A model generated the notes under the pieces. The model had not been told where the DNA came from. It saw only the letters and a list, made by a program, of their open reading frames with translations, and did no database searches. The translations under genes were made by a program, and so were the position numbers. From the NCBI GenBank assembly GCA_903831815.1, contig CAIKZC010000009.1, positions 69,576 through 114,432 on the forward strand: a stretch of DNA of 44,857 nt, in the 5' to 3' direction. Shown piece after piece: positions 1 to 44,857 of the stretch (the stretch's first letter is position 1; each line of letters begins with the position of its first letter). The DNA is from an uncultured bacterium. Lineage in GTDB: Bacteria; Patescibacteriota; Minisyncoccia; Phycocordibacterales; UBA11359.

Positions 1-1
1 A

Positions 2-142
2 GGTGACAGTTTCTTTGTTCCAAACTTCCGTCAGGTCATGAAGTTCCTGCAGTACCATGGGTGCTATGGCGTGCGGGAGGATGAAATGACGGAATTCCGT
101 CGAACAGCGAACGGAAAAGGAAAAACCTCAACCGCAGAATAG
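2..142 (+). CDS. C-terminal end of an unknown protein (5' partial)
   Basis: An open frame enters from the window edge and ends at TAG 140-142, giving 46 residues that finish in a polar, basic tail (GKGKTSTAE). A strong hairpin follows 17 nt later, as expected at a gene end. No family can be recognised from so short a piece. Its richer use of CTG, GTG and CGG codons resembles the SD-led cassette genes elsewhere in the window, but the start is not visible. Confidence 0.55.
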   Translation, partial: GDSFFVPNFRQVMKFLQYHGCYGVREDEMTEFRRTANGKGKTSTAE

Positions 143-158
143 TGCCGACGGTGGATAA

Positions 159-189
159 AAGCCCTGGGAACCAACGGTTCCCAGGGCTT
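159..189 (+). terminator. Hairpin terminator after the first partial gene
   Basis: A perfect 14-bp stem (159-172 with 176-189) closes a 3-nt AAC loop. The downstream T content is modest, so termination efficiency is uncertain. It separates the partial gene from the yqeY-like gene. Confidence 0.7.
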
Positions 190-245
190 GAATTATGTTA
201 TACTTTTTAGTAGATATTTTAATAATAATTTTCAATCTAAACATC

Positions 246-695
246 ATGTTACAAAAACAAATTAAAGAAAGTATTAAGGAGGCAATGTTGGCCCGTGACA
301 GCGCCAAACTCATTACTTTGCGAGGATTGGTCAATGCCATCACCAACGAGCTCATGACGCAAAAACGTCCACTATCCGACGAACTTTCCGATGAAGATGT
401 TTTAAAAGTCCTTCAACGATTAGCGAAACAGCGTCGCGAAGCAATCGAACAATTTGCCAAGGGTAATCGTCCAGAACTAGTTGCGAGCGAAACAGCCGAA
501 CTCAAAATCATCGAGGCTTATTTGCCACAAATGATGAGCAAAGATGAAATTCGTAAAATCGCGGAAGCCAAAAAAGTAGAACTTGGAGTTACAGATAAAG
601 CCGGTGTTGGAAAATTCATGGCCGCGCTAATGAAAGATTTAAAAGGCAAAGCCAGTGGCACCGACGTCAAAGAAGTCGTCGAAAGTCTACTTTAA
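246..695 (+). CDS. GatB/YqeY domain protein (YqeY-like)
   Basis: A 149-residue protein that matches the stand-alone GatB/YqeY family: an alpha-helical fold related to the tail of the GatB subunit of the tRNA amidotransferase. Typical features are the N-terminal helix, the segment SAKLITLRGLVNAI, the LQRLAKQRREAIEQF block, and the C-terminal GKFMAALMKDLKGKASG region. I chose ATG 246 because homologues start at this point; the upstream in-frame ATG at 195 would add a hydrophobic stretch foreign to the family and overlaps a TATACT -10-like element (199-204). There is no SD. Its 3' end overlaps the convergent GAF gene by 4 nt. The family's cellular role is not well established. Confidence 0.88.
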   Translation: MLQKQIKESIKEAMLARDSAKLITLRGLVNAITNELMTQKRPLSDELSDEDVLKVLQRLAKQRREAIEQFAKGNRPELVASETAELKIIEAYLPQMMSKDEIRKIAEAKKVELGVTDKAGVGKFMAALMKDLKGKASGTDVKEVVESLL

Positions 696-1183
696 TTTTC
701 CCCATTTAATTCTTTTTCGGCGCGCTCAGCCAGATCCATCAGAATCGCAATTTCATCCACGCTAAAAATTCGTGGTTTAGTATCTTTAACGCAAAAAACT
801 CCAATCAGGTAATTTGTCTTGTGATCAACGAGAGCGATACCGGCATAAAATCTGATGAACGGATGTCCCACAACCATCGGATTATCGGCAAATCTAGAAT
901 CTTTTAAAGTATCTTCAACAACAAAAATATTCTCGGCAAGCAATGCATGTCCACAAAAAGAAATGGCTCGCTCACCTTCCTTTTCATTCAAACCCACCGC
1001 TGATTTAAACCATTCTCTATTTTCATCTATGATGGTCACGGTCGATATCGGAACATGTAATTTTTCCACAGCTTCGCGAGTCAGCTCATCAAAACGCTTT
1101 TCCGGTTTGGTATCCAGAATCGCTAATCTATGAACCGCATCTAACCTCTCCTTTTCATTTTCAGGAATTGGTGCCTTTTTCAT
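692..1183 (-). CDS. GAF-domain sensory protein
   Basis: A 163-residue protein made of one GAF domain (about residues 18-158) with no output domain. It carries the usual signature of GAF modules found in cyclic-di-GMP enzymes and kinases: AILDTKPEKRFDELT at the start, then DENREWFKS, ISFCGHA, DSRFADNPMV and IRFYAGIALV, and later FCVKDTKPR. GAF domains bind small ligands or sense redox state. As a free-standing domain it may act as a binding protein or in trans. A -10-like TAAAAT lies 6 nt before the ATG with no SD, predicting a leaderless mRNA. The 3' end overlaps the convergent yqeY-like gene by 4 nt. Confidence 0.88.
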   Translation of the reverse strand: MKKAPIPENEKERLDAVHRLAILDTKPEKRFDELTREAVEKLHVPISTVTIIDENREWFKSAVGLNEKEGERAISFCGHALLAENIFVVEDTLKDSRFADNPMVVGHPFIRFYAGIALVDHKTNYLIGVFCVKDTKPRIFSVDEIAILMDLAERAEKELNGEN

Positions 1184-1189
1184 CGTTTA

Positions 1190-1217
1190 ATTTTACCACA
1201 TCAAAAACTTTTTGTAA
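1190..1217 (-). promoter_or_regulatory. Promoter of the GAF gene, leaderless geometry
   Basis: On the minus strand a TAAAAT -10 (1190-1195) lies 6 nt from the ATG, with a weak TTACAA -35-like element at 1212-1217. Transcription would start at or next to the A of the ATG. Confidence 0.55.
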
Positions 1218-1236
1218 CAACTGGAAGATCCAAGAA

Positions 1237-1376
1237 ATAAATCCCCAAGCAACACATGTTGATGACAACGTACATCAACAAGTTCAATCGATCCTAAGGA
1301 TAACCCCAGTAAAGGTACCAGAACATCCTCGGAACAAATCGACAGGCAACAAAACCTGATTTGCTTAGGGGTTTAT
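1237..1376. ncRNA. Candidate structured RNA (multi-stem junction)
   Basis: A closing stem pairs 1237-1251 with 1362-1376 (with bulges). It encloses a perfect 8-bp hairpin (1257-1264 with 1273-1280), a small hairpin ATCC-TAA-GGAT near 1291-1301, a possible GTTC/GAAC pairing (1282-1285 with 1332-1335), and a CAGG/CCTG hairpin (1343-1346 with 1355-1358). It lies between the DUF1059 gene and the GAF gene. Strand is unresolved. A minus-strand transcript would end in a T-rich tail after the closing stem and could be the 3' UTR of the DUF1059 gene. I do not recognise a known RNA family. Confidence 0.45.
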
Positions 1377-1384
1377 GCCTTTAA

Positions 1385-1570
1385 TTAAGCATGAGCCTTT
1401 GCTTCAAACATTGCCATCATTTCATCATCTGTCTTGCCTTTAACTTCATCGGGATGTTGCAATTTCACGTGTGTCATCATTTTTTTCGCAACTTCAGCAG
1501 CCGTATTACCGCGGGCTTCAAAACTGCAATTTATTGCCGGATTTAACTCTTTGCATGCTAATTTCATCAT
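1385..1570 (-). CDS. DUF1059 small protein
   Basis: A 61-residue protein with the DUF1059 pattern: an N-terminal KLACKELNP, a CSFEARG segment, TAAEVAKKMMTHVKLQHP, and a short acidic and helical C-terminus. Function of the family is unknown. Two Met codons stand in tandem (1570 and 1567), and either may be the start; no SD is visible. It is transcribed toward the GAF gene with a 200-nt gap that contains a candidate structured RNA. Confidence 0.8.
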   Translation of the reverse strand: MMKLACKELNPAINCSFEARGNTAAEVAKKMMTHVKLQHPDEVKGKTDDEMMAMFEAKAHA

Positions 1571-1683
1571 AATTTTATTCGCTAATTAAATTAACGCCTA
1601 ATAATATGAAGTTCGACACTTCGGTTTATCTGCCGAATTAAGATAAGTTTTATTACAAAATTATCAAATTACGTTTATTGCAC

Positions 1684-1706
1684 TATACAAAAAATTGTGG
1701 TGTGAT
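1684..1706 (+). promoter_or_regulatory. Possible promoter for the 1737 gene
   Basis: Two overlapping arrangements are possible: TTATCA (1661-1666) with TATACA (1684-1689), spacing 17, or TTGCAC (1678-1683) with TGTGAT (1701-1706), spacing 17. Neither is a perfect match, so the choice is open. Confidence 0.4.
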
Positions 1707-1736
1707 AGCATTAATGCGGAAAGAAAGGAGGCTGTC

Positions 1737-2063
1737 ATGGATGGCGGTTGCCGAAAGCGTCTGCCATGTGCCTTGTGGCCGTGGTGTCGTTGGTCCTGTG
1801 TACAGAGGACTGTCAATGAGTTTCGTACCACTTCAGGCAAGAAGCCTTTAGGGGGACGAGAGCTGATGATGGAGTATCGCCAATTAACGAAATTGGATCT
1901 CCCCACCAGTAAACCGGCGCATTTTTGGACTATGGATGGTACAACCCTTAAATGGGATTTTGTTGAGGATATACCAATCCACCCAGACCTATGGGTCCGC
2001 ACTGCTTGGTGCGAAGCCATGTTGGCAACCCTAGATGCAGCCTGTACAAGAAGTTGCTGCTAG
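1737..2063 (+). CDS. Unknown Cys/Trp-rich protein (SD-led cassette)
   Basis: A 108-residue protein of no recognised family. It is rich in Cys and Trp near both ends (CALWPWCRWSC; CTRSCC at the C-terminus), with a middle segment that reads like a folded domain. The start ATG 1737 is set by AAAGGAGG (1724-1731) 5 nt upstream. An internal Met pair at 1866 is an alternative start that would remove the Cys-rich N-terminus. A perfect hairpin terminator follows. SD, codon use and private terminator make it a member of the cassette-like gene set described in the findings. Confidence 0.6.
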   Translation: MDGGCRKRLPCALWPWCRWSCVQRTVNEFRTTSGKKPLGGRELMMEYRQLTKLDLPTSKPAHFWTMDGTTLKWDFVEDIPIHPDLWVRTAWCEAMLATLDAACTRSCC

Positions 2064-2093
2064 CAATCTCCTGCAACGCATCGATAAGTGGTT

Positions 2094-2127
2094 GGAGACA
2101 TGAAAATCCTCACATGTCTCCTTTTTT
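2094..2127 (+). terminator. Rho-independent terminator of the 1737 gene
   Basis: A 9-bp perfect stem (2094-2102 with 2113-2121) is followed by six T residues. Confidence 0.85.
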
Positions 2128-2141
2128 ACTCCGCTCAAATG

Positions 2142-2213
2142 TGACCCTACAGAGAATCGAACTCTGATTACTGCCTTGAGAAGGCAATGTCCTAACCGTT
2201 AGACGATAGGGCC
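2142..2213 (-). tRNA. tRNA-Glu (anticodon CUC)
   Basis: The minus strand folds as a full cloverleaf: acceptor GGCCCTA with TAGGGTC (one G-U pair), a D arm, the anticodon loop TTCTCAA with anticodon CTC, and a T arm containing GTTCGATTC. The discriminator base is A and CCA is not encoded, so it must be added by a nucleotidyltransferase. It lies between the terminator of the 1737 gene and murF. Confidence 0.93.
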
Positions 2214-2279
2214 GTGCGAAAAATATAACATGAAAATGTAATAAGTGAAAGAGAAGCGGAAGTGCCTTTCGAATCTCTT

Positions 2280-3578
2280 TTATCTTGTTGTCCACTCCTC
2301 CTCTTGTCTCACCAACAGTTCACCCGCCTTATCTGGATTTAACATAATTTCTTTCACCGCCATCTCCATACGCATTGATTGAGAACCTTTTACGAGCACC
2401 ACATCCCCTTCCGCGATCATATTTTGAATAAACGCGCCGGCTTCTTGCGAAGAATCGAATTGCAAAATATTTTTCTCGCTCATACCGGCGTCCTGTGCCG
2501 CTTCCGCCATGCGACGAGAGCGTACGCCAACCGTAACAAAAATATCGCAACTTTTGGCGGCAAGTGTACCAATATCTTTATGTGCTTCCGAAGAATGTGC
2601 TCCAAGCTCCATCATGTCTCCGAGCACCGCAATCCTGCGTTTAACTTTTGCCAAAGTTCCCAAAGTCTGAAGGGCTTCGGTTGTTGCCACCGGTGAAGCA
2701 TTGTATGTATCATCAATAATCAAACTTCCTTTAATACCGTCGATCAAATGCATGCGTCCGCTTGGCGGAATATTATTTTTAAGTGCCAACTTCATTTGCT
2801 CAGGATGAATTCCTTGCGCATATCCGACTGCCATGGCGGCCAGAGCCGGATAGACATGATGCTTGCCGAGAGATCCAAACAATTCTATATCAAGCGGTGT
2901 GCCAGCGTAGTCAACATTAAAACCAATACCTGTGGGAAAATTGCCTTTACCGTTTTTTTCGGTCAACACTTTGTAATGACTGGCTTTTATAATTCCCCCA
3001 TCAAAGCCATAAAATATTTTTTTACTTTCCGTGTAATCACCAAAAGCGCGCACATCTTCATCGTCATAATTTAAGATCGCGATACCGGCGGGTCCAAGAG
3101 CTCGCACCAAATAAGCTTTTTCCTGAATCAGATCTTCGCGATTTTTGAAATACTCAACATGCACGGGAGTTTTACCGAAACGAGTTACAACAGAAATATC
3201 GGGCTTGAGCCACGTGGTCAATGACCGAATATCGCTGGGTCGATCGGCACCAACTTCTAAAACAAGCCATTCCGGATATTCATGCTCGGAAGCTATGAGG
3301 GAGAGTCCGTGGAACACGTTAGACAGCCAAGCAAAAGGATTATTCCAACCGTTGTCACAACCCAAGATCGTAAGCGGCACACCAATTTCGCTATTAAAAC
3401 TTTTTTCACTTTTGCGAATATGTTGACTTGATGACAAAACGGAGAAAATCGCGTCTTTGGTTGAAGTTTTACCTACACTTCCGGTGACCGTGATTATTTT
3501 AGGATGATATTTTTTAATGACTTGCCGCGCCTCTTTTTGTAATACAAAAACAATAATTTCTTTAACAAATTTTTTCAT
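2280..3578 (-). CDS. murF: UDP-MurNAc-tripeptide-D-Ala-D-Ala ligase (MurF)
   Basis: A 432-residue Mur ligase that adds D-Ala-D-Ala to UDP-MurNAc-tripeptide in the cytoplasm, the last soluble step of the wall precursor. The ATP-binding loop GSVGKTST is at residues 33-40. The family block IIDDTYNASPVATTEAL and the C-terminal domain start RIAVLGDMMELG are typical of MurF rather than MurC, D or E. It is slightly short because the N-terminal UDP-binding domain is reduced: the P-loop sits only 32 residues from the start. It lies 39 nt downstream of ftsI but has its own extended -10 box, so it may be transcribed independently. Confidence 0.93.
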   Translation of the reverse strand: MKKFVKEIIVFVLQKEARQVIKKYHPKIITVTGSVGKTSTKDAIFSVLSSSQHIRKSEKSFNSEIGVPLTILGCDNGWNNPFAWLSNVFHGLSLIASEHEYPEWLVLEVGADRPSDIRSLTTWLKPDISVVTRFGKTPVHVEYFKNREDLIQEKAYLVRALGPAGIAILNYDDEDVRAFGDYTESKKIFYGFDGGIIKASHYKVLTEKNGKGNFPTGIGFNVDYAGTPLDIELFGSLGKHHVYPALAAMAVGYAQGIHPEQMKLALKNNIPPSGRMHLIDGIKGSLIIDDTYNASPVATTEALQTLGTLAKVKRRIAVLGDMMELGAHSSEAHKDIGTLAAKSCDIFVTVGVRSRRMAEAAQDAGMSEKNILQFDSSQEAGAFIQNMIAEGDVVLVKGSQSMRMEMAVKEIMLNPDKAGELLVRQEEEWTTR

Positions 3579-3584
3579 GTTTAA

Positions 3585-3593
3585 ATTGTAGCA
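3585..3593 (-). promoter_or_regulatory. Extended -10 promoter of murF, leaderless geometry
   Basis: On the minus strand TGC-TACAAT lies exactly 6 nt before the murF ATG. No good -35 is present, which an extended -10 can tolerate. The predicted mRNA starts at the ATG. Confidence 0.6.
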
Positions 3594-3617
3594 TTTTTAT
3601 CTTAAAATAGTGTAGCC

Positions 3618-5321
3618 CTATCGATCCGGCGGAATTTGGTAATAATTGATCAAGAATTTGACCGCATCAATGAATGGTTGAGTAAGAGAATGCGATGCGT
3701 ATTCGACGTCTTTTGGATATACAGTGTAAAGGAAGACAAGAAAACGAGGGTTATATGCTGGGAAATAACCAAAGAATGAATGTAAATATCTATCAGTGTA
3801 ATATCCACCTTGCGGATTGGCAATTTGAGCCGTACCTGTTTTTGCCGCAATGCTATAATTGGTTTGTTTTATCGCACCTTCAAGCAACGCTTGATCCACA
3901 ACATTGACGAGCATTTGAGTGATCGTATCGGCAGTCGATTTTTTGATGACTTGCCTACCTTGCACGATCGGAGTTGTTTTTACCAAACCATTTAGATAAT
4001 CGATCTCTTTCGTGACATGAGGAGTGACTAAAACGCCTCCGTTAGCCAAAGCCGAAAGCGCGCGTGTAATAACGATCGGTGACATGGCGATTCCCTGACC
4101 ATATGAAGCGGTAGCATGTTCAATGTCACGTGTGTTCTTTAAGTTATTGATCAAACCATGAGCTTCATTCGGCAAATCAATACCGGATTTTTCTCCTAAA
4201 CCGAAATTTTCCAAGTATTGACTGGAAAGCGTATTCCCAAGTTTACCGGCCACGTAAGCCGCGCCCATATTAAGTGATTGATTTAAAACTTGTTGCATCG
4301 GCACTACACCTCGCGCAACTCCGTCGTAGTTGCAGAACTTTTTATTATTCAAAGTTTCGCAACCTTTGTCGTTGTAAGTTGAATTTACGGTCACTACTCC
4401 GGCATCAAGTCCGGAGGCCATGGTCAAAGCTTTTACGATCGATCCCATTTCATAAACATTTTCAACGAGAGGATTATTAAATACTGTCGGGTCTTTTACG
4501 GTTTGAAAAGTATTTGGATCATAGGTCGGGTAACTTCCGAGGGCATATATTTCTCCCGTCTTCGGGTCAATAATGATCCCGCCAGTCATGACGGAATTAA
4601 ATTTTTTATTCGTTTCGGTCAACTGTTCATCTAGAAAAGATTGAACCGTCGGTTCGATCGTCGTCACAACATCACCCTCTTGATTATCCGATGAAGCTAT
4701 TGAACCAATATCAGTAAACATTTGAGCAAATGAATTGACCTGCATATTTTGAGTTGAACGTTCCAAAATAGAATCATCCGAACTTTCCAAACCGGTACGT
4801 CCAACAAGATCGTTGCCTTTAAAACCAACAAAACCTATGCTTTGTGCCGCTAGCGTAGCGCCTGGATAAAACCGCCATTGTTCTTTATATAGACCGACTC
4901 CGGGAATTTTTTGTGCGGTGATTTTATCAGCCTGCTCCGAACTCAAACGATGTGATATTTCTTCATAAGAATCGTTTGTTTTGCCTGCTTTTTGAATAAA
5001 CGAAGCATGGTCGATAGTAATGACGGTTGATAATTTTTTATAAACATCTTCGGCGTTAATAATTAGTCTTGGATTTACAGTAAGAAAAAAACCAGGCTTA
5101 TCGGTTGCCGCAAAAGTTCGCAAACCGCCTTTGTCGACAAAATATATATTACCTCGATCAAATATTGTTTGACTCGAACTAATATATTGATGATCGGCTT
5201 GTAATTTAAAGGATTGACTGTAAACAACCTGTAAAAAATACAAACGAATAATGAGAACTGCGGCACAGCAAATAATCAGGGTGGAAAATAATCGTATTCT
5301 TGTGGCAAAATTATAGCGCAT
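3618..5321 (-). CDS. ftsI: Division transpeptidase, class B PBP (FtsI)
   Basis: A 567-residue class B penicillin-binding protein that cross-links septal peptidoglycan in the periplasm. One N-terminal membrane anchor (about residues 12-33) is followed by a pedestal domain with a DRGNIY block and a transpeptidase domain. The three active-site motifs are intact: S294-IVK297, S349-LN351 and K494-TG. Position downstream of mraZ, rsmH and an ftsL-like gene identifies it as FtsI rather than the elongation PBP, which is encoded separately at 7645-9315. It overlaps the ftsL-like gene by 11 nt, implying translational coupling. Confidence 0.93.
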   Translation of the reverse strand: MRYNFATRIRLFSTLIICCAAVLIIRLYFLQVVYSQSFKLQADHQYISSSQTIFDRGNIYFVDKGGLRTFAATDKPGFFLTVNPRLIINAEDVYKKLSTVITIDHASFIQKAGKTNDSYEEISHRLSSEQADKITAQKIPGVGLYKEQWRFYPGATLAAQSIGFVGFKGNDLVGRTGLESSDDSILERSTQNMQVNSFAQMFTDIGSIASSDNQEGDVVTTIEPTVQSFLDEQLTETNKKFNSVMTGGIIIDPKTGEIYALGSYPTYDPNTFQTVKDPTVFNNPLVENVYEMGSIVKALTMASGLDAGVVTVNSTYNDKGCETLNNKKFCNYDGVARGVVPMQQVLNQSLNMGAAYVAGKLGNTLSSQYLENFGLGEKSGIDLPNEAHGLINNLKNTRDIEHATASYGQGIAMSPIVITRALSALANGGVLVTPHVTKEIDYLNGLVKTTPIVQGRQVIKKSTADTITQMLVNVVDQALLEGAIKQTNYSIAAKTGTAQIANPQGGYYTDRYLHSFFGYFPAYNPRFLVFLYTVYPKDVEYASHSLTQPFIDAVKFLINYYQIPPDR

Positions 5322-5631
5322 TTAAAGACAGAGTGCTGTTTACTGGTTTTTGAACGATAAAAATTTGTTGTTTAGAAGCATCTAGGAAACCTTGAGAATA
5401 AGCAAAATCGAGCGTAATCTTGTTCTTTAGACTAACATATTGTGATTCGAGATCACCAATAGAAGCGGAGCTGTTGGCAAGGGTTTTTTCGGCATTTGTG
5501 GCCGCCACAACGTTAAAAACCGTTCGATTTACGGCATAGATATAACCGCCGGCTAACATAATATTTAGGGAAAGCAGCATCCAGACGATCGGTATTTTAA
5601 AATTTTGAATTTTGTTAAATAGGTTTTTCAT
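5311..5631 (-). CDS. FtsL-like small membrane protein
   Basis: A 106-residue bitopic protein: short cytoplasmic basic head, one membrane span (about residues 14-34), then an extracytoplasmic part predicted to be helical. FtsL sequences are poorly conserved, so the call rests on size, topology and position exactly between rsmH and ftsI. It would form part of the FtsB/FtsL/FtsQ-type subcomplex that controls septal wall synthesis. It is 2 nt downstream of rsmH and overlaps ftsI by 11 nt. Confidence 0.7.
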   Translation of the reverse strand: MKNLFNKIQNFKIPIVWMLLSLNIMLAGGYIYAVNRTVFNVVAATNAEKTLANSSASIGDLESQYVSLKNKITLDFAYSQGFLDASKQQIFIVQKPVNSTLSLNAL

Positions 5632-5633
5632 AT

Positions 5634-6518
5634 TTAAATTTTTTCTATGATTCTTAATTTCGCGCTTCGTGATCTTGGGTTCTCTGCAACTTCCTGCGGG
5701 CTCGGGGTAATCGGTTTCTTATTAATCAGCTTCCCCTCGCCCGCCACCGCCTTCTCCTTAAAAAATCTTTTGACAATTCTATCTTCCAAACTATGAAAAG
5801 AAATTAGCGCCATTCGTCCGCCGGGTTTTAATTTCGCAAAAGCTTTCGGTAGTGCTTCTTTAATAGCCCCGAGCTCATCGTTGACCGCAATGCGGATTGC
5901 CTGAAATGTTTTGGTAGCCGGATTTATTTTTTTGAAACCAAATTTTGGAACGGCGCTTGCAATAATTTCCGCGAGCTGCTCGGTTGTTTCAATCGCCCGG
6001 ATTTCCCGCGCCGTCACAATAGCTTTGGCAATACGTCGAGCAAATCGGTCTTCACCATAAGCGTAGATGATATCGGCTAGCGTTTGTTCGGCCCAGGTAT
6101 TTACAATTTCGTAAGCGGTGATATCGGTCGACAACAAATCTTTCTTCATGGTCATGAGCAGCGGTTCACTCGTTTTGAAACTAAAACCTCGTCCGGATCC
6201 TTCAATCTGATCTGAACTAAGTCCGAGGTCAAAAAGAATTCCATCGACTTGCTCCACTCCGGCTTGATCCAAAACTTTATCTAAATTACGAAAATTTTCT
6301 TGAAAGAAGCTGGCGTTAAGCGATTTGATATTTTGTTTTGCCCGAGTGATCGCATCTGCGTCAACATCGATACCGATTACGCGAACATCTCCATTAAGTT
6401 TTTCCAAAACCAACTGACTGTGTCCGCCGGCATTGAGTGTCGCATCAACAAAAACGGATCCCGGTTTGAGATTTAGTCCATCTACTGATTCATGTAAAAG
6501 AACAGTTGTGTGTGCCAT
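5634..6518 (-). CDS. rsmH: 16S rRNA m4C1402 methyltransferase (RsmH/MraW)
   Basis: A 294-residue SAM-dependent enzyme that N4-methylates C1402 in the 16S rRNA decoding centre. Family blocks are the N-terminal HTTVLLHESVDGL, the SAM site VDATLNAGGHS, the LFDLGLSSDQI block, FQAIRIAVNDEL and LISFHSLEDRIVKRFF. Length is close to the usual 300-310. It starts 3 nt after mraZ ends, in the conserved mraZ-rsmH-ftsL-ftsI order. Confidence 0.96.
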   Translation of the reverse strand: MAHTTVLLHESVDGLNLKPGSVFVDATLNAGGHSQLVLEKLNGDVRVIGIDVDADAITRAKQNIKSLNASFFQENFRNLDKVLDQAGVEQVDGILFDLGLSSDQIEGSGRGFSFKTSEPLLMTMKKDLLSTDITAYEIVNTWAEQTLADIIYAYGEDRFARRIAKAIVTAREIRAIETTEQLAEIIASAVPKFGFKKINPATKTFQAIRIAVNDELGAIKEALPKAFAKLKPGGRMALISFHSLEDRIVKRFFKEKAVAGEGKLINKKPITPSPQEVAENPRSRSAKLRIIEKI

Positions 6519-6521
6519 AAA

Positions 6522-6956
6522 TTAGATCATGCCAATTTCCCCCAGTTTTTCGGCCAAATTATCGGCTTCGATCTCGACTTTTCCTTTGTAAGCCGCCCAA
6601 CGAGTTTCATCCCAAATTTCCACTCGATTGTGCATGCCGGCAAAGACGACCCTCTCTCCCAATCCGGCGAACTTTTTTAAAAAATCCGGAATGAGAATAC
6701 GACCGACACTGTCCACTTCAACTTCAGCGGCGCCGGCGAGCATAAAACGATTAAGCCCGCGACTGCCCGACTGACCAACACTGAGACTCGCCAATTTCTC
6801 CGAAAACTTTTCCCATTCTTTTAAGGGATAAAGGAAAAGACATGTATCGAGACCGCGAGTCACCACAATATGCTTGCCAACTTGATTGCGAAATCGCACC
6901 GGCAGTGAGATTCGGTTTTTTTCGTCGACTGTATGGATATATTCACCGATAAGCAT
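6522..6956 (-). CDS. mraZ: Transcriptional regulator MraZ
   Basis: A 144-residue AbrB-fold protein with two SpoVT/MraZ repeats (about residues 1-60 and 70-130). The family signatures DEKNRISLPVRFR and VDSVGRILIPDFL both carry the DxxGR/DxxNR-like core. MraZ forms a ring that binds repeated TGGGA-like boxes in its own promoter and controls the division and wall cluster. Four such boxes lie directly upstream here, so autoregulation is well supported. Confidence 0.95.
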   Translation of the reverse strand: MLIGEYIHTVDEKNRISLPVRFRNQVGKHIVVTRGLDTCLFLYPLKEWEKFSEKLASLSVGQSGSRGLNRFMLAGAAEVEVDSVGRILIPDFLKKFAGLGERVVFAGMHNRVEIWDETRWAAYKGKVEIEADNLAEKLGEIGMI

Positions 6957-6967
6957 ATTTTTTGATT

Positions 6968-7003
6968 TACCACTTCATCCCACTTACTTACCATTTTATC
7001 CCA
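6968..7003 (-). promoter_or_regulatory. MraZ operator: four boxes
   Basis: On the minus strand the order is TGGGA (6999-7003), 5 nt, TGGTA (6989-6993), 6 nt, TGGGA (6978-6982), 5 nt, TGGTA (6968-6972). Roughly 10-11-nt periodicity puts them on one face of the helix, as known for MraZ sites. Confidence 0.8.
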
Positions 7004-7022
7004 CTTTGCAACAAAAGTACAA
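6993..7022 (-). promoter_or_regulatory. Likely mraZ promoter
   Basis: TTGTAC (7017-7022) and TAAAAT (6993-6998) are spaced 18 nt apart on the minus strand. The first MraZ box falls in the spacer next to the -10, so bound MraZ would occlude RNA polymerase. Confidence 0.55.
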
Positions 7023-7062
7023 CAAAAGTTATCCACAGTTTTGTGAATTTTTCCGGCGCAAC

Positions 7063-7090
7063 AAAAAAGCCTGCAACTACAGGCTTTTTT
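7063..7090. terminator. Bidirectional terminator between greA and mraZ
   Basis: An 11-bp perfect stem (7063-7073 with 7080-7090) has A and T tracts on both sides. It ends the greA transcript on the minus strand. Confidence 0.88.
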
Positions 7091-7111
7091 GTACATTTTT
7101 AGCAGTTTTTC

Positions 7112-7579
7112 TTATGCCGTATCCACTATAGTATAAGGGATTATCCCCTTTGGACTCTTGAAGTCAAAAGTCTGTCCTTTTTTCTTGCCCATTAGCTCTG
7201 CGCCTAATGGAGAAGTATAAGAAAGTTTTCCGGAACTTAAGTCGGCCTCTTCGCTACTCACGATTGTATATTCAGAATCTTCTTTTGTGTTTTCTTTTCG
7301 TAAAACTATTTTCGAACCGATAGTTACGACATCAACGGTATGACCGGAAACAATGAGTGCATTCTTGAGGATGGACTCGATCTTATTGATACGATCTTCA
7401 ATATTGGATTGCGCTTCGCGAGCTTCTTGATATTCCGCATTTTCGGAAAGATCACCCAAAGATTTTGCATATTCGAGATCTTGCGCAATTTCTTTACGTC
7501 TAACGGTCTTCAAATTTTCGAGCTCGGAACTTAGAGCGCTAAATTTCTCTTTAGTTAAATATGTATTTTCCTGATTCAT
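7112..7579 (-). CDS. greA: Transcription elongation factor GreA
   Basis: A 155-residue factor that enters the RNA polymerase secondary channel and stimulates cleavage of back-tracked RNA. The N-terminal coiled coil carries the acidic tip block DLSENAEYQEAREAQ (about residues 43-57). The C-terminal domain has SYTSPLGAELMGKKKGQ, typical of the family. Length is normal. A bidirectional terminator follows, separating it from mraZ. Confidence 0.96.
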   Translation of the reverse strand: MNQENTYLTKEKFSALSSELENLKTVRRKEIAQDLEYAKSLGDLSENAEYQEAREAQSNIEDRINKIESILKNALIVSGHTVDVVTIGSKIVLRKENTKEDSEYTIVSSEEADLSSGKLSYTSPLGAELMGKKKGQTFDFKSPKGIIPYTIVDTA

Positions 7580-7644
7580 ACAAATACTTAGTTAATTTGT
7601 GTAGGGGTCATTGTAACAGACGACAATATATTGTCAACCAATTT

Positions 7645-9315
7645 TTATTTTAAATATTGCGGAGTGTTTTGAGACATCCAATCCAGCAAGCCCCGCATAA
7701 CGAAAATCGATCCCGTTAAATTGTCGCGCGATCCTTTTTCCATAATCACGGCGTAAGCAAAACGCGGATTTTCATAAGGAAAGAATCCTGTAGCCCAGGA
7801 GTTGACTAGAGCTTTACTAACACCAAGTTCAGCCGTACCGGTCTTGTTAGCAACGTCGACATACGGAACATTTAGCGCCACGGAAATTCCATCAGTCACA
7901 CCTAGCCTCATTCCCTGCTGAACCACATCAAAGTTTTTTTGATCGATTGGTACGGCAGTTTTTTGAACCGGCTGACCGACGAAAATCGTAGGCTCAAGAA
8001 GCGAACCTTTATTAGCAACTGCGGCAACAGCTCGCACCACTTGAATTGGTGTCACCTGAAAACCGTACTGACCGATGGCGGTATGATATGTGTCACCTAA
8101 CCTCCACGCCTCGCCGTCAAAGTTTGCCGCTTTCCACTGTGGGGTCGGAATCGTTCCTACTTTATCATTAAAAAATCCATTTCCGACATCCCCGCCAAAA
8201 CCAAAAAGTTTCAGGTACGAATCGATGGCATTTATCCCCAAACCTTTTTGATCACCAAATCCCCCGCCGACCGTGTAAAAATAAATGTCTGAAGACATGG
8301 CCAACGCATGTCGCATATCCATGAGCCCGAGCGGTTTCCAATCTCGAAAAACGGAACTCAATTCCGGATAATATGGATTTGGAATAGTGATCGAACCGGT
8401 GCTCATTATTTGTTTGGCTGGATCAATTATTTTTTCTTGCAAAGCCGCGAGCGCCATATAGGGTTTTACGATCGAACCGGGAGTGTAAAGTCCGGAAACC
8501 ACTTTATCCAAAAAAGGATGGTTGGTATCTTTATTATACGCATTGATTGCTTTACTATTATCGCCATCCGTCATGATCTGAGAACTAAACTCTGGATAAC
8601 TGGTCATGGCTAAAATTTCTCCGGTATGAACATCCATAATAACGCCGGCACCTCCGGTAAAACCGACTTTGGCGGCCAGATCGCCTATTTGTCTATACAA
8701 TTCGTTTTGCAAAGAAGCGTCTATGGAAAGGGTCAGATTTTTACCGTTGACAGGCAGATCAATTATGCTACTTGATTGAATATTTCCGGCGGCATTGGTC
8801 TCAACGATTCGTAAACCGTTCGTTCCGGCCAGATCGGAGTCATAAAAACCTTCCACCCCATCCACGCCTCCGAGCTGTTCTCGATAATAAAAACCCGATG
8901 AATCTTTGGTCGGATATTTCACGTATCCGAGAATATGCGAGAGTCCCAATAGATCGACATATTTTCTTAAAGAAAAATTATTATCCTCTTCATTCGGAAC
9001 ATTCCAAGCGAGCAATGTGTGATTGCGGTCGTAAATCAGTCCACGTTCGGCAAAAACCGGAGTTTGACGCAAACGGTTGTTTTCAGCCTTTTGATTATTT
9101 GTGTCACCGTGCACTATCTGCAAATAACAAAGTCTCGTGACGAAAGAAATCAAAACTATCAAAAAGAATGTTCCGATAAAAATAATCGAACGAAGCTGAA
9201 TAGGTTTTTCCAACCGACCTTCAAATTGATTGCGATCAAATTCGGGCAAATTGCTCGAGTCCAGAAAAATTTCGTCCGGCTCAATGGTGGAATTGTTTAA
9301 AAGCTTTTTTGCCAT
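7645..9315 (-). CDS. mrdA: Elongation transpeptidase, class B PBP2 (MrdA)
   Basis: A 556-residue class B PBP of the elongasome. It has one membrane span (about residues 42-65), a pedestal domain, and a transpeptidase domain with S281-IVK284, S341-SD343 and K491-TG motifs intact. Linkage to mreB, mreC and an mreD-like gene identifies it as PBP2. No rodA (SEDS glycosyltransferase) lies in the cluster. It overlaps the mreD-like gene by 19 nt. Confidence 0.92.
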   Translation of the reverse strand: MAKKLLNNSTIEPDEIFLDSSNLPEFDRNQFEGRLEKPIQLRSIIFIGTFFLIVLISFVTRLCYLQIVHGDTNNQKAENNRLRQTPVFAERGLIYDRNHTLLAWNVPNEEDNNFSLRKYVDLLGLSHILGYVKYPTKDSSGFYYREQLGGVDGVEGFYDSDLAGTNGLRIVETNAAGNIQSSSIIDLPVNGKNLTLSIDASLQNELYRQIGDLAAKVGFTGGAGVIMDVHTGEILAMTSYPEFSSQIMTDGDNSKAINAYNKDTNHPFLDKVVSGLYTPGSIVKPYMALAALQEKIIDPAKQIMSTGSITIPNPYYPELSSVFRDWKPLGLMDMRHALAMSSDIYFYTVGGGFGDQKGLGINAIDSYLKLFGFGGDVGNGFFNDKVGTIPTPQWKAANFDGEAWRLGDTYHTAIGQYGFQVTPIQVVRAVAAVANKGSLLEPTIFVGQPVQKTAVPIDQKNFDVVQQGMRLGVTDGISVALNVPYVDVANKTGTAELGVSKALVNSWATGFFPYENPRFAYAVIMEKGSRDNLTGSIFVMRGLLDWMSQNTPQYLK

Positions 9316-9587
9316 AGATCTTTACGAACTTTTGATTTCAAAAATATTAAAATCGCGAAAATGACCAATGCGATCAATGAATAAAATAATTCCAAACCGA
9401 ATATTCTTTCGCGAGGTGCGGCGTAAACCACATCGAAAGCAAAAGCGGCCAACGGAAATTCGACAAATCTTTTGAAATACCAAACGCAAAAAATACCCGC
9501 AAGAAAAACGAGCCACCATGCGCCAAGTAAGGCGGACACAAATAAAATAATATCTAAAATTATCCTGAGAAGTAATATATTTTTCAT
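9297..9587 (-). CDS. MreD-like small membrane protein
   Basis: A 96-residue protein with three predicted membrane spans and a basic C-terminal tail. Sequence identity to MreD is not obvious; the call rests on its place between mreC (adjacent, no gap) and mrdA (19-nt overlap). It is much shorter than the usual 160-residue MreD, so it may be a reduced or analogous elongasome component. Confidence 0.6.
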   Translation of the reverse strand: MKNILLLRIILDIILFVSALLGAWWLVFLAGIFCVWYFKRFVEFPLAAFAFDVVYAAPRERIFGLELFYSLIALVIFAILIFLKSKVRKDLWQKSF

Positions 9588-10355
9588 TTAAATATTTCTA
9601 TCGATCTGAACAAAATGCAATTGACTTATGTTTACCGGCAAAGTAAATCGCAAATAAATAAACGGTTCGTTTTCATTGGAAGAAATGTTTTCAACGTGAC
9701 CGAAGATTTCAGCCCCGATGCTCGGCGCGGAGATCGGATCACCCTCGGCCACAAGTGAGCCTTTCGGCAATTTGATCAAAAAATTTCCATTACCTCGCGC
9801 TTCGGCCACAGTTTGAATATTTTTACCAAGATTGACGTTTATTTTTTGTCCGGAAGAAGAATAGAATTCCACGACGGAAGAATGTACATTAACCGAACTT
9901 ACCACTCCGATCGGCACGTACCCGAGAGCCAAAACCGTATCTCCGACCGCCACTTTATCACTCGAGCCGACATCAACGATCGCCGTGTCGTAAAGCGACA
10001 TGGGTGGTTTTGACAATACGGTCGCCAAGACCGTCGAATTATTGCTGTGTCGCCCTAATAAATCTTTTAGATCTGAATTTTCTTGGACCAAAAGTTTATC
10101 CCGATCGATCGCGACCTGCACTTCGGCCAATTGATCTTTAAGTTGTTGATTTTCGGAAACTATTGAATTTTTACTTGTTAACGAGCCAAAAGTCGCTGCA
10201 CCAATATCGCTGACATAAGTGCCGACTTTAATAAGCGGAATCGAAACAAACAATCCGCCGAACTGTATTATGACTGCCACGACCAAAACACCAATCACTG
10301 TCCACGAGTAAATCCAAACTTTATTTCTAGATTTGGGGCGGCGTATCGTCTTCAT
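9588..10355 (-). CDS. mreC: Cell shape protein MreC
   Basis: A 255-residue bitopic protein: short basic cytoplasmic head, membrane span at about residues 15-38, a coiled-coil stretch (residues 60-95, ENQQLKDQLAEVQVAIDRDK) and the C-terminal double beta-barrel domain of MreC. Family-typical segments include ATVLSKPP, DKVAVGDTVLA and GNFLIKLPKGS. MreC activates PBP2 from the periplasmic side. It overlaps mreB by 29 nt. Confidence 0.93.
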   Translation of the reverse strand: MKTIRRPKSRNKVWIYSWTVIGVLVVAVIIQFGGLFVSIPLIKVGTYVSDIGAATFGSLTSKNSIVSENQQLKDQLAEVQVAIDRDKLLVQENSDLKDLLGRHSNNSTVLATVLSKPPMSLYDTAIVDVGSSDKVAVGDTVLALGYVPIGVVSSVNVHSSVVEFYSSSGQKINVNLGKNIQTVAEARGNGNFLIKLPKGSLVAEGDPISAPSIGAEIFGHVENISSNENEPFIYLRFTLPVNISQLHFVQIDRNI

Positions 10356-11388
10356 TAACTAACAGTATATCATTATATTTTTCAATGTCCTCTAAAATGA
10401 CACCGGTGCCGCGAGCTACGGCAGTAAGAGGATCTTCGGCAATGTGAACAGGTAAGCCTAAATGATCATGCAAAATGGTATCCAAACCGACTATAAGAGC
10501 GCCTCCTCCAGTCAAATAAACACCACGTTGCATGACGTCAGAGACAACTTCAGGCGGAGTAGTTTCCAAAACTTCTTTGGCGGCATCGAGCAATGTCGCG
10601 ATAGACTGTCCGATTGCTTCACGGATGTCGGTTTCGGTAATGACTACCTCGCGCGGCAAACCGGTAATGAGATCGCGTCCTTTGACCACCGCCTCTTTAG
10701 GGGTGTGGTTTGGCAAAACCGAACCGATGGATATTTTAATTTGCTCGGCAGTTTTTTCGCCGATTAAAATTTTAAATTCACTGCGAATGTAAGCAATGAT
10801 GTCGCTATTTAATCTGTCGCCGGCAATGCGCAGATTTTTTGAACGCACCACACCACCGAGTGAAATGATGGCGATGTCGGAAGTGCCGCCGCCGATATCG
10901 ATGATCATAGTGCCAACCGGTTCGTGAACGGGTAAATGTATTCCGATGGCGGCGGCCATTGGTTCTTCGACGATATGGACTTGACGCGCGCCGGCGTTGC
11001 GCGTTGCGTCACGCACGGCGCGCGTCTCCACGTTTGTGATACCGGAAGGAACACCAACCACTACGCGCGGTCCCAACATTTTCTTGGAAATTTTTTGCGC
11101 TTTATTAATTAAATAAGTGATCATTTCTTCCGTCACTTCAAAATCGGAAATAACTCCATCAACGAGTGGTCGAACGGCTTTTATATGTCCGGGTGTGCGG
11201 CCGATCATATCTTTAGCTTGAGCGCCAACAGCCACCACTTGCCCAGTTTTTTGATTGACTGCGACTACCGAAGGCTCATTAATGACAATTCCATGTCCGC
11301 GCAAATATACCAAGGTGTTGGCTGTACCAAGGTCAATACCTATATCGTTGGAGAACATTTTGTAGAATCGGTCTAAGGGATTTTTCAT
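10327..11388 (-). CDS. mreB: Rod shape-determining actin MreB
   Basis: A 353-residue bacterial actin. Nucleotide-binding motifs are present in order: IGIDLGTANTLVY (phosphate 1), VEEPMAAAIG, IIDIGGGTSDIA (phosphate 2) and YLTGGGALIVGL (adenosine). MreB filaments under the membrane guide the elongasome encoded just downstream. The C-terminus is a little longer than usual and overlaps mreC. A second mreB-family gene is at 17134-18147. Confidence 0.95.
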   Translation of the reverse strand: MKNPLDRFYKMFSNDIGIDLGTANTLVYLRGHGIVINEPSVVAVNQKTGQVVAVGAQAKDMIGRTPGHIKAVRPLVDGVISDFEVTEEMITYLINKAQKISKKMLGPRVVVGVPSGITNVETRAVRDATRNAGARQVHIVEEPMAAAIGIHLPVHEPVGTMIIDIGGGTSDIAIISLGGVVRSKNLRIAGDRLNSDIIAYIRSEFKILIGEKTAEQIKISIGSVLPNHTPKEAVVKGRDLITGLPREVVITETDIREAIGQSIATLLDAAKEVLETTPPEVVSDVMQRGVYLTGGGALIVGLDTILHDHLGLPVHIAEDPLTAVARGTGVILEDIEKYNDILLVNEDDTPPQI

Positions 11389-11397
11389 TACGGTTTT

Positions 11398-12654
11398 TTA
11401 AGAAGTTTTCTGAATTTTCTGAAACAGTGTCGCTTCATCAACAAGTGTCGCTTCATCCTCCGTGCGTAACTTTAACTCAAACTTATTTTCCTTCATTGTC
11501 TTTTCACTAATCACGATTCGATATGGAATACCAATCAAATCCGCATCGGCAAATTTCTCTCCCGCGCGAGTGTCTCTATCATCCCACAATACAGTAATTC
11601 CCTTTTTATTCAAATCTCGATAAAGTTTTTCCGCCGCCGCCGAAACCGCTTCACTGCCCTTCATTTCAATAAGATGTGCTTCGAATGGGGCGACTTCTCG
11701 AGGCCAAACAATACCTTTTGCATCTGACAAAACTTCAACTATAGTGCCCATCACGCGTCCTGGACCAATGCCGTAGCAACCCATTATCACATCGTGTTTT
11801 TCACCTTTATCATCAACGTAAAAAAGTTCTAGTGGTTTAGAAAACTTATTACCAAGATTAAAAATATTTCCGACTTCAACACCTTTCTTTTCAACCAAAG
11901 TTTTTTTATTCAAACCAAGGTCGGCCAAAACTTCCGGAGTTAAAGTTTCCTTATTAACCGCCACCAGCTTTGTTTCATCAACATAAATTATATCTTCACC
12001 GGCATCGCAAATCGTTTGAAATTCTTCGGAATATTTGCTGAAAGTGCCACCAAGCGCAAAAGTCGGATATGTGACCGAACCCAAACCGACTCGATCAAAA
12101 ATGCGAACGTAAGCCGCTTTGGCCAGTTGATAAAATTCATCATGCTCTTTTTGATCTCTTGAAAACGAATACAAATCTTTCATTAGAAATTCGCGTCCGC
12201 GGATGATACCACTCTTGGCTCGCATTTCATTTCGAAATTTCGTTTGAAATTGATAGACGGCTTTTGGCAAGTCGCGATATGACGCCACGAAATTTTTCAT
12301 AATGGTCGTCAGCGGTTCTTCGTGTGTCGGCGCAAGTCCAAGTTCAGAATCATTTTTTAATTTTGTCTTGAACCAAACATCCATTTTGTCATCGTCCCAT
12401 CGATCAGTTTTCTGCCAAAGATTTTTATCCTGCAAAGCAGTCATCGAAATTTCTTGTCCGCCAATTTCGTTCATCTCTTCGCGAATGATTCCGACAATAT
12501 TATTGAGCACTCGCAAACCGAGAGGTAAAAACGAATAAACACCGGCCATTTCTTTGTGAATAAATCCGGCGCGGATGAGCAACTCGGCATTTTTGGAAAC
12601 TTCATCTTTCGGGGCCTCTTTTCGTGTTTTGGTGAATAGTTGTGATTGACGCAT
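11398..12654 (-). CDS. proS: Prolyl-tRNA synthetase, short form without editing insert
   Basis: A class II synthetase charging tRNA-Pro. The start MRQSQLFTKTRKEAP at 12654 matches the family; an upstream in-frame start at 12732 would add a hydrophobic stretch. Motif blocks are the GVYSFLPLGLRVL region, LGLAPTHEEPLT, KFRNEMRAKSG and REFLMKDLYSF, then the GCYGIGPGRVMGTIVE region, followed by the anticodon-binding domain. At 418 residues it lacks the roughly 180-residue insertion that edits Ala-tRNA-Pro in most bacterial enzymes. It is the 5'-most member of the minus-strand series that continues into mreB, and is separated from rseP by a cassette gene on the other strand. Confidence 0.94.
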   Translation of the reverse strand: MRQSQLFTKTRKEAPKDEVSKNAELLIRAGFIHKEMAGVYSFLPLGLRVLNNIVGIIREEMNEIGGQEISMTALQDKNLWQKTDRWDDDKMDVWFKTKLKNDSELGLAPTHEEPLTTIMKNFVASYRDLPKAVYQFQTKFRNEMRAKSGIIRGREFLMKDLYSFSRDQKEHDEFYQLAKAAYVRIFDRVGLGSVTYPTFALGGTFSKYSEEFQTICDAGEDIIYVDETKLVAVNKETLTPEVLADLGLNKKTLVEKKGVEVGNIFNLGNKFSKPLELFYVDDKGEKHDVIMGCYGIGPGRVMGTIVEVLSDAKGIVWPREVAPFEAHLIEMKGSEAVSAAAEKLYRDLNKKGITVLWDDRDTRAGEKFADADLIGIPYRIVISEKTMKENKFELKLRTEDEATLVDEATLFQKIQKTS

Positions 12655-12722
12655 GTTGGTGTGTTTAATAGCCCAATAATACAGCAAAATATTAAAAATC
12701 ACAAAGAGTAACAATCGGATAC

Positions 12723-12752
12723 TTGACGGCAAACCGGGGACGTGACTATACT
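12723..12752 (+). promoter_or_regulatory. Sigma70-type promoter of the 12820 gene
   Basis: TTGACG (12723-12728) and TATACT (12747-12752) are spaced 18 nt. It overlaps a possible GTG start at 12742, ruling that start out. Confidence 0.75.
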
Positions 12753-12819
12753 ACAGAAAGATAAAGTGGCTAATGATTTAGTCACCGAAACGTCAATGGA
12801 TTTACAAGGAGAGGAAATC

Positions 12820-13245
12820 ATGGCACATCCCATCGTTGAGAAGATAAGGGCATCGGCTCATGCAAAAGCCTTTGACAAGCAACTGGAGAAGGAATACCCG
12901 ACCATATTTGAAACCGATGAACTGAAAGTCTTCACTAATCCCCCAACCAAAGACATCTTCATCAGAGACAAGGTGTCGGGCGTGAGCATTCTGATCCGTT
13001 CGCTCGAAGGAGGAGGAATCATCATCGTATCCGACGATGATTTGATCAAGCGCACCGGTGTCGAAGATGCAAGCTGTTTCATCGTCCTGCCTAGACAATC
13101 CAGGCGTCGGAGAATACATATGAACAAACTTCGAGAGGTCTCACCGGTTCCTTCCTTCCGTCAGATACAGACTGAGTTGTCAGCTTGGGTAAACAGCGTG
13201 GCCGCGCGTCGGCCGCGCCGTCAGCGCCGCAGACAATGTAAGTGA
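12820..13245 (+). CDS. Unknown protein with Arg-rich tail (SD-led cassette)
   Basis: A 141-residue protein of no recognised family. An N-terminal helical and mixed region is followed by a beta-rich stretch (VSGVSILIRSLEGGGIIIVS) and an Arg-rich C-terminus (RRPRRQRRRQCK) that suggests nucleic-acid or membrane contact. ATG 12820 is set by AAGGAGAGG just upstream. It has its own promoter and terminator and lies on the plus strand between the minus-strand genes proS and rseP, which are often neighbours in other bacteria. Confidence 0.7.
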   Translation: MAHPIVEKIRASAHAKAFDKQLEKEYPTIFETDELKVFTNPPTKDIFIRDKVSGVSILIRSLEGGGIIIVSDDDLIKRTGVEDASCFIVLPRQSRRRRIHMNKLREVSPVPSFRQIQTELSAWVNSVAARRPRRQRRRQCK

Positions 13246-13276
13246 CACGATTTTATCCAAGTCACTCACAAACTAA

Positions 13277-13313
13277 AACCGCCTACCACTTCGTGGAGGC
13301 GGTTCGTTTTTTT
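13277..13313 (+). terminator. Terminator of the 12820 gene
   Basis: A stem of 7 bp plus 4 bp with a small internal bulge (13277-13289 with 13293-13304) precedes a T run from 13307. Confidence 0.85.
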
Positions 13314-13345
13314 ATTTTTATTTTTTCTGACCTTTTTCGCCTACC

Positions 13346-14485
13346 CTACCAAAACATTTTGAAGACGTCGTGGAAAGTGATGACGAGCATGAGCAAGATG
13401 AGCAGAGCGAAACCAATCGTGTTAAGAGTGTTAGCGACTTTTGGTTTTATTGGCGAACGTTTTATAGCTTCTATAATAATGAACAAAATTCGTCCACCAT
13501 CGAGCGCCGGAAACGGCAATAGGTTTATAACCGCCAAGTTGATGGAAATAAAGGCCGTGAACGAAAGCAAATAAATAAAGCCTAGATGCGCCGCGTCACC
13601 AACGAGACCAATAATGCCAACTGGACCGGTCACTTGTTTCAGATCAGCTCGGCCAATAAAAATGTTTTTGAAAAATGAGACCAAACCGATTGCTGTTGTT
13701 TTTGTCAGGTCGTAGGTTAAAATCGCGCCTTGATAAAAAGCTTGATGAATTGGTAATCGAAGTGCACCAATAGTATCAAGACCAATACCGAGAGCGGCTT
13801 TGCCCTCGACAACACCAATAATCGGAGTGACAACAATTTCTTTTGTTGTCTGTCCTTCCGAGATTTTGATTGTGATTGGTTGATTATCACTTTGAGCAAT
13901 GAAATCTTGAACATCGGAAGCCTTAAAAGTATTTGAACCGAAAACTGAATCGCGCACATCGCATGTGGTCTGGACGTCGCCAAGATTACATAATTTTGAC
14001 ATCGATACAATAGCATCACCTGTTTTCAAATTAGCCTTGGCGGCCGGAGAACCAGGTAGAACACTTGTAATGACAACTTTTGCATCGTTAAAATGAGCGG
14101 TCGGATACGAGTTAACTGATGCAGGAAGACCTGACATAAAACCAAGAGAGATGAGGAGCCAGGCAAATAAAATATTGAAAGAAACGCCGGCAATCAAAAC
14201 TAGAGTTTGAATCCATTTTGGTTTGTTGACTAGACTGCGAGAGGAATCTGAACCAGTTAGCGACTCCGCGTCGGGGTCTTCGCCAAAAATTTTCACGAAG
14301 CCGCCAAAGGGAATCCAGTTCAGCGAATAAACGGTTTCACCGTATTTCTTGCTGAAAATTTTTGGCGGAAATCCCAAACCAAATTCATCAACTCTAACAC
14401 CAAATAATTTGGCAATAGAAAAATGCCCAAGCTCATGGACAAAAATCAAAACAATGAGCACTACTACGAATATAATTATGGACAT
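13346..14485 (-). CDS. rseP: Site-2 protease RseP (M50 metalloprotease)
   Basis: A 379-residue intramembrane zinc protease. The HELGH motif is in the first membrane span (H17, E18, H21), the family block FGGFVKIFGED follows, one PDZ domain lies at about residues 130-225, and the LPFPALDGGRI block near residue 325 supplies the third zinc ligand (Asp). It probably releases membrane-bound regulators or clears signal peptides. It sits upstream of proS and downstream of frr, as in many genomes, but uppS, cdsA and dxr are absent from between them. Confidence 0.94.
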   Translation of the reverse strand: MSIIIFVVVLIVLIFVHELGHFSIAKLFGVRVDEFGLGFPPKIFSKKYGETVYSLNWIPFGGFVKIFGEDPDAESLTGSDSSRSLVNKPKWIQTLVLIAGVSFNILFAWLLISLGFMSGLPASVNSYPTAHFNDAKVVITSVLPGSPAAKANLKTGDAIVSMSKLCNLGDVQTTCDVRDSVFGSNTFKASDVQDFIAQSDNQPITIKISEGQTTKEIVVTPIIGVVEGKAALGIGLDTIGALRLPIHQAFYQGAILTYDLTKTTAIGLVSFFKNIFIGRADLKQVTGPVGIIGLVGDAAHLGFIYLLSFTAFISINLAVINLLPFPALDGGRILFIIIEAIKRSPIKPKVANTLNTIGFALLILLMLVITFHDVFKMFW

Positions 14486-14512
14486 AGAAATGAGATAAAT
14501 TTATGATTAGAA

Positions 14513-15064
14513 CTAGCCGGTGATTTCTTCTTCTTTCTTTTTGCACATCGCTTCGAGAGTTTTGACAGTATCTTGAATAATTTTTTCCATTTCGGTTTTG
14601 AAGCGGAATTTTTCATCTTCACTCATGCCACCTTCTTTTTCTTTGGCTTGAATCGCTTCCCAAGTTTCATCACGATGTTTTCGCAAAGAGATTTTAGCTT
14701 GTTCTAATTTGGTTTTAGCTAATTTAATAAATTCATCACGACGCTCCGTGGTCAACGGCGGAAATGAAACACGAATTCCTCGATCATCAACCGCGACAGA
14801 AACACCTAGGTTGGAAGCAACGAGAACTTTTTCAATTTCTTTTATCTGACTGCTATCCCAAGGTGAAATGCGAATTGTGCGAGGATCTTCGGTCGACATG
14901 TTTCCGACCTGATTCAGAGGCACGAGCGAACCGTATGAATCAACTCGAATAAAATCCAGAAGGCCAATGCTGGCACGACCAGTACGAATTTGAGCATTTT
15001 CTTTCTTTAGCCATTCTTCGACATCTTTAACACTTGTTTTTAACGGGGTGAAATTGTATATCAT
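14513..15064 (-). CDS. frr: Ribosome recycling factor
   Basis: A 183-residue protein that splits post-termination ribosomes with EF-G. Family landmarks are the N-terminal helix with IRTGRAS, VDSYGSLVPLNQVGNMS, RTIRISPWD and the long helical LTTERRDEFIKLAK region. Length is standard. It overlaps the holB-like gene by 4 nt, yet a good promoter lies within the end of that gene, 6 nt before the frr ATG. Confidence 0.95.
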   Translation of the reverse strand: MIYNFTPLKTSVKDVEEWLKKENAQIRTGRASIGLLDFIRVDSYGSLVPLNQVGNMSTEDPRTIRISPWDSSQIKEIEKVLVASNLGVSVAVDDRGIRVSFPPLTTERRDEFIKLAKTKLEQAKISLRKHRDETWEAIQAKEKEGGMSEDEKFRFKTEMEKIIQDTVKTLEAMCKKKEEEITG

Positions 15065-15798
15065 CTATTTATTGTAACAGACAAACACAAATGTTCAAGT
15101 AAAAGTTTGATTGACGGCGCGCGATCGTGTAAATATTTTTTGACCATTAAAATTTCCGTGAGCGCGCCGGCGTTTTCTGCCAGCTCGCCTTTACCTTGAG
15201 AATGTAGCGCCGGCGCGAGGGCCTCTTCAAGTGCCGCCACAAAATCGATCGCTTTACCTTTATCTTTTTCTTCAATAATACTTTTGACCAAAGTCAATCG
15301 CTCCGCCACACTCGCAGTCAAAAATTTCTTGACCAAGCTTTTTATTTCTAAACCGCTTTTTTCATTTTTTGAAACATCTCCTCCGTGCAAAACCTCTTCA
15401 CCAGACATATCCACAACCACCAGCCGCGAACGCAATGTCGGTATCAAAACTTGTGTATTAGGCATCACTAGAAAAAAGTGCGCACCTTCTGACGGTTCTT
15501 CAAAAATCTTGAGTAAGGCATTTTGCGCTTCGCTCGTTATAAATCGAGTGGAAATAATAAATATTTTTTTGCCGGCTAGTGCTCGTCTATTGTGCCGCTC
15601 TTGCAAATCCCGTCCATCATCAATCGTAAAAGTTTCAAATTCCTGATATGAAAAATCCGGATTATTTTTTATCGCCACACCAAAATCTTTTTCCAAAAAT
15701 TTAAACAACTCCGGCACGACTGTCATTTTCTCACCCTGAAAAGCATAGGCGTGATGTATCGTCCCAGTATTCTTATAAATGTCTCGCAACAATTTCAT
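15061..15798 (-). CDS. holB: DNA polymerase III delta-prime-like subunit (HolB)
   Basis: A 245-residue clamp-loader-type protein. The segment AQNALLKIFEEPSEGAHFFL, followed by a TLRSRL block, is the signature of delta-prime and tau/gamma subunits. There is no P-loop, which fits the ATPase-dead delta-prime. It is shorter than the E. coli protein (334 residues) because the N-terminal part is reduced. Own promoter geometry (TATTAT 6 nt before the ATG) and a 4-nt overlap with frr are seen. Confidence 0.8.
   Translation of the reverse strand: MKLLRDIYKNTGTIHHAYAFQGEKMTVVPELFKFLEKDFGVAIKNNPDFSYQEFETFTIDDGRDLQERHNRRALAGKKIFIISTRFITSEAQNALLKIFEEPSEGAHFFLVMPNTQVLIPTLRSRLVVVDMSGEEVLHGGDVSKNEKSGLEIKSLVKKFLTASVAERLTLVKSIIEEKDKGKAIDFVAALEEALAPALHSQGKGELAENAGALTEILMVKKYLHDRAPSIKLLLEHLCLSVTINR
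15071..15098 (-). promoter_or_regulatory. Internal promoter of frr, leaderless geometry
   Basis: TTGAAC (15093-15098) and TACAAT (15071-15076) are spaced 16 nt on the minus strand, inside the holB-like gene. The -10 is 6 nt from the frr ATG. Confidence 0.65.
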
Positions 15799-15804
15799 CT
15801 CTTT

Positions 15805-15833
15805 ATAATAATGCGTATTACCGACAGCGTAAA
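15805..15833 (-). promoter_or_regulatory. Promoter of the holB-like gene, leaderless geometry
   Basis: TTTACG (15828-15833) and TATTAT (15805-15810) are spaced 17 nt on the minus strand; the -10 ends 6 nt before the ATG. Confidence 0.65.
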
Positions 15834-15864
15834 GCTTTTCATATTTCAGATAAATTTTTTACAT

Positions 15865-15905
15865 AAAAAAGAACGCGCGGACCGTTGAATGGGTCTCGCG
15901 CGCGT
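15865..15905 (-). terminator. Terminator of the candidate small RNA
   Basis: ACGCGCG/CGCGCGT and GACC/GGTC stems separated by a 3-nt bulge, followed by a six-T run on the minus strand. Confidence 0.85.
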
Positions 15906-16063
15906 CAGATTGTCGGCCCCCGTGGACCATTTGCTTGGCAAATCAGGTGTTACCCTGTTTCCAAACAATCATCTATTCCGAACCATAATGCCTCCTGCAT
16001 TCGCCAGTCATATTTTGTCGCGCAGATTGAGTTCCAAAGTTAGAACCCCGATCCGATCAACAC
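15865..16063 (-). ncRNA. Candidate small RNA with a 5-codon minigene
   Basis: A strong promoter (16070-16097) and a strong terminator (15865-15905) bound a roughly 200-nt transcript with no substantial ORF. It contains AGGAGG (15991-15996) 4 nt before an ATG that opens a frame of only five codons (15969-15986). Further on, GATTGT-type pairing (about 9 bp) closes a junction that holds two short hairpins, CAGG-N6-CCTG and ATTTGC-CAA-GCAAAT. It does not look like 4.5S RNA, tmRNA or RNase P RNA by their conserved motifs. It could be a new RNA, a leader-peptide RNA or the remnant of a cassette gene whose reading frame has been lost. Confidence 0.5.
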
Positions 16064-16069
16064 TTAGTG

Positions 16070-16097
16070 TGTATAGCATATCCACAGAATTTGTCAA
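16070..16097 (-). promoter_or_regulatory. Strong promoter of the candidate small RNA
   Basis: Perfect TTGACA (16092-16097) and TATACA (16070-16075) with 16-nt spacing and an upstream TGC extended -10. Confidence 0.8.
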
Positions 16098-16106
16098 GCA
16101 TTTAGC

Positions 16107-16146
16107 AAAAACGCCTGTATTTACGCGCCTAAATACAGGTGTTTTT
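16107..16146. terminator. Bidirectional terminator
   Basis: A near-perfect 17-bp stem (16107-16123 with 16130-16146) with A and T tracts on its two sides. It lies just after the stop of the minus-strand gene 16176-16565. Confidence 0.85.
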
Positions 16147-16175
16147 CGCTTTTATACCACTAATTTTTGTTTAAT

Positions 16176-16565
16176 TTAAAATTCCGGCAACAAGTGCATG
16201 AGACTTCGGGCAAGGGCGGAATAATAGGCAGGTTTTTGAAACCAATCACCTTGCTCGGAATCCAATATCCTACCAACAACATCTTCCGCTGTTAGAGTAC
16301 TTAAAAGCTGATTGTAATTTCGTTCAGCGTGCCTTGAAGTTTGAGAAGAAACCGCTTTAATTATCTCGGCCCCCTTTTGAAAAGCTCGCGTCGAGCGTTC
16401 AAGATCTACACCTTCCGGCAATTTATGTAAAACTATTTTTGCTTTTACTGCTTCGACTATTGGATCTACTTCTAAACCGTCTTCCGGTTTTTGTTCCAAC
16501 TCTCCTATTTTCGGTTTTTCCTCTTTATCATGATTAAACCATTCTCCTCCGAATTTCATTGGCAT
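16176..16565 (-). CDS. Unknown acidic soluble protein
   Basis: A 129-residue protein with a charged, probably disordered N-terminus (KEEKPKIGELEQKPEDGLE) and a helical C-terminal half. No family is recognised. Met codons at 16565 and 16559 are both possible starts. A TATAAT -10 lies 9 nt upstream of the first, with no SD, so it behaves like the core-style genes. It has its own terminator and no operon partner. Confidence 0.65.
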   Translation of the reverse strand: MPMKFGGEWFNHDKEEKPKIGELEQKPEDGLEVDPIVEAVKAKIVLHKLPEGVDLERSTRAFQKGAEIIKAVSSQTSRHAERNYNQLLSTLTAEDVVGRILDSEQGDWFQKPAYYSALARSLMHLLPEF

Positions 16566-16628
16566 AGTATTTTCATTATATCAAACATATATAAAAATAT
16601 TAAAAATTTAGACCGCGAGACCTCTTTA

Positions 16629-16656
16629 TTGACAAGTTTTAAAAATAATGTAATTT
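16629..16656 (+). promoter_or_regulatory. Promoter of the 16709 gene
   Basis: Perfect TTGACA (16629-16634) and TAATTT (16651-16656), spacing 16, with TG directly before the -10. Confidence 0.75.
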
Positions 16657-16708
16657 AAAGATAGACTCGGGAATGTCCCGTGGCACAAACAAGAAACGGA
16701 GGCTCAAA

Positions 16709-17059
16709 ATGACGAGCATTTTTGTAACGAGAGACCCTAAGGTGATAACTGATGAGGTTTTGTGTCTCATCCACAAAACTTTGGTGGAAATAGTTGTTCG
16801 GCACTTAAACGGGCTGTATGGCAAATTCATTTCCCCAGACAACCTGGAGGCTCGATTTACGGATTATGGTCCCCTCGACATCAAGAAGTACGATCTGTCG
16901 ATTGTGGTCTGGATGAAAGGCGATCCTAACCACACCAGCTGTATTTACCAACGCACCGCGCTTGTCGCCCGAGAAATTGCGAAATTCACACCGCTCGGAC
17001 AGAAAAGTCTTTACATTAGCGTTCGCTTTTATTCTGGCGATGAGTACAGTACCAGATAA
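16709..17059 (+). CDS. Unknown 116-residue protein (SD-led cassette)
   Basis: No family is recognised. The protein alternates helical and strand-like segments (EVLCLIHKTLVEIVVRHL; YDLSIVVWMKG; KSLYISVRFYSG), suggesting a compact alpha/beta fold with no membrane span. ATG 16709 is set by CGGAGG (16697-16702) 6 nt upstream; an in-frame start at 16673 lies before the SD and is rejected. It has a private promoter and a terminator shared with the end of the convergent mreB paralogue. Confidence 0.7.
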   Translation: MTSIFVTRDPKVITDEVLCLIHKTLVEIVVRHLNGLYGKFISPDNLEARFTDYGPLDIKKYDLSIVVWMKGDPNHTSCIYQRTALVAREIAKFTPLGQKSLYISVRFYSGDEYSTR

Positions 17060-17104
17060 CTGACGAACCCGCCGCCTCCACACAGGAGCGCAACCGACAC
17101 TAAA

Positions 17105-17130
17105 AAAGCTCGCACCCCTATGCGAGCTTT
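17105..17130. terminator. Terminator between the 16709 gene and the second mreB
   Basis: A 10-bp perfect stem (17105-17114 with 17121-17130) flanked by A and T tracts; it can serve both converging genes. Confidence 0.85.
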
Positions 17131-17133
17131 TCT

Positions 17134-18147
17134 TTACCTCTTCGCAATAATACTTCTCTTATATGTATCAAGATGTTCGAGAGCGATACCAGTCCCCTTT
17201 GCAACACAATATAAAGCATCTTCAGCAAGCATTGCTTTGACACCAGTACGTCGAAAAACCAATTCTGGAAAATTGCGTAGCATTGAAGTGCCGCCAGTCA
17301 TCATAATACCGTTATCAATAATATCTGAAGCCAGTTCCGGTGGAGTCTCCTGCAAAACATCTTTAATCGCCTTGATCATTTCACGCAACTCCTTGCTGAT
17401 CGCTTTCACCACTTCATTAGTTTTTATTTCCACTGAACGAGGCAAGCCGGTCAGAAAATCTCGGCCTTTGATAATCATAGCCATTTCTTCCTCCACTGGA
17501 ATCGCCGATCCAATATTTACTTTTATGTCCTCTGCTGTCTTGTCGCCAATACCGAGGTTATAAGTTTTTTTAATATAATCAACGATTGCATAATCAACTT
17601 TGTTGCCAGCACATTTCACGGAAGTTGAAAAAACAATTCCACCAAGCGAAATTACAGCCACGTCAGTCGTGCCTCCGCCAATATCGCAAATCATTCGTCC
17701 ACTTGGCTCATGAATCGGAATACCCGCACCAATCGCGGCGAGAATCGGTTCCTTCACAACATACGCGCGTTTGGCTCCCGCTCGAATCGTCGCATCAATC
17801 ACCGCACGTCTTTCCGTCGATGTAACACCGGCCGGCACTGAGACCATCACTTCCGGTTTCCAAATACTCCAACTGCCCAAAGCTTTACTCATATAATAGC
17901 GAAGCATGACTTCGGTTACGCGAGCATCAGCAATCACGCCGTCTTTCATCGGGCGATACGCGATCACACTTTCAGGTGTACGACCGATCATAAGTTTAGC
18001 TTCATTTCCAACAGCGAGCACTCGATTGTCTTGTTCAGAAACAGCCACAACTGAAGGCTCGTTTAGCACGACACCCTTGCCAGGCACAAAAACCAAGGTG
18101 TTGGCCGTGCCTAAATCAATGCCGATTTTTTTGGAAAAAAATGCCAT
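17134..18147 (-). CDS. Second MreB-family actin
   Basis: A 337-residue MreB paralogue with IGIDLGTANTLVF, VKEPILAAIG, ICDIGGGTTDVA and MMTGGTSMLRNF nucleotide-binding motifs. It is clearly diverged from the first MreB and is not linked to mreC or mrdA. Bacteria with several MreB-like proteins use them as Mbl- or MreBH-type partners, so a similar auxiliary filament role is inferred. The ATG is preceded by AAGGGG, one of the few core genes here with an SD-like site, and by TATGAT 11 nt upstream. Confidence 0.93.
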   Translation of the reverse strand: MAFFSKKIGIDLGTANTLVFVPGKGVVLNEPSVVAVSEQDNRVLAVGNEAKLMIGRTPESVIAYRPMKDGVIADARVTEVMLRYYMSKALGSWSIWKPEVMVSVPAGVTSTERRAVIDATIRAGAKRAYVVKEPILAAIGAGIPIHEPSGRMICDIGGGTTDVAVISLGGIVFSTSVKCAGNKVDYAIVDYIKKTYNLGIGDKTAEDIKVNIGSAIPVEEEMAMIIKGRDFLTGLPRSVEIKTNEVVKAISKELREMIKAIKDVLQETPPELASDIIDNGIMMTGGTSMLRNFPELVFRRTGVKAMLAEDALYCVAKGTGIALEHLDTYKRSIIAKR

Positions 18148-18196
18148 AAAGTCCCCTTATCATAGTGCCTTTCGGCTTATTTTACAAACCCTAATA

Positions 18197-18232
18197 TAAA
18201 AAGAAAGGCCAACGCGCATGCGCGTTGGCCTT
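18197..18232 (-). terminator. Terminator of the 18256 gene
   Basis: A 12-bp perfect stem (18205-18216 with 18221-18232) with a CATG loop, then a T-rich tail on the minus strand. Confidence 0.87.
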
Positions 18233-18255
18233 CACCATTTCTGACTCCGTCACGA

Positions 18256-18705
18256 TCACTGCTTCGACACCTCAGGTGTCAGCGGCTTCAACGTCGTCCC
18301 CCAATCCGGTTTTGTCCCGGGAGATGTGGTTACTATGAAATCTTCGCCACACACAAAGGTGCCTGTGTTAATCGGATAGTAGCTCCGATATAAGCGAGCA
18401 GGGCCTCCGATCCTGTCTTGTGCGATAAACAGCCACGCGCTGTCCGAATCGTGACCGACACGAGTCACAGCAGTGACGTCATAGACAACTCCCTGACGCA
18501 TCTTGATCATGCCTACAGGAGAACCGAGCGCAAAATAGTATGCCAGAACAATCAACACGAGACTGCAACAGGCCGAGAGGATCAACCCGAACAAAATCCT
18601 GTTTGCGGTAGCATCCCCTCTTCCTTCCCGAGTCCTAAAAATCACAAGCCAGGCGATAAGCAAAGTGACAGCAAACACAATACTCAAAAGAATGCTAGAA
18701 TCCAT
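18256..18705 (-). CDS. Unknown two-span membrane protein (SD-led cassette)
   Basis: A 149-residue protein with two N-terminal membrane spans (about residues 4-22 and 36-58) joined by a short basic loop, followed by a soluble domain of about 85 residues with beta-type sequence. No family is recognised. ATG 18705 is fixed by AGGAGG 6 nt upstream (18712-18717); an in-frame start 30 nt further upstream lies before the SD. The leader also contains a hairpin CAGAAAC-N4-GTTTCTG (18749-18766). It has a private promoter and terminator. Confidence 0.75.
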   Translation of the reverse strand: MDSSILLSIVFAVTLLIAWLVIFRTREGRGDATANRILFGLILSACCSLVLIVLAYYFALGSPVGMIKMRQGVVYDVTAVTRVGHDSDSAWLFIAQDRIGGPARLYRSYYPINTGTFVCGEDFIVTTSPGTKPDWGTTLKPLTPEVSKQ

Positions 18706-18784
18706 TTGCGACCTCCTCTTTCTTTGACAAAACAACCGTCAAAATTGCCAGAAACAAAAGTTTCTGTAGCACGTTTCTGCCGAG

Positions 18785-18813
18785 ACTATACAATAATTTC
18801 ACTTAAACTGCAA
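18785..18813 (-). promoter_or_regulatory. Promoter of the 18256 gene
   Basis: TTGCAG (18808-18813) and TATAGT (18785-18790) on the minus strand, spacing 17. It diverges from the murA promoter. Confidence 0.75.
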
Positions 18814-18832
18814 GCGTGCTGAAAGACGCTTG

Positions 18833-18861
18833 TTTACACTTTATATCACATATGATATGAT
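18833..18861 (+). promoter_or_regulatory. murA promoter with an inverted repeat in the spacer
   Basis: TTTACA (18833-18838) and TATGAT (18856-18861), spacing 17, with the -10 ending 6 nt before the ATG. The inverted repeat ATATCA-N4-TGATAT (18843-18858) covers the spacer and part of the -10. It is a plausible operator for the helix-turn-helix domain of the encoded protein. Confidence 0.65.
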
Positions 18862-18867
18862 GGTTTT

Positions 18868-20385
18868 ATGACCGAAAAAAGCAATCTAAAAGAAATCGGT
18901 AGTTTGATCGAATCTTTGCGCGAACAAAGCGGAATGACTCAAGCAGAGTTGGCTGACAAGCTAAATACCAGTCAAAGCGCCGTGGCGCGTATGGAAAAAG
19001 GTGAGCAAAATTTTACCACCGAAATTTTAGCTAAAGTTAGCAACGTCTTACACCACAATATCCTCACTCTTTCCAAAGGCACGATAAATTTTCAAATCGA
19101 AGGTGGCCGAAAACTTTCCGGCGAAGTTAATACTAAAACTTCTAAAAACGCGGCTGTGGCACTACTGTGTGCTTCCCTCTTAAACCGCAACACAACTATT
19201 CTCAAAAACATGCCTCGCATCGAGGAAGTTAGTCGCATTATTGAAGTTATTTCCAGTATCGGCGTCGATGTGCGCTGGGTTGAAAATGATATTCATATCA
19301 CTCCGCCAAAAACTTTGGACATGAGTAAACTTGATATTGAAGCGGCAGTCAAAACGCGCAGTATCATTATGCTCATCGGTCCACTCATTCACCTGATGAA
19401 AGAATTTAAATTGCCACAAGTCGGCGGTTGCAAACTTGGCAGTCGTTCGGTGCGTCCACATTTTTATGCACTCCAAGAACTTGGCGTTAAAATCGAAACT
19501 AAATCCGACCACTATAATATTTCAACCAAAAAATTGAAACCGGGATATATCGTAATGTATGAATCCGGCGACACTGTGACCGAAAATGTTTTGATGGCCG
19601 CCGCACTCATCCCAGGCAAAACTGTCATCAAATTTGCTTCGGCCAATTACATGGTGCAAGACATGTGTTTCTTCCTCGAATCACTCGGCGTCAAAATTGA
19701 AGGTATCGGCACAACTACACTCACCGTGCAAGGAGTCGAGTCGATCGACTTACCTATCACATATTTCCCGAGCGAAGATCCAACCGAATCAATGTTTTTC
19801 CTCGCTGTCGCCGCTACGACAAATTCATCAATTCAAATCAACCGATGCCCGATTGATTTTCTCGAACTTGAACTTCTTAAAATGTCCAAGATGGGATTTA
19901 AGTACAAAATTTTGCGCGAGTACAAAGCCAACAATGCCAAAACTAATTTGGTGGACATTAAAACGTTGCCTTCAAAATTAAAAGCGCTTGAGGAAAAAAT
20001 CCATCCTTCAACATATCCAGGACTCAATATCGATAACTTACCTTTCTTCGCCGTTATCGCCACACAAGCCAAAGGTCAAACATTAATCCACGATTGGATC
20101 TATGAAAAACGTGCAATTTATTATACCGAATTGGATAAATTAGGAGCCGATACGATTCTAGCCGACCAACATCGTCTGTTTGTGAACGGCCCAACACCAC
20201 TTCGTGCGGCGCAAATCGTTTGCCCACCAGCACTCCGCCCTGCCACAATTATTTTGATCGGCATGCTCGCCGCCAAAGGTACTTCCATGCTTCGCAATGT
20301 TTACAGCATCAACCGCGGTTACGAAGATCTCGCAAATCGTCTCAATCTACTTGGCGCCAAAATAAAAACTTTTCAGGAGTTTTAA
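18868..20385 (+). CDS. murA: HTH-MurA fusion (UDP-GlcNAc enolpyruvyl transferase)
   Basis: A 505-residue protein. Residues 8-60 form an XRE-type helix-turn-helix (SGMTQAELADKLNTSQSAVARMEKG), and residues 70-505 form an EPSP-synthase-fold MurA that starts peptidoglycan synthesis by adding enolpyruvate to UDP-GlcNAc. MurA landmarks are EGGRKLSGEV, K93-N94 and the loop GGCKLGSR whose C188 matches the catalytic, fosfomycin-target Cys. MurA normally lacks any DNA-binding domain and is about 420 residues long. The mRNA is predicted to be leaderless. The fusion suggests a wall enzyme that also reads DNA, perhaps repressing its own promoter. Confidence 0.9.
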   Translation: MTEKSNLKEIGSLIESLREQSGMTQAELADKLNTSQSAVARMEKGEQNFTTEILAKVSNVLHHNILTLSKGTINFQIEGGRKLSGEVNTKTSKNAAVALLCASLLNRNTTILKNMPRIEEVSRIIEVISSIGVDVRWVENDIHITPPKTLDMSKLDIEAAVKTRSIIMLIGPLIHLMKEFKLPQVGGCKLGSRSVRPHFYALQELGVKIETKSDHYNISTKKLKPGYIVMYESGDTVTENVLMAAALIPGKTVIKFASANYMVQDMCFFLESLGVKIEGIGTTTLTVQGVESIDLPITYFPSEDPTESMFFLAVAATTNSSIQINRCPIDFLELELLKMSKMGFKYKILREYKANNAKTNLVDIKTLPSKLKALEEKIHPSTYPGLNIDNLPFFAVIATQAKGQTLIHDWIYEKRAIYYTELDKLGADTILADQHRLFVNGPTPLRAAQIVCPPALRPATIILIGMLAAKGTSMLRNVYSINRGYEDLANRLNLLGAKIKTFQEF

Positions 20386-20391
20386 AAAACA

Positions 20392-20832
20392 TTATTTAAC
20401 CGTCTGCCTTTCAAAACCAAAATTTTTGCGGTCGATTAATTCAATTTTGGTCGGAGTTAATTTATACCAACAATAACCTTCTTTTAAAATATTTACGACC
20501 ATACTTGGCGCAGGTTTGCCTTTTTTTAATAAAAACTTGGTCGATACGACAAGCTGTGGTCCGGATAATTTTTCGGCCACACCTTCGAGCTGAACCGCAA
20601 AATCCAATTCACTTCGATTTTGACTCACTGTAATTGTGCCGGCCACTTTCGGATTTTGGGCAATCGCTTTTGAATGTCTGAAATCAGGACTCGACATCCA
20701 ATAAATATTAAATTTTTCGTCGCTGACATAAATAACATCGGCCACCCACACGCCAGCACCATCAATCGTGCCGAGACTCAAGAGATATCCTTGTTCCAAA
20801 ACTTCTTTAACTCGCGATTTCAAATCAATCAT
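20392..20832 (-). CDS. Pyridoxamine-phosphate-oxidase-like flavin protein
   Basis: A 146-residue split-barrel protein of the PNPOx-like/FMN-binding class. Family features are the opening strand pair YLLSLGTIDGAGVWVADV, the FNIYWMSSPDFRHSKAIAQNPKVAGTI block, and the VQLEGVAEKLSG segment. Such proteins bind FMN, F420 or haem; the substrate cannot be told. An extended -10 (TGC-TAGTCT) lies 6 nt before the ATG. Its stop is 6 nt from the convergent murA stop. Confidence 0.85.
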   Translation of the reverse strand: MIDLKSRVKEVLEQGYLLSLGTIDGAGVWVADVIYVSDEKFNIYWMSSPDFRHSKAIAQNPKVAGTITVSQNRSELDFAVQLEGVAEKLSGPQLVVSTKFLLKKGKPAPSMVVNILKEGYCWYKLTPTKIELIDRKNFGFERQTVK

Positions 20833-20838
20833 ATATAT

Positions 20839-20847
20839 AGACTAGCA
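20839..20847 (-). promoter_or_regulatory. Extended -10 of the PNPOx-like gene, leaderless geometry
   Basis: On the minus strand TGC-TAGTCT ends 6 nt before the ATG at 20832. Confidence 0.5.
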
Positions 20848-20859
20848 CTTTAAAATAAG

Positions 20860-20914
20860 TTATCCACTAAAGGGATACGCTTAGCGATATTTCATATCGC
20901 TTAAGTTATCCACT
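20860..20914. repeat. Two DnaA-box-like repeats around a perfect hairpin
   Basis: TTATCCACT occurs at 20860-20868 and 20906-20914, each within a longer AAGTTATCCACT repeat. Between them lies an 8-bp perfect hairpin, AGCGATAT-TTC-ATATCGCT (20883-20901). The repeats differ from the DnaA box TTATCCACA by the last base only. Confidence 0.55.
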
Positions 20915-20929
20915 TCCCATCGTTTAACG

Positions 20930-20957
20930 TTGCAAATTCAAAGCCTCACAATATAAA
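20930..20957 (+). promoter_or_regulatory. Promoter of the 20977 gene
   Basis: TTGCAA (20930-20935) and TATAAA (20952-20957), spacing 16. Confidence 0.65.
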
Positions 20958-20976
20958 CCAGAAGGAGACACAGCGG

Positions 20977-21666
20977 GTGCCTTCGAACTGTTTTTTTACA
21001 AGGGTGTTGTGTATGGATATACAAACAGGGCTTGTCCGAACTAGTGACACTTCTGTACTGACAATGCGTGGAGCGCAGCCAGATGTGCCGCCGGTAACAG
21101 ACGGCGTTAGTTGGGAAGAAATGTGCCAGAGAGAAGGTCATCAACTGGAGATTGATGTCTTTGGCTTTAGCCCAACCTATGATCCAGACAAGATTAGTGC
21201 TTTGCGAGCACAGAAACCGACGTTTTACAGATCAGTGGTGGAGATCTCAAACCGACAGGCGGAACTCGACTGGTCGGCCAAGCATCCTAGCACTGATTTG
21301 GCGGATAACCTTTTCCAGGCAGTGAGCAGAGGATTGCCAAGAAGACTCAAGAGTCAGTTGATGTTTTGCTGTGCACTTGGGACTGTGGTGGATTACTTCT
21401 TTGGAGCCGATGGGTTTCTCGTTCTCGAAACAGCCAGAAGATGTCCTGTGACAATCGACTTGGTGCGAGCCAGAAACTACTGGCAGATACAGAAGAAAAA
21501 GTCCGATTGGCTCATGACCAGGGAAGATCTCGAGGATTACAAGAAAATCCAGAAGTATGGGCTGCGCATGGCACAACGCCTGATCGAGGTAGACGAAGCG
21601 AGAACGGCCAGATTGACAGGAAGAAGGTGGAGAGAAAGGCCTGTCAAAATGATGTTCTGGCATTGA
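20977..21666 (+). CDS. Unknown 229-residue protein (SD-led cassette)
   Basis: No family is recognised. The N-terminal half is mixed; the middle is helical (DNLFQAVSRGLPRRLKSQL, then a hydrophobic Cys-containing helix), and the C-terminal 60 residues are highly charged with many Arg and Lys, suggesting nucleic-acid contact. The start is uncertain: GTG 20977 with AAGGAG (20962-20967) 9 nt upstream, or ATG 21013 with a weaker AAGGG. Private promoter and terminator are present. Cassette genes 12820 and 23778 also have basic or charged C-terminal tails. Confidence 0.65.
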   Translation: MPSNCFFTRVLCMDIQTGLVRTSDTSVLTMRGAQPDVPPVTDGVSWEEMCQREGHQLEIDVFGFSPTYDPDKISALRAQKPTFYRSVVEISNRQAELDWSAKHPSTDLADNLFQAVSRGLPRRLKSQLMFCCALGTVVDYFFGADGFLVLETARRCPVTIDLVRARNYWQIQKKKSDWLMTREDLEDYKKIQKYGLRMAQRLIEVDEARTARLTGRRWRERPVKMMFWH

Positions 21667-21694
21667 ACGATGCATCGAAAGAAGCGCAATATCA

Positions 21695-21726
21695 CCGGCA
21701 CGTGTCCATTACGTGCCGGCTTTTTT
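21695..21726 (+). terminator. Terminator of the 20977 gene
   Basis: A 9-bp perfect stem (21695-21703 with 21711-21719) and a six-T run. Confidence 0.87.
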
Positions 21727-21751
21727 CTATTTTGTTTTCTATAGCAATTTC

Positions 21752-21780
21752 TTGTAATTTGTCCGTTTTTCTGCCAAGAT
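21752..21780 (+). promoter_or_regulatory. priA promoter, leaderless geometry
   Basis: TTGTAA (21752-21757) and CAAGAT (21775-21780), spacing 17, with TGC before the -10. The -10 ends 6 nt before the ATG at 21787. Confidence 0.5.
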
Positions 21781-21786
21781 GAAGGT

Positions 21787-23685
21787 ATGAAAATCATCGA
21801 GGTGATTCCTATTTCTCGTGGCATCGGCAAAGAAACTCTTTCCTATTTTACCGGCGAAGACGTCCAAGCTGGCGCAATCGTTTCCGTGCCCTTGCGCAGT
21901 AAAAGCGTTTCCGGACTGGTGGTCGGTGTTGAGGATGTGGTTGAAAATAAATCATCAATTAAAGCTGCGCCGTACGCCATCAAAAAAATTGAGAAACTTT
22001 CTCATCACGATTTTCTCTCGCCAGAATTTATTGAAAGCGTGGTGGAGACGGCGCGACGATCGGCGTCGACCACTGGCAGTATTTTGAACACCTTAATTCC
22101 AAAAATAATTCTGGAGCAAGCTAAAAAGAAAATCGTCGCGCCGACCACCCCCAACTTCCACCGCATCCACGAAGAATTTGTTTTGCAAGCCGGTTTTGAA
22201 GAGCGAGCCGGTCAATATAAATCTCTGATTCGAGAATCTTTTGCCCGCAAGCAATCTATTTTTGTTTGCACACCTTCGATCCAAGACGCCCGCCGAATAT
22301 ATGACGCTTTGGCCAAAGGTATTGAAAATTATACCGTCCTATTACACACCGGTCTCAGCGAAAAAGTTTTACTTAAAGCTTGGTACGATGCTATCGAAAA
22401 CGAACACCCTATCCTCATTATCGGCACCGGAAAATTTCTCTGCTTGCCTCGCAAAGACATAAGCCTACTTATCATCGAAAAAGAAAACGGCAAAGGTTAC
22501 AAATCCATGCACCGCCCGTTTTTGGACATCAGAACTTTTGCCGAAATTTTTGCTCGCAAAAGTAAAATGAAAATCGTTTACGGCGACATACTCCTCCGAG
22601 TCGAAACACTGTGGCGACACGATTCCGGCGAGTGCCAGGAAATAATTTCGCCGAGTTACAGACTGCGTATGCAAAACACCAACGAACAACTCGTTGATAT
22701 GAAGCCGTACAGTCCATCGCATGGTCGTGAATTTCAAATTCTGAGCGATGAACTCATCGAAACAATTAAAAAAACGATTGAGAAAAAAGAACGCATCGCC
22801 ATATTTACCGTGCGTCGCGGACTGGCACCGCTCACCCTTTGCGGCGATTGTGGCACGATAGTCGAATGCAAAACTTGCCATGCACCGACTTCCCTTCACT
22901 CACATATCGTTGACGGCGAAAAACAATTTTTCTTTTTGTGTCATCGCTGTGGCGAAAAAAGAAGCGCTGAGGAACATTGTAAAAATTGCGATAGTTGGAA
23001 ACTGGTCATGCTCGGCGTCGGTATTCAGGGTTTGGAAAAAGAATTGCAAGAAAAATTTCCCAATGCCCCACTTTTCAAAATAGACAGCGACACCACGCCA
23101 ACCGACAAAAAAATCCAAGCAGTCATGAAAAAGTTTATGGCCGAGCCAGGCGCGATACTTATCGGCACGGAAATGATGGTGCCATATCTCGAACCTATCG
23201 AGCATACGGCGATTGTTTCTATCGACGCGCTGTTTTCATTGCCGGATTTTCGTATTCACGAACGTTTGATGTACACACTCCTCCAGTTGCGTAACGTCGC
23301 GCAAAAATCTTTCATCTTGCAAACACGCGCGGTCGCCGAGCGCATTTTTGATCATGCTCTGCGCTCGAATATTTTGGATTTTTATCGCGACGAGATTCAA
23401 GAACGACAGTCTTTTAATTACCCGCCATTTTCAATTTTGATAAAAATTAGTTTACACGGTCGCAAAGACGCAGTCCAAAAAGAAATGGAAGACATCAAAG
23501 AATACTTGAATCCGCAGGAGTTGTCGCTCTTTCCGGCTTTCATAAAAAACGCGGACGGACAATTCTCCATGCACGGCGTCATAAAAGTACAGCGCAAAAA
23601 ATGGATCGACGAGGAATTACTGTCCAAACTGCGCGCCCTACCACCACAATTTACTATTGCAGTTGACCCAGAGAGTCTATTATAG
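21787..23685 (+). CDS. priA: PriA-like primosomal protein, helicase motifs degraded
   Basis: A 632-residue protein with the PriA layout: N-terminal 3'-DNA-binding domain (residues 1-95), RecA-like lobe 1, a zinc module with eight Cys in four CxxC pairs (C352 and C355 are the first), lobe 2 and a C-terminal domain. Where PriA has a Walker A GxTGSGKT, this protein has AGFEERAGQ (about residues 135-143). Where PriA has the DEEHD box it has EKENG. PriA restarts stalled forks by loading the replicative helicase. This version could still bind forks and partners but should not hydrolyse ATP. No frameshift is seen and the frame is intact throughout. Confidence 0.85.
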   Translation: MKIIEVIPISRGIGKETLSYFTGEDVQAGAIVSVPLRSKSVSGLVVGVEDVVENKSSIKAAPYAIKKIEKLSHHDFLSPEFIESVVETARRSASTTGSILNTLIPKIILEQAKKKIVAPTTPNFHRIHEEFVLQAGFEERAGQYKSLIRESFARKQSIFVCTPSIQDARRIYDALAKGIENYTVLLHTGLSEKVLLKAWYDAIENEHPILIIGTGKFLCLPRKDISLLIIEKENGKGYKSMHRPFLDIRTFAEIFARKSKMKIVYGDILLRVETLWRHDSGECQEIISPSYRLRMQNTNEQLVDMKPYSPSHGREFQILSDELIETIKKTIEKKERIAIFTVRRGLAPLTLCGDCGTIVECKTCHAPTSLHSHIVDGEKQFFFLCHRCGEKRSAEEHCKNCDSWKLVMLGVGIQGLEKELQEKFPNAPLFKIDSDTTPTDKKIQAVMKKFMAEPGAILIGTEMMVPYLEPIEHTAIVSIDALFSLPDFRIHERLMYTLLQLRNVAQKSFILQTRAVAERIFDHALRSNILDFYRDEIQERQSFNYPPFSILIKISLHGRKDAVQKEMEDIKEYLNPQELSLFPAFIKNADGQFSMHGVIKVQRKKWIDEELLSKLRALPPQFTIAVDPESLL

Positions 23686-23691
23686 AACAGT

Positions 23692-23720
23692 TTGACAAAC
23701 GTTCACAAAATTTGTAGTTT
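23692..23720 (+). promoter_or_regulatory. Promoter of the 23778 gene
   Basis: Perfect TTGACA (23692-23697) and TAGTTT (23715-23720), spacing 17, with TG directly before the -10. Confidence 0.7.
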
Positions 23721-23777
23721 AAGAGAAGAGTTTTTGTCATTTCCACCAACAATCATGTTCTCTGAAAGGAGACTCGT

Positions 23778-24287
23778 ATGTCGGAATCAGCTAGATTGGA
23801 CGCACTCGAGAAACAGATTGAAACGAGAAAAGCATTTCTGGCAAAAGTGCTGCCTTTTGTGCTTGAAATCGTTCAGGTCTTTGGGGCGGTCAAAACAAGA
23901 GATGTAAGAAGTAATAACACTCACGTCGTAACCGAACTGTGTTACGGTGGATTCCTTTTCAAAACCGATATCGGGCAATCAATGATGGGCGGCAACTCCA
24001 TCGTGGTAACTTACTCAGGAACAATTGTACTCTGGGTTGACAACAACGCCGACGAAAACTTTGGTGTTAATGAGTGTCGAATCAGGGCCTTCAGTGATCC
24101 TGGCGACGGTTGCCATCGAACACTTCTACATATGGCAGAGGAGAAGGTCGAAACAATGGTCATTATTGCCGATGCCATCAAAAAGCAAAATGAGAAAAAG
24201 ACCGAGAAGGAAGAGCAGGAGCTCGCTCAGGTGAGGAGAAAGCGACAGCTTTTGATCGACGCCGAGCGTCTCGGATTGTCAGTCTAA
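23778..24287 (+). CDS. Unknown protein with coiled-coil tail (SD-led cassette)
   Basis: A 169-residue protein. A short N-terminal helix is followed by a beta-rich core of about 80 residues (VVTELCYGGFLFKTDIG; SIVVTYSGTIVLWVDN) and a C-terminal helix with heptad-like, highly charged sequence (KKQNEKKTEKEEQELAQ). No family is recognised. ATG 23778 follows AAAGGAG (23765-23771) by 6 nt. Private promoter and terminator; it sits between priA and def. Confidence 0.72.
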   Translation: MSESARLDALEKQIETRKAFLAKVLPFVLEIVQVFGAVKTRDVRSNNTHVVTELCYGGFLFKTDIGQSMMGGNSIVVTYSGTIVLWVDNNADENFGVNECRIRAFSDPGDGCHRTLLHMAEEKVETMVIIADAIKKQNEKKTEKEEQELAQVRRKRQLLIDAERLGLSV

Positions 24288-24328
24288 CGTCCGAATTGAA
24301 ATTCAAACACATGGAGTGTATTTTCACG

Positions 24329-24357
24329 AACTGTCCGACCACGCCGGACAGTTTTTT
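24329..24357 (+). terminator. Terminator of the 23778 gene
   Basis: A 9-bp perfect stem (24329-24337 with 24345-24353) followed by a T run. Confidence 0.87.
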
Positions 24358-24382
24358 ATTGTTTTGTATTTTTGCGTAAATT

Positions 24383-24411
24383 TTGACGAAAGGCGTATCC
24401 CCTGTTATGAT
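24383..24411 (+). promoter_or_regulatory. def promoter, leaderless geometry
   Basis: TTGACG (24383-24388) and TATGAT (24406-24411), spacing 17, with an extended TG (24403-24404). The -10 ends 6 nt before the def ATG. Confidence 0.75.
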
Positions 24412-24417
24412 TTGGGT

Positions 24418-24990
24418 ATGGTTAAGATACTTCAGAAAGAGGACAAACTTTTGCGCAAAACCGCCGAAACGGTGGATTTGGCGTTCATTGGCACTCCAGA
24501 ATTCAAGAAAATCACTTCTGACATGCATGACGCCATTATGAGCCAAGATGATGCCGTAGCTGTGGCTGCTCCGCAGATTGGAGTTTTGAAAAGAATCTTT
24601 GCCATTTCCGGTCGCGTTTTTGATAATTTTGAAATAAAGGAAAACCCGCATCCGGATCTCATTTTCGTTAATCCAGAGATCATTAAACTTTCCAAAGACA
24701 AGAAAATTATGACCGAAGGATGTTTATCGGTACGATACTTGTATGGAAAAATTCGTCGAGCTTCGCGCGCGACGATTCGGGCGTATGATGAACACGGCGA
24801 AAAAATAGAACGGGGTGCATCGGGACTTGTAGCGCAAATCTTCCAACATGAAGTTGATCACTTGAACGGCGTGCTCTTTATTGACACCGCCAAAGACTTG
24901 CAAGATATTCCTCCGGAGAAATTACATATTCACAAAAAAGTTGAACCAAAAACCGGACACAAGCCGGAACACAAACATACCCATGAATAA
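24418..24990 (+). CDS. def: Peptide deformylase
   Basis: A 190-residue metalloenzyme removing the formyl group from nascent N-terminal Met. All three motifs are present: VAVAAPQIG (residues 47-55), EGCLS (metal ligand C102) and HEVDH (H144, catalytic E145, H148). ATG 24418 is supported by homology and by the promoter; a longer frame from 24316 would include the terminator of the previous gene. The C-terminal tail is His- and Lys-rich (last about 20 residues hold five His), which could buffer metal. It overlaps fmt by 8 nt, pairing the enzymes that add and remove the formyl group. Confidence 0.95.
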   Translation: MVKILQKEDKLLRKTAETVDLAFIGTPEFKKITSDMHDAIMSQDDAVAVAAPQIGVLKRIFAISGRVFDNFEIKENPHPDLIFVNPEIIKLSKDKKIMTEGCLSVRYLYGKIRRASRATIRAYDEHGEKIERGASGLVAQIFQHEVDHLNGVLFIDTAKDLQDIPPEKLHIHKKVEPKTGHKPEHKHTHE

Positions 24991-25894
24991 TTCCGACGCT
25001 CAAAAAATCGCATTTTTTGGCACGCCGCAATTTGCCGTGACAATTTTGGAAGAATTGAAAACCGCCGGTCTCATGCCGGCGCTTATTATCACCGCGCCGG
25101 ACAAACCCCAAGGTCGTGGCATGATTATGACACCCCCACCAGTTAAAGTTTGGGCCGAGATTAACAAGATAAAAGTCATTCAACCGACGACTCTCAAAGA
25201 AAACGCCGATGAGAAAAATTCGCCGATGTCGCAACTCGCCGAACTCACTAACCAACCTTGGGATCTTTTTATTGTCGCCGCTTACGGCAAAATTATTCCG
25301 GAAAACATTTTGGGAATTCCGAAACACAAAACACTTAACGTTCATCCTTCCCTACTACCTAAATTGCGCGGGCCTTCGCCTATTGAAACAACAATTTTAA
25401 ATGATGATCGAGATGTCGGCGTTACCATAATGCGTTTGGATAAAGAAATGGATCACGGGCCGATTGTGGCACAGGAGAAATTGCCACCCGAAAAAAACAC
25501 AGAAGGAAACGAGGTGTGGCCTATTAACGCGACGATTCTCGAAAACGCCGCCGCGATAGCTGGCGGCGCACTTCTCGCCCAAACTATTCCGAATTGGATT
25601 GCCGGAAAAATCGTCGAAAAAGAACAAGATCACACCAAAGCCACTTATTGCAAAAAAATCACAAAAGCAGACGGTCTCATCGACCTTTTCACCGACCCTT
25701 ACCAAAATTATCTCAAGATTTGCGCTTACTCAGGTTGGCCCGGCACACACTTCTTTCAAAAGAGCGTCGGAAAAAACATTCGAGTCACCATCAAAAAAGC
25801 CCACTACAAAGACGGCCAATTAACTATTGAAACTGTAGTGCCAGAAGGCAAATCTGAAATGCCTTATCAAGATTTTTTGCGAGGGATAAAATAA
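24983..25894 (+). CDS. fmt: Methionyl-tRNA formyltransferase
   Basis: A 303-residue enzyme that formylates initiator Met-tRNA. Family blocks are IAFFGTPQFAV at the start, ITAPDKPQGRG, VAAYGKIIP, and LNVHPSLLPKLRGPSPIE holding the catalytic Asn-His region. The C-terminal OB-like domain is short. The start ATG 24983 lies inside the end of def. The 3' end overlaps the convergent hibernation-factor gene by 28 nt. Confidence 0.95.
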   Translation: MNNSDAQKIAFFGTPQFAVTILEELKTAGLMPALIITAPDKPQGRGMIMTPPPVKVWAEINKIKVIQPTTLKENADEKNSPMSQLAELTNQPWDLFIVAAYGKIIPENILGIPKHKTLNVHPSLLPKLRGPSPIETTILNDDRDVGVTIMRLDKEMDHGPIVAQEKLPPEKNTEGNEVWPINATILENAAAIAGGALLAQTIPNWIAGKIVEKEQDHTKATYCKKITKADGLIDLFTDPYQNYLKICAYSGWPGTHFFQKSVGKNIRVTIKKAHYKDGQLTIETVVPEGKSEMPYQDFLRGIK

Positions 25895-26253
25895 GAACCG
25901 ACTTGCTGAAAAAGACGTTTAGTTCGAGCGGCACTGCGTCTGATAATATCTTTTCTTTTGGTATTTTGCTTTTTTAATTCACTCAAAATTTCATCTTTCA
26001 CTTCATCAATAGCTGCGTACAAGTCATCATGATCAGCGGAGGCAAACAAACGTTTGTTTGGCAATAAAATAATAATTTCAGCCCTGAACCCTTGTCCTTT
26101 TCGTTGTCTATGGTCTCTCCTAATATCAACTTCGATAAGAGTTTCTGGCGGAACGTTTTGCAATAAGTGTTCAATAGTGACAAGTTTCTTTTCGATATAA
26201 GACGAGATTGAATCCGTTAACTCTATACCATGCGTGTTTGTTCGAATATTCAT
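25867..26253 (-). CDS. hpf: Ribosome hibernation promoting factor (short HPF/RaiA)
   Basis: A 128-residue protein of the S30AE/YfiA family: MNIRTNTHGIELTDSISSYIEKKL, then a beta strand set with EVDIRRDH and the ADHDDLYAAIDEVKDEI helix. It binds the 30S decoding region and stores ribosomes when growth stops. It lacks the C-terminal dimerisation domain of long HPF. The C-terminal extension is Lys/Arg-rich. ATG 26253 fits the family start; a TTG 9 nt upstream is the alternative. It overlaps fmt tail to tail. Confidence 0.9.
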   Translation of the reverse strand: MNIRTNTHGIELTDSISSYIEKKLVTIEHLLQNVPPETLIEVDIRRDHRQRKGQGFRAEIIILLPNKRLFASADHDDLYAAIDEVKDEILSELKKQNTKRKDIIRRSAARTKRLFQQVGSYFIPRKKS

Positions 26254-26327
26254 ACTAAACAATTATTAATTTAATAATGTCGTACTACAACCGCGCTTCT
26301 CTATACTCTATTATACCGAACTTGCCA

Positions 26328-26567
26328 TCACTTTGTTACACTTTTTTCTACATCAACACTTAAAAGTTTGCTTGGCGAGTGGTGACCGCTAATTATTCGC
26401 ACCTGCGCTGGTTTTATTTTGTATTCCCTAGCCACAATTTCTAAGATTCGTTTATTGGCCAAATTTTGTTTGGCTTTTTCGCGCACAAAAATTTTGAAGT
26501 AATTAGGCTTCTCTAAAACCACTTCCTCTTTTTTAGCACCGGCCACTACCCTGACTTTAATATACAT
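26328..26567 (-). CDS. DUF167 (YggU-type) small protein
   Basis: A 79-residue protein with the DUF167 pattern: IKVRVVAGAKKEEV, FKIFVREKAKQNLANKRI and IISGHHSPSKLLSV. Function is unknown. ATG 26567 is chosen over an upstream in-frame start at 26624 because homologues begin here and because TACTAT lies 6 nt before it. Confidence 0.87.
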   Translation of the reverse strand: MYIKVRVVAGAKKEEVVLEKPNYFKIFVREKAKQNLANKRILEIVAREYKIKPAQVRIISGHHSPSKLLSVDVEKSVTK

Positions 26568-26573
26568 ATATTG

Positions 26574-26579
26574 ATAGTA
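26574..26579 (-). promoter_or_regulatory. -10 box of the DUF167 gene, leaderless geometry
   Basis: TACTAT on the minus strand, exactly 6 nt before the ATG. Confidence 0.45.
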
Positions 26580-26618
26580 CCATAAATATATAACCCCGCT
26601 GGCAAGACAACGCCTGTA

Positions 26619-26646
26619 TTGCAAACTTGCGTTTTTTAGCTATACT
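26619..26646 (+). promoter_or_regulatory. Promoter of the split tRNA-Asn
   Basis: TTGCAA (26619-26624) and TATACT (26641-26646), spacing 16. A start near 26653 gives a leader of about 65 nt before the tRNA. Confidence 0.65.
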
Positions 26647-26717
26647 ATTCCTTGTAGCCCAAATCCCGCAAATCCTTTTGCCCGAATCAAGCTACTTGTT
26701 TTTTAACAAACAAATAT

Positions 26718-27027
26718 TCCGCGATAGCTCAATGGTAGAGCAATCGACTGTGGTTACGCAGCTTCCTAAAGAAATTTAGGAATGTAAACAAGGTGAATTG
26801 CTGGAAATCCTTTCAAGGACAATCAGCAGCCAAGCGAGACAATCTGTCTAGAAGGTTCAGAGACTATCCCTTCGGGGAGTAGTTCCGTCAGATTCTAAAA
26901 GACGGCACGAAGCGCCTTGCACCTACAACGACAATCCGTCGTCATGGTGATGATATAGTCCATCCCTAGAAGTAATTTTAGGACAAATGTAATCGATTGG
27001 TTCCTGGTTCGAGTCCAGGTCGCGGAG
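26718..27027 (+). tRNA. tRNA-Asn (GUU) interrupted by a group I intron
   Basis: The exons are 26718-26751 and 26990-27027. Joined, they form a 72-nt cloverleaf: acceptor TCCGCGA/TCGCGGA with discriminator G, D arm GCTC-AATGGTAG-AGC, anticodon arm ATCGA-CTGTTAA-TCGAT with anticodon GTT, and T arm CCTGG-TTCGAGT-CCAGG. CCA is not encoded. The intron lies between positions 35 and 36 of the anticodon, so no functional Asn tRNA exists until it is spliced out. Confidence 0.93.
26752..26989 (+). other. Group I self-splicing intron (238 nt) in tRNA-Asn
   Basis: The 5' exon ends in U and the intron ends in G, the group I rule. P1 forms between exon CUGU (26748-26751) and the guide GCAG (26758-26761), with the expected U-G wobble at the splice site. 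P2 is a hairpin 26763-26770 with 26775-26782. Conserved core elements appear in order: P near 26796-26807, Q near 26821-26835, R GTTCAGAGACTA (26855-26866) and S GATATAGTCC (26952-26961), where GACTA and TAGTC form P7. No homing endonuclease ORF is present, so mobility is not encoded in the intron itself. Confidence 0.93.
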
Positions 27028-27095
27028 CCTGTATACAAATTAACAATGTGACAATTTTAGGTGTTGCACCTCAGACTAGAATTCGACGGGCAAAT

Positions 27096-27124
27096 TTGAC
27101 ATATCACGTATTGTCTGCTATATT
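27096..27124 (+). promoter_or_regulatory. Promoter of the 27177-27702 pair
   Basis: Perfect TTGACA (27096-27101) and TATATT (27119-27124), spacing 17, with extended TGC before the -10. Confidence 0.8.
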
Positions 27125-27176
27125 TTTTAAAGTGTTAAGCATGGTCTTTCACTTCACAAACAATAGGAGCTACGCG

Positions 27177-27449
27177 ATGTCCAAACTTAACGGTCCCGTC
27201 TGCCTCGTCACTGTTCCATTCAACCAGTTGGCAAATATGGCCGTCTTTGCCAAAGCCCATCGGCTTCAGACCGTGTTCTACGGTTCGTTCCAGGGAACTT
27301 CTGAGTGGCTAGTGTATTGTCAAATCGGCGAATGGCCGCATGAGTATCCCATGTATCTTGAGGGTACCGGCATTACCATCGAAGACTTTACGGACGATGT
27401 CGTTTTGGCAAGACTCCTGCCACGCACCGAGTGGGAAATCGGTCTCTGA
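27177..27449 (+). CDS. Unknown 90-residue protein (SD-led cassette)
   Basis: No family is recognised. It is a small alpha/beta-type sequence (VCLVTVPFNQLANMAVFAKAH; EWLVYCQIGEWPHEYP) with no membrane span. ATG 27177 follows TAGGAG by 7 nt. It lies 40 nt before the 27490 gene with no terminator between, so the two form an operon, the only cassette unit here with two genes. Confidence 0.68.
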   Translation: MSKLNGPVCLVTVPFNQLANMAVFAKAHRLQTVFYGSFQGTSEWLVYCQIGEWPHEYPMYLEGTGITIEDFTDDVVLARLLPRTEWEIGL

Positions 27450-27489
27450 TTGATCGCAAACCACCAACCCAACACGGGAAGGAACTGGG

Positions 27490-27702
27490 GTGCCGCTCAT
27501 TACCTATAAGAGTGACGAGAATGGAAAGAAACTGGCGACAGACTTAGGTCTCAGCCAAGTTGCAACTGTCCGCTTGGCCATCGATTTGTTGGCCAAGCTG
27601 TCGACAGAACTTTCACAAGGAGCGAGATTGCTCATCCGAGGAACAGATGGTAAAGAAAAGGAAATCATCGTTCCACAGTTGAAGACGAAGCGACACAAAT
27701 GA
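27490..27702 (+). CDS. Small protein resembling ribbon-helix-helix regulators (SD-led)
   Basis: A 70-residue protein from a GTG start with AAGGA 6 nt upstream. The segment LATDLGLSQVATVRLAIDLL, followed by LSQGARLLIRGTDGKEKEII, resembles small regulators in which a helix pair precedes a beta hairpin. That likeness is weak and by eye only. If correct it could regulate its own unit with the 27177 partner. Confidence 0.6.
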   Translation: MPLITYKSDENGKKLATDLGLSQVATVRLAIDLLAKLSTELSQGARLLIRGTDGKEKEIIVPQLKTKRHK

Positions 27703-27741
27703 TAGTATCCCTATCGGTTAAAAGTGAACCTTAAACTTTAG

Positions 27742-27762
27742 AGCTCCACCAGGGGCTTTTTA
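27742..27762 (+). terminator. Terminator of the 27177-27702 unit
   Basis: AGCTCC (27742-27747) pairs with GGGGCT (27752-27757) around a 4-nt loop, followed by a short T run. Weaker than the other cassette terminators. Confidence 0.65.
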
Positions 27763-27764
27763 TT

Positions 27765-27790
27765 TTACTTCCCTTTCACACAGGTTCGAA
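27765..27790 (+). repeat. Direct repeat copy 1 flanking the 27910 gene
   Basis: A 26-nt block differing at one position from 28567-28592. It starts TTACTTCCC and ends GTTCGAA. The two copies are 802 nt apart and enclose the promoter, gene and terminator of the 27910 unit. Confidence 0.75.
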
Positions 27791-27814
27791 CATTTTCCAA
27801 GATGCGGAGCATTA

Positions 27815-27843
27815 TTGACACACATCATTAAATAATGTACTTT
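27815..27843 (+). promoter_or_regulatory. Promoter of the 27910 gene
   Basis: Perfect TTGACA (27815-27820) and TACTTT (27838-27843), spacing 17, with TG directly before the -10. Confidence 0.7.
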
Positions 27844-27909
27844 ACATCTTGGAAGTTTGCTCTTGGAGTGTTTTCAAGGCAATTAAGGGTAATTAGCAAA
27901 GGAGTCACC

Positions 27910-28494
27910 ATGCCACTCGTACGTCTTGTCCATAAGGGAGTCAGATTCCCAACGCCCACTCGATTAGAGAAGATCAAGGGGATAATCAAGGAAATCGTCG
28001 CTGGAGCGCTGACTTGTCCTGACTCCGGCGGTGAACTGGTTCCGAAGGAAGTGGAAGTTGAAGTGAAGGTTAGCGAACTCGGCGACTCCCTTCACGAACG
28101 TTATGCTGTCATGTTCTATATCGACGCCAACGACTTCCCATCCCGCAAGGAGAATCTGCAGTCGAGGAGTAACGCTATTGCCGTGAAGATCAGCACGATC
28201 CCGGAGTTCCATGGTATGAGCGGGTTCGTCTGGGTCAGACTTTTCCCTGCGGCATTCACCGATTTTGCTCAGACCGCGCAATACGCCAAGTTGCTCGAGC
28301 AATTCGAACAGCGCCGCACCAAGAACCGCAAAATCAAGAGGAAGGACAACACCTCGCTCCGAGCCGGGTCGCCGATGTATTTCTACTGCGTTGGGTGCGG
28401 CGCCGAAATGACCGTACCGGAGAATTACACGGCACGAGCATCAAGCCACTGCGATGCATGCGGTGAACTGAAAAAATTGGGTTTGCTGAAATAG
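27910..28494 (+). CDS. Unknown protein with C-terminal zinc ribbon (SD-led cassette)
   Basis: A 194-residue protein. The N-terminal part is a mixed alpha/beta domain of about 110 residues; a basic linker (EQRRTKNRKIKRKDN) leads to a C-terminal zinc ribbon with CVGCG and CDACG knuckles 23 residues apart. Zinc ribbons of this sort bind nucleic acid or proteins. ATG 27910 follows AAAGGAG (27898-27904) by 5 nt; a longer frame from 27835 starts before the SD, inside the promoter. Near-identical 26-nt direct repeats flank the unit. Confidence 0.75.
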   Translation: MPLVRLVHKGVRFPTPTRLEKIKGIIKEIVAGALTCPDSGGELVPKEVEVEVKVSELGDSLHERYAVMFYIDANDFPSRKENLQSRSNAIAVKISTIPEFHGMSGFVWVRLFPAAFTDFAQTAQYAKLLEQFEQRRTKNRKIKRKDNTSLRAGSPMYFYCVGCGAEMTVPENYTARASSHCDACGELKKLGLLK

Positions 28495-28517
28495 CAGAAC
28501 CCATGCATAAACTCGCA

Positions 28518-28555
28518 AGGCCGCCCGACCACCTAGGTCTGGCGGCCTCTTTTTT
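28518..28555 (+). terminator. Terminator of the 27910 gene
   Basis: An 8-bp GC-rich stem (28518-28525 with 28541-28548) plus an inner GACC/GGTC stem, then a T run. Confidence 0.87.
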
Positions 28556-28566
28556 ATACAAAAAAG

Positions 28567-28592
28567 TTACTTCCCTTTCACACATGTTCGAA
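28567..28592 (+). repeat. Direct repeat copy 2 flanking the 27910 gene
   Basis: Matches 27765-27790 at 25 of 26 positions. It lies upstream of the 28698 gene, so it might instead be shared control DNA of two neighbouring units. Confidence 0.75.
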
Positions 28593-28697
28593 AGTTTTGT
28601 GTAATAAATCATCTAGTGATACGGCATGGCGTCGGGTTGTTCCGTGTAGCTAGTTCTTTTTGGAGATTAGAGATACAAACACAAGAGGAGGCGCGCA

Positions 28698-28916
28698 ATG
28701 GAGTGTAGCGATCGAAATTGTGACGGGCAGATCTGTATGAACAAAGGAGTTGATTTAAGTATAGGAGCTAGGGCGGTCATGTTCGTGTTTCCGTGTAGCA
28801 AATGCGGGAAGATGCATTATGCCAATGGATCGGAAGCCAAGGTGAGCAATCAAGAAGGAAGGAATATTATTTCGGAGGGAAGCAAAAGCGAGTCGCAATC
28901 ATTAAGATCAAACTGA
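28698..28916 (+). CDS. Small Cys-rich putative zinc protein (SD-led cassette)
   Basis: A 72-residue protein with five Cys in pairs or near pairs (C3, C8, C13, and CSKC at about residues 34-37 followed by HY), consistent with a small zinc knuckle. The last 30 residues are Ser- and charge-rich and probably disordered. No family is recognised. ATG follows GAGGAGG (28685-28691) by 6 nt. A 10-bp terminator follows. Confidence 0.65.
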   Translation: MECSDRNCDGQICMNKGVDLSIGARAVMFVFPCSKCGKMHYANGSEAKVSNQEGRNIISEGSKSESQSLRSN

Positions 28917-28953
28917 GGATGTTCGCGTCGATCTGCAGGTGACGATATCTCGA

Positions 28954-28982
28954 GCCTTGCACGTTTCGTGCAAGGCATTTTT
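28954..28982 (+). terminator. Terminator of the 28698 gene
   Basis: A 10-bp perfect stem (28954-28963 with 28967-28976), TTT loop, then A and a T run. Confidence 0.88.
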
Positions 28983-29064
28983 ATTGCGTCGCAGTCCGGT
29001 AAATAATCTCGTATTTACACGGCATCATATAAGAAATCTGTTCTCAAAAAATTAAGGAGTTTAT

Positions 29065-29616
29065 ATGGACATCGGCATACAAAGCCCGGAGATTGTTGAG
29101 GCATTACTAGCCAAACGTCATATTCTACTTCAAGGACCTGTTGAGGGCTTGCTTCAGGCGAGAATCACCCGTCTAATACTTTACCTAAACGCTCTTGATG
29201 ACAGACCGATTACACTTCTCATCGACAGCGGTGGAGGAGAAACCGAAACAAGTCTCTTGATTTGTGATGCAATTGAGCAATCACACGCAGTAGTATCGGG
29301 ACTGGTAGTCGCAGACGTATTCTCGGCCGCATTTAGAATCCTTCAATCATGCCACCGAAGATTGGCTTACCCTAGAGCTCGTCTCCAGTTCCATGCACCG
29401 GCAACCAACGGCAAAAGAGTTGATGAAGACAATTGGAATAAGTACATCATTAGGATTCATGAACTTCACGAGGAGCAACTCCACGTTTACGCCAAGAGGA
29501 GCAAACAGTCGATAAGATCGTTGCGAAAATGGGCGAAGGAACAAAAGTTCTTCACGGCAGCCGAAGCACTCAAGCTCGGTTTCCTTGATGAATTGGTCCA
29601 GCCACCCAAGAAGTAA
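29065..29616 (+). CDS. ClpP-like serine protease-fold protein (SD-led cassette)
   Basis: A 183-residue protein with the ClpP/crotonase layout. ITLLIDSGGGETETSLLICDAI matches the oxyanion-side glycine strand. S87 in VFSAAF and H110 in LQFHAP align with the catalytic Ser and His. The ending KFFTAAEALKLGFLDEL matches the ClpP C-terminal helix. The third triad residue (Asp in ClpP) appears to be replaced, with Trp at the aligned place. It has no clp ATPase neighbour. ATG follows AAGGAG by 5 nt; a terminator follows. It could be a peptidase with unusual catalysis or a non-catalytic partner of a main ClpP. Confidence 0.8.
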   Translation: MDIGIQSPEIVEALLAKRHILLQGPVEGLLQARITRLILYLNALDDRPITLLIDSGGGETETSLLICDAIEQSHAVVSGLVVADVFSAAFRILQSCHRRLAYPRARLQFHAPATNGKRVDEDNWNKYIIRIHELHEEQLHVYAKRSKQSIRSLRKWAKEQKFFTAAEALKLGFLDELVQPPKK

Positions 29617-29633
29617 AGCCACTCAATCTTTTT

Positions 29634-29666
29634 GGATCACCCAACCTGCTAGGTGGTCCTTTTTTA
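29634..29666 (+). terminator. Terminator of the ClpP-like gene
   Basis: An 8-bp stem with one T-G pair (29634-29641 with 29652-29659) and a six-T run. Confidence 0.82.
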
Positions 29667-29685
29667 TTCACTTTTTTTATTATCA

Positions 29686-29793
29686 TTATACTTCTTCACT
29701 ATCGAGTTTTGCAGCCGCTTCACGTGTAGAAACCGATTTGCCCATCATAAATAATGTAAATAAAGCGCGTAAAACCGGCGGCAGGATTGGCAT
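29686..29793 (-). CDS. Possible 35-residue hydrophobic peptide
   Basis: A short minus-strand frame with an N-terminal hydrophobic half and a charged C-terminus (STREAAAKLDSEEV). No SD and no clear promoter are visible. It fills an otherwise empty gap between a terminator and the 29853 gene. Weakly supported. Confidence 0.25.
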   Translation of the reverse strand: MPILPPVLRALFTLFMMGKSVSTREAAAKLDSEEV

Positions 29794-29852
29794 CCAAACG
29801 CACCAAGTGCAATCTTTTCTAATTTATAATATAATTTAGTACAACAAATAAT

Positions 29853-30134
29853 ATGCAACCAGAAAACTTTAAACCGGAGGAATCTAAATTAGCCCAACTT
29901 TTTTTAAACAGAGCAGATGGAGGTTGGCGCTACGCCGGACCTGAAGAACTCACTGAAAGTAAGTTTTCCACTCAAAGTTGTAAAATCGAAGAAGTGCCTA
30001 AGCAAACCGCGGATCAGATCAAAGAAAAATATATTCAGATTGCAAAAGGACTGCAACCTGATGACGACTTTGAAGTTGAACTTGAACCTGACAAAGAAAA
30101 ATGTTTAGTTTTTATTCGTAAAATTTCAAAATAG
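29853..30134 (+). CDS. Unknown acidic 93-residue protein
   Basis: No family is recognised. It is charged, with a GGWRYAG motif and a predicted helix-strand C-terminus (DFEVELEPDKEKCLVFIRK). A TATAAT-rich stretch lies about 20 nt upstream and no SD is present. It is 4 nt upstream of a membrane protein gene and probably co-transcribed with it. Confidence 0.65.
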   Translation: MQPENFKPEESKLAQLFLNRADGGWRYAGPEELTESKFSTQSCKIEEVPKQTADQIKEKYIQIAKGLQPDDDFEVELEPDKEKCLVFIRKISK

Positions 30135-30138
30135 CTTT

Positions 30139-30510
30139 ATGAAAGATGCTTTGGGTTGGGGTTTTATTCTTTGGTTCATTGGTTACGTACTTGGAATCGT
30201 GCTTTTTGCGTTTGTGTCCCCTGCCGTGCTTGGGTGGATAATTATGCCAATCGGTATAATTATTACGCTCTGGGTTTTATTTAAAAAAATAAAAAGCGAT
30301 TCGTTTCAACACTACGTTATCATTGCAATTGCCTGGACCCTGATTGCAATCGTTTTTGATTATTTATTTTTGGTTTTAATTTTCAAACCGACTGACTACT
30401 ATAAATTGGATGTTTACCTTTACTATGGATTAACTTTCGTTCTGCCAATCATTGCCGGGTTGAAAAAGAAATCCCTGGCCGATAAATCTCGTCTTAATCA
30501 AGCTATTTAA
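30139..30510 (+). CDS. Unknown four-span membrane protein
   Basis: A 123-residue protein with four predicted membrane spans (about residues 6-26, 30-48, 60-82 and 92-110). No family is recognised. It follows the 29853 gene by 4 nt and overlaps the 3' end of the convergent polymerase gene by 8 nt. Confidence 0.7.
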   Translation: MKDALGWGFILWFIGYVLGIVLFAFVSPAVLGWIIMPIGIIITLWVLFKKIKSDSFQHYVIIAIAWTLIAIVFDYLFLVLIFKPTDYYKLDVYLYYGLTFVLPIIAGLKKKSLADKSRLNQAI

Positions 30511-31840
30511 CATACCCACAATAAGGTATGTTCACTCTTTTCCTTTTGGTTTCTCCAGGCAACCAATTTTCCCGCAATTTTCGCCAAGCTTCATTTCCTC
30601 TGTTCCCTTCGTGATCACCATCTAAAATCGCAAAATCCGTCGCACCAAGATGGACGGCATGCTTGCCAAATCGGCGATTTATTTCATCAACCACGGAATA
30701 CAGATCTTTTTGTTTTACTTCCCGCACACAATTGCCAAAAATATCCAACTGCATCGGATCTTTGGTCAGATCATGCATATTAAATTGCGTCAGACGATAA
30801 AAATGTTTCGGATTAAATATCCGATCAAACTCCGGTTTAATGTAATTTATAAATGTCACCGGGTCTGCTATCGGTCGATCGATCTTTATCTCACAACCGT
30901 CGTGAATAAAATTGTGAGTCATGATACTGAACGAAAAATGTTTGCTCACCAGCTCAAACCGTCTGGCTTTGATGCAAGCATTTTCGATCACTTTGCACAA
31001 ACGAGAAAAAACCTCTTTCGGATCATTGGACGGCGGTGTAAAAGTTTTTCTCTTGCTGATGTTTCGATACTCATCAACGGGTTCGGTTTGCAAAGCTTTC
31101 ACCGCTTCACCTCGTAGCTCGTACCATGTTTCTATTTGAGGTTTATAAAGATTCTCTTCTACCCACTCAAGTCTCTTGTAGGCAAAATCCAACGCCGTTT
31201 TCACTCCTTTGCCTTGTAAATAATGAGTCGTCTTTTCGCCAATACCCCAAATTTTCCCGACCGGCAGATCTTTCAAAAAATATTGCGCCAGCTTTCCGGG
31301 AATGATAGTGAGTCCTGACGGCTTCTTCCATTTGGAAGCGACTTTGGCCAAAGTTTTGGTTGGCGCGAGCCCGACAGAACACGTCGTGCCGATCATTGTA
31401 TCGATATCGTGTTTTATGGCTTCGGCAATTTCCTGATAGGTCATATTGAGAGAGCGTCTCATTCCGGTAATGTCAGCAAAACATTCATCAACAGAATATT
31501 CCTCAACGTCATCCGAATATCGCTTCACAATCTCGAACATGCGTAACGAATACAAGCCAAAAGTTTCATAATCGGAAGGCAAAATAATACATTCCGGACA
31601 AACTTTTTTAATATCATGTATGCCCATGCCGCGCGTCACTCCAGCCCTTTTGGCCTCGATACTCATTGAAGTGGCGATACCTCTTTCCAAGCCGATACAC
31701 ACGGGCTTGCCGCGCAACTTCACATCCCTTTGCTGTTCGCAAGAAGCAAAAAACGAATCCATATCCACGTGGATAATAGCTCTTTTAAAACTTCTGATGC
31801 AGAGGCATGGCAGTTCTTTTTGTTCATATTTTTTATCCAT
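30503..31840 (-). CDS. umuC: Y-family translesion DNA polymerase (UmuC-like)
   Basis: A 445-residue Y-family polymerase that copies across damaged bases. Catalytic acids are in HVDMDSFFASCEQ (D26 and D28) and in YSVDECF (D118, E119). The segments CSVGLAPTKTLAKVASKWKKP and GIGEKTTHYL are the palm and thumb hairpin elements. The C-terminal little-finger domain is followed by a tail of about 60 residues. It overlaps the umuD-like gene by 8 nt, so it forms an SOS-type umuDC operon. Confidence 0.92.
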   Translation of the reverse strand: MDKKYEQKELPCLCIRSFKRAIIHVDMDSFFASCEQQRDVKLRGKPVCIGLERGIATSMSIEAKRAGVTRGMGIHDIKKVCPECIILPSDYETFGLYSLRMFEIVKRYSDDVEEYSVDECFADITGMRRSLNMTYQEIAEAIKHDIDTMIGTTCSVGLAPTKTLAKVASKWKKPSGLTIIPGKLAQYFLKDLPVGKIWGIGEKTTHYLQGKGVKTALDFAYKRLEWVEENLYKPQIETWYELRGEAVKALQTEPVDEYRNISKRKTFTPPSNDPKEVFSRLCKVIENACIKARRFELVSKHFSFSIMTHNFIHDGCEIKIDRPIADPVTFINYIKPEFDRIFNPKHFYRLTQFNMHDLTKDPMQLDIFGNCVREVKQKDLYSVVDEINRRFGKHAVHLGATDFAILDGDHEGNRGNEAWRKLRENWLPGETKRKRVNIPYCGYVK

Positions 31841-32249
31841 ATCGCCTAATCACGCTTTTGACCACCGCTTTAACTTTCAAATATTCCTGCGGATACATAT
31901 CATGAACGCTCGGATTGGCCGCCTGCAAAAATAATTTGCCGTCGCTGCGCTTGCGAATATATTTAACCGTTTCTTCACCATCGATCTCGGCAATGACGAT
32001 ATCATCAAATTTCCATTTATCGGTACTCTCAACCAACAAAATGTCTTCGTTCAAGATGCCAGCCTCCATCATCGAATCACCTCGAACGCGAAAAAGTTTT
32101 GCGGCGTACATATCGACTTGCAAAAGGTCGGCCAAGTCGATAGTTTCGGAAGTTTCTTCTTCCGAAGGATTGGGAAAGCCAACCGTTTTACCGGCGTGCA
32201 TACTGCCGACAAAAGGCAAAATAAAATTTGTATTTAAAGTTAGTCGCAT
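31833..32249 (-). CDS. umuD: UmuD-like S24 self-cleaving protein
   Basis: A 138-residue protein with no DNA-binding domain, matching UmuD (139 residues) rather than LexA. A cleavage site A19-G20 precedes the peptidase domain; S59 in RGDSM and K96 in EETVKYI form the Ser-Lys dyad. RecA-stimulated cleavage would activate the polymerase encoded next. The promoter carries a perfect SOS-type palindrome between -35 and -10. Confidence 0.92.
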   Translation of the reverse strand: MRLTLNTNFILPFVGSMHAGKTVGFPNPSEEETSETIDLADLLQVDMYAAKLFRVRGDSMMEAGILNEDILLVESTDKWKFDDIVIAEIDGEETVKYIRKRSDGKLFLQAANPSVHDMYPQEYLKVKAVVKSVIRRYG

Positions 32250-32257
32250 CAGTGTCT

Positions 32258-32286
32258 ATTTTAGTGAACAATCGTTCACCAGTCAA
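32258..32286 (-). promoter_or_regulatory. umuDC promoter
   Basis: TTGACT (32281-32286) and TAAAAT (32258-32263), spacing 17, on the minus strand. The -10 is 8 nt from the umuD ATG, so the mRNA has almost no leader. Confidence 0.8.
32264..32279 (-). promoter_or_regulatory. LexA (SOS) box
   Basis: Perfect palindrome GTGAAC-N4-GTTCAC. The core GAAC-N4-GTTC is the Gram-positive type LexA site. It lies within the 17-nt promoter spacer. An outer inverted repeat AGTGTCTA/TAGACACT (32251-32258 with about 32289-32296) brackets it. Confidence 0.85.
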
Positions 32287-32348
32287 TCTAGACACTTCGA
32301 GTAAAATATTTTGTGTAACAAACACTGTTGCCAAACGGTTGTATTTGC

Positions 32349-32732
32349 ATGAAAAACTATTCAGCCAAAAACGTCAACGAATATATTTCCGGCGCTCCGA
32401 AAGAAGCGCGGGCTAAACTTAAAGAAGTCAGAGCGGCAATACGAGCAATCATACCGAAAGCGGAAGAAAGTATCAGTTGGGGTGTACCATTTTATAAATA
32501 TTACGGTGTTCTGGCCGGATTTGTCGCACTCAACGGGTATGTCAGTTTTGGTCTAGCCTTCCGACTTGAAAATAAAGATCGTAAAATTCTTGAAGAAAAA
32601 TGTTACAAAACCGGAAAAAAGACATTTCAAATTAAATTCAATCAAAAAGTGCCCATCTCAATAATTAGAAAAATGTTAAAGGTAGAAGCAAAAAAGAATA
32701 AAGACAAAAAAGTTTTAAATGAAAAAATATAA
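32349..32732 (+). CDS. DUF1801 (YdhG-like) protein
   Basis: A 127-residue protein with the DUF1801 pattern: KNVNEYISGAPKEARAKLKEVRAAI, then IPKAEESISWGVPFYKYYG and a Lys-rich C-terminal half. Some members were called iron chaperone-like but function is unclear. ATG 32349 matches the family start. It is divergent from umuD. Confidence 0.88.
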   Translation: MKNYSAKNVNEYISGAPKEARAKLKEVRAAIRAIIPKAEESISWGVPFYKYYGVLAGFVALNGYVSFGLAFRLENKDRKILEEKCYKTGKKTFQIKFNQKVPISIIRKMLKVEAKKNKDKKVLNEKI

Positions 32733-32841
32733 AGAAAAAGCCAGACACAAAGTGCTGGCGAATGTAGGGAGAGATGGGAAAGAAGGAACGGTGGAAGGGT
32801 TGAAAAGAGTGATTGGTGAATATATCGGGTGGGGTGGCTGA
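32719..32841 (+). CDS. Possible 40-residue basic peptide
   Basis: A frame overlapping the end of the DUF1801 gene by 14 nt, opening MKKYKEKARHKVLANVG and ending in EYIGWGG. The overlap would allow coupled translation, but no family or SD supports it. The next 220 nt up to the 33065 gene hold only its promoter and leader. Confidence 0.3.
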   Translation: MKKYKEKARHKVLANVGRDGKEGTVEGLKRVIGEYIGWGG

Positions 32842-32975
32842 GAGGACTTGGGTTGGAGGAAGGTCATGTAAAGCCGATATAAACACGCGAATCAACTGAT
32901 TTCAAGCTTCTGATCTGATTATATTTTAGCATTTTCGAGCGTCCAGTCAAGACTTTTTTCATATGCAACATCAAT

Positions 32976-33004
32976 TTGACAAAACATTAAACAGGTGCTA
33001 ATCT
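32976..33004 (+). promoter_or_regulatory. Promoter of the 33065 gene
   Basis: Perfect TTGACA (32976-32981) and TAATCT (32999-33004), spacing 17, with extended TGC. Confidence 0.8.
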
Positions 33005-33064
33005 CACAAAAGCTGTCAGGGACTCTCGTTCTGTCCCCCTTCACACCAAATAAGGAGAAGCAAC

Positions 33065-33460
33065 ATGGAACTCTTGGAAAAACTGCCTGAAAGATCGCTC
33101 GATCGTATCGAGTGGTTCAGGAAGAAGTATCCGCCGTGCCTAGTTGAAGCCATGGCGGCCAACTCGGTTCTGAAAGAACTCGGTTATAAACTGGATGAAG
33201 TACAAGTATCCACCGAATTCTGGACTACCGGCGTTGTCGTGCGCCTCAATGTTGATGGGAAGAAAGCCTATATCCTCGCCGGTGAACCCGTCCTGGATTT
33301 CGATGAGCTTCAGGCCCTCTCTGTGGAACTCGGGAAAGAGTGGGCCGACGGCTCAATTACGAACAGGGAGAAAAGCCAGTTGTATGCTTCATCGAGCGTC
33401 AAGCGTCGCTTCGACGAGATCGTCACCAACCTGAAGAACGCGGGATTCTCACCGCAGTAG
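33065..33460 (+). CDS. Unknown 131-residue protein (SD-led cassette)
   Basis: No family is recognised. The sequence suggests helix, two or three strands (EVQVSTEFWTTGVVVRLNVDG; KKAYILAGEPVLDF) and a helical end. ATG follows AAGGAG (33052-33057) by 7 nt. A private promoter and one of the strongest terminators in the window bound it. Confidence 0.72.
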   Translation: MELLEKLPERSLDRIEWFRKKYPPCLVEAMAANSVLKELGYKLDEVQVSTEFWTTGVVVRLNVDGKKAYILAGEPVLDFDELQALSVELGKEWADGSITNREKSQLYASSSVKRRFDEIVTNLKNAGFSPQ

Positions 33461-33506
33461 CAGCTCAAACGCTTTGATTCCTCTTCCGCGTCACCGAAAC
33501 CCACAT

Positions 33507-33540
33507 GGCCGGCCAGTATTCTCTGGCCGGCCCTTTTTTT
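33507..33540 (+). terminator. Terminator of the 33065 gene
   Basis: A 10-bp GC-rich perfect stem (33507-33516 with 33523-33532) and a seven-T run. Confidence 0.9.
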
Positions 33541-33609
33541 GTAATTTTTATGTCTCCAAACGGCATACTTAAAGTCAAATTTATCAATTAACCCATAAAT
33601 ATTATATAC

Positions 33610-33900
33610 ATGATTAGAGAAACTTTTACCGCGATTCCCGGGCACGCCCACGAATTAGCGGACATGATGAAAAGCGACATGTCCAGTTGGCCGGATTTTA
33701 AAGGCCATGTCTTGCTTGATATGGTTACCGATTACAACCAAATCGTGATCGAGTATGAAATTAATAGTTTAAAGGAATTTGAAGACATGATGACGGACAT
33801 GAAAAATCAGCAATCAAAAACCAAAAAAAGCAGCAGACCGCCAAAATACACCGAGTTATATCAAACCGGCAAAAGAGAGATTTTCAAGATCGTCGAGTAA
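33610..33900 (+). CDS. Small dimeric alpha-beta-barrel-like protein
   Basis: A 96-residue protein. IRETFTAIPGHAHELADMMK, then VIEYEINSLKEFEDMM, recall the dimeric alpha+beta barrel fold of ABM-type and related small proteins, in which a strand reports on a metric and a helix carries paired acidic residues. The likeness is by eye. No SD. It is 16 nt upstream of a membrane gene that has its own -10 box. Confidence 0.6.
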   Translation: MIRETFTAIPGHAHELADMMKSDMSSWPDFKGHVLLDMVTDYNQIVIEYEINSLKEFEDMMTDMKNQQSKTKKSSRPPKYTELYQTGKREIFKIVE

Positions 33901-33904
33901 ATGA

Positions 33905-33910
33905 TATAAT
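33905..33910 (+). promoter_or_regulatory. -10 box of the 33917 gene, leaderless geometry
   Basis: A perfect TATAAT ends 6 nt before the ATG; a weak TTTTCA -35 lies at 33881-33886. Confidence 0.6.
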
Positions 33911-33916
33911 CGGCTC

Positions 33917-34216
33917 ATGACAAAAAATCCATTCATCAATTCATTGGTGGCGTCTTTGTATATCTCTTTGATCGCTTCGTTATTGTTTTATGGTCCCAAA
34001 AAAGTCGGACTTGAAAGCAGTATAATCATGCCGATTATAATGATTTCTCTTTTTACCTTATCCGCTGCCGTCATGGGATATCTTTTTCTTTACCAACCAA
34101 TTCAGCTTTATTTTGATGGTCAAAAAAAGCAAGCTATTAATTTTTTCCTCAAAACTGTCGCCTTTTTCGCGGCTGTAACTTTTATTATCGCTGTTTTATC
34201 CTTCTGGATGTATTAA
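33917..34216 (+). CDS. Unknown three-span membrane protein
   Basis: A 99-residue protein with three predicted membrane spans (about residues 8-26, 34-56 and 74-97). No family is recognised. Leaderless promoter geometry. Confidence 0.65.
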   Translation: MTKNPFINSLVASLYISLIASLLFYGPKKVGLESSIIMPIIMISLFTLSAAVMGYLFLYQPIQLYFDGQKKQAINFFLKTVAFFAAVTFIIAVLSFWMY

Positions 34217-34225
34217 AATCAGAAA

Positions 34226-34254
34226 TTGACTTTTTGTGTATTTGTTGTTATAAA
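34226..34254 (+). promoter_or_regulatory. Promoter of the GH16-like gene
   Basis: TTGACT (34226-34231) and TATAAA (34249-34254), spacing 17. It leaves a leader of about 110 nt. Confidence 0.75.
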
Positions 34255-34343
34255 TAATGCGGAATTTTGCTCGTTGTAATGACAAGGAAATCAGCGCTGG
34301 AAGCCTTTGATGTTAGAAGGTTTTCGGTGCGCACACAATTAAC

Positions 34344-34359
34344 GCCCCAAGTTTGGGGC
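34344..34359 (+). promoter_or_regulatory. Hairpin directly before the SD of the GH16-like gene
   Basis: GCCCCAA-GT-TTGGGGC forms a 7-bp stem ending 1 nt before the SD AAAGGAG (34361-34367). It could regulate translation or protect the mRNA. Confidence 0.5.
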
Positions 34360-34372
34360 AAAAGGAGTGGTT

Positions 34373-35920
34373 ATGAGGATCGCGAGACTACTGGCAGCTA
34401 TTGCAACTGTTGAGCCGTTGGAGTCACGCACACTTTTGAGTGCGTTGCCTTGGACAGCGCCGGATGGTACGGACACGTTGTTCGACGCCGAGTTCAATAC
34501 CGGCAAGGTGGTTGATGCGAGTCTAATGCACCAACCGACTTGGCGCGGCAACGGTGATGGAACTTTTTTGGGTCAGACCCAACTGACGGTTACCCAGGAT
34601 GGGATGCCCATCAAACAAAGTGGTGGCATGGCCAGGATGACACTGAATAAGTGGACTCCGAGCATGCTACCAGGACAGCCGGCTTTTCACGGAACGCAAC
34701 TCACCACGAACGATACGTTCCAACTTGGCGCCGATGGCAGTACCCTCACGTTTACGTGGCGGGCCAAGCTGAACACGACCACCAAAGGAATGGTTGTGGG
34801 GTTGTTCGTTTACTACTTCAATCCGGATGGCACGCATGACGAGATCGATTTCGAACTCGTTACTAACTGGAACGGCACAAGGTCCGTTCCGGGCGTGAAC
34901 ACCAACGTCTATTCGGACGAGGCACTCGGGGTAGGTATCCCCCAGTTTGTCAGTATTCCCAAAATGGGAAAACCGACTGGGTTTCATACCTACAGCATTC
35001 AGGTTTCGCCGACAAGCGTTATCTGGATGATCGATGGAAGCATCGTCAGGACTGAGACCGACAAAGTGCCCAGTGGTCCCGTACAGGGATACATCAACAT
35101 GTGGGTGCCGGGCAGAGAATGGCCTGATGCTTACAACGTGAAATTGAAGCCGGTCAGTAGCAAACGCGCCGATCAGCAGTTCAGCGCTTCGGTTGACTAC
35201 TTCAGAGTCACTTCGGTGACTCCGGAGATTCCGTTTACGGTCACAGACGCCTCGGTTCAAAGTGCAACGACCGAAGTAGATCAAGGAAACCCGATTACTG
35301 CGAACGGAACCGTACTTGGAACCGGCAACGGCACGGTGAACTACGCTTGGATGGTTCAAGGCGATAACGACGCCAATCCACAGCAAATCAGTGGTCTGCT
35401 TTCGGCGAACATGATGAATGGCAGCGCCAACATTCCCGACTTTACCGGTCTGCCGGTAAATGTTTCCGGACCGTATCAGGCCTGGATCGATATCACCGAT
35501 CCTGATGGTGAGATGCTTTCAAGCGACTCGTTCTCGTATTCCGTCAACTATGTTGCCCCGGGCATTTCTTTCACTTACGTTCCGCCTCTTGGGAACGGAA
35601 GCAATGTGACGGGGATAGTGACTGGCGGAAACCTGAGCGAGTATGCCGGCGTGGCGCTATACTTGCACGTACCCGGATACAGTCTGGATCCGAGCGTTAC
35701 AAGTGGCTGGTGGACGAAGCCATACTTCACTTCACCTCTCACTTCGATCAATGCGAATGGTACATGGAGTGCCGACGTTGTTACCGGTGGCATCGATCTC
35801 AACTACGGCGTCGAAATCATTGCCTATTTGATTCCGGTTGGATTCGATGTTCCTACGACAGGTGGAGGAACTTTGCCTGCCTCGCTGTCGGAACTGCTGT
35901 TCGTGAAAGTTTCCCGTTGA
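34373..35920 (+). CDS. GH16-like secreted protein with LEPR-XLL-type N-terminus (SD-led)
   Basis: A 515-residue protein. Residues 13-24 (VEPLESRTLLSA) match the N-terminal LEPR-XLL signature best known from Planctomycete exported proteins. Residues 35-275 form a jelly-roll domain with the GH16 catalytic motif E157-I-D159-F-E161 in HDEIDFEL and several aromatic residues, suggesting hydrolysis of beta-1,3/1,4-glucans or a related sugar. Residues 285-390 look like an Ig- or PKD-type domain, and the last 120 residues form a further beta domain. ATG 34373 follows AAAGGAG by 5 nt. Base use is higher in G and C than in the neighbours. Transfer from another phylum is inferred. Confidence 0.85.
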   Translation: MRIARLLAAIATVEPLESRTLLSALPWTAPDGTDTLFDAEFNTGKVVDASLMHQPTWRGNGDGTFLGQTQLTVTQDGMPIKQSGGMARMTLNKWTPSMLPGQPAFHGTQLTTNDTFQLGADGSTLTFTWRAKLNTTTKGMVVGLFVYYFNPDGTHDEIDFELVTNWNGTRSVPGVNTNVYSDEALGVGIPQFVSIPKMGKPTGFHTYSIQVSPTSVIWMIDGSIVRTETDKVPSGPVQGYINMWVPGREWPDAYNVKLKPVSSKRADQQFSASVDYFRVTSVTPEIPFTVTDASVQSATTEVDQGNPITANGTVLGTGNGTVNYAWMVQGDNDANPQQISGLLSANMMNGSANIPDFTGLPVNVSGPYQAWIDITDPDGEMLSSDSFSYSVNYVAPGISFTYVPPLGNGSNVTGIVTGGNLSEYAGVALYLHVPGYSLDPSVTSGWWTKPYFTSPLTSINANGTWSADVVTGGIDLNYGVEIIAYLIPVGFDVPTTGGGTLPASLSELLFVKVSR

Positions 35921-35961
35921 TGGTGTGTCTTATTTTTAGCCATTTTATAAGGAGATTCTTT

Positions 35962-35992
35962 GCCCCCTGCGCGCTGCGCGCCGGGGGCTTTC
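35962..35992 (+). terminator. Terminator of the GH16-like gene
   Basis: GCCCCC (35962-35967) pairs with GGGGGC (35983-35988) over a GC-rich inner stem; a short T run follows. Confidence 0.78.
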
Positions 35993-36046
35993 TATTTCAA
36001 ATTAATCTTAGATTTAACTTCATAGGTTATTCTTTTTCTCGTTGAA

Positions 36047-36079
36047 CTCTAACTTACAGTCATAACTGTAAAATTAGAG
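36047..36079. repeat. Imperfect inverted repeat upstream of the 36117 gene
   Basis: CTCTAA-C-TTACAGT pairs with ACTGTAA-AA-TTAGAG around a CATA loop. It lies 38 nt before the start of the 36117 gene and may be an operator or an RNA hairpin. Confidence 0.5.
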
Positions 36080-36116
36080 CGAAATAACAAATTATTAGGT
36101 TTTAATCAACAAAACA

Positions 36117-36320
36117 ATGAGAAAGACAATATCACAATCTACAAATTATTTTTACGAGCACATCATTAATATATTGTCTGGCGGTAACCGCACGGCAATC
36201 CCTAAGGACGTTTTGGAAAAAGAAGGCTTAGATTTGGCAAAATTAAACCGATATTTTTTCACCAAGCAAGGACCTTACGGCCTAATCCACTTTATTGGAA
36301 TTAAAAAGTCTATTGTATGA
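36117..36320 (+). CDS. Unknown 67-residue protein
   Basis: A small basic protein with helical N-terminus (TNYFYEHIINIL) and the segment TAIPKDVLEKEGLDLAKL. No family is recognised and no SD is seen. Its stop overlaps the start of the next tiny frame as ATGA. Confidence 0.5.
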   Translation: MRKTISQSTNYFYEHIINILSGGNRTAIPKDVLEKEGLDLAKLNRYFFTKQGPYGLIHFIGIKKSIV

Positions 36321-36412
36321 ACGTACTACTTACTCACATATACTCAATTTATGGCATGGTCGCTGCCCTAGCAGCATCAATTATTGCCAGCACCAGTGTT
36401 CACATTCAATAA
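36317..36412 (+). CDS. Possible 31-residue membrane peptide
   Basis: The frame starts at an ATGA overlap with the 36117 gene and encodes a single hydrophobic segment (GMVAALAASIIASTSV). The overlap fits translational coupling; no other support. Confidence 0.35.
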   Translation: MNVLLTHIYSIYGMVAALAASIIASTSVHIQ

Positions 36413-36422
36413 TTATATTCTT

Positions 36423-37100
36423 TTAGGAGATTTTTAATTTATAACCTACGCCACGCACGGTTTCCAAGAGACCGTGTTTTCGGCCTTTGTCGATTTTTTC
36501 ACGAAGCCGAAAAATGTAAACCTCTAAAGCATTGGTGAAATTGTCGTAATTGATATCCCAAACATTATCGGTTAAATTAACTCGCTCAATTACAGTGTTG
36601 GGCCGACGCATAAAATATTCGAGAAGTCGGAACTCCTTCAAAGTTAGTTCGATCTCCTTTCCATCTCTAAAAAGTTTTTTAGTATTTAAATCAAGAAGCA
36701 GATCGGCAACTTTTAATTCCGATTTGAGCAATTCCGCCGGACGTCTAGTCAAAGCCATGATCCTAGCGAACAATTCCGAAAAATGAAAAGGCTTGATCAT
36801 ATAATCGTCCGCGCCACTATTTAGCAAAAGCACTTTACTTTCCGTTTCGCCTCTGGCCGTAAGTATCAAAACCGGCGTCTTGATGCCAGCTTCACGAATA
36901 TTTCGACAAACTTCATAACCCGGTTTTTTAGGCAACATCAGATCCAGAATAATAAGATCATAGTCGGCATGATTAAGTTCAATCTTGTTTTGACCCACTT
37001 CACCGTCAGCGGCATGATCAACAATATATCCTTCACCTTTCAATCCCCTTCTTAGAAGATCGGCCAATTTCTGCTCGTCTTCGACAATGAGTATTCTCAT
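36423..37100 (-). CDS. OmpR-family response regulator
   Basis: A 225-residue two-component regulator. The receiver domain has the acidic pair in VEDE, phospho-acceptor D53 in LILDLMLP, T81 and a KPF lysine near residue 103. The C-terminal winged helix has TLKEFRLLEYFMRRPN and the final VRGVGYKL. It is downstream of the receiver-radical SAM gene and of the histidine kinase on the same strand, but has its own promoter. Confidence 0.95.
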   Translation of the reverse strand: MRILIVEDEQKLADLLRRGLKGEGYIVDHAADGEVGQNKIELNHADYDLIILDLMLPKKPGYEVCRNIREAGIKTPVLILTARGETESKVLLLNSGADDYMIKPFHFSELFARIMALTRRPAELLKSELKVADLLLDLNTKKLFRDGKEIELTLKEFRLLEYFMRRPNTVIERVNLTDNVWDINYDNFTNALEVYIFRLREKIDKGRKHGLLETVRGVGYKLKIS

Positions 37101-37106
37101 GTTCTA

Positions 37107-37134
37107 AATCTAACAGTTATGAGTAAGTAGTCAA
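37107..37134 (-). promoter_or_regulatory. Promoter of the OmpR-type regulator, leaderless geometry
   Basis: TTGACT (37129-37134) and TAGATT (37107-37112) on the minus strand, spacing 16, with extended TGT; the -10 ends 6 nt before the ATG. Confidence 0.7.
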
Positions 37135-37174
37135 GAAGCAACTAAGAAACAACTCTTTTGTTGGAAATTTACAT

Positions 37175-37205
37175 AAAAAAAGGCGGCCGAACTAGTCGTA
37201 CCGCC
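37175..37205 (-). terminator. Terminator of the receiver-radical SAM gene
   Basis: GGCGG (37182-37186) pairs with CCGCC (37201-37205); a seven-T run follows on the minus strand. Confidence 0.78.
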
Positions 37206-37234
37206 ATTTCTGCTTTTCGGAACTACTCCTTTTG

Positions 37235-38755
37235 CTATTGATAACTACAACTCTGCTCAAAGTCGCCTATTGTCTGACCACAACCATCGTTAATATTGCC
37301 GTATATTCTCCTGAGCCTGATTTCGTTCTGAACACCAGCCTCACGCAACATCCGGCAAAAATTCCTTGCTTCCGCCGTCGTAACATCATTGTCGGCGAGA
37401 TCTAGATCCCCTTTCTTTCTCTTAGACACTTTGTACCTGAGCATCGCAAATCTTCTATACCGACGTGCGAAGGCAATCGCGTCTTCACGGGTGGCATTGA
37501 ACTTCGAAAGGGTGATGGATATAGTGATACCTGGTCTGCCTGGCGACTCATGCCAAATCGCTCGATACCTCGCCAAAATCTCGTCCAAGTCATCGTCTTT
37601 AGATCCTGGCTGGAGAATTTTCCTCTTCCAAGGTATCGCAGAATCCACGCTCCAGTGGTGAGAAGTTCTGGGTAACTTTGCATACCCCTGTCGAAGGAAA
37701 TATGCAAGTTTCTCAGAATCACCGATCGACGTGATAACGAAGTAAAACTGCGGGATCTCGATCTCCGCTAACCGCTTGATGGCCTCGGCACAATTGTCGA
37801 AGTTGTCCGAGGGTTCTCCTTCACCAGAGAAGTAGAGAACAACCCTTTTGGTGACCACCTTTGTATCCAACATCTCTCGAAGCAGGGTACTGTGATTCAT
37901 TGCCAAATAAGGCTGAACAATGATCTCGTTGGCGGTAAAGGACCGAACGAAAGCGACACCTTTTCCAGACGCATCGATGTGATGTTTATGTGCCCGACAC
38001 TTTGGGCACATATGCCGACAACCAAGTGCGCATTGCACCGCGATCGACACTGCATGGGGGTCATCCTCCTTGGGATAGACATACGTATTCAAACAAAAAT
38101 AGGCCCCATCCACTTGCACCTGGGAGGTGATTTTCTCCCCATCATCTCGACCTTTGTCGCTTGGCCTGGTCGTAATACGATTTACACCGCAAATTATCGC
38201 ACTACCCATAGGTATCGACATCCTCCATCGATTCACCTGAAGGTTCCATGAGTAAATGTTCTTGCGTCTCGGCTGCAACAGACCGTTCACCACTTCGATC
38301 AAGTATTTAGGATGATTTATGAATCTCCCCAGATCCTTGAGCATGATTTCGTCCGGCACAAATGTAAGCAGCCCGACTCTAACATGCTCGGCACTGATGA
38401 TGAGAACATTCATTCGCGGAATGATATCCATTACACGCCGAACTAAACCTTCACCAATCTCTGTTCCAACATTGAGATCGAAAATCCCCAAGTTAAATGG
38501 CTTATGAGCCTTCAGGGAGTCCAGAGTGGCTTGGTTCGCCATTGCGATACTCAAAACGCAGACTATCTTCTTGCCAAGCTTTTTCAAAGCGTGAGTTAGA
38601 ACCCAAAGAGTATTTGGATCGTCATCAACGATCAGGATGCTGCCATCCTCACTAGACTCGTTGATAGTGACCAAACCATCTGATTCCCGAAGGTTGGCAA
38701 GAAACTTGAGCCTTCCGGCTTGATGCTCCCTGCGCTCAGTATTTGACGTAATCAT
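37235..38755 (-). CDS. Receiver domain fused to RlmN-like radical SAM enzyme (SD-led)
   Basis: A 506-residue fusion. Residues 39-160 form a response-regulator receiver: D44-D46, phospho-acceptor D93 (GIFDLNVG), S121 and K140. Residues 236-506 resemble RlmN/Cfr methyl synthases that methylate C2 (or C8) of adenine in rRNA and tRNA: VQCALGCRHMCPKC with C242, C246, C250 and C253, FSGEGEPSDNFDN (GxGEP SAM motif), and a terminal NDGCGQ whose C492 matches the methyl-carrier Cys. The iron-sulfur motif reads CX3CX2C from C246, or CX3C-X3-C in the RlmN register, so one residue is inserted. ATG follows AAGGGG by 6 nt. Own promoter and terminator; located between a histidine kinase and an OmpR regulator. 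Confidence 0.8.
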   Translation of the reverse strand: MITSNTERREHQAGRLKFLANLRESDGLVTINESSEDGSILIVDDDPNTLWVLTHALKKLGKKIVCVLSIAMANQATLDSLKAHKPFNLGIFDLNVGTEIGEGLVRRVMDIIPRMNVLIISAEHVRVGLLTFVPDEIMLKDLGRFINHPKYLIEVVNGLLQPRRKNIYSWNLQVNRWRMSIPMGSAIICGVNRITTRPSDKGRDDGEKITSQVQVDGAYFCLNTYVYPKEDDPHAVSIAVQCALGCRHMCPKCRAHKHHIDASGKGVAFVRSFTANEIIVQPYLAMNHSTLLREMLDTKVVTKRVVLYFSGEGEPSDNFDNCAEAIKRLAEIEIPQFYFVITSIGDSEKLAYFLRQGYAKLPRTSHHWSVDSAIPWKRKILQPGSKDDDLDEILARYRAIWHESPGRPGITISITLSKFNATREDAIAFARRYRRFAMLRYKVSKRKKGDLDLADNDVTTAEARNFCRMLREAGVQNEIRLRRIYGNINDGCGQTIGDFEQSCSYQ

Positions 38756-38857
38756 ATTCTACCCCTTGTGCTTTTTGGCACATTGAAGTTGTAAGTTGTC
38801 GAAGAACATACTTCCAAAATTCCAAAGCAATATCGCCGTGGAAACTAATCTAAACCC

Positions 38858-38885
38858 ATACTACGACTAGTTTAGGCCTTGTCAA
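38858..38885 (-). promoter_or_regulatory. Promoter of the receiver-radical SAM gene
   Basis: Perfect TTGACA (38880-38885) and TAGTAT (38858-38863), spacing 16. The -35 overlaps the last codons of the kinase gene. The leader is about 100 nt. Confidence 0.7.
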
Positions 38886-40026
38886 CCATCTGGTCATCAG
38901 GATCAAAATCGTAAGGCAAAAAGACGGTGAAGGTGCTACCTTCCCCCACTTTACTTGACACAGAAATTTTTCCGTGGTGCGTTTCAACGATGTTTTTGCA
39001 GATGGCCAAACCCAATCCGGAATCCCCCAAATTTCTGGTTCTAGCTTTATCGATTCGATAAAAACGTTCGAAAATATTCGCAAATTCCTTCTTAGGAATT
39101 CCTATACCGCTATCCTGAACATGGAATATGACGCCTTCTTTGGTTTTTTCAGTCCAGACTTTGATCCAACCATTATTTTTATTATAACTTATGGCGTTTC
39201 TAACCAAATTTAAAATCAATGTTTTCAATTCATCTTCATTCCCAAGTATTTTAACCTTAGACTTATTTACTATATGCTCAATTTTTATTTTTCTATTTTC
39301 GGACACAGCTTTTAGTCCCTTACAAACACTTGCGATTAATTCATCGAAATCAATTTTTTTAAAAACCGAATGAGTTACTGGAACATCATTCGAGGTGAGA
39401 AAGGTTAAATCTGTTAACATTGTAATCATTCTGTGGATCTCAGAGTCAATGTTTTTGGATAATTCAAAATCAACCTTTTCCGACCTATTCATTAAATCCA
39501 GACTGCCGTGCATGATTGCAAGCGATGTTCTAAATTCATGAGAAACATCTTCAATAAAAACGGATTTCAGTTTTGAAATTCTGATCAATTCCTTATTGGC
39601 GTTATCAAGCTCCTTGGTCCTCTCTCGAATATCAGCTTCCATACTTTCGTTTAATTCGGCAAGCTTGTTCCTAAAAGTGATCGCTTTCGTGTTATCGGAA
39701 GCCATTGAAATGACACCTTCAATCTTTCCTTTAGTATTTCTAAACGGAACAGCCAAAATGTCGAGATAAATCTCTTCGCCTTTATTGTTAATATCATGAC
39801 AATTGTCCTTGCGAAAAACTCCGCCATTCTTCAATATTTTTTTGTATTCCTTAACTAGATTTTCGTTTTTAAAAAATTCACCTTTAAAGACATTGTGCTT
39901 TTTATAGTCCCTGATTCTAGAGATTTTTTTATAGTAATTATTGGCAGAGGTAATAAAACCTTTTTTATCGATCGTTATGACACTGATCGGTATGTTGTCC
40001 AAAATTATTTTATCAATTTTGTCCAT
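38872..40026 (-). CDS. PAS-containing sensor histidine kinase
   Basis: A 384-residue kinase with no membrane span. A PAS domain (about residues 5-115) is joined by a coiled coil to the dimerisation domain, with H163 in VSHEFRTSL (Ser replaces the usual Pro after T). The ATP-binding domain has NLVRNAISYNKN (N box), DSGIGIP (G1) and GLGLAICKNIV (G2). It senses a cytoplasmic signal. Likely partners are the OmpR-type regulator and possibly the receiver-radical SAM protein. It is 11 nt downstream of a methyltransferase gene. Confidence 0.93.
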   Translation of the reverse strand: MDKIDKIILDNIPISVITIDKKGFITSANNYYKKISRIRDYKKHNVFKGEFFKNENLVKEYKKILKNGGVFRKDNCHDINNKGEEIYLDILAVPFRNTKGKIEGVISMASDNTKAITFRNKLAELNESMEADIRERTKELDNANKELIRISKLKSVFIEDVSHEFRTSLAIMHGSLDLMNRSEKVDFELSKNIDSEIHRMITMLTDLTFLTSNDVPVTHSVFKKIDFDELIASVCKGLKAVSENRKIKIEHIVNKSKVKILGNEDELKTLILNLVRNAISYNKNNGWIKVWTEKTKEGVIFHVQDSGIGIPKKEFANIFERFYRIDKARTRNLGDSGLGLAICKNIVETHHGKISVSSKVGEGSTFTVFLPYDFDPDDQMVDKA

Positions 40027-40037
40027 AATTAATTAGA

Positions 40038-40766
40038 TTAAATCTTTACGGCTTTGATCCAAAGAGCTTTGGGAATCGTAAGTCTATTTTTTAATTCGGG
40101 GTATCGGCGAACTAGATTTAGTGAAGGTCTGGGTTCGGTGATCTTTGAGATCAAAAAACCGGCTTTAGTTATAGAACCGACAATATCGCTTAGGGTCCAA
40201 TGAAAATCCTTGTATTTGGTTTCCTCCCCATCTATGCGTGTCGAGACAACTTCGATAAGGGTACCGCTAGAAAAATAATTAAAATTATTATTGACCCTAA
40301 AATTTTTTGTTCCCAATAAAGCCGCCAAAGGATGCAGATCGCTTATGATAATTATTCCGGATTTCTTTAATAATTTATATGATGCAGACATTATGGAATC
40401 GATCTTCTTTAAGGAAGGAATTTCCAACAGAACATGCTCAATTAGAATAACATCATAGTAGGATTTCTTTAATCCGGACCTTTCAAGTTTGGTGATGTCT
40501 CCTTTTATGTAAGTAATTTTTGGATTATTTTTATCAGCCAATTTCAATTGTTCCTCCGAGATCTCAATGCCGGTACAGATCGCGCCGCGTTTCGCCAATA
40601 GCTCCAGCCAGTAACCATTTCCCGAACCAAGTTCCAGTATCTTTTTGCCGCTAATATTACCACCGAGCATTCTTTGCAATTCCGCCTCGCCAACGTACTT
40701 TTTACCAAAATTCGGTATTTGTGCGCTTTCAGCCTGTGTCTTGTTCCAATTATGGTTGTTGTTCAT
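40038..40766 (-). CDS. Class I SAM-dependent methyltransferase
   Basis: A 242-residue methyltransferase with motif I ILELGSGNGYWLELL (about residues 43-57), the motif II acidic residue in GIEISEEQ, and the later IKGDITKL. Substrate is unknown; the fold resembles small-molecule (UbiE/Methyltransf_11 type) enzymes. It is in an operon with the histidine kinase and diverges from a small membrane gene. Confidence 0.88.
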   Translation of the reverse strand: MNNNHNWNKTQAESAQIPNFGKKYVGEAELQRMLGGNISGKKILELGSGNGYWLELLAKRGAICTGIEISEEQLKLADKNNPKITYIKGDITKLERSGLKKSYYDVILIEHVLLEIPSLKKIDSIMSASYKLLKKSGIIIISDLHPLAALLGTKNFRVNNNFNYFSSGTLIEVVSTRIDGEETKYKDFHWTLSDIVGSITKAGFLISKITEPRPSLNLVRRYPELKNRLTIPKALWIKAVKI

Positions 40767-40811
40767 ATGCCTTTAAAGGGCTTAATATTTTATGTTATCA
40801 ATTCACAACAC

Positions 40812-40841
40812 ATAGTCAAGGTTATTGGCAAGATTGACTAT
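40812..40841. promoter_or_regulatory. Inverted repeat holding divergent -35 boxes
   Basis: ATAGTCAA (40812-40819) and TTGACTAT (40834-40841) are inverted, 14 nt apart. Each arm carries TTGACT pointing outward: leftward with TAACAT at spacing 16 for the methyltransferase, rightward with an AATATT. Confidence 0.5.
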
Positions 40842-40912
40842 TTGTATTAAATATTGAATATTTTCACAAAAATGTGTTATAGTTTATATATTATTAATAA
40901 CTAGATATTTTT

Positions 40913-41074
40913 ATGAACAATATCATCGTCAACCACGACAATATTATGGGAACGATCTGGCTAATCGGATGGCTATTTTCCATCGGTTACCTTAAGCTTT
41001 CGTTTTGGAGAGGGGTTTTGGCTATCATAATTTGGCCATATTACATCGGTGCCAAATATCACAAATCAAATTAA
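40913..41074 (+). CDS. Small membrane protein (53 residues)
   Basis: A short frame with an ATG after an AT-rich leader and a TTGAAT/TATAGT promoter (40854-40883, spacing 18). It encodes two hydrophobic segments (about residues 12-25 and 33-46) separated by a basic patch, then a basic tail. No family is recognised. It is 25 nt upstream of another tiny gene and a terminator, so it may be the first gene of a two-gene unit. Confidence 0.55.
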   Translation: MNNIIVNHDNIMGTIWLIGWLFSIGYLKLSFWRGVLAIIIWPYYIGAKYHKSN

Positions 41075-41099
41075 TATCTTAATTACGAAATAAATTCAC

Positions 41100-41231
41100 A
41101 TGGCAAAACGAGGAACAACACTTGGCGCGTACAAAAAATCCAAGCGTTCACACAAGACGGCAAAACGACTAGCAGCCAAGAAATTGATGCTCGAGAAAAA
41201 AGCCGCACGACGAAAAACCAAAGGAAAATAA
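41100..41231 (+). CDS. Small, highly basic protein (43 residues)
   Basis: MAKRGTTLGAYKKSKRSHKT and a Lys/Arg/Ala-rich rest: about half of all residues are Lys or Arg. The composition is like that of a small ribosomal or nucleoid protein. A bidirectional terminator follows at once. Confidence 0.55.
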   Translation: MAKRGTTLGAYKKSKRSHKTAKRLAAKKLMLEKKAARRKTKGK

Positions 41232-41251
41232 GACAATTAGATATTAAAACG

Positions 41252-41277
41252 AAAAACGCCGGCTATCCGGCGTTTTT
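41252..41277. terminator. Bidirectional terminator between the 41100 gene and ysxC
   Basis: AAAAACGCCGG-CTAT-CCGGCGTTTTT: an 11-bp stem (41252-41262 with 41267-41277) with a 4-nt loop, flanked by T-rich DNA. Confidence 0.88.
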
Positions 41278-41293
41278 AGTTTTAGCTTTAATT

Positions 41294-41866
41294 TTACTCA
41301 AAAATCCTTCGCAATATCTCCGTCCTGCCCTCTTCCGTTTTGGCCGAACAAATCACAACTTCCAAACCCGACATCTTTGCTGCGATATTTTTCATTTGCG
41401 CACTTCTCTCTTTTTGATTCAAAACGTCGGCTTTGTTGGCCACCACCAAAATATCTTGATCATTTTCCTGCAAAATCCGCAACATTTCCAAATCTAGGTC
41501 CGTCGGCCCAACTTTCATATCTATAACTAAAACGGCTTTGCGTTTAAAAACTTTTTCAAAGAAATACCACTGAATCATTTTGGCCATCTGTTCCCTTTTA
41601 TCCAAATCCATTTTGGCAAAACCATATCCCGGCAAATCTACAAAATAGACATTCTTATTGACCAAGAAAAAATTTATCTCACGTGTTTTGCCAGGTTTCT
41701 TGCCGGACTTCACCAAATCGCGACTGTGAAGTAAACAATTTATGAGACTGGATTTCCCTACATTTGAGCGACCGACAAAAGCGATCTGGGGCACAGCCTC
41801 ATATAAAATGTCGTCAGTCCCTCTTATTCCCTTCTTAAATTCAGCACTTTTTATTTCCATATTCAT
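41294..41866 (-). CDS. ysxC: Ribosome biogenesis GTPase YsxC/EngB
   Basis: A 190-residue TRAFAC GTPase needed for 50S assembly. G1 VGRSNVGKSS (residues 31-40), G2 GKTREINFF, G3 DLPGYGFAK and G4 VANKADVL are all present. Length is typical. It diverges from the VanY-like gene. Confidence 0.96.
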   Translation of the reverse strand: MNMEIKSAEFKKGIRGTDDILYEAVPQIAFVGRSNVGKSSLINCLLHSRDLVKSGKKPGKTREINFFLVNKNVYFVDLPGYGFAKMDLDKREQMAKMIQWYFFEKVFKRKAVLVIDMKVGPTDLDLEMLRILQENDQDILVVANKADVLNQKERSAQMKNIAAKMSGLEVVICSAKTEEGRTEILRRIFE

Positions 41867-41935
41867 TAATGCTATCCGAAATCGGCGCTTTTGTCATTTT
41901 TTGCTGAGTTTGATAGACATGATAGACTATATACT

Positions 41936-42844
41936 ATGAAAAAATATGTATCAAAATATCTAAACGACGAGCAAATTAGCAATATTATCAGCGTCCTGGC
42001 CTTGGTCCTTATATGCGCAATCGGTTATTTTATAATCACCTTTTATCTCGACATAAAATTCATAAAAAGCGATATGGCCTCGACGACAGCGCAATTGGAA
42101 AATAAATTAGCTATTTTACAAAACACTATCGCCGGCACCAGCAACGACTTAGCCCAAAAACTGGCTGATCAGCAAAATCAAAACAACGATATCGGCGAAA
42201 CCTTAAACGGCATCGCAAGCACAGTCGGCACTTTGCAAAAACTTTCTCAAACCGACAAAGAGCTTTTGCAAAAATATTCAAAAGTCTATTTCCTTAATGA
42301 AAATTACATCCCGCTGAAACTGGCAACCATCGATCCAAAATACTTGTACGATGAGAACAAAACAATGCAATTTCATGCCACGGCTTTGCCTTATTTGACT
42401 CAGATGTTGGATGAATTGCAATATGACAATTTACCTACCGTCGTCGCCTCCGCTTATAGATCATTCGGTACGCAAGGTTCACTCAAATCCAGCTACACTG
42501 TGACCTACGGCTCCGGCGCCAACAGTTTCTCAGCCGATCAAGGATATTCCGAGCATCAACTTGGTACCGCTATCGATTTCGCCGCTCCCAAGACCGGAAC
42601 CTTGCTGGATGCCAGTTTCGAGAAGACCGGAACATTCACTTGGTTGATCAATAATGCATATAAATACGGTTTTATCTTGTCCTATCCAAAAAATAACAAA
42701 TATTATCAGTACGAGCCATGGCACTGGAGATTTGTTGGAGTACAATTGGCCACTTATTTACACAATCACAAAGAAAATTTCTACGATCTCGATCAGCGTG
42801 AGTTAGACACTTACCTTGTCAATATTTTCGATCCTATAGAATAA
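41936..42844 (+). CDS. D-alanyl-D-alanine carboxypeptidase, VanY type (M15B)
   Basis: A 302-residue protein with an N-terminal membrane anchor (about residues 17-38), a coiled coil (residues 45-115) and an M15B peptidase domain. Zinc and catalytic motifs: SAYRSFGTQ, SEHQLGTAIDF (H207, D214) and YEPWHWRF (E260, H263). It trims the terminal D-Ala of stem peptides outside the cell. ATG 41936 is preferred over an in-frame start at 41891 inside the shared promoter region. Confidence 0.93.
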   Translation: MKKYVSKYLNDEQISNIISVLALVLICAIGYFIITFYLDIKFIKSDMASTTAQLENKLAILQNTIAGTSNDLAQKLADQQNQNNDIGETLNGIASTVGTLQKLSQTDKELLQKYSKVYFLNENYIPLKLATIDPKYLYDENKTMQFHATALPYLTQMLDELQYDNLPTVVASAYRSFGTQGSLKSSYTVTYGSGANSFSADQGYSEHQLGTAIDFAAPKTGTLLDASFEKTGTFTWLINNAYKYGFILSYPKNNKYYQYEPWHWRFVGVQLATYLHNHKENFYDLDQRELDTYLVNIFDPIE

Positions 42845-42952
42845 TTTCCAACTGAAATTTTTAGCCGAACTAAACGGCATGAAACGCGTATTCGAAAGCG
42901 TCAGTTTTTTGGTCTTTATTATTAGATAATTAATTAATTTTTAAAAAAATAT

Positions 42953-43345
42953 ATGGCAAATAGAGTGATTCATTTTGAAGTGCAGGCGGACGATGTTGAC
43001 CGCGCAAAAGCCTTTTATGAAAATGCTTTTGATTGGAAAGTCGAGCAAATGATGACAAAAGAAACCGGAGGAATGGATTATTGGGGCTTAACTACGGGGC
43101 CGGATGGCACACCTGGTATTAACGGAGGCATGTATAAACGTGATCCCAATAAAAAGTTGACCACATATGATTGCACGATTCTGGTACAAGATATAGATAA
43201 AGCTATCGTCGATGTTAAAAAGAATGGTGGAACAATCCAAAGAGATAAGAATGAACTTCCCGGAGTCGGCTGGTTTGCGGCCGGAACCGATACGGAAGGA
43301 AATACTTTCGGCTTGATGCAAGCCACAGACTGGAAAGTTCATTAA
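42953..43345 (+). CDS. VOC-family (glyoxalase-like) protein
   Basis: A 130-residue protein with two beta-alpha-beta-beta-beta units. VIHFEVQADDVDRAKAFYENAF and TILVQDIDKAIVDVKKNGGTI are the paired starts; WFAAGTDTEGNTFGLMQ is the usual end. The role of this subgroup is not known. Confidence 0.88.
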   Translation: MANRVIHFEVQADDVDRAKAFYENAFDWKVEQMMTKETGGMDYWGLTTGPDGTPGINGGMYKRDPNKKLTTYDCTILVQDIDKAIVDVKKNGGTIQRDKNELPGVGWFAAGTDTEGNTFGLMQATDWKVH

Positions 43346-43433
43346 TCACTTCCTGTAACATTTAAAAGTGCTTGGTGTATTATATAGTGAAGGCTTAAAA
43401 GAAGCCCATTATTATAATATTGAACGTATTTCT

Positions 43434-44222
43434 ATGAATAAATTTAGATTAGGAGCAATAATATTGGCAATGTTCGGCGTTATGACAATAGCTTTTCCGG
43501 CTCTTGCCGACACAAAACCTAAAAGTATGCCAACAAGACCAAATGCTTCATCTTCACTGATGCACCGGTCTGATAGTCGACCCGATAATAGCAACAGTTC
43601 GGATAGAATTATGATGAGAAACAACTTTATTGGCACCGTTTCAAACGTAAGCGGCAATACTTTGACCATTGTAAGTCGTCCAGGCTTCGGTAAACCCGGC
43701 TTAGATAATAAAGGACCCGGAACGACAACTTTTACTGTCGACGCAGCTAATGCCAAGATCACTAAACGAAACGCGACGAGCTCCATTTCAAACGTTGCGG
43801 TCGGTGATATCGTTATCGTCCAAGGAACCCTAAACGGAACAAACATCACTGCCACAATAATTCGCGATAATATTGGTTTGGAAAGGAATGCGACCTCAAC
43901 TCCCCCTTTCACCAGTGACGGACAGCCTATCACTGCCGGCAGGATCTCAGCCATCGACGGTCAAACCATAACAATTGCCAACAGGAGCAATGTTTCTTAC
44001 ACGATAGACGCAAGCAGTTCTAAAATATTGCAAGGTAGAAACGAATCCGACATTTCAACATTGAAGACCGGCGACACAGTTATCGTTCAAGGAGCGGTAA
44101 ACGGCACGTCAATTTCCGCTTCAACGATCTTAGACCAGACAAAACCAATTAATTCAAACAACTCACGACCAGGTTTCTTCGGTAGGATCGGACAATTCTT
44201 TATGCACGTTTTAGGCTTCTAA
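43434..44222 (+). CDS. Secreted protein with two DUF5666-like domains
   Basis: A 262-residue protein. A signal peptide (residues 1-27, cut near ALA-D) is followed by a Ser/Asn-rich linker, two repeats of about 75 residues (GTVSNVSGNTLTIV ... GDIVIVQGTLNGTNITA; and GRISAIDGQTITIA ... GDTVIVQGAVNGTSISA) and a C-terminal hydrophobic segment. The repeats match the small beta-barrel DUF5666 type. ATG 43434 is chosen because it begins the signal peptide. Confidence 0.82.
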   Translation: MNKFRLGAIILAMFGVMTIAFPALADTKPKSMPTRPNASSSLMHRSDSRPDNSNSSDRIMMRNNFIGTVSNVSGNTLTIVSRPGFGKPGLDNKGPGTTTFTVDAANAKITKRNATSSISNVAVGDIVIVQGTLNGTNITATIIRDNIGLERNATSTPPFTSDGQPITAGRISAIDGQTITIANRSNVSYTIDASSSKILQGRNESDISTLKTGDTVIVQGAVNGTSISASTILDQTKPINSNNSRPGFFGRIGQFFMHVLGF

Positions 44223-44242
44223 GTGTTAAAAAATTGATATAC

Positions 44243-44270
44243 AAAAAACCGCTTTGTTAAGCGGTTTTTT
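44243..44270. terminator. Bidirectional terminator
   Basis: A 12-bp perfect stem (44243-44254 with 44259-44270) with A and T tracts, between two convergent genes. Confidence 0.9.
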
Positions 44271-44288
44271 GTTGTTTGAAATCAAAGA

Positions 44289-44561
44289 TTATCTCTGAAA
44301 TCCTCCAGTGCGAGGTGCCATTGGGCGGGCCTCGTTGACCGTGAGCGGTCGTCCGTCAACTTCCTTTCCATTGAGAGAACCAACTGCAGCATCTGCGTCA
44401 GCATCTTCCATCTCAACAAAACCAAAGCCTCGTGACTTGCCGGTCATCTTGTCCATAATAACGTTTGCTGAGATCACATTACCAACTTCTTGAAAAGCGG
44501 CTTTGAGAGAATCATCAGTCGTTTTATATGACAAGTTACCTACGAATAACTTTTTTGCCAT
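44289..44561 (-). CDS. RRM-type RNA-binding protein
   Basis: A 90-residue single RRM with RNP2 LFVGNL (residues 5-10) and RNP1 KSRGFGFVE (residues 42-50), and a short Gly/Arg tail, as in cyanobacterial and CPR cold-induced RNA-binding proteins. The 158-nt gap upstream, to 44719, holds no gene but has potential hairpins (GGCT-GAA-AGCC and AATAGT-N5-ACTATT), consistent with a structured leader and thermosensitive control. Confidence 0.95.
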   Translation of the reverse strand: MAKKLFVGNLSYKTTDDSLKAAFQEVGNVISANVIMDKMTGKSRGFGFVEMEDADADAAVGSLNGKEVDGRPLTVNEARPMAPRTGGFQR

Positions 44562-44719
44562 TTAACGTAAACTTCTAAAACTAATCGTGAGAAGCGACCT
44601 TCAGTTGGAGCGTGGCTGAAAGCCGCAAACTTACCGACTGAGACATCTACGACTCTAATAGTCTAAAACTATTCGAAATAAAAAGCAAATATTTTTTAAA
44701 ACAGAAATCAACCACCCCC

Positions 44720-44857
44720 CTACCAAAACTTCATAACACTCCAGACGGTTTGCTTCATGACGTTTTCAAGAGTCGCAGTTTTAGGTTGTGCAGGTACGGT
44801 TGTGAAAGTCAGTGAAAGAGGTGAACCATTAGTAGTGAAGGTAAAGGTGCCGGTTGT
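44720..44857 (-). CDS. C-terminal end of an unknown, Thr-rich protein (partial)
   Basis: A minus-strand frame runs off the window end and stops at 44720. Its 45 visible residues are Thr-rich with beta-type sequence (FTFTTNGSPLSLTF) and end in MKFW. It may be the tail of a secreted or surface protein. Confidence 0.55.
   Translation of the reverse strand, partial: TTGTFTFTTNGSPLSLTFTTVPAQPKTATLENVMKQTVWSVMKFW

Follow-up and report, generated by a model that had tools for sequence, protein, structure and literature searches.

A kinase-paired fusion of a response-regulator receiver and an RlmN-lineage radical SAM core in Patescibacteria

Two-component systems act mostly on transcription. In this study, we asked what a histidine kinase might control when its neighbouring gene encodes a receiver joined to a radical SAM core. 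The gene lies in a 44,857-nucleotide stretch of DNA (the window) from the genome of a patescibacterium (G000; 0.78 Mb, 10 contigs); it runs from 37,235 to 38,755 on the minus strand and is an open frame of 506 aa. The initial annotation, made from the letters alone, had read it as a receiver fused to an RlmN-like core and had proposed that a kinase controls RNA methylation, or another radical SAM reaction, by phosphorylation.

The receiver covers residues about 38–160 (38,276–38,644) and was recovered by Pfam (PF00072), by profile matches to PDB sequences, by Foldseek and by alignment. In the single window protein the Response_reg match had an E value of 1.5e-4, and all five homologues described below matched both Response_reg and Radical_SAM. 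The site residues are D44, D45, D93, S121 and K140, and D44–D46, D93, S121 and K140 stand at the positions given in the initial annotation. The RlmN/Cfr-type core covers residues about 207–495 (37,271–38,137), and it carries GEGEP at 311–315, corresponding to the GxGEP motif that had been noticed, and CGQ with C492. Its score against TIGR00048 was 27.5 bits (E 1.4e-6), far under the curated cut-off of 290 bits. When a profile of the five fusions was compared with PDB sequences, it matched RlmN 6fz6 (3.5e-25), Cfr 9p0p (4e-22) and E. coli RlmN (1e-14), and many receivers at 1e-7 and weaker. The AlphaFold2 model of the window protein had a moderate pLDDT of 66.5 and a pTM of 0.65, with the C-terminal loop below 50; Foldseek returned RlmN 6fz6 first (5.8e-14), followed by E. 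coli RlmN and Cfr, and matched CheY-like receivers separately. The Cx3Cx2C cluster motif inside a radical SAM fold places the protein in the radical SAM superfamily (Pfam, alignment, Foldseek). As the initial annotation had supposed, the receiver stands in place of the N-terminal helical RNA-binding domain of RlmN, which is missing from the fusions.

The gene order given in the initial annotation was also confirmed, with all members on the minus strand. A soluble PAS histidine kinase of 384 aa (38,872–40,026; Pfam HisKA, HATPase_c and PAS) lies 116 bases upstream, and an OmpR-type response regulator identified by domain match (36,423–37,100) lies downstream, beyond an intrinsic terminator with a GC stem and T run (37,175–37,205; -15.1 kcal/mol, z -2.55). 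A class I methyltransferase (40,038–40,766, minus strand), 11 bases upstream of the kinase, is not conserved at the other fusion loci. Elsewhere in the window, the plus-strand gene at 34,367–35,920 encodes a GH16 family protein (Pfam 2e-15) with a GC content of 0.53 and a GC3 of 0.60, against 0.43 GC for the window. We take its N-terminal stretch, VEPLESRTLLSA, to resemble a motif common in secreted proteins of Planctomycetes, and the gene has possibly arrived by gene transfer. Four short ORFs (16,673–17,059, 20,977–21,666, 23,778–24,287 and 27,835–28,494) have GC3 values of 0.51–0.62, above most household genes measured; the one that was scanned, 20,977–21,666, had no Pfam match.

Other receiver–radical SAM fusions, a search for which the initial annotation had suggested, were sought by profile searches over about 1,300 genomes. 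Four more were found, all with the same Cys spacing, so that the five known fusions belong to four families, two orders and one class of Patescibacteria. The additional carriers are G001 (same genus as the window genome, 34% identity), G116 and G335 (other families of the order) and G922 (another order of the class). The five proteins are 20–34% identical to each other, and every frame is open and full length; a chance ORF or chance domain match is ruled out by these homologues. They form one clade in the tree with support of 100/99, which indicates a single origin of the fusion. Fusion branches are generally long, and that of the window copy reaches 2.51. A phage or plasmid origin was rejected, since no full-length relative was found in viral contigs (single-protein queries) or plasmids, and the further viral matches inspected contained no receiver. 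The G335 genome also encodes a 1128-aa leucyl-tRNA synthetase (L021:2070-5456, minus strand) in which two NUDIX insertions surround the editing domain.

The pairing with the kinase is constant. Each of the five fusion genes is immediately preceded, on the same strand, by the gene for a soluble PAS histidine kinase of one subfamily. These kinases are 46–50% identical end to end, PAS included, the G001 copy being only partly readable (masked bases), whereas the closest of the remaining kinases in the order align over the catalytic core only, at 37–41%. Among 297 genomes of the order and 315 of the class, close relatives of the kinase (E < about 1e-47) occurred only in fusion-bearing genomes; the exception near this threshold was one core-only match (6e-47) in G164. 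These results show that the kinase-paired receiver–radical SAM fusion of the RlmN lineage is real and conserved. Because the genes are paired in all five loci, we infer phosphotransfer from the cognate kinase to the fusion. The kinase may serve two outputs, the fusion and the OmpR-type regulator, because three loci also have a gene of the latter type close to the kinase: in the window it is downstream, in G335 it is upstream of the kinase with one gene in between (58% identity), and in G922 it directly precedes the kinase (41%). In G001 the orthologue (69%) is located elsewhere in the genome, and the G116 fusion locus has no OmpR-type regulator adjacent to it. In G335, a small RelA/SpoT-type synthetase (L021:12124-12777, plus strand) is encoded on the opposite strand, between the genes for the OmpR-type regulator and the kinase.

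Studies have shown that RlmN uses a catalytic Glu105, a resolving Cys118 and a methyl-carrier Cys355, and that E105 and C118 help the Cys to be methylated and the RNA crosslink to be resolved, C118 being essential for the second step (PMC9692996). We compared these positions in an alignment of 94 proteins, consisting of the five fusions and 89 non-fused RlmN-like proteins. The canonical [4Fe-4S] motif C246-x3-C250-x2-C253 (37,997–38,020) was present in all 94, and the fusions share the longer form GCxxxCxxC (G-C246-RHM-C250-PK-C253 in the window). All five fusions also keep a G-[ED]-type SAM motif, N420, S369, R378 and P383; together with the triad, this argues for a retained [4Fe-4S] cluster and SAM site. 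C492 in DGCGQ (37,280–37,282) is the equivalent of C355, which is Cys in all 89 non-fused proteins and in four of the five fusions, being lost in G335. In contrast, E105 is Glu in 87 and Asp in 2 of the 89 non-fused proteins and is N, V, N, S and R in the fusions, and C118 is Cys in 87 and Gly in 2 of the 89 and is A, S, S, E and G in the fusions. RlmN-type methylation (m2A/m8A) by the fusions appears unlikely, because E105, C118 and the RlmN N-terminal domain are all missing. The initial annotation had expected altered chemistry from an extra residue in the Cys cluster, but it had read the cluster in the wrong register, beginning from C242 of CALGC, an extra Cys without conservation among homologues. 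The chemistry still looks altered for another reason, namely that every fusion lacks E105 and C118. C242 was also considered as a substitute for C118 and was rejected, being unconserved and sitting at -4, not -7. In G1095, an RlmN-like protein (L084:1321-2226, minus strand) has an insertion ahead of its cluster motif (TGKCGRSCGFC), and a second match lies on another contig of that genome.

The receiver gave a mixed result. In the alignment, the window, G001 and G116 fusions have an intact acidic pair, Asp, Ser/Thr and Lys. The G335 receiver retains the Asp but has lost the acidic pair and has Ala for the Ser/Thr and Arg for the Lys, and the G922 receiver has lost the phospho-acceptor Asp itself. 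The initial annotation had staked its reading on RlmN kinship of the C-terminal half and on conservation of the receiver Asp residues: the kinship was found, and the Asp residues are conserved only in part. Only for the three fusions with an intact site is control by phosphorylation plausible as the best reading. Because the G335 and G922 receivers are degenerate and C355 is lost in G335, neither control by phosphate nor Cys chemistry is universal among the five.

We believe that these genes form a dedicated two-gene module in which phosphorylation by the kinase controls an RlmN-derived radical SAM enzyme, likely not an m2A/m8A methylase, and we give this reading a probability of about 50%. 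It builds on the observed domains and motifs, the single origin and the constant kinase pairing, and it predicts phosphotransfer, gating, active catalysis and an altered reaction. The cytosolic PAS histidine kinase would sense an internal cue and autophosphorylate on its H-box His, and the phosphate would pass to D93 of the receiver. The phosphorylation state of the receiver would then gate the radical SAM domain, through substrate access or through ordering of the C492 loop. The domain itself would bind a [4Fe-4S] cluster and SAM and keep the methyl-carrier Cys position; without equivalents of E105 and C118, adenosine methylation of the RlmN/Cfr type would most likely be absent and another radical SAM reaction would take place instead. 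In the G335 and G922 lineages, the degenerate receiver probably just docks to the kinase. Of the original proposal, kinase control stays plausible for three of the five fusions, whereas the m2A/m8A part is weakened. More tentatively, we speculate that the phosphorelay gates radical chemistry directly and that the scaffold, lacking E105 and C118, now carries out a new reaction; it might leave a lasting Cys-methylene adduct on RNA or protein, or it might alkylate a target other than RNA. Further points count against a controlled enzyme: the long branch of the window copy could be a sign of relaxed constraint, the adjacent OmpR-type regulators could be the main target of the kinase, and confidence in the structural model is only moderate.

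A rival explanation, which we consider rather doubtful, is that the radical SAM domain is a non-enzymatic Fe-S/SAM sensing or regulatory domain and that the receiver is a docking module, so that the protein would inform the kinase or the OmpR-type regulator of redox or SAM status. The loss of E105 and C118 in every fusion, the loss of C355 in G335 and the two degenerate receivers would fit such a sensor, as would the OmpR-type genes at three loci and the far better conservation of the kinases (46–50%) than of the fusion proteins (20–34%). However, the SAM-binding and cluster motifs persist in all five despite this low identity, the C355-type Cys persists in four, and three have an intact receiver site.

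An adenosine methylase under kinase control, acting like RlmN or Cfr on C2 or C8 of adenosine in 23S rRNA or tRNA, is unlikely. The nearest solved structures are indeed RlmN and Cfr, four fusions keep the C355-type Cys, no canonical RlmN was found in the window genome, and in Enterococcus faecalis RlmN is already known to act as a stress-linked switch, being inactivated by ROS (PMC10336011). Against this stand the absence of E105 and C118 from all five fusions, compared with the keeping of both in 87 of the 89 others, the essential role of C118 in resolving the crosslink (PMC9692996) and the missing N-terminal domain. There is also no need for a replacement: of 58 genomes from the order, just 2 had a canonical RlmN above the cut-off, and G922 carries an ordinary-length RlmN-like protein (348-aa frame) besides its fusion. 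For these reasons the fusion is not simply a regulated housekeeping RlmN, and a role as its replacement is a weak candidate. The decay of a transferred gene pair, with the fusion drifting without selected function in some hosts, would suit the patchy distribution (one genome with a fusion in each of the G116 and G335 families), the long branches and the motif losses in G335 and G922, but it is improbable given five open full-length frames, each paired with an intact kinase, and motifs kept across deep divergence.

If the two-gene module is read correctly, its output appears to be an RlmN-lineage radical SAM enzyme, which would give minimal-genome Patescibacteria a signal-dependent radical chemistry in a two-gene test case, and this chemistry could perhaps touch RNA or protein modification. 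Proteins that have naturally lost C118 and E105 but kept C355 also offer an evolutionary test of rebuilding the RlmN mechanism.

Compared with known systems, the fusion resembles RlmN (TIGR00048; PDB 3rfa, 5hr7 and 6fz6) in its radical SAM core, canonical Cx3Cx2C, GxGE/D motif, overall fold and C355-type Cys within a flexible C-terminal loop, and differs in having a receiver for the helical RNA-binding domain, in lacking E105 and C118, and in its profile score (27.5 versus 290 bits). Cfr, the C8 methylase of A2503 in 23S rRNA (PDB 9p0p), shares the core and was the second best profile match; unlike Cfr, the fusion has a receiver, lacks the same catalytic residues and has no known link to resistance here. 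Phage RlmN-like proteins (L096, L105 and relatives) fall on the same side of the tree as the fusions (99/99) and likewise lack the RlmN N-terminal domain, and L105 and L107 also lack C118; however, they have neither receiver nor kinase, and the L096 group retains E105 and C118. The viral proteins of L105 and L107:3821-4606 (plus strand) are short (261 aa), with Gly at C118, Asp at E105 and the CG motif kept. The initial annotation knew of no such architecture, and our literature search, which covered mainly open-access papers, likewise returned no receiver–radical SAM or receiver–RlmN protein. Receiver–enzyme fusions of narrow distribution are a known kind, and archaeal cases have been reviewed (PMC5847659). 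Like the REC–metabolic enzyme regulators described there, our proteins place a receiver ahead of an enzyme and have a narrow phyletic range; in contrast, two of the five receivers here are degenerate, and a radical SAM/RlmN-type output is not named in the parts of that review consulted. The fusion would belong with the response regulators that have an enzymatic output, as a variant with an output of the radical SAM/RlmN type.
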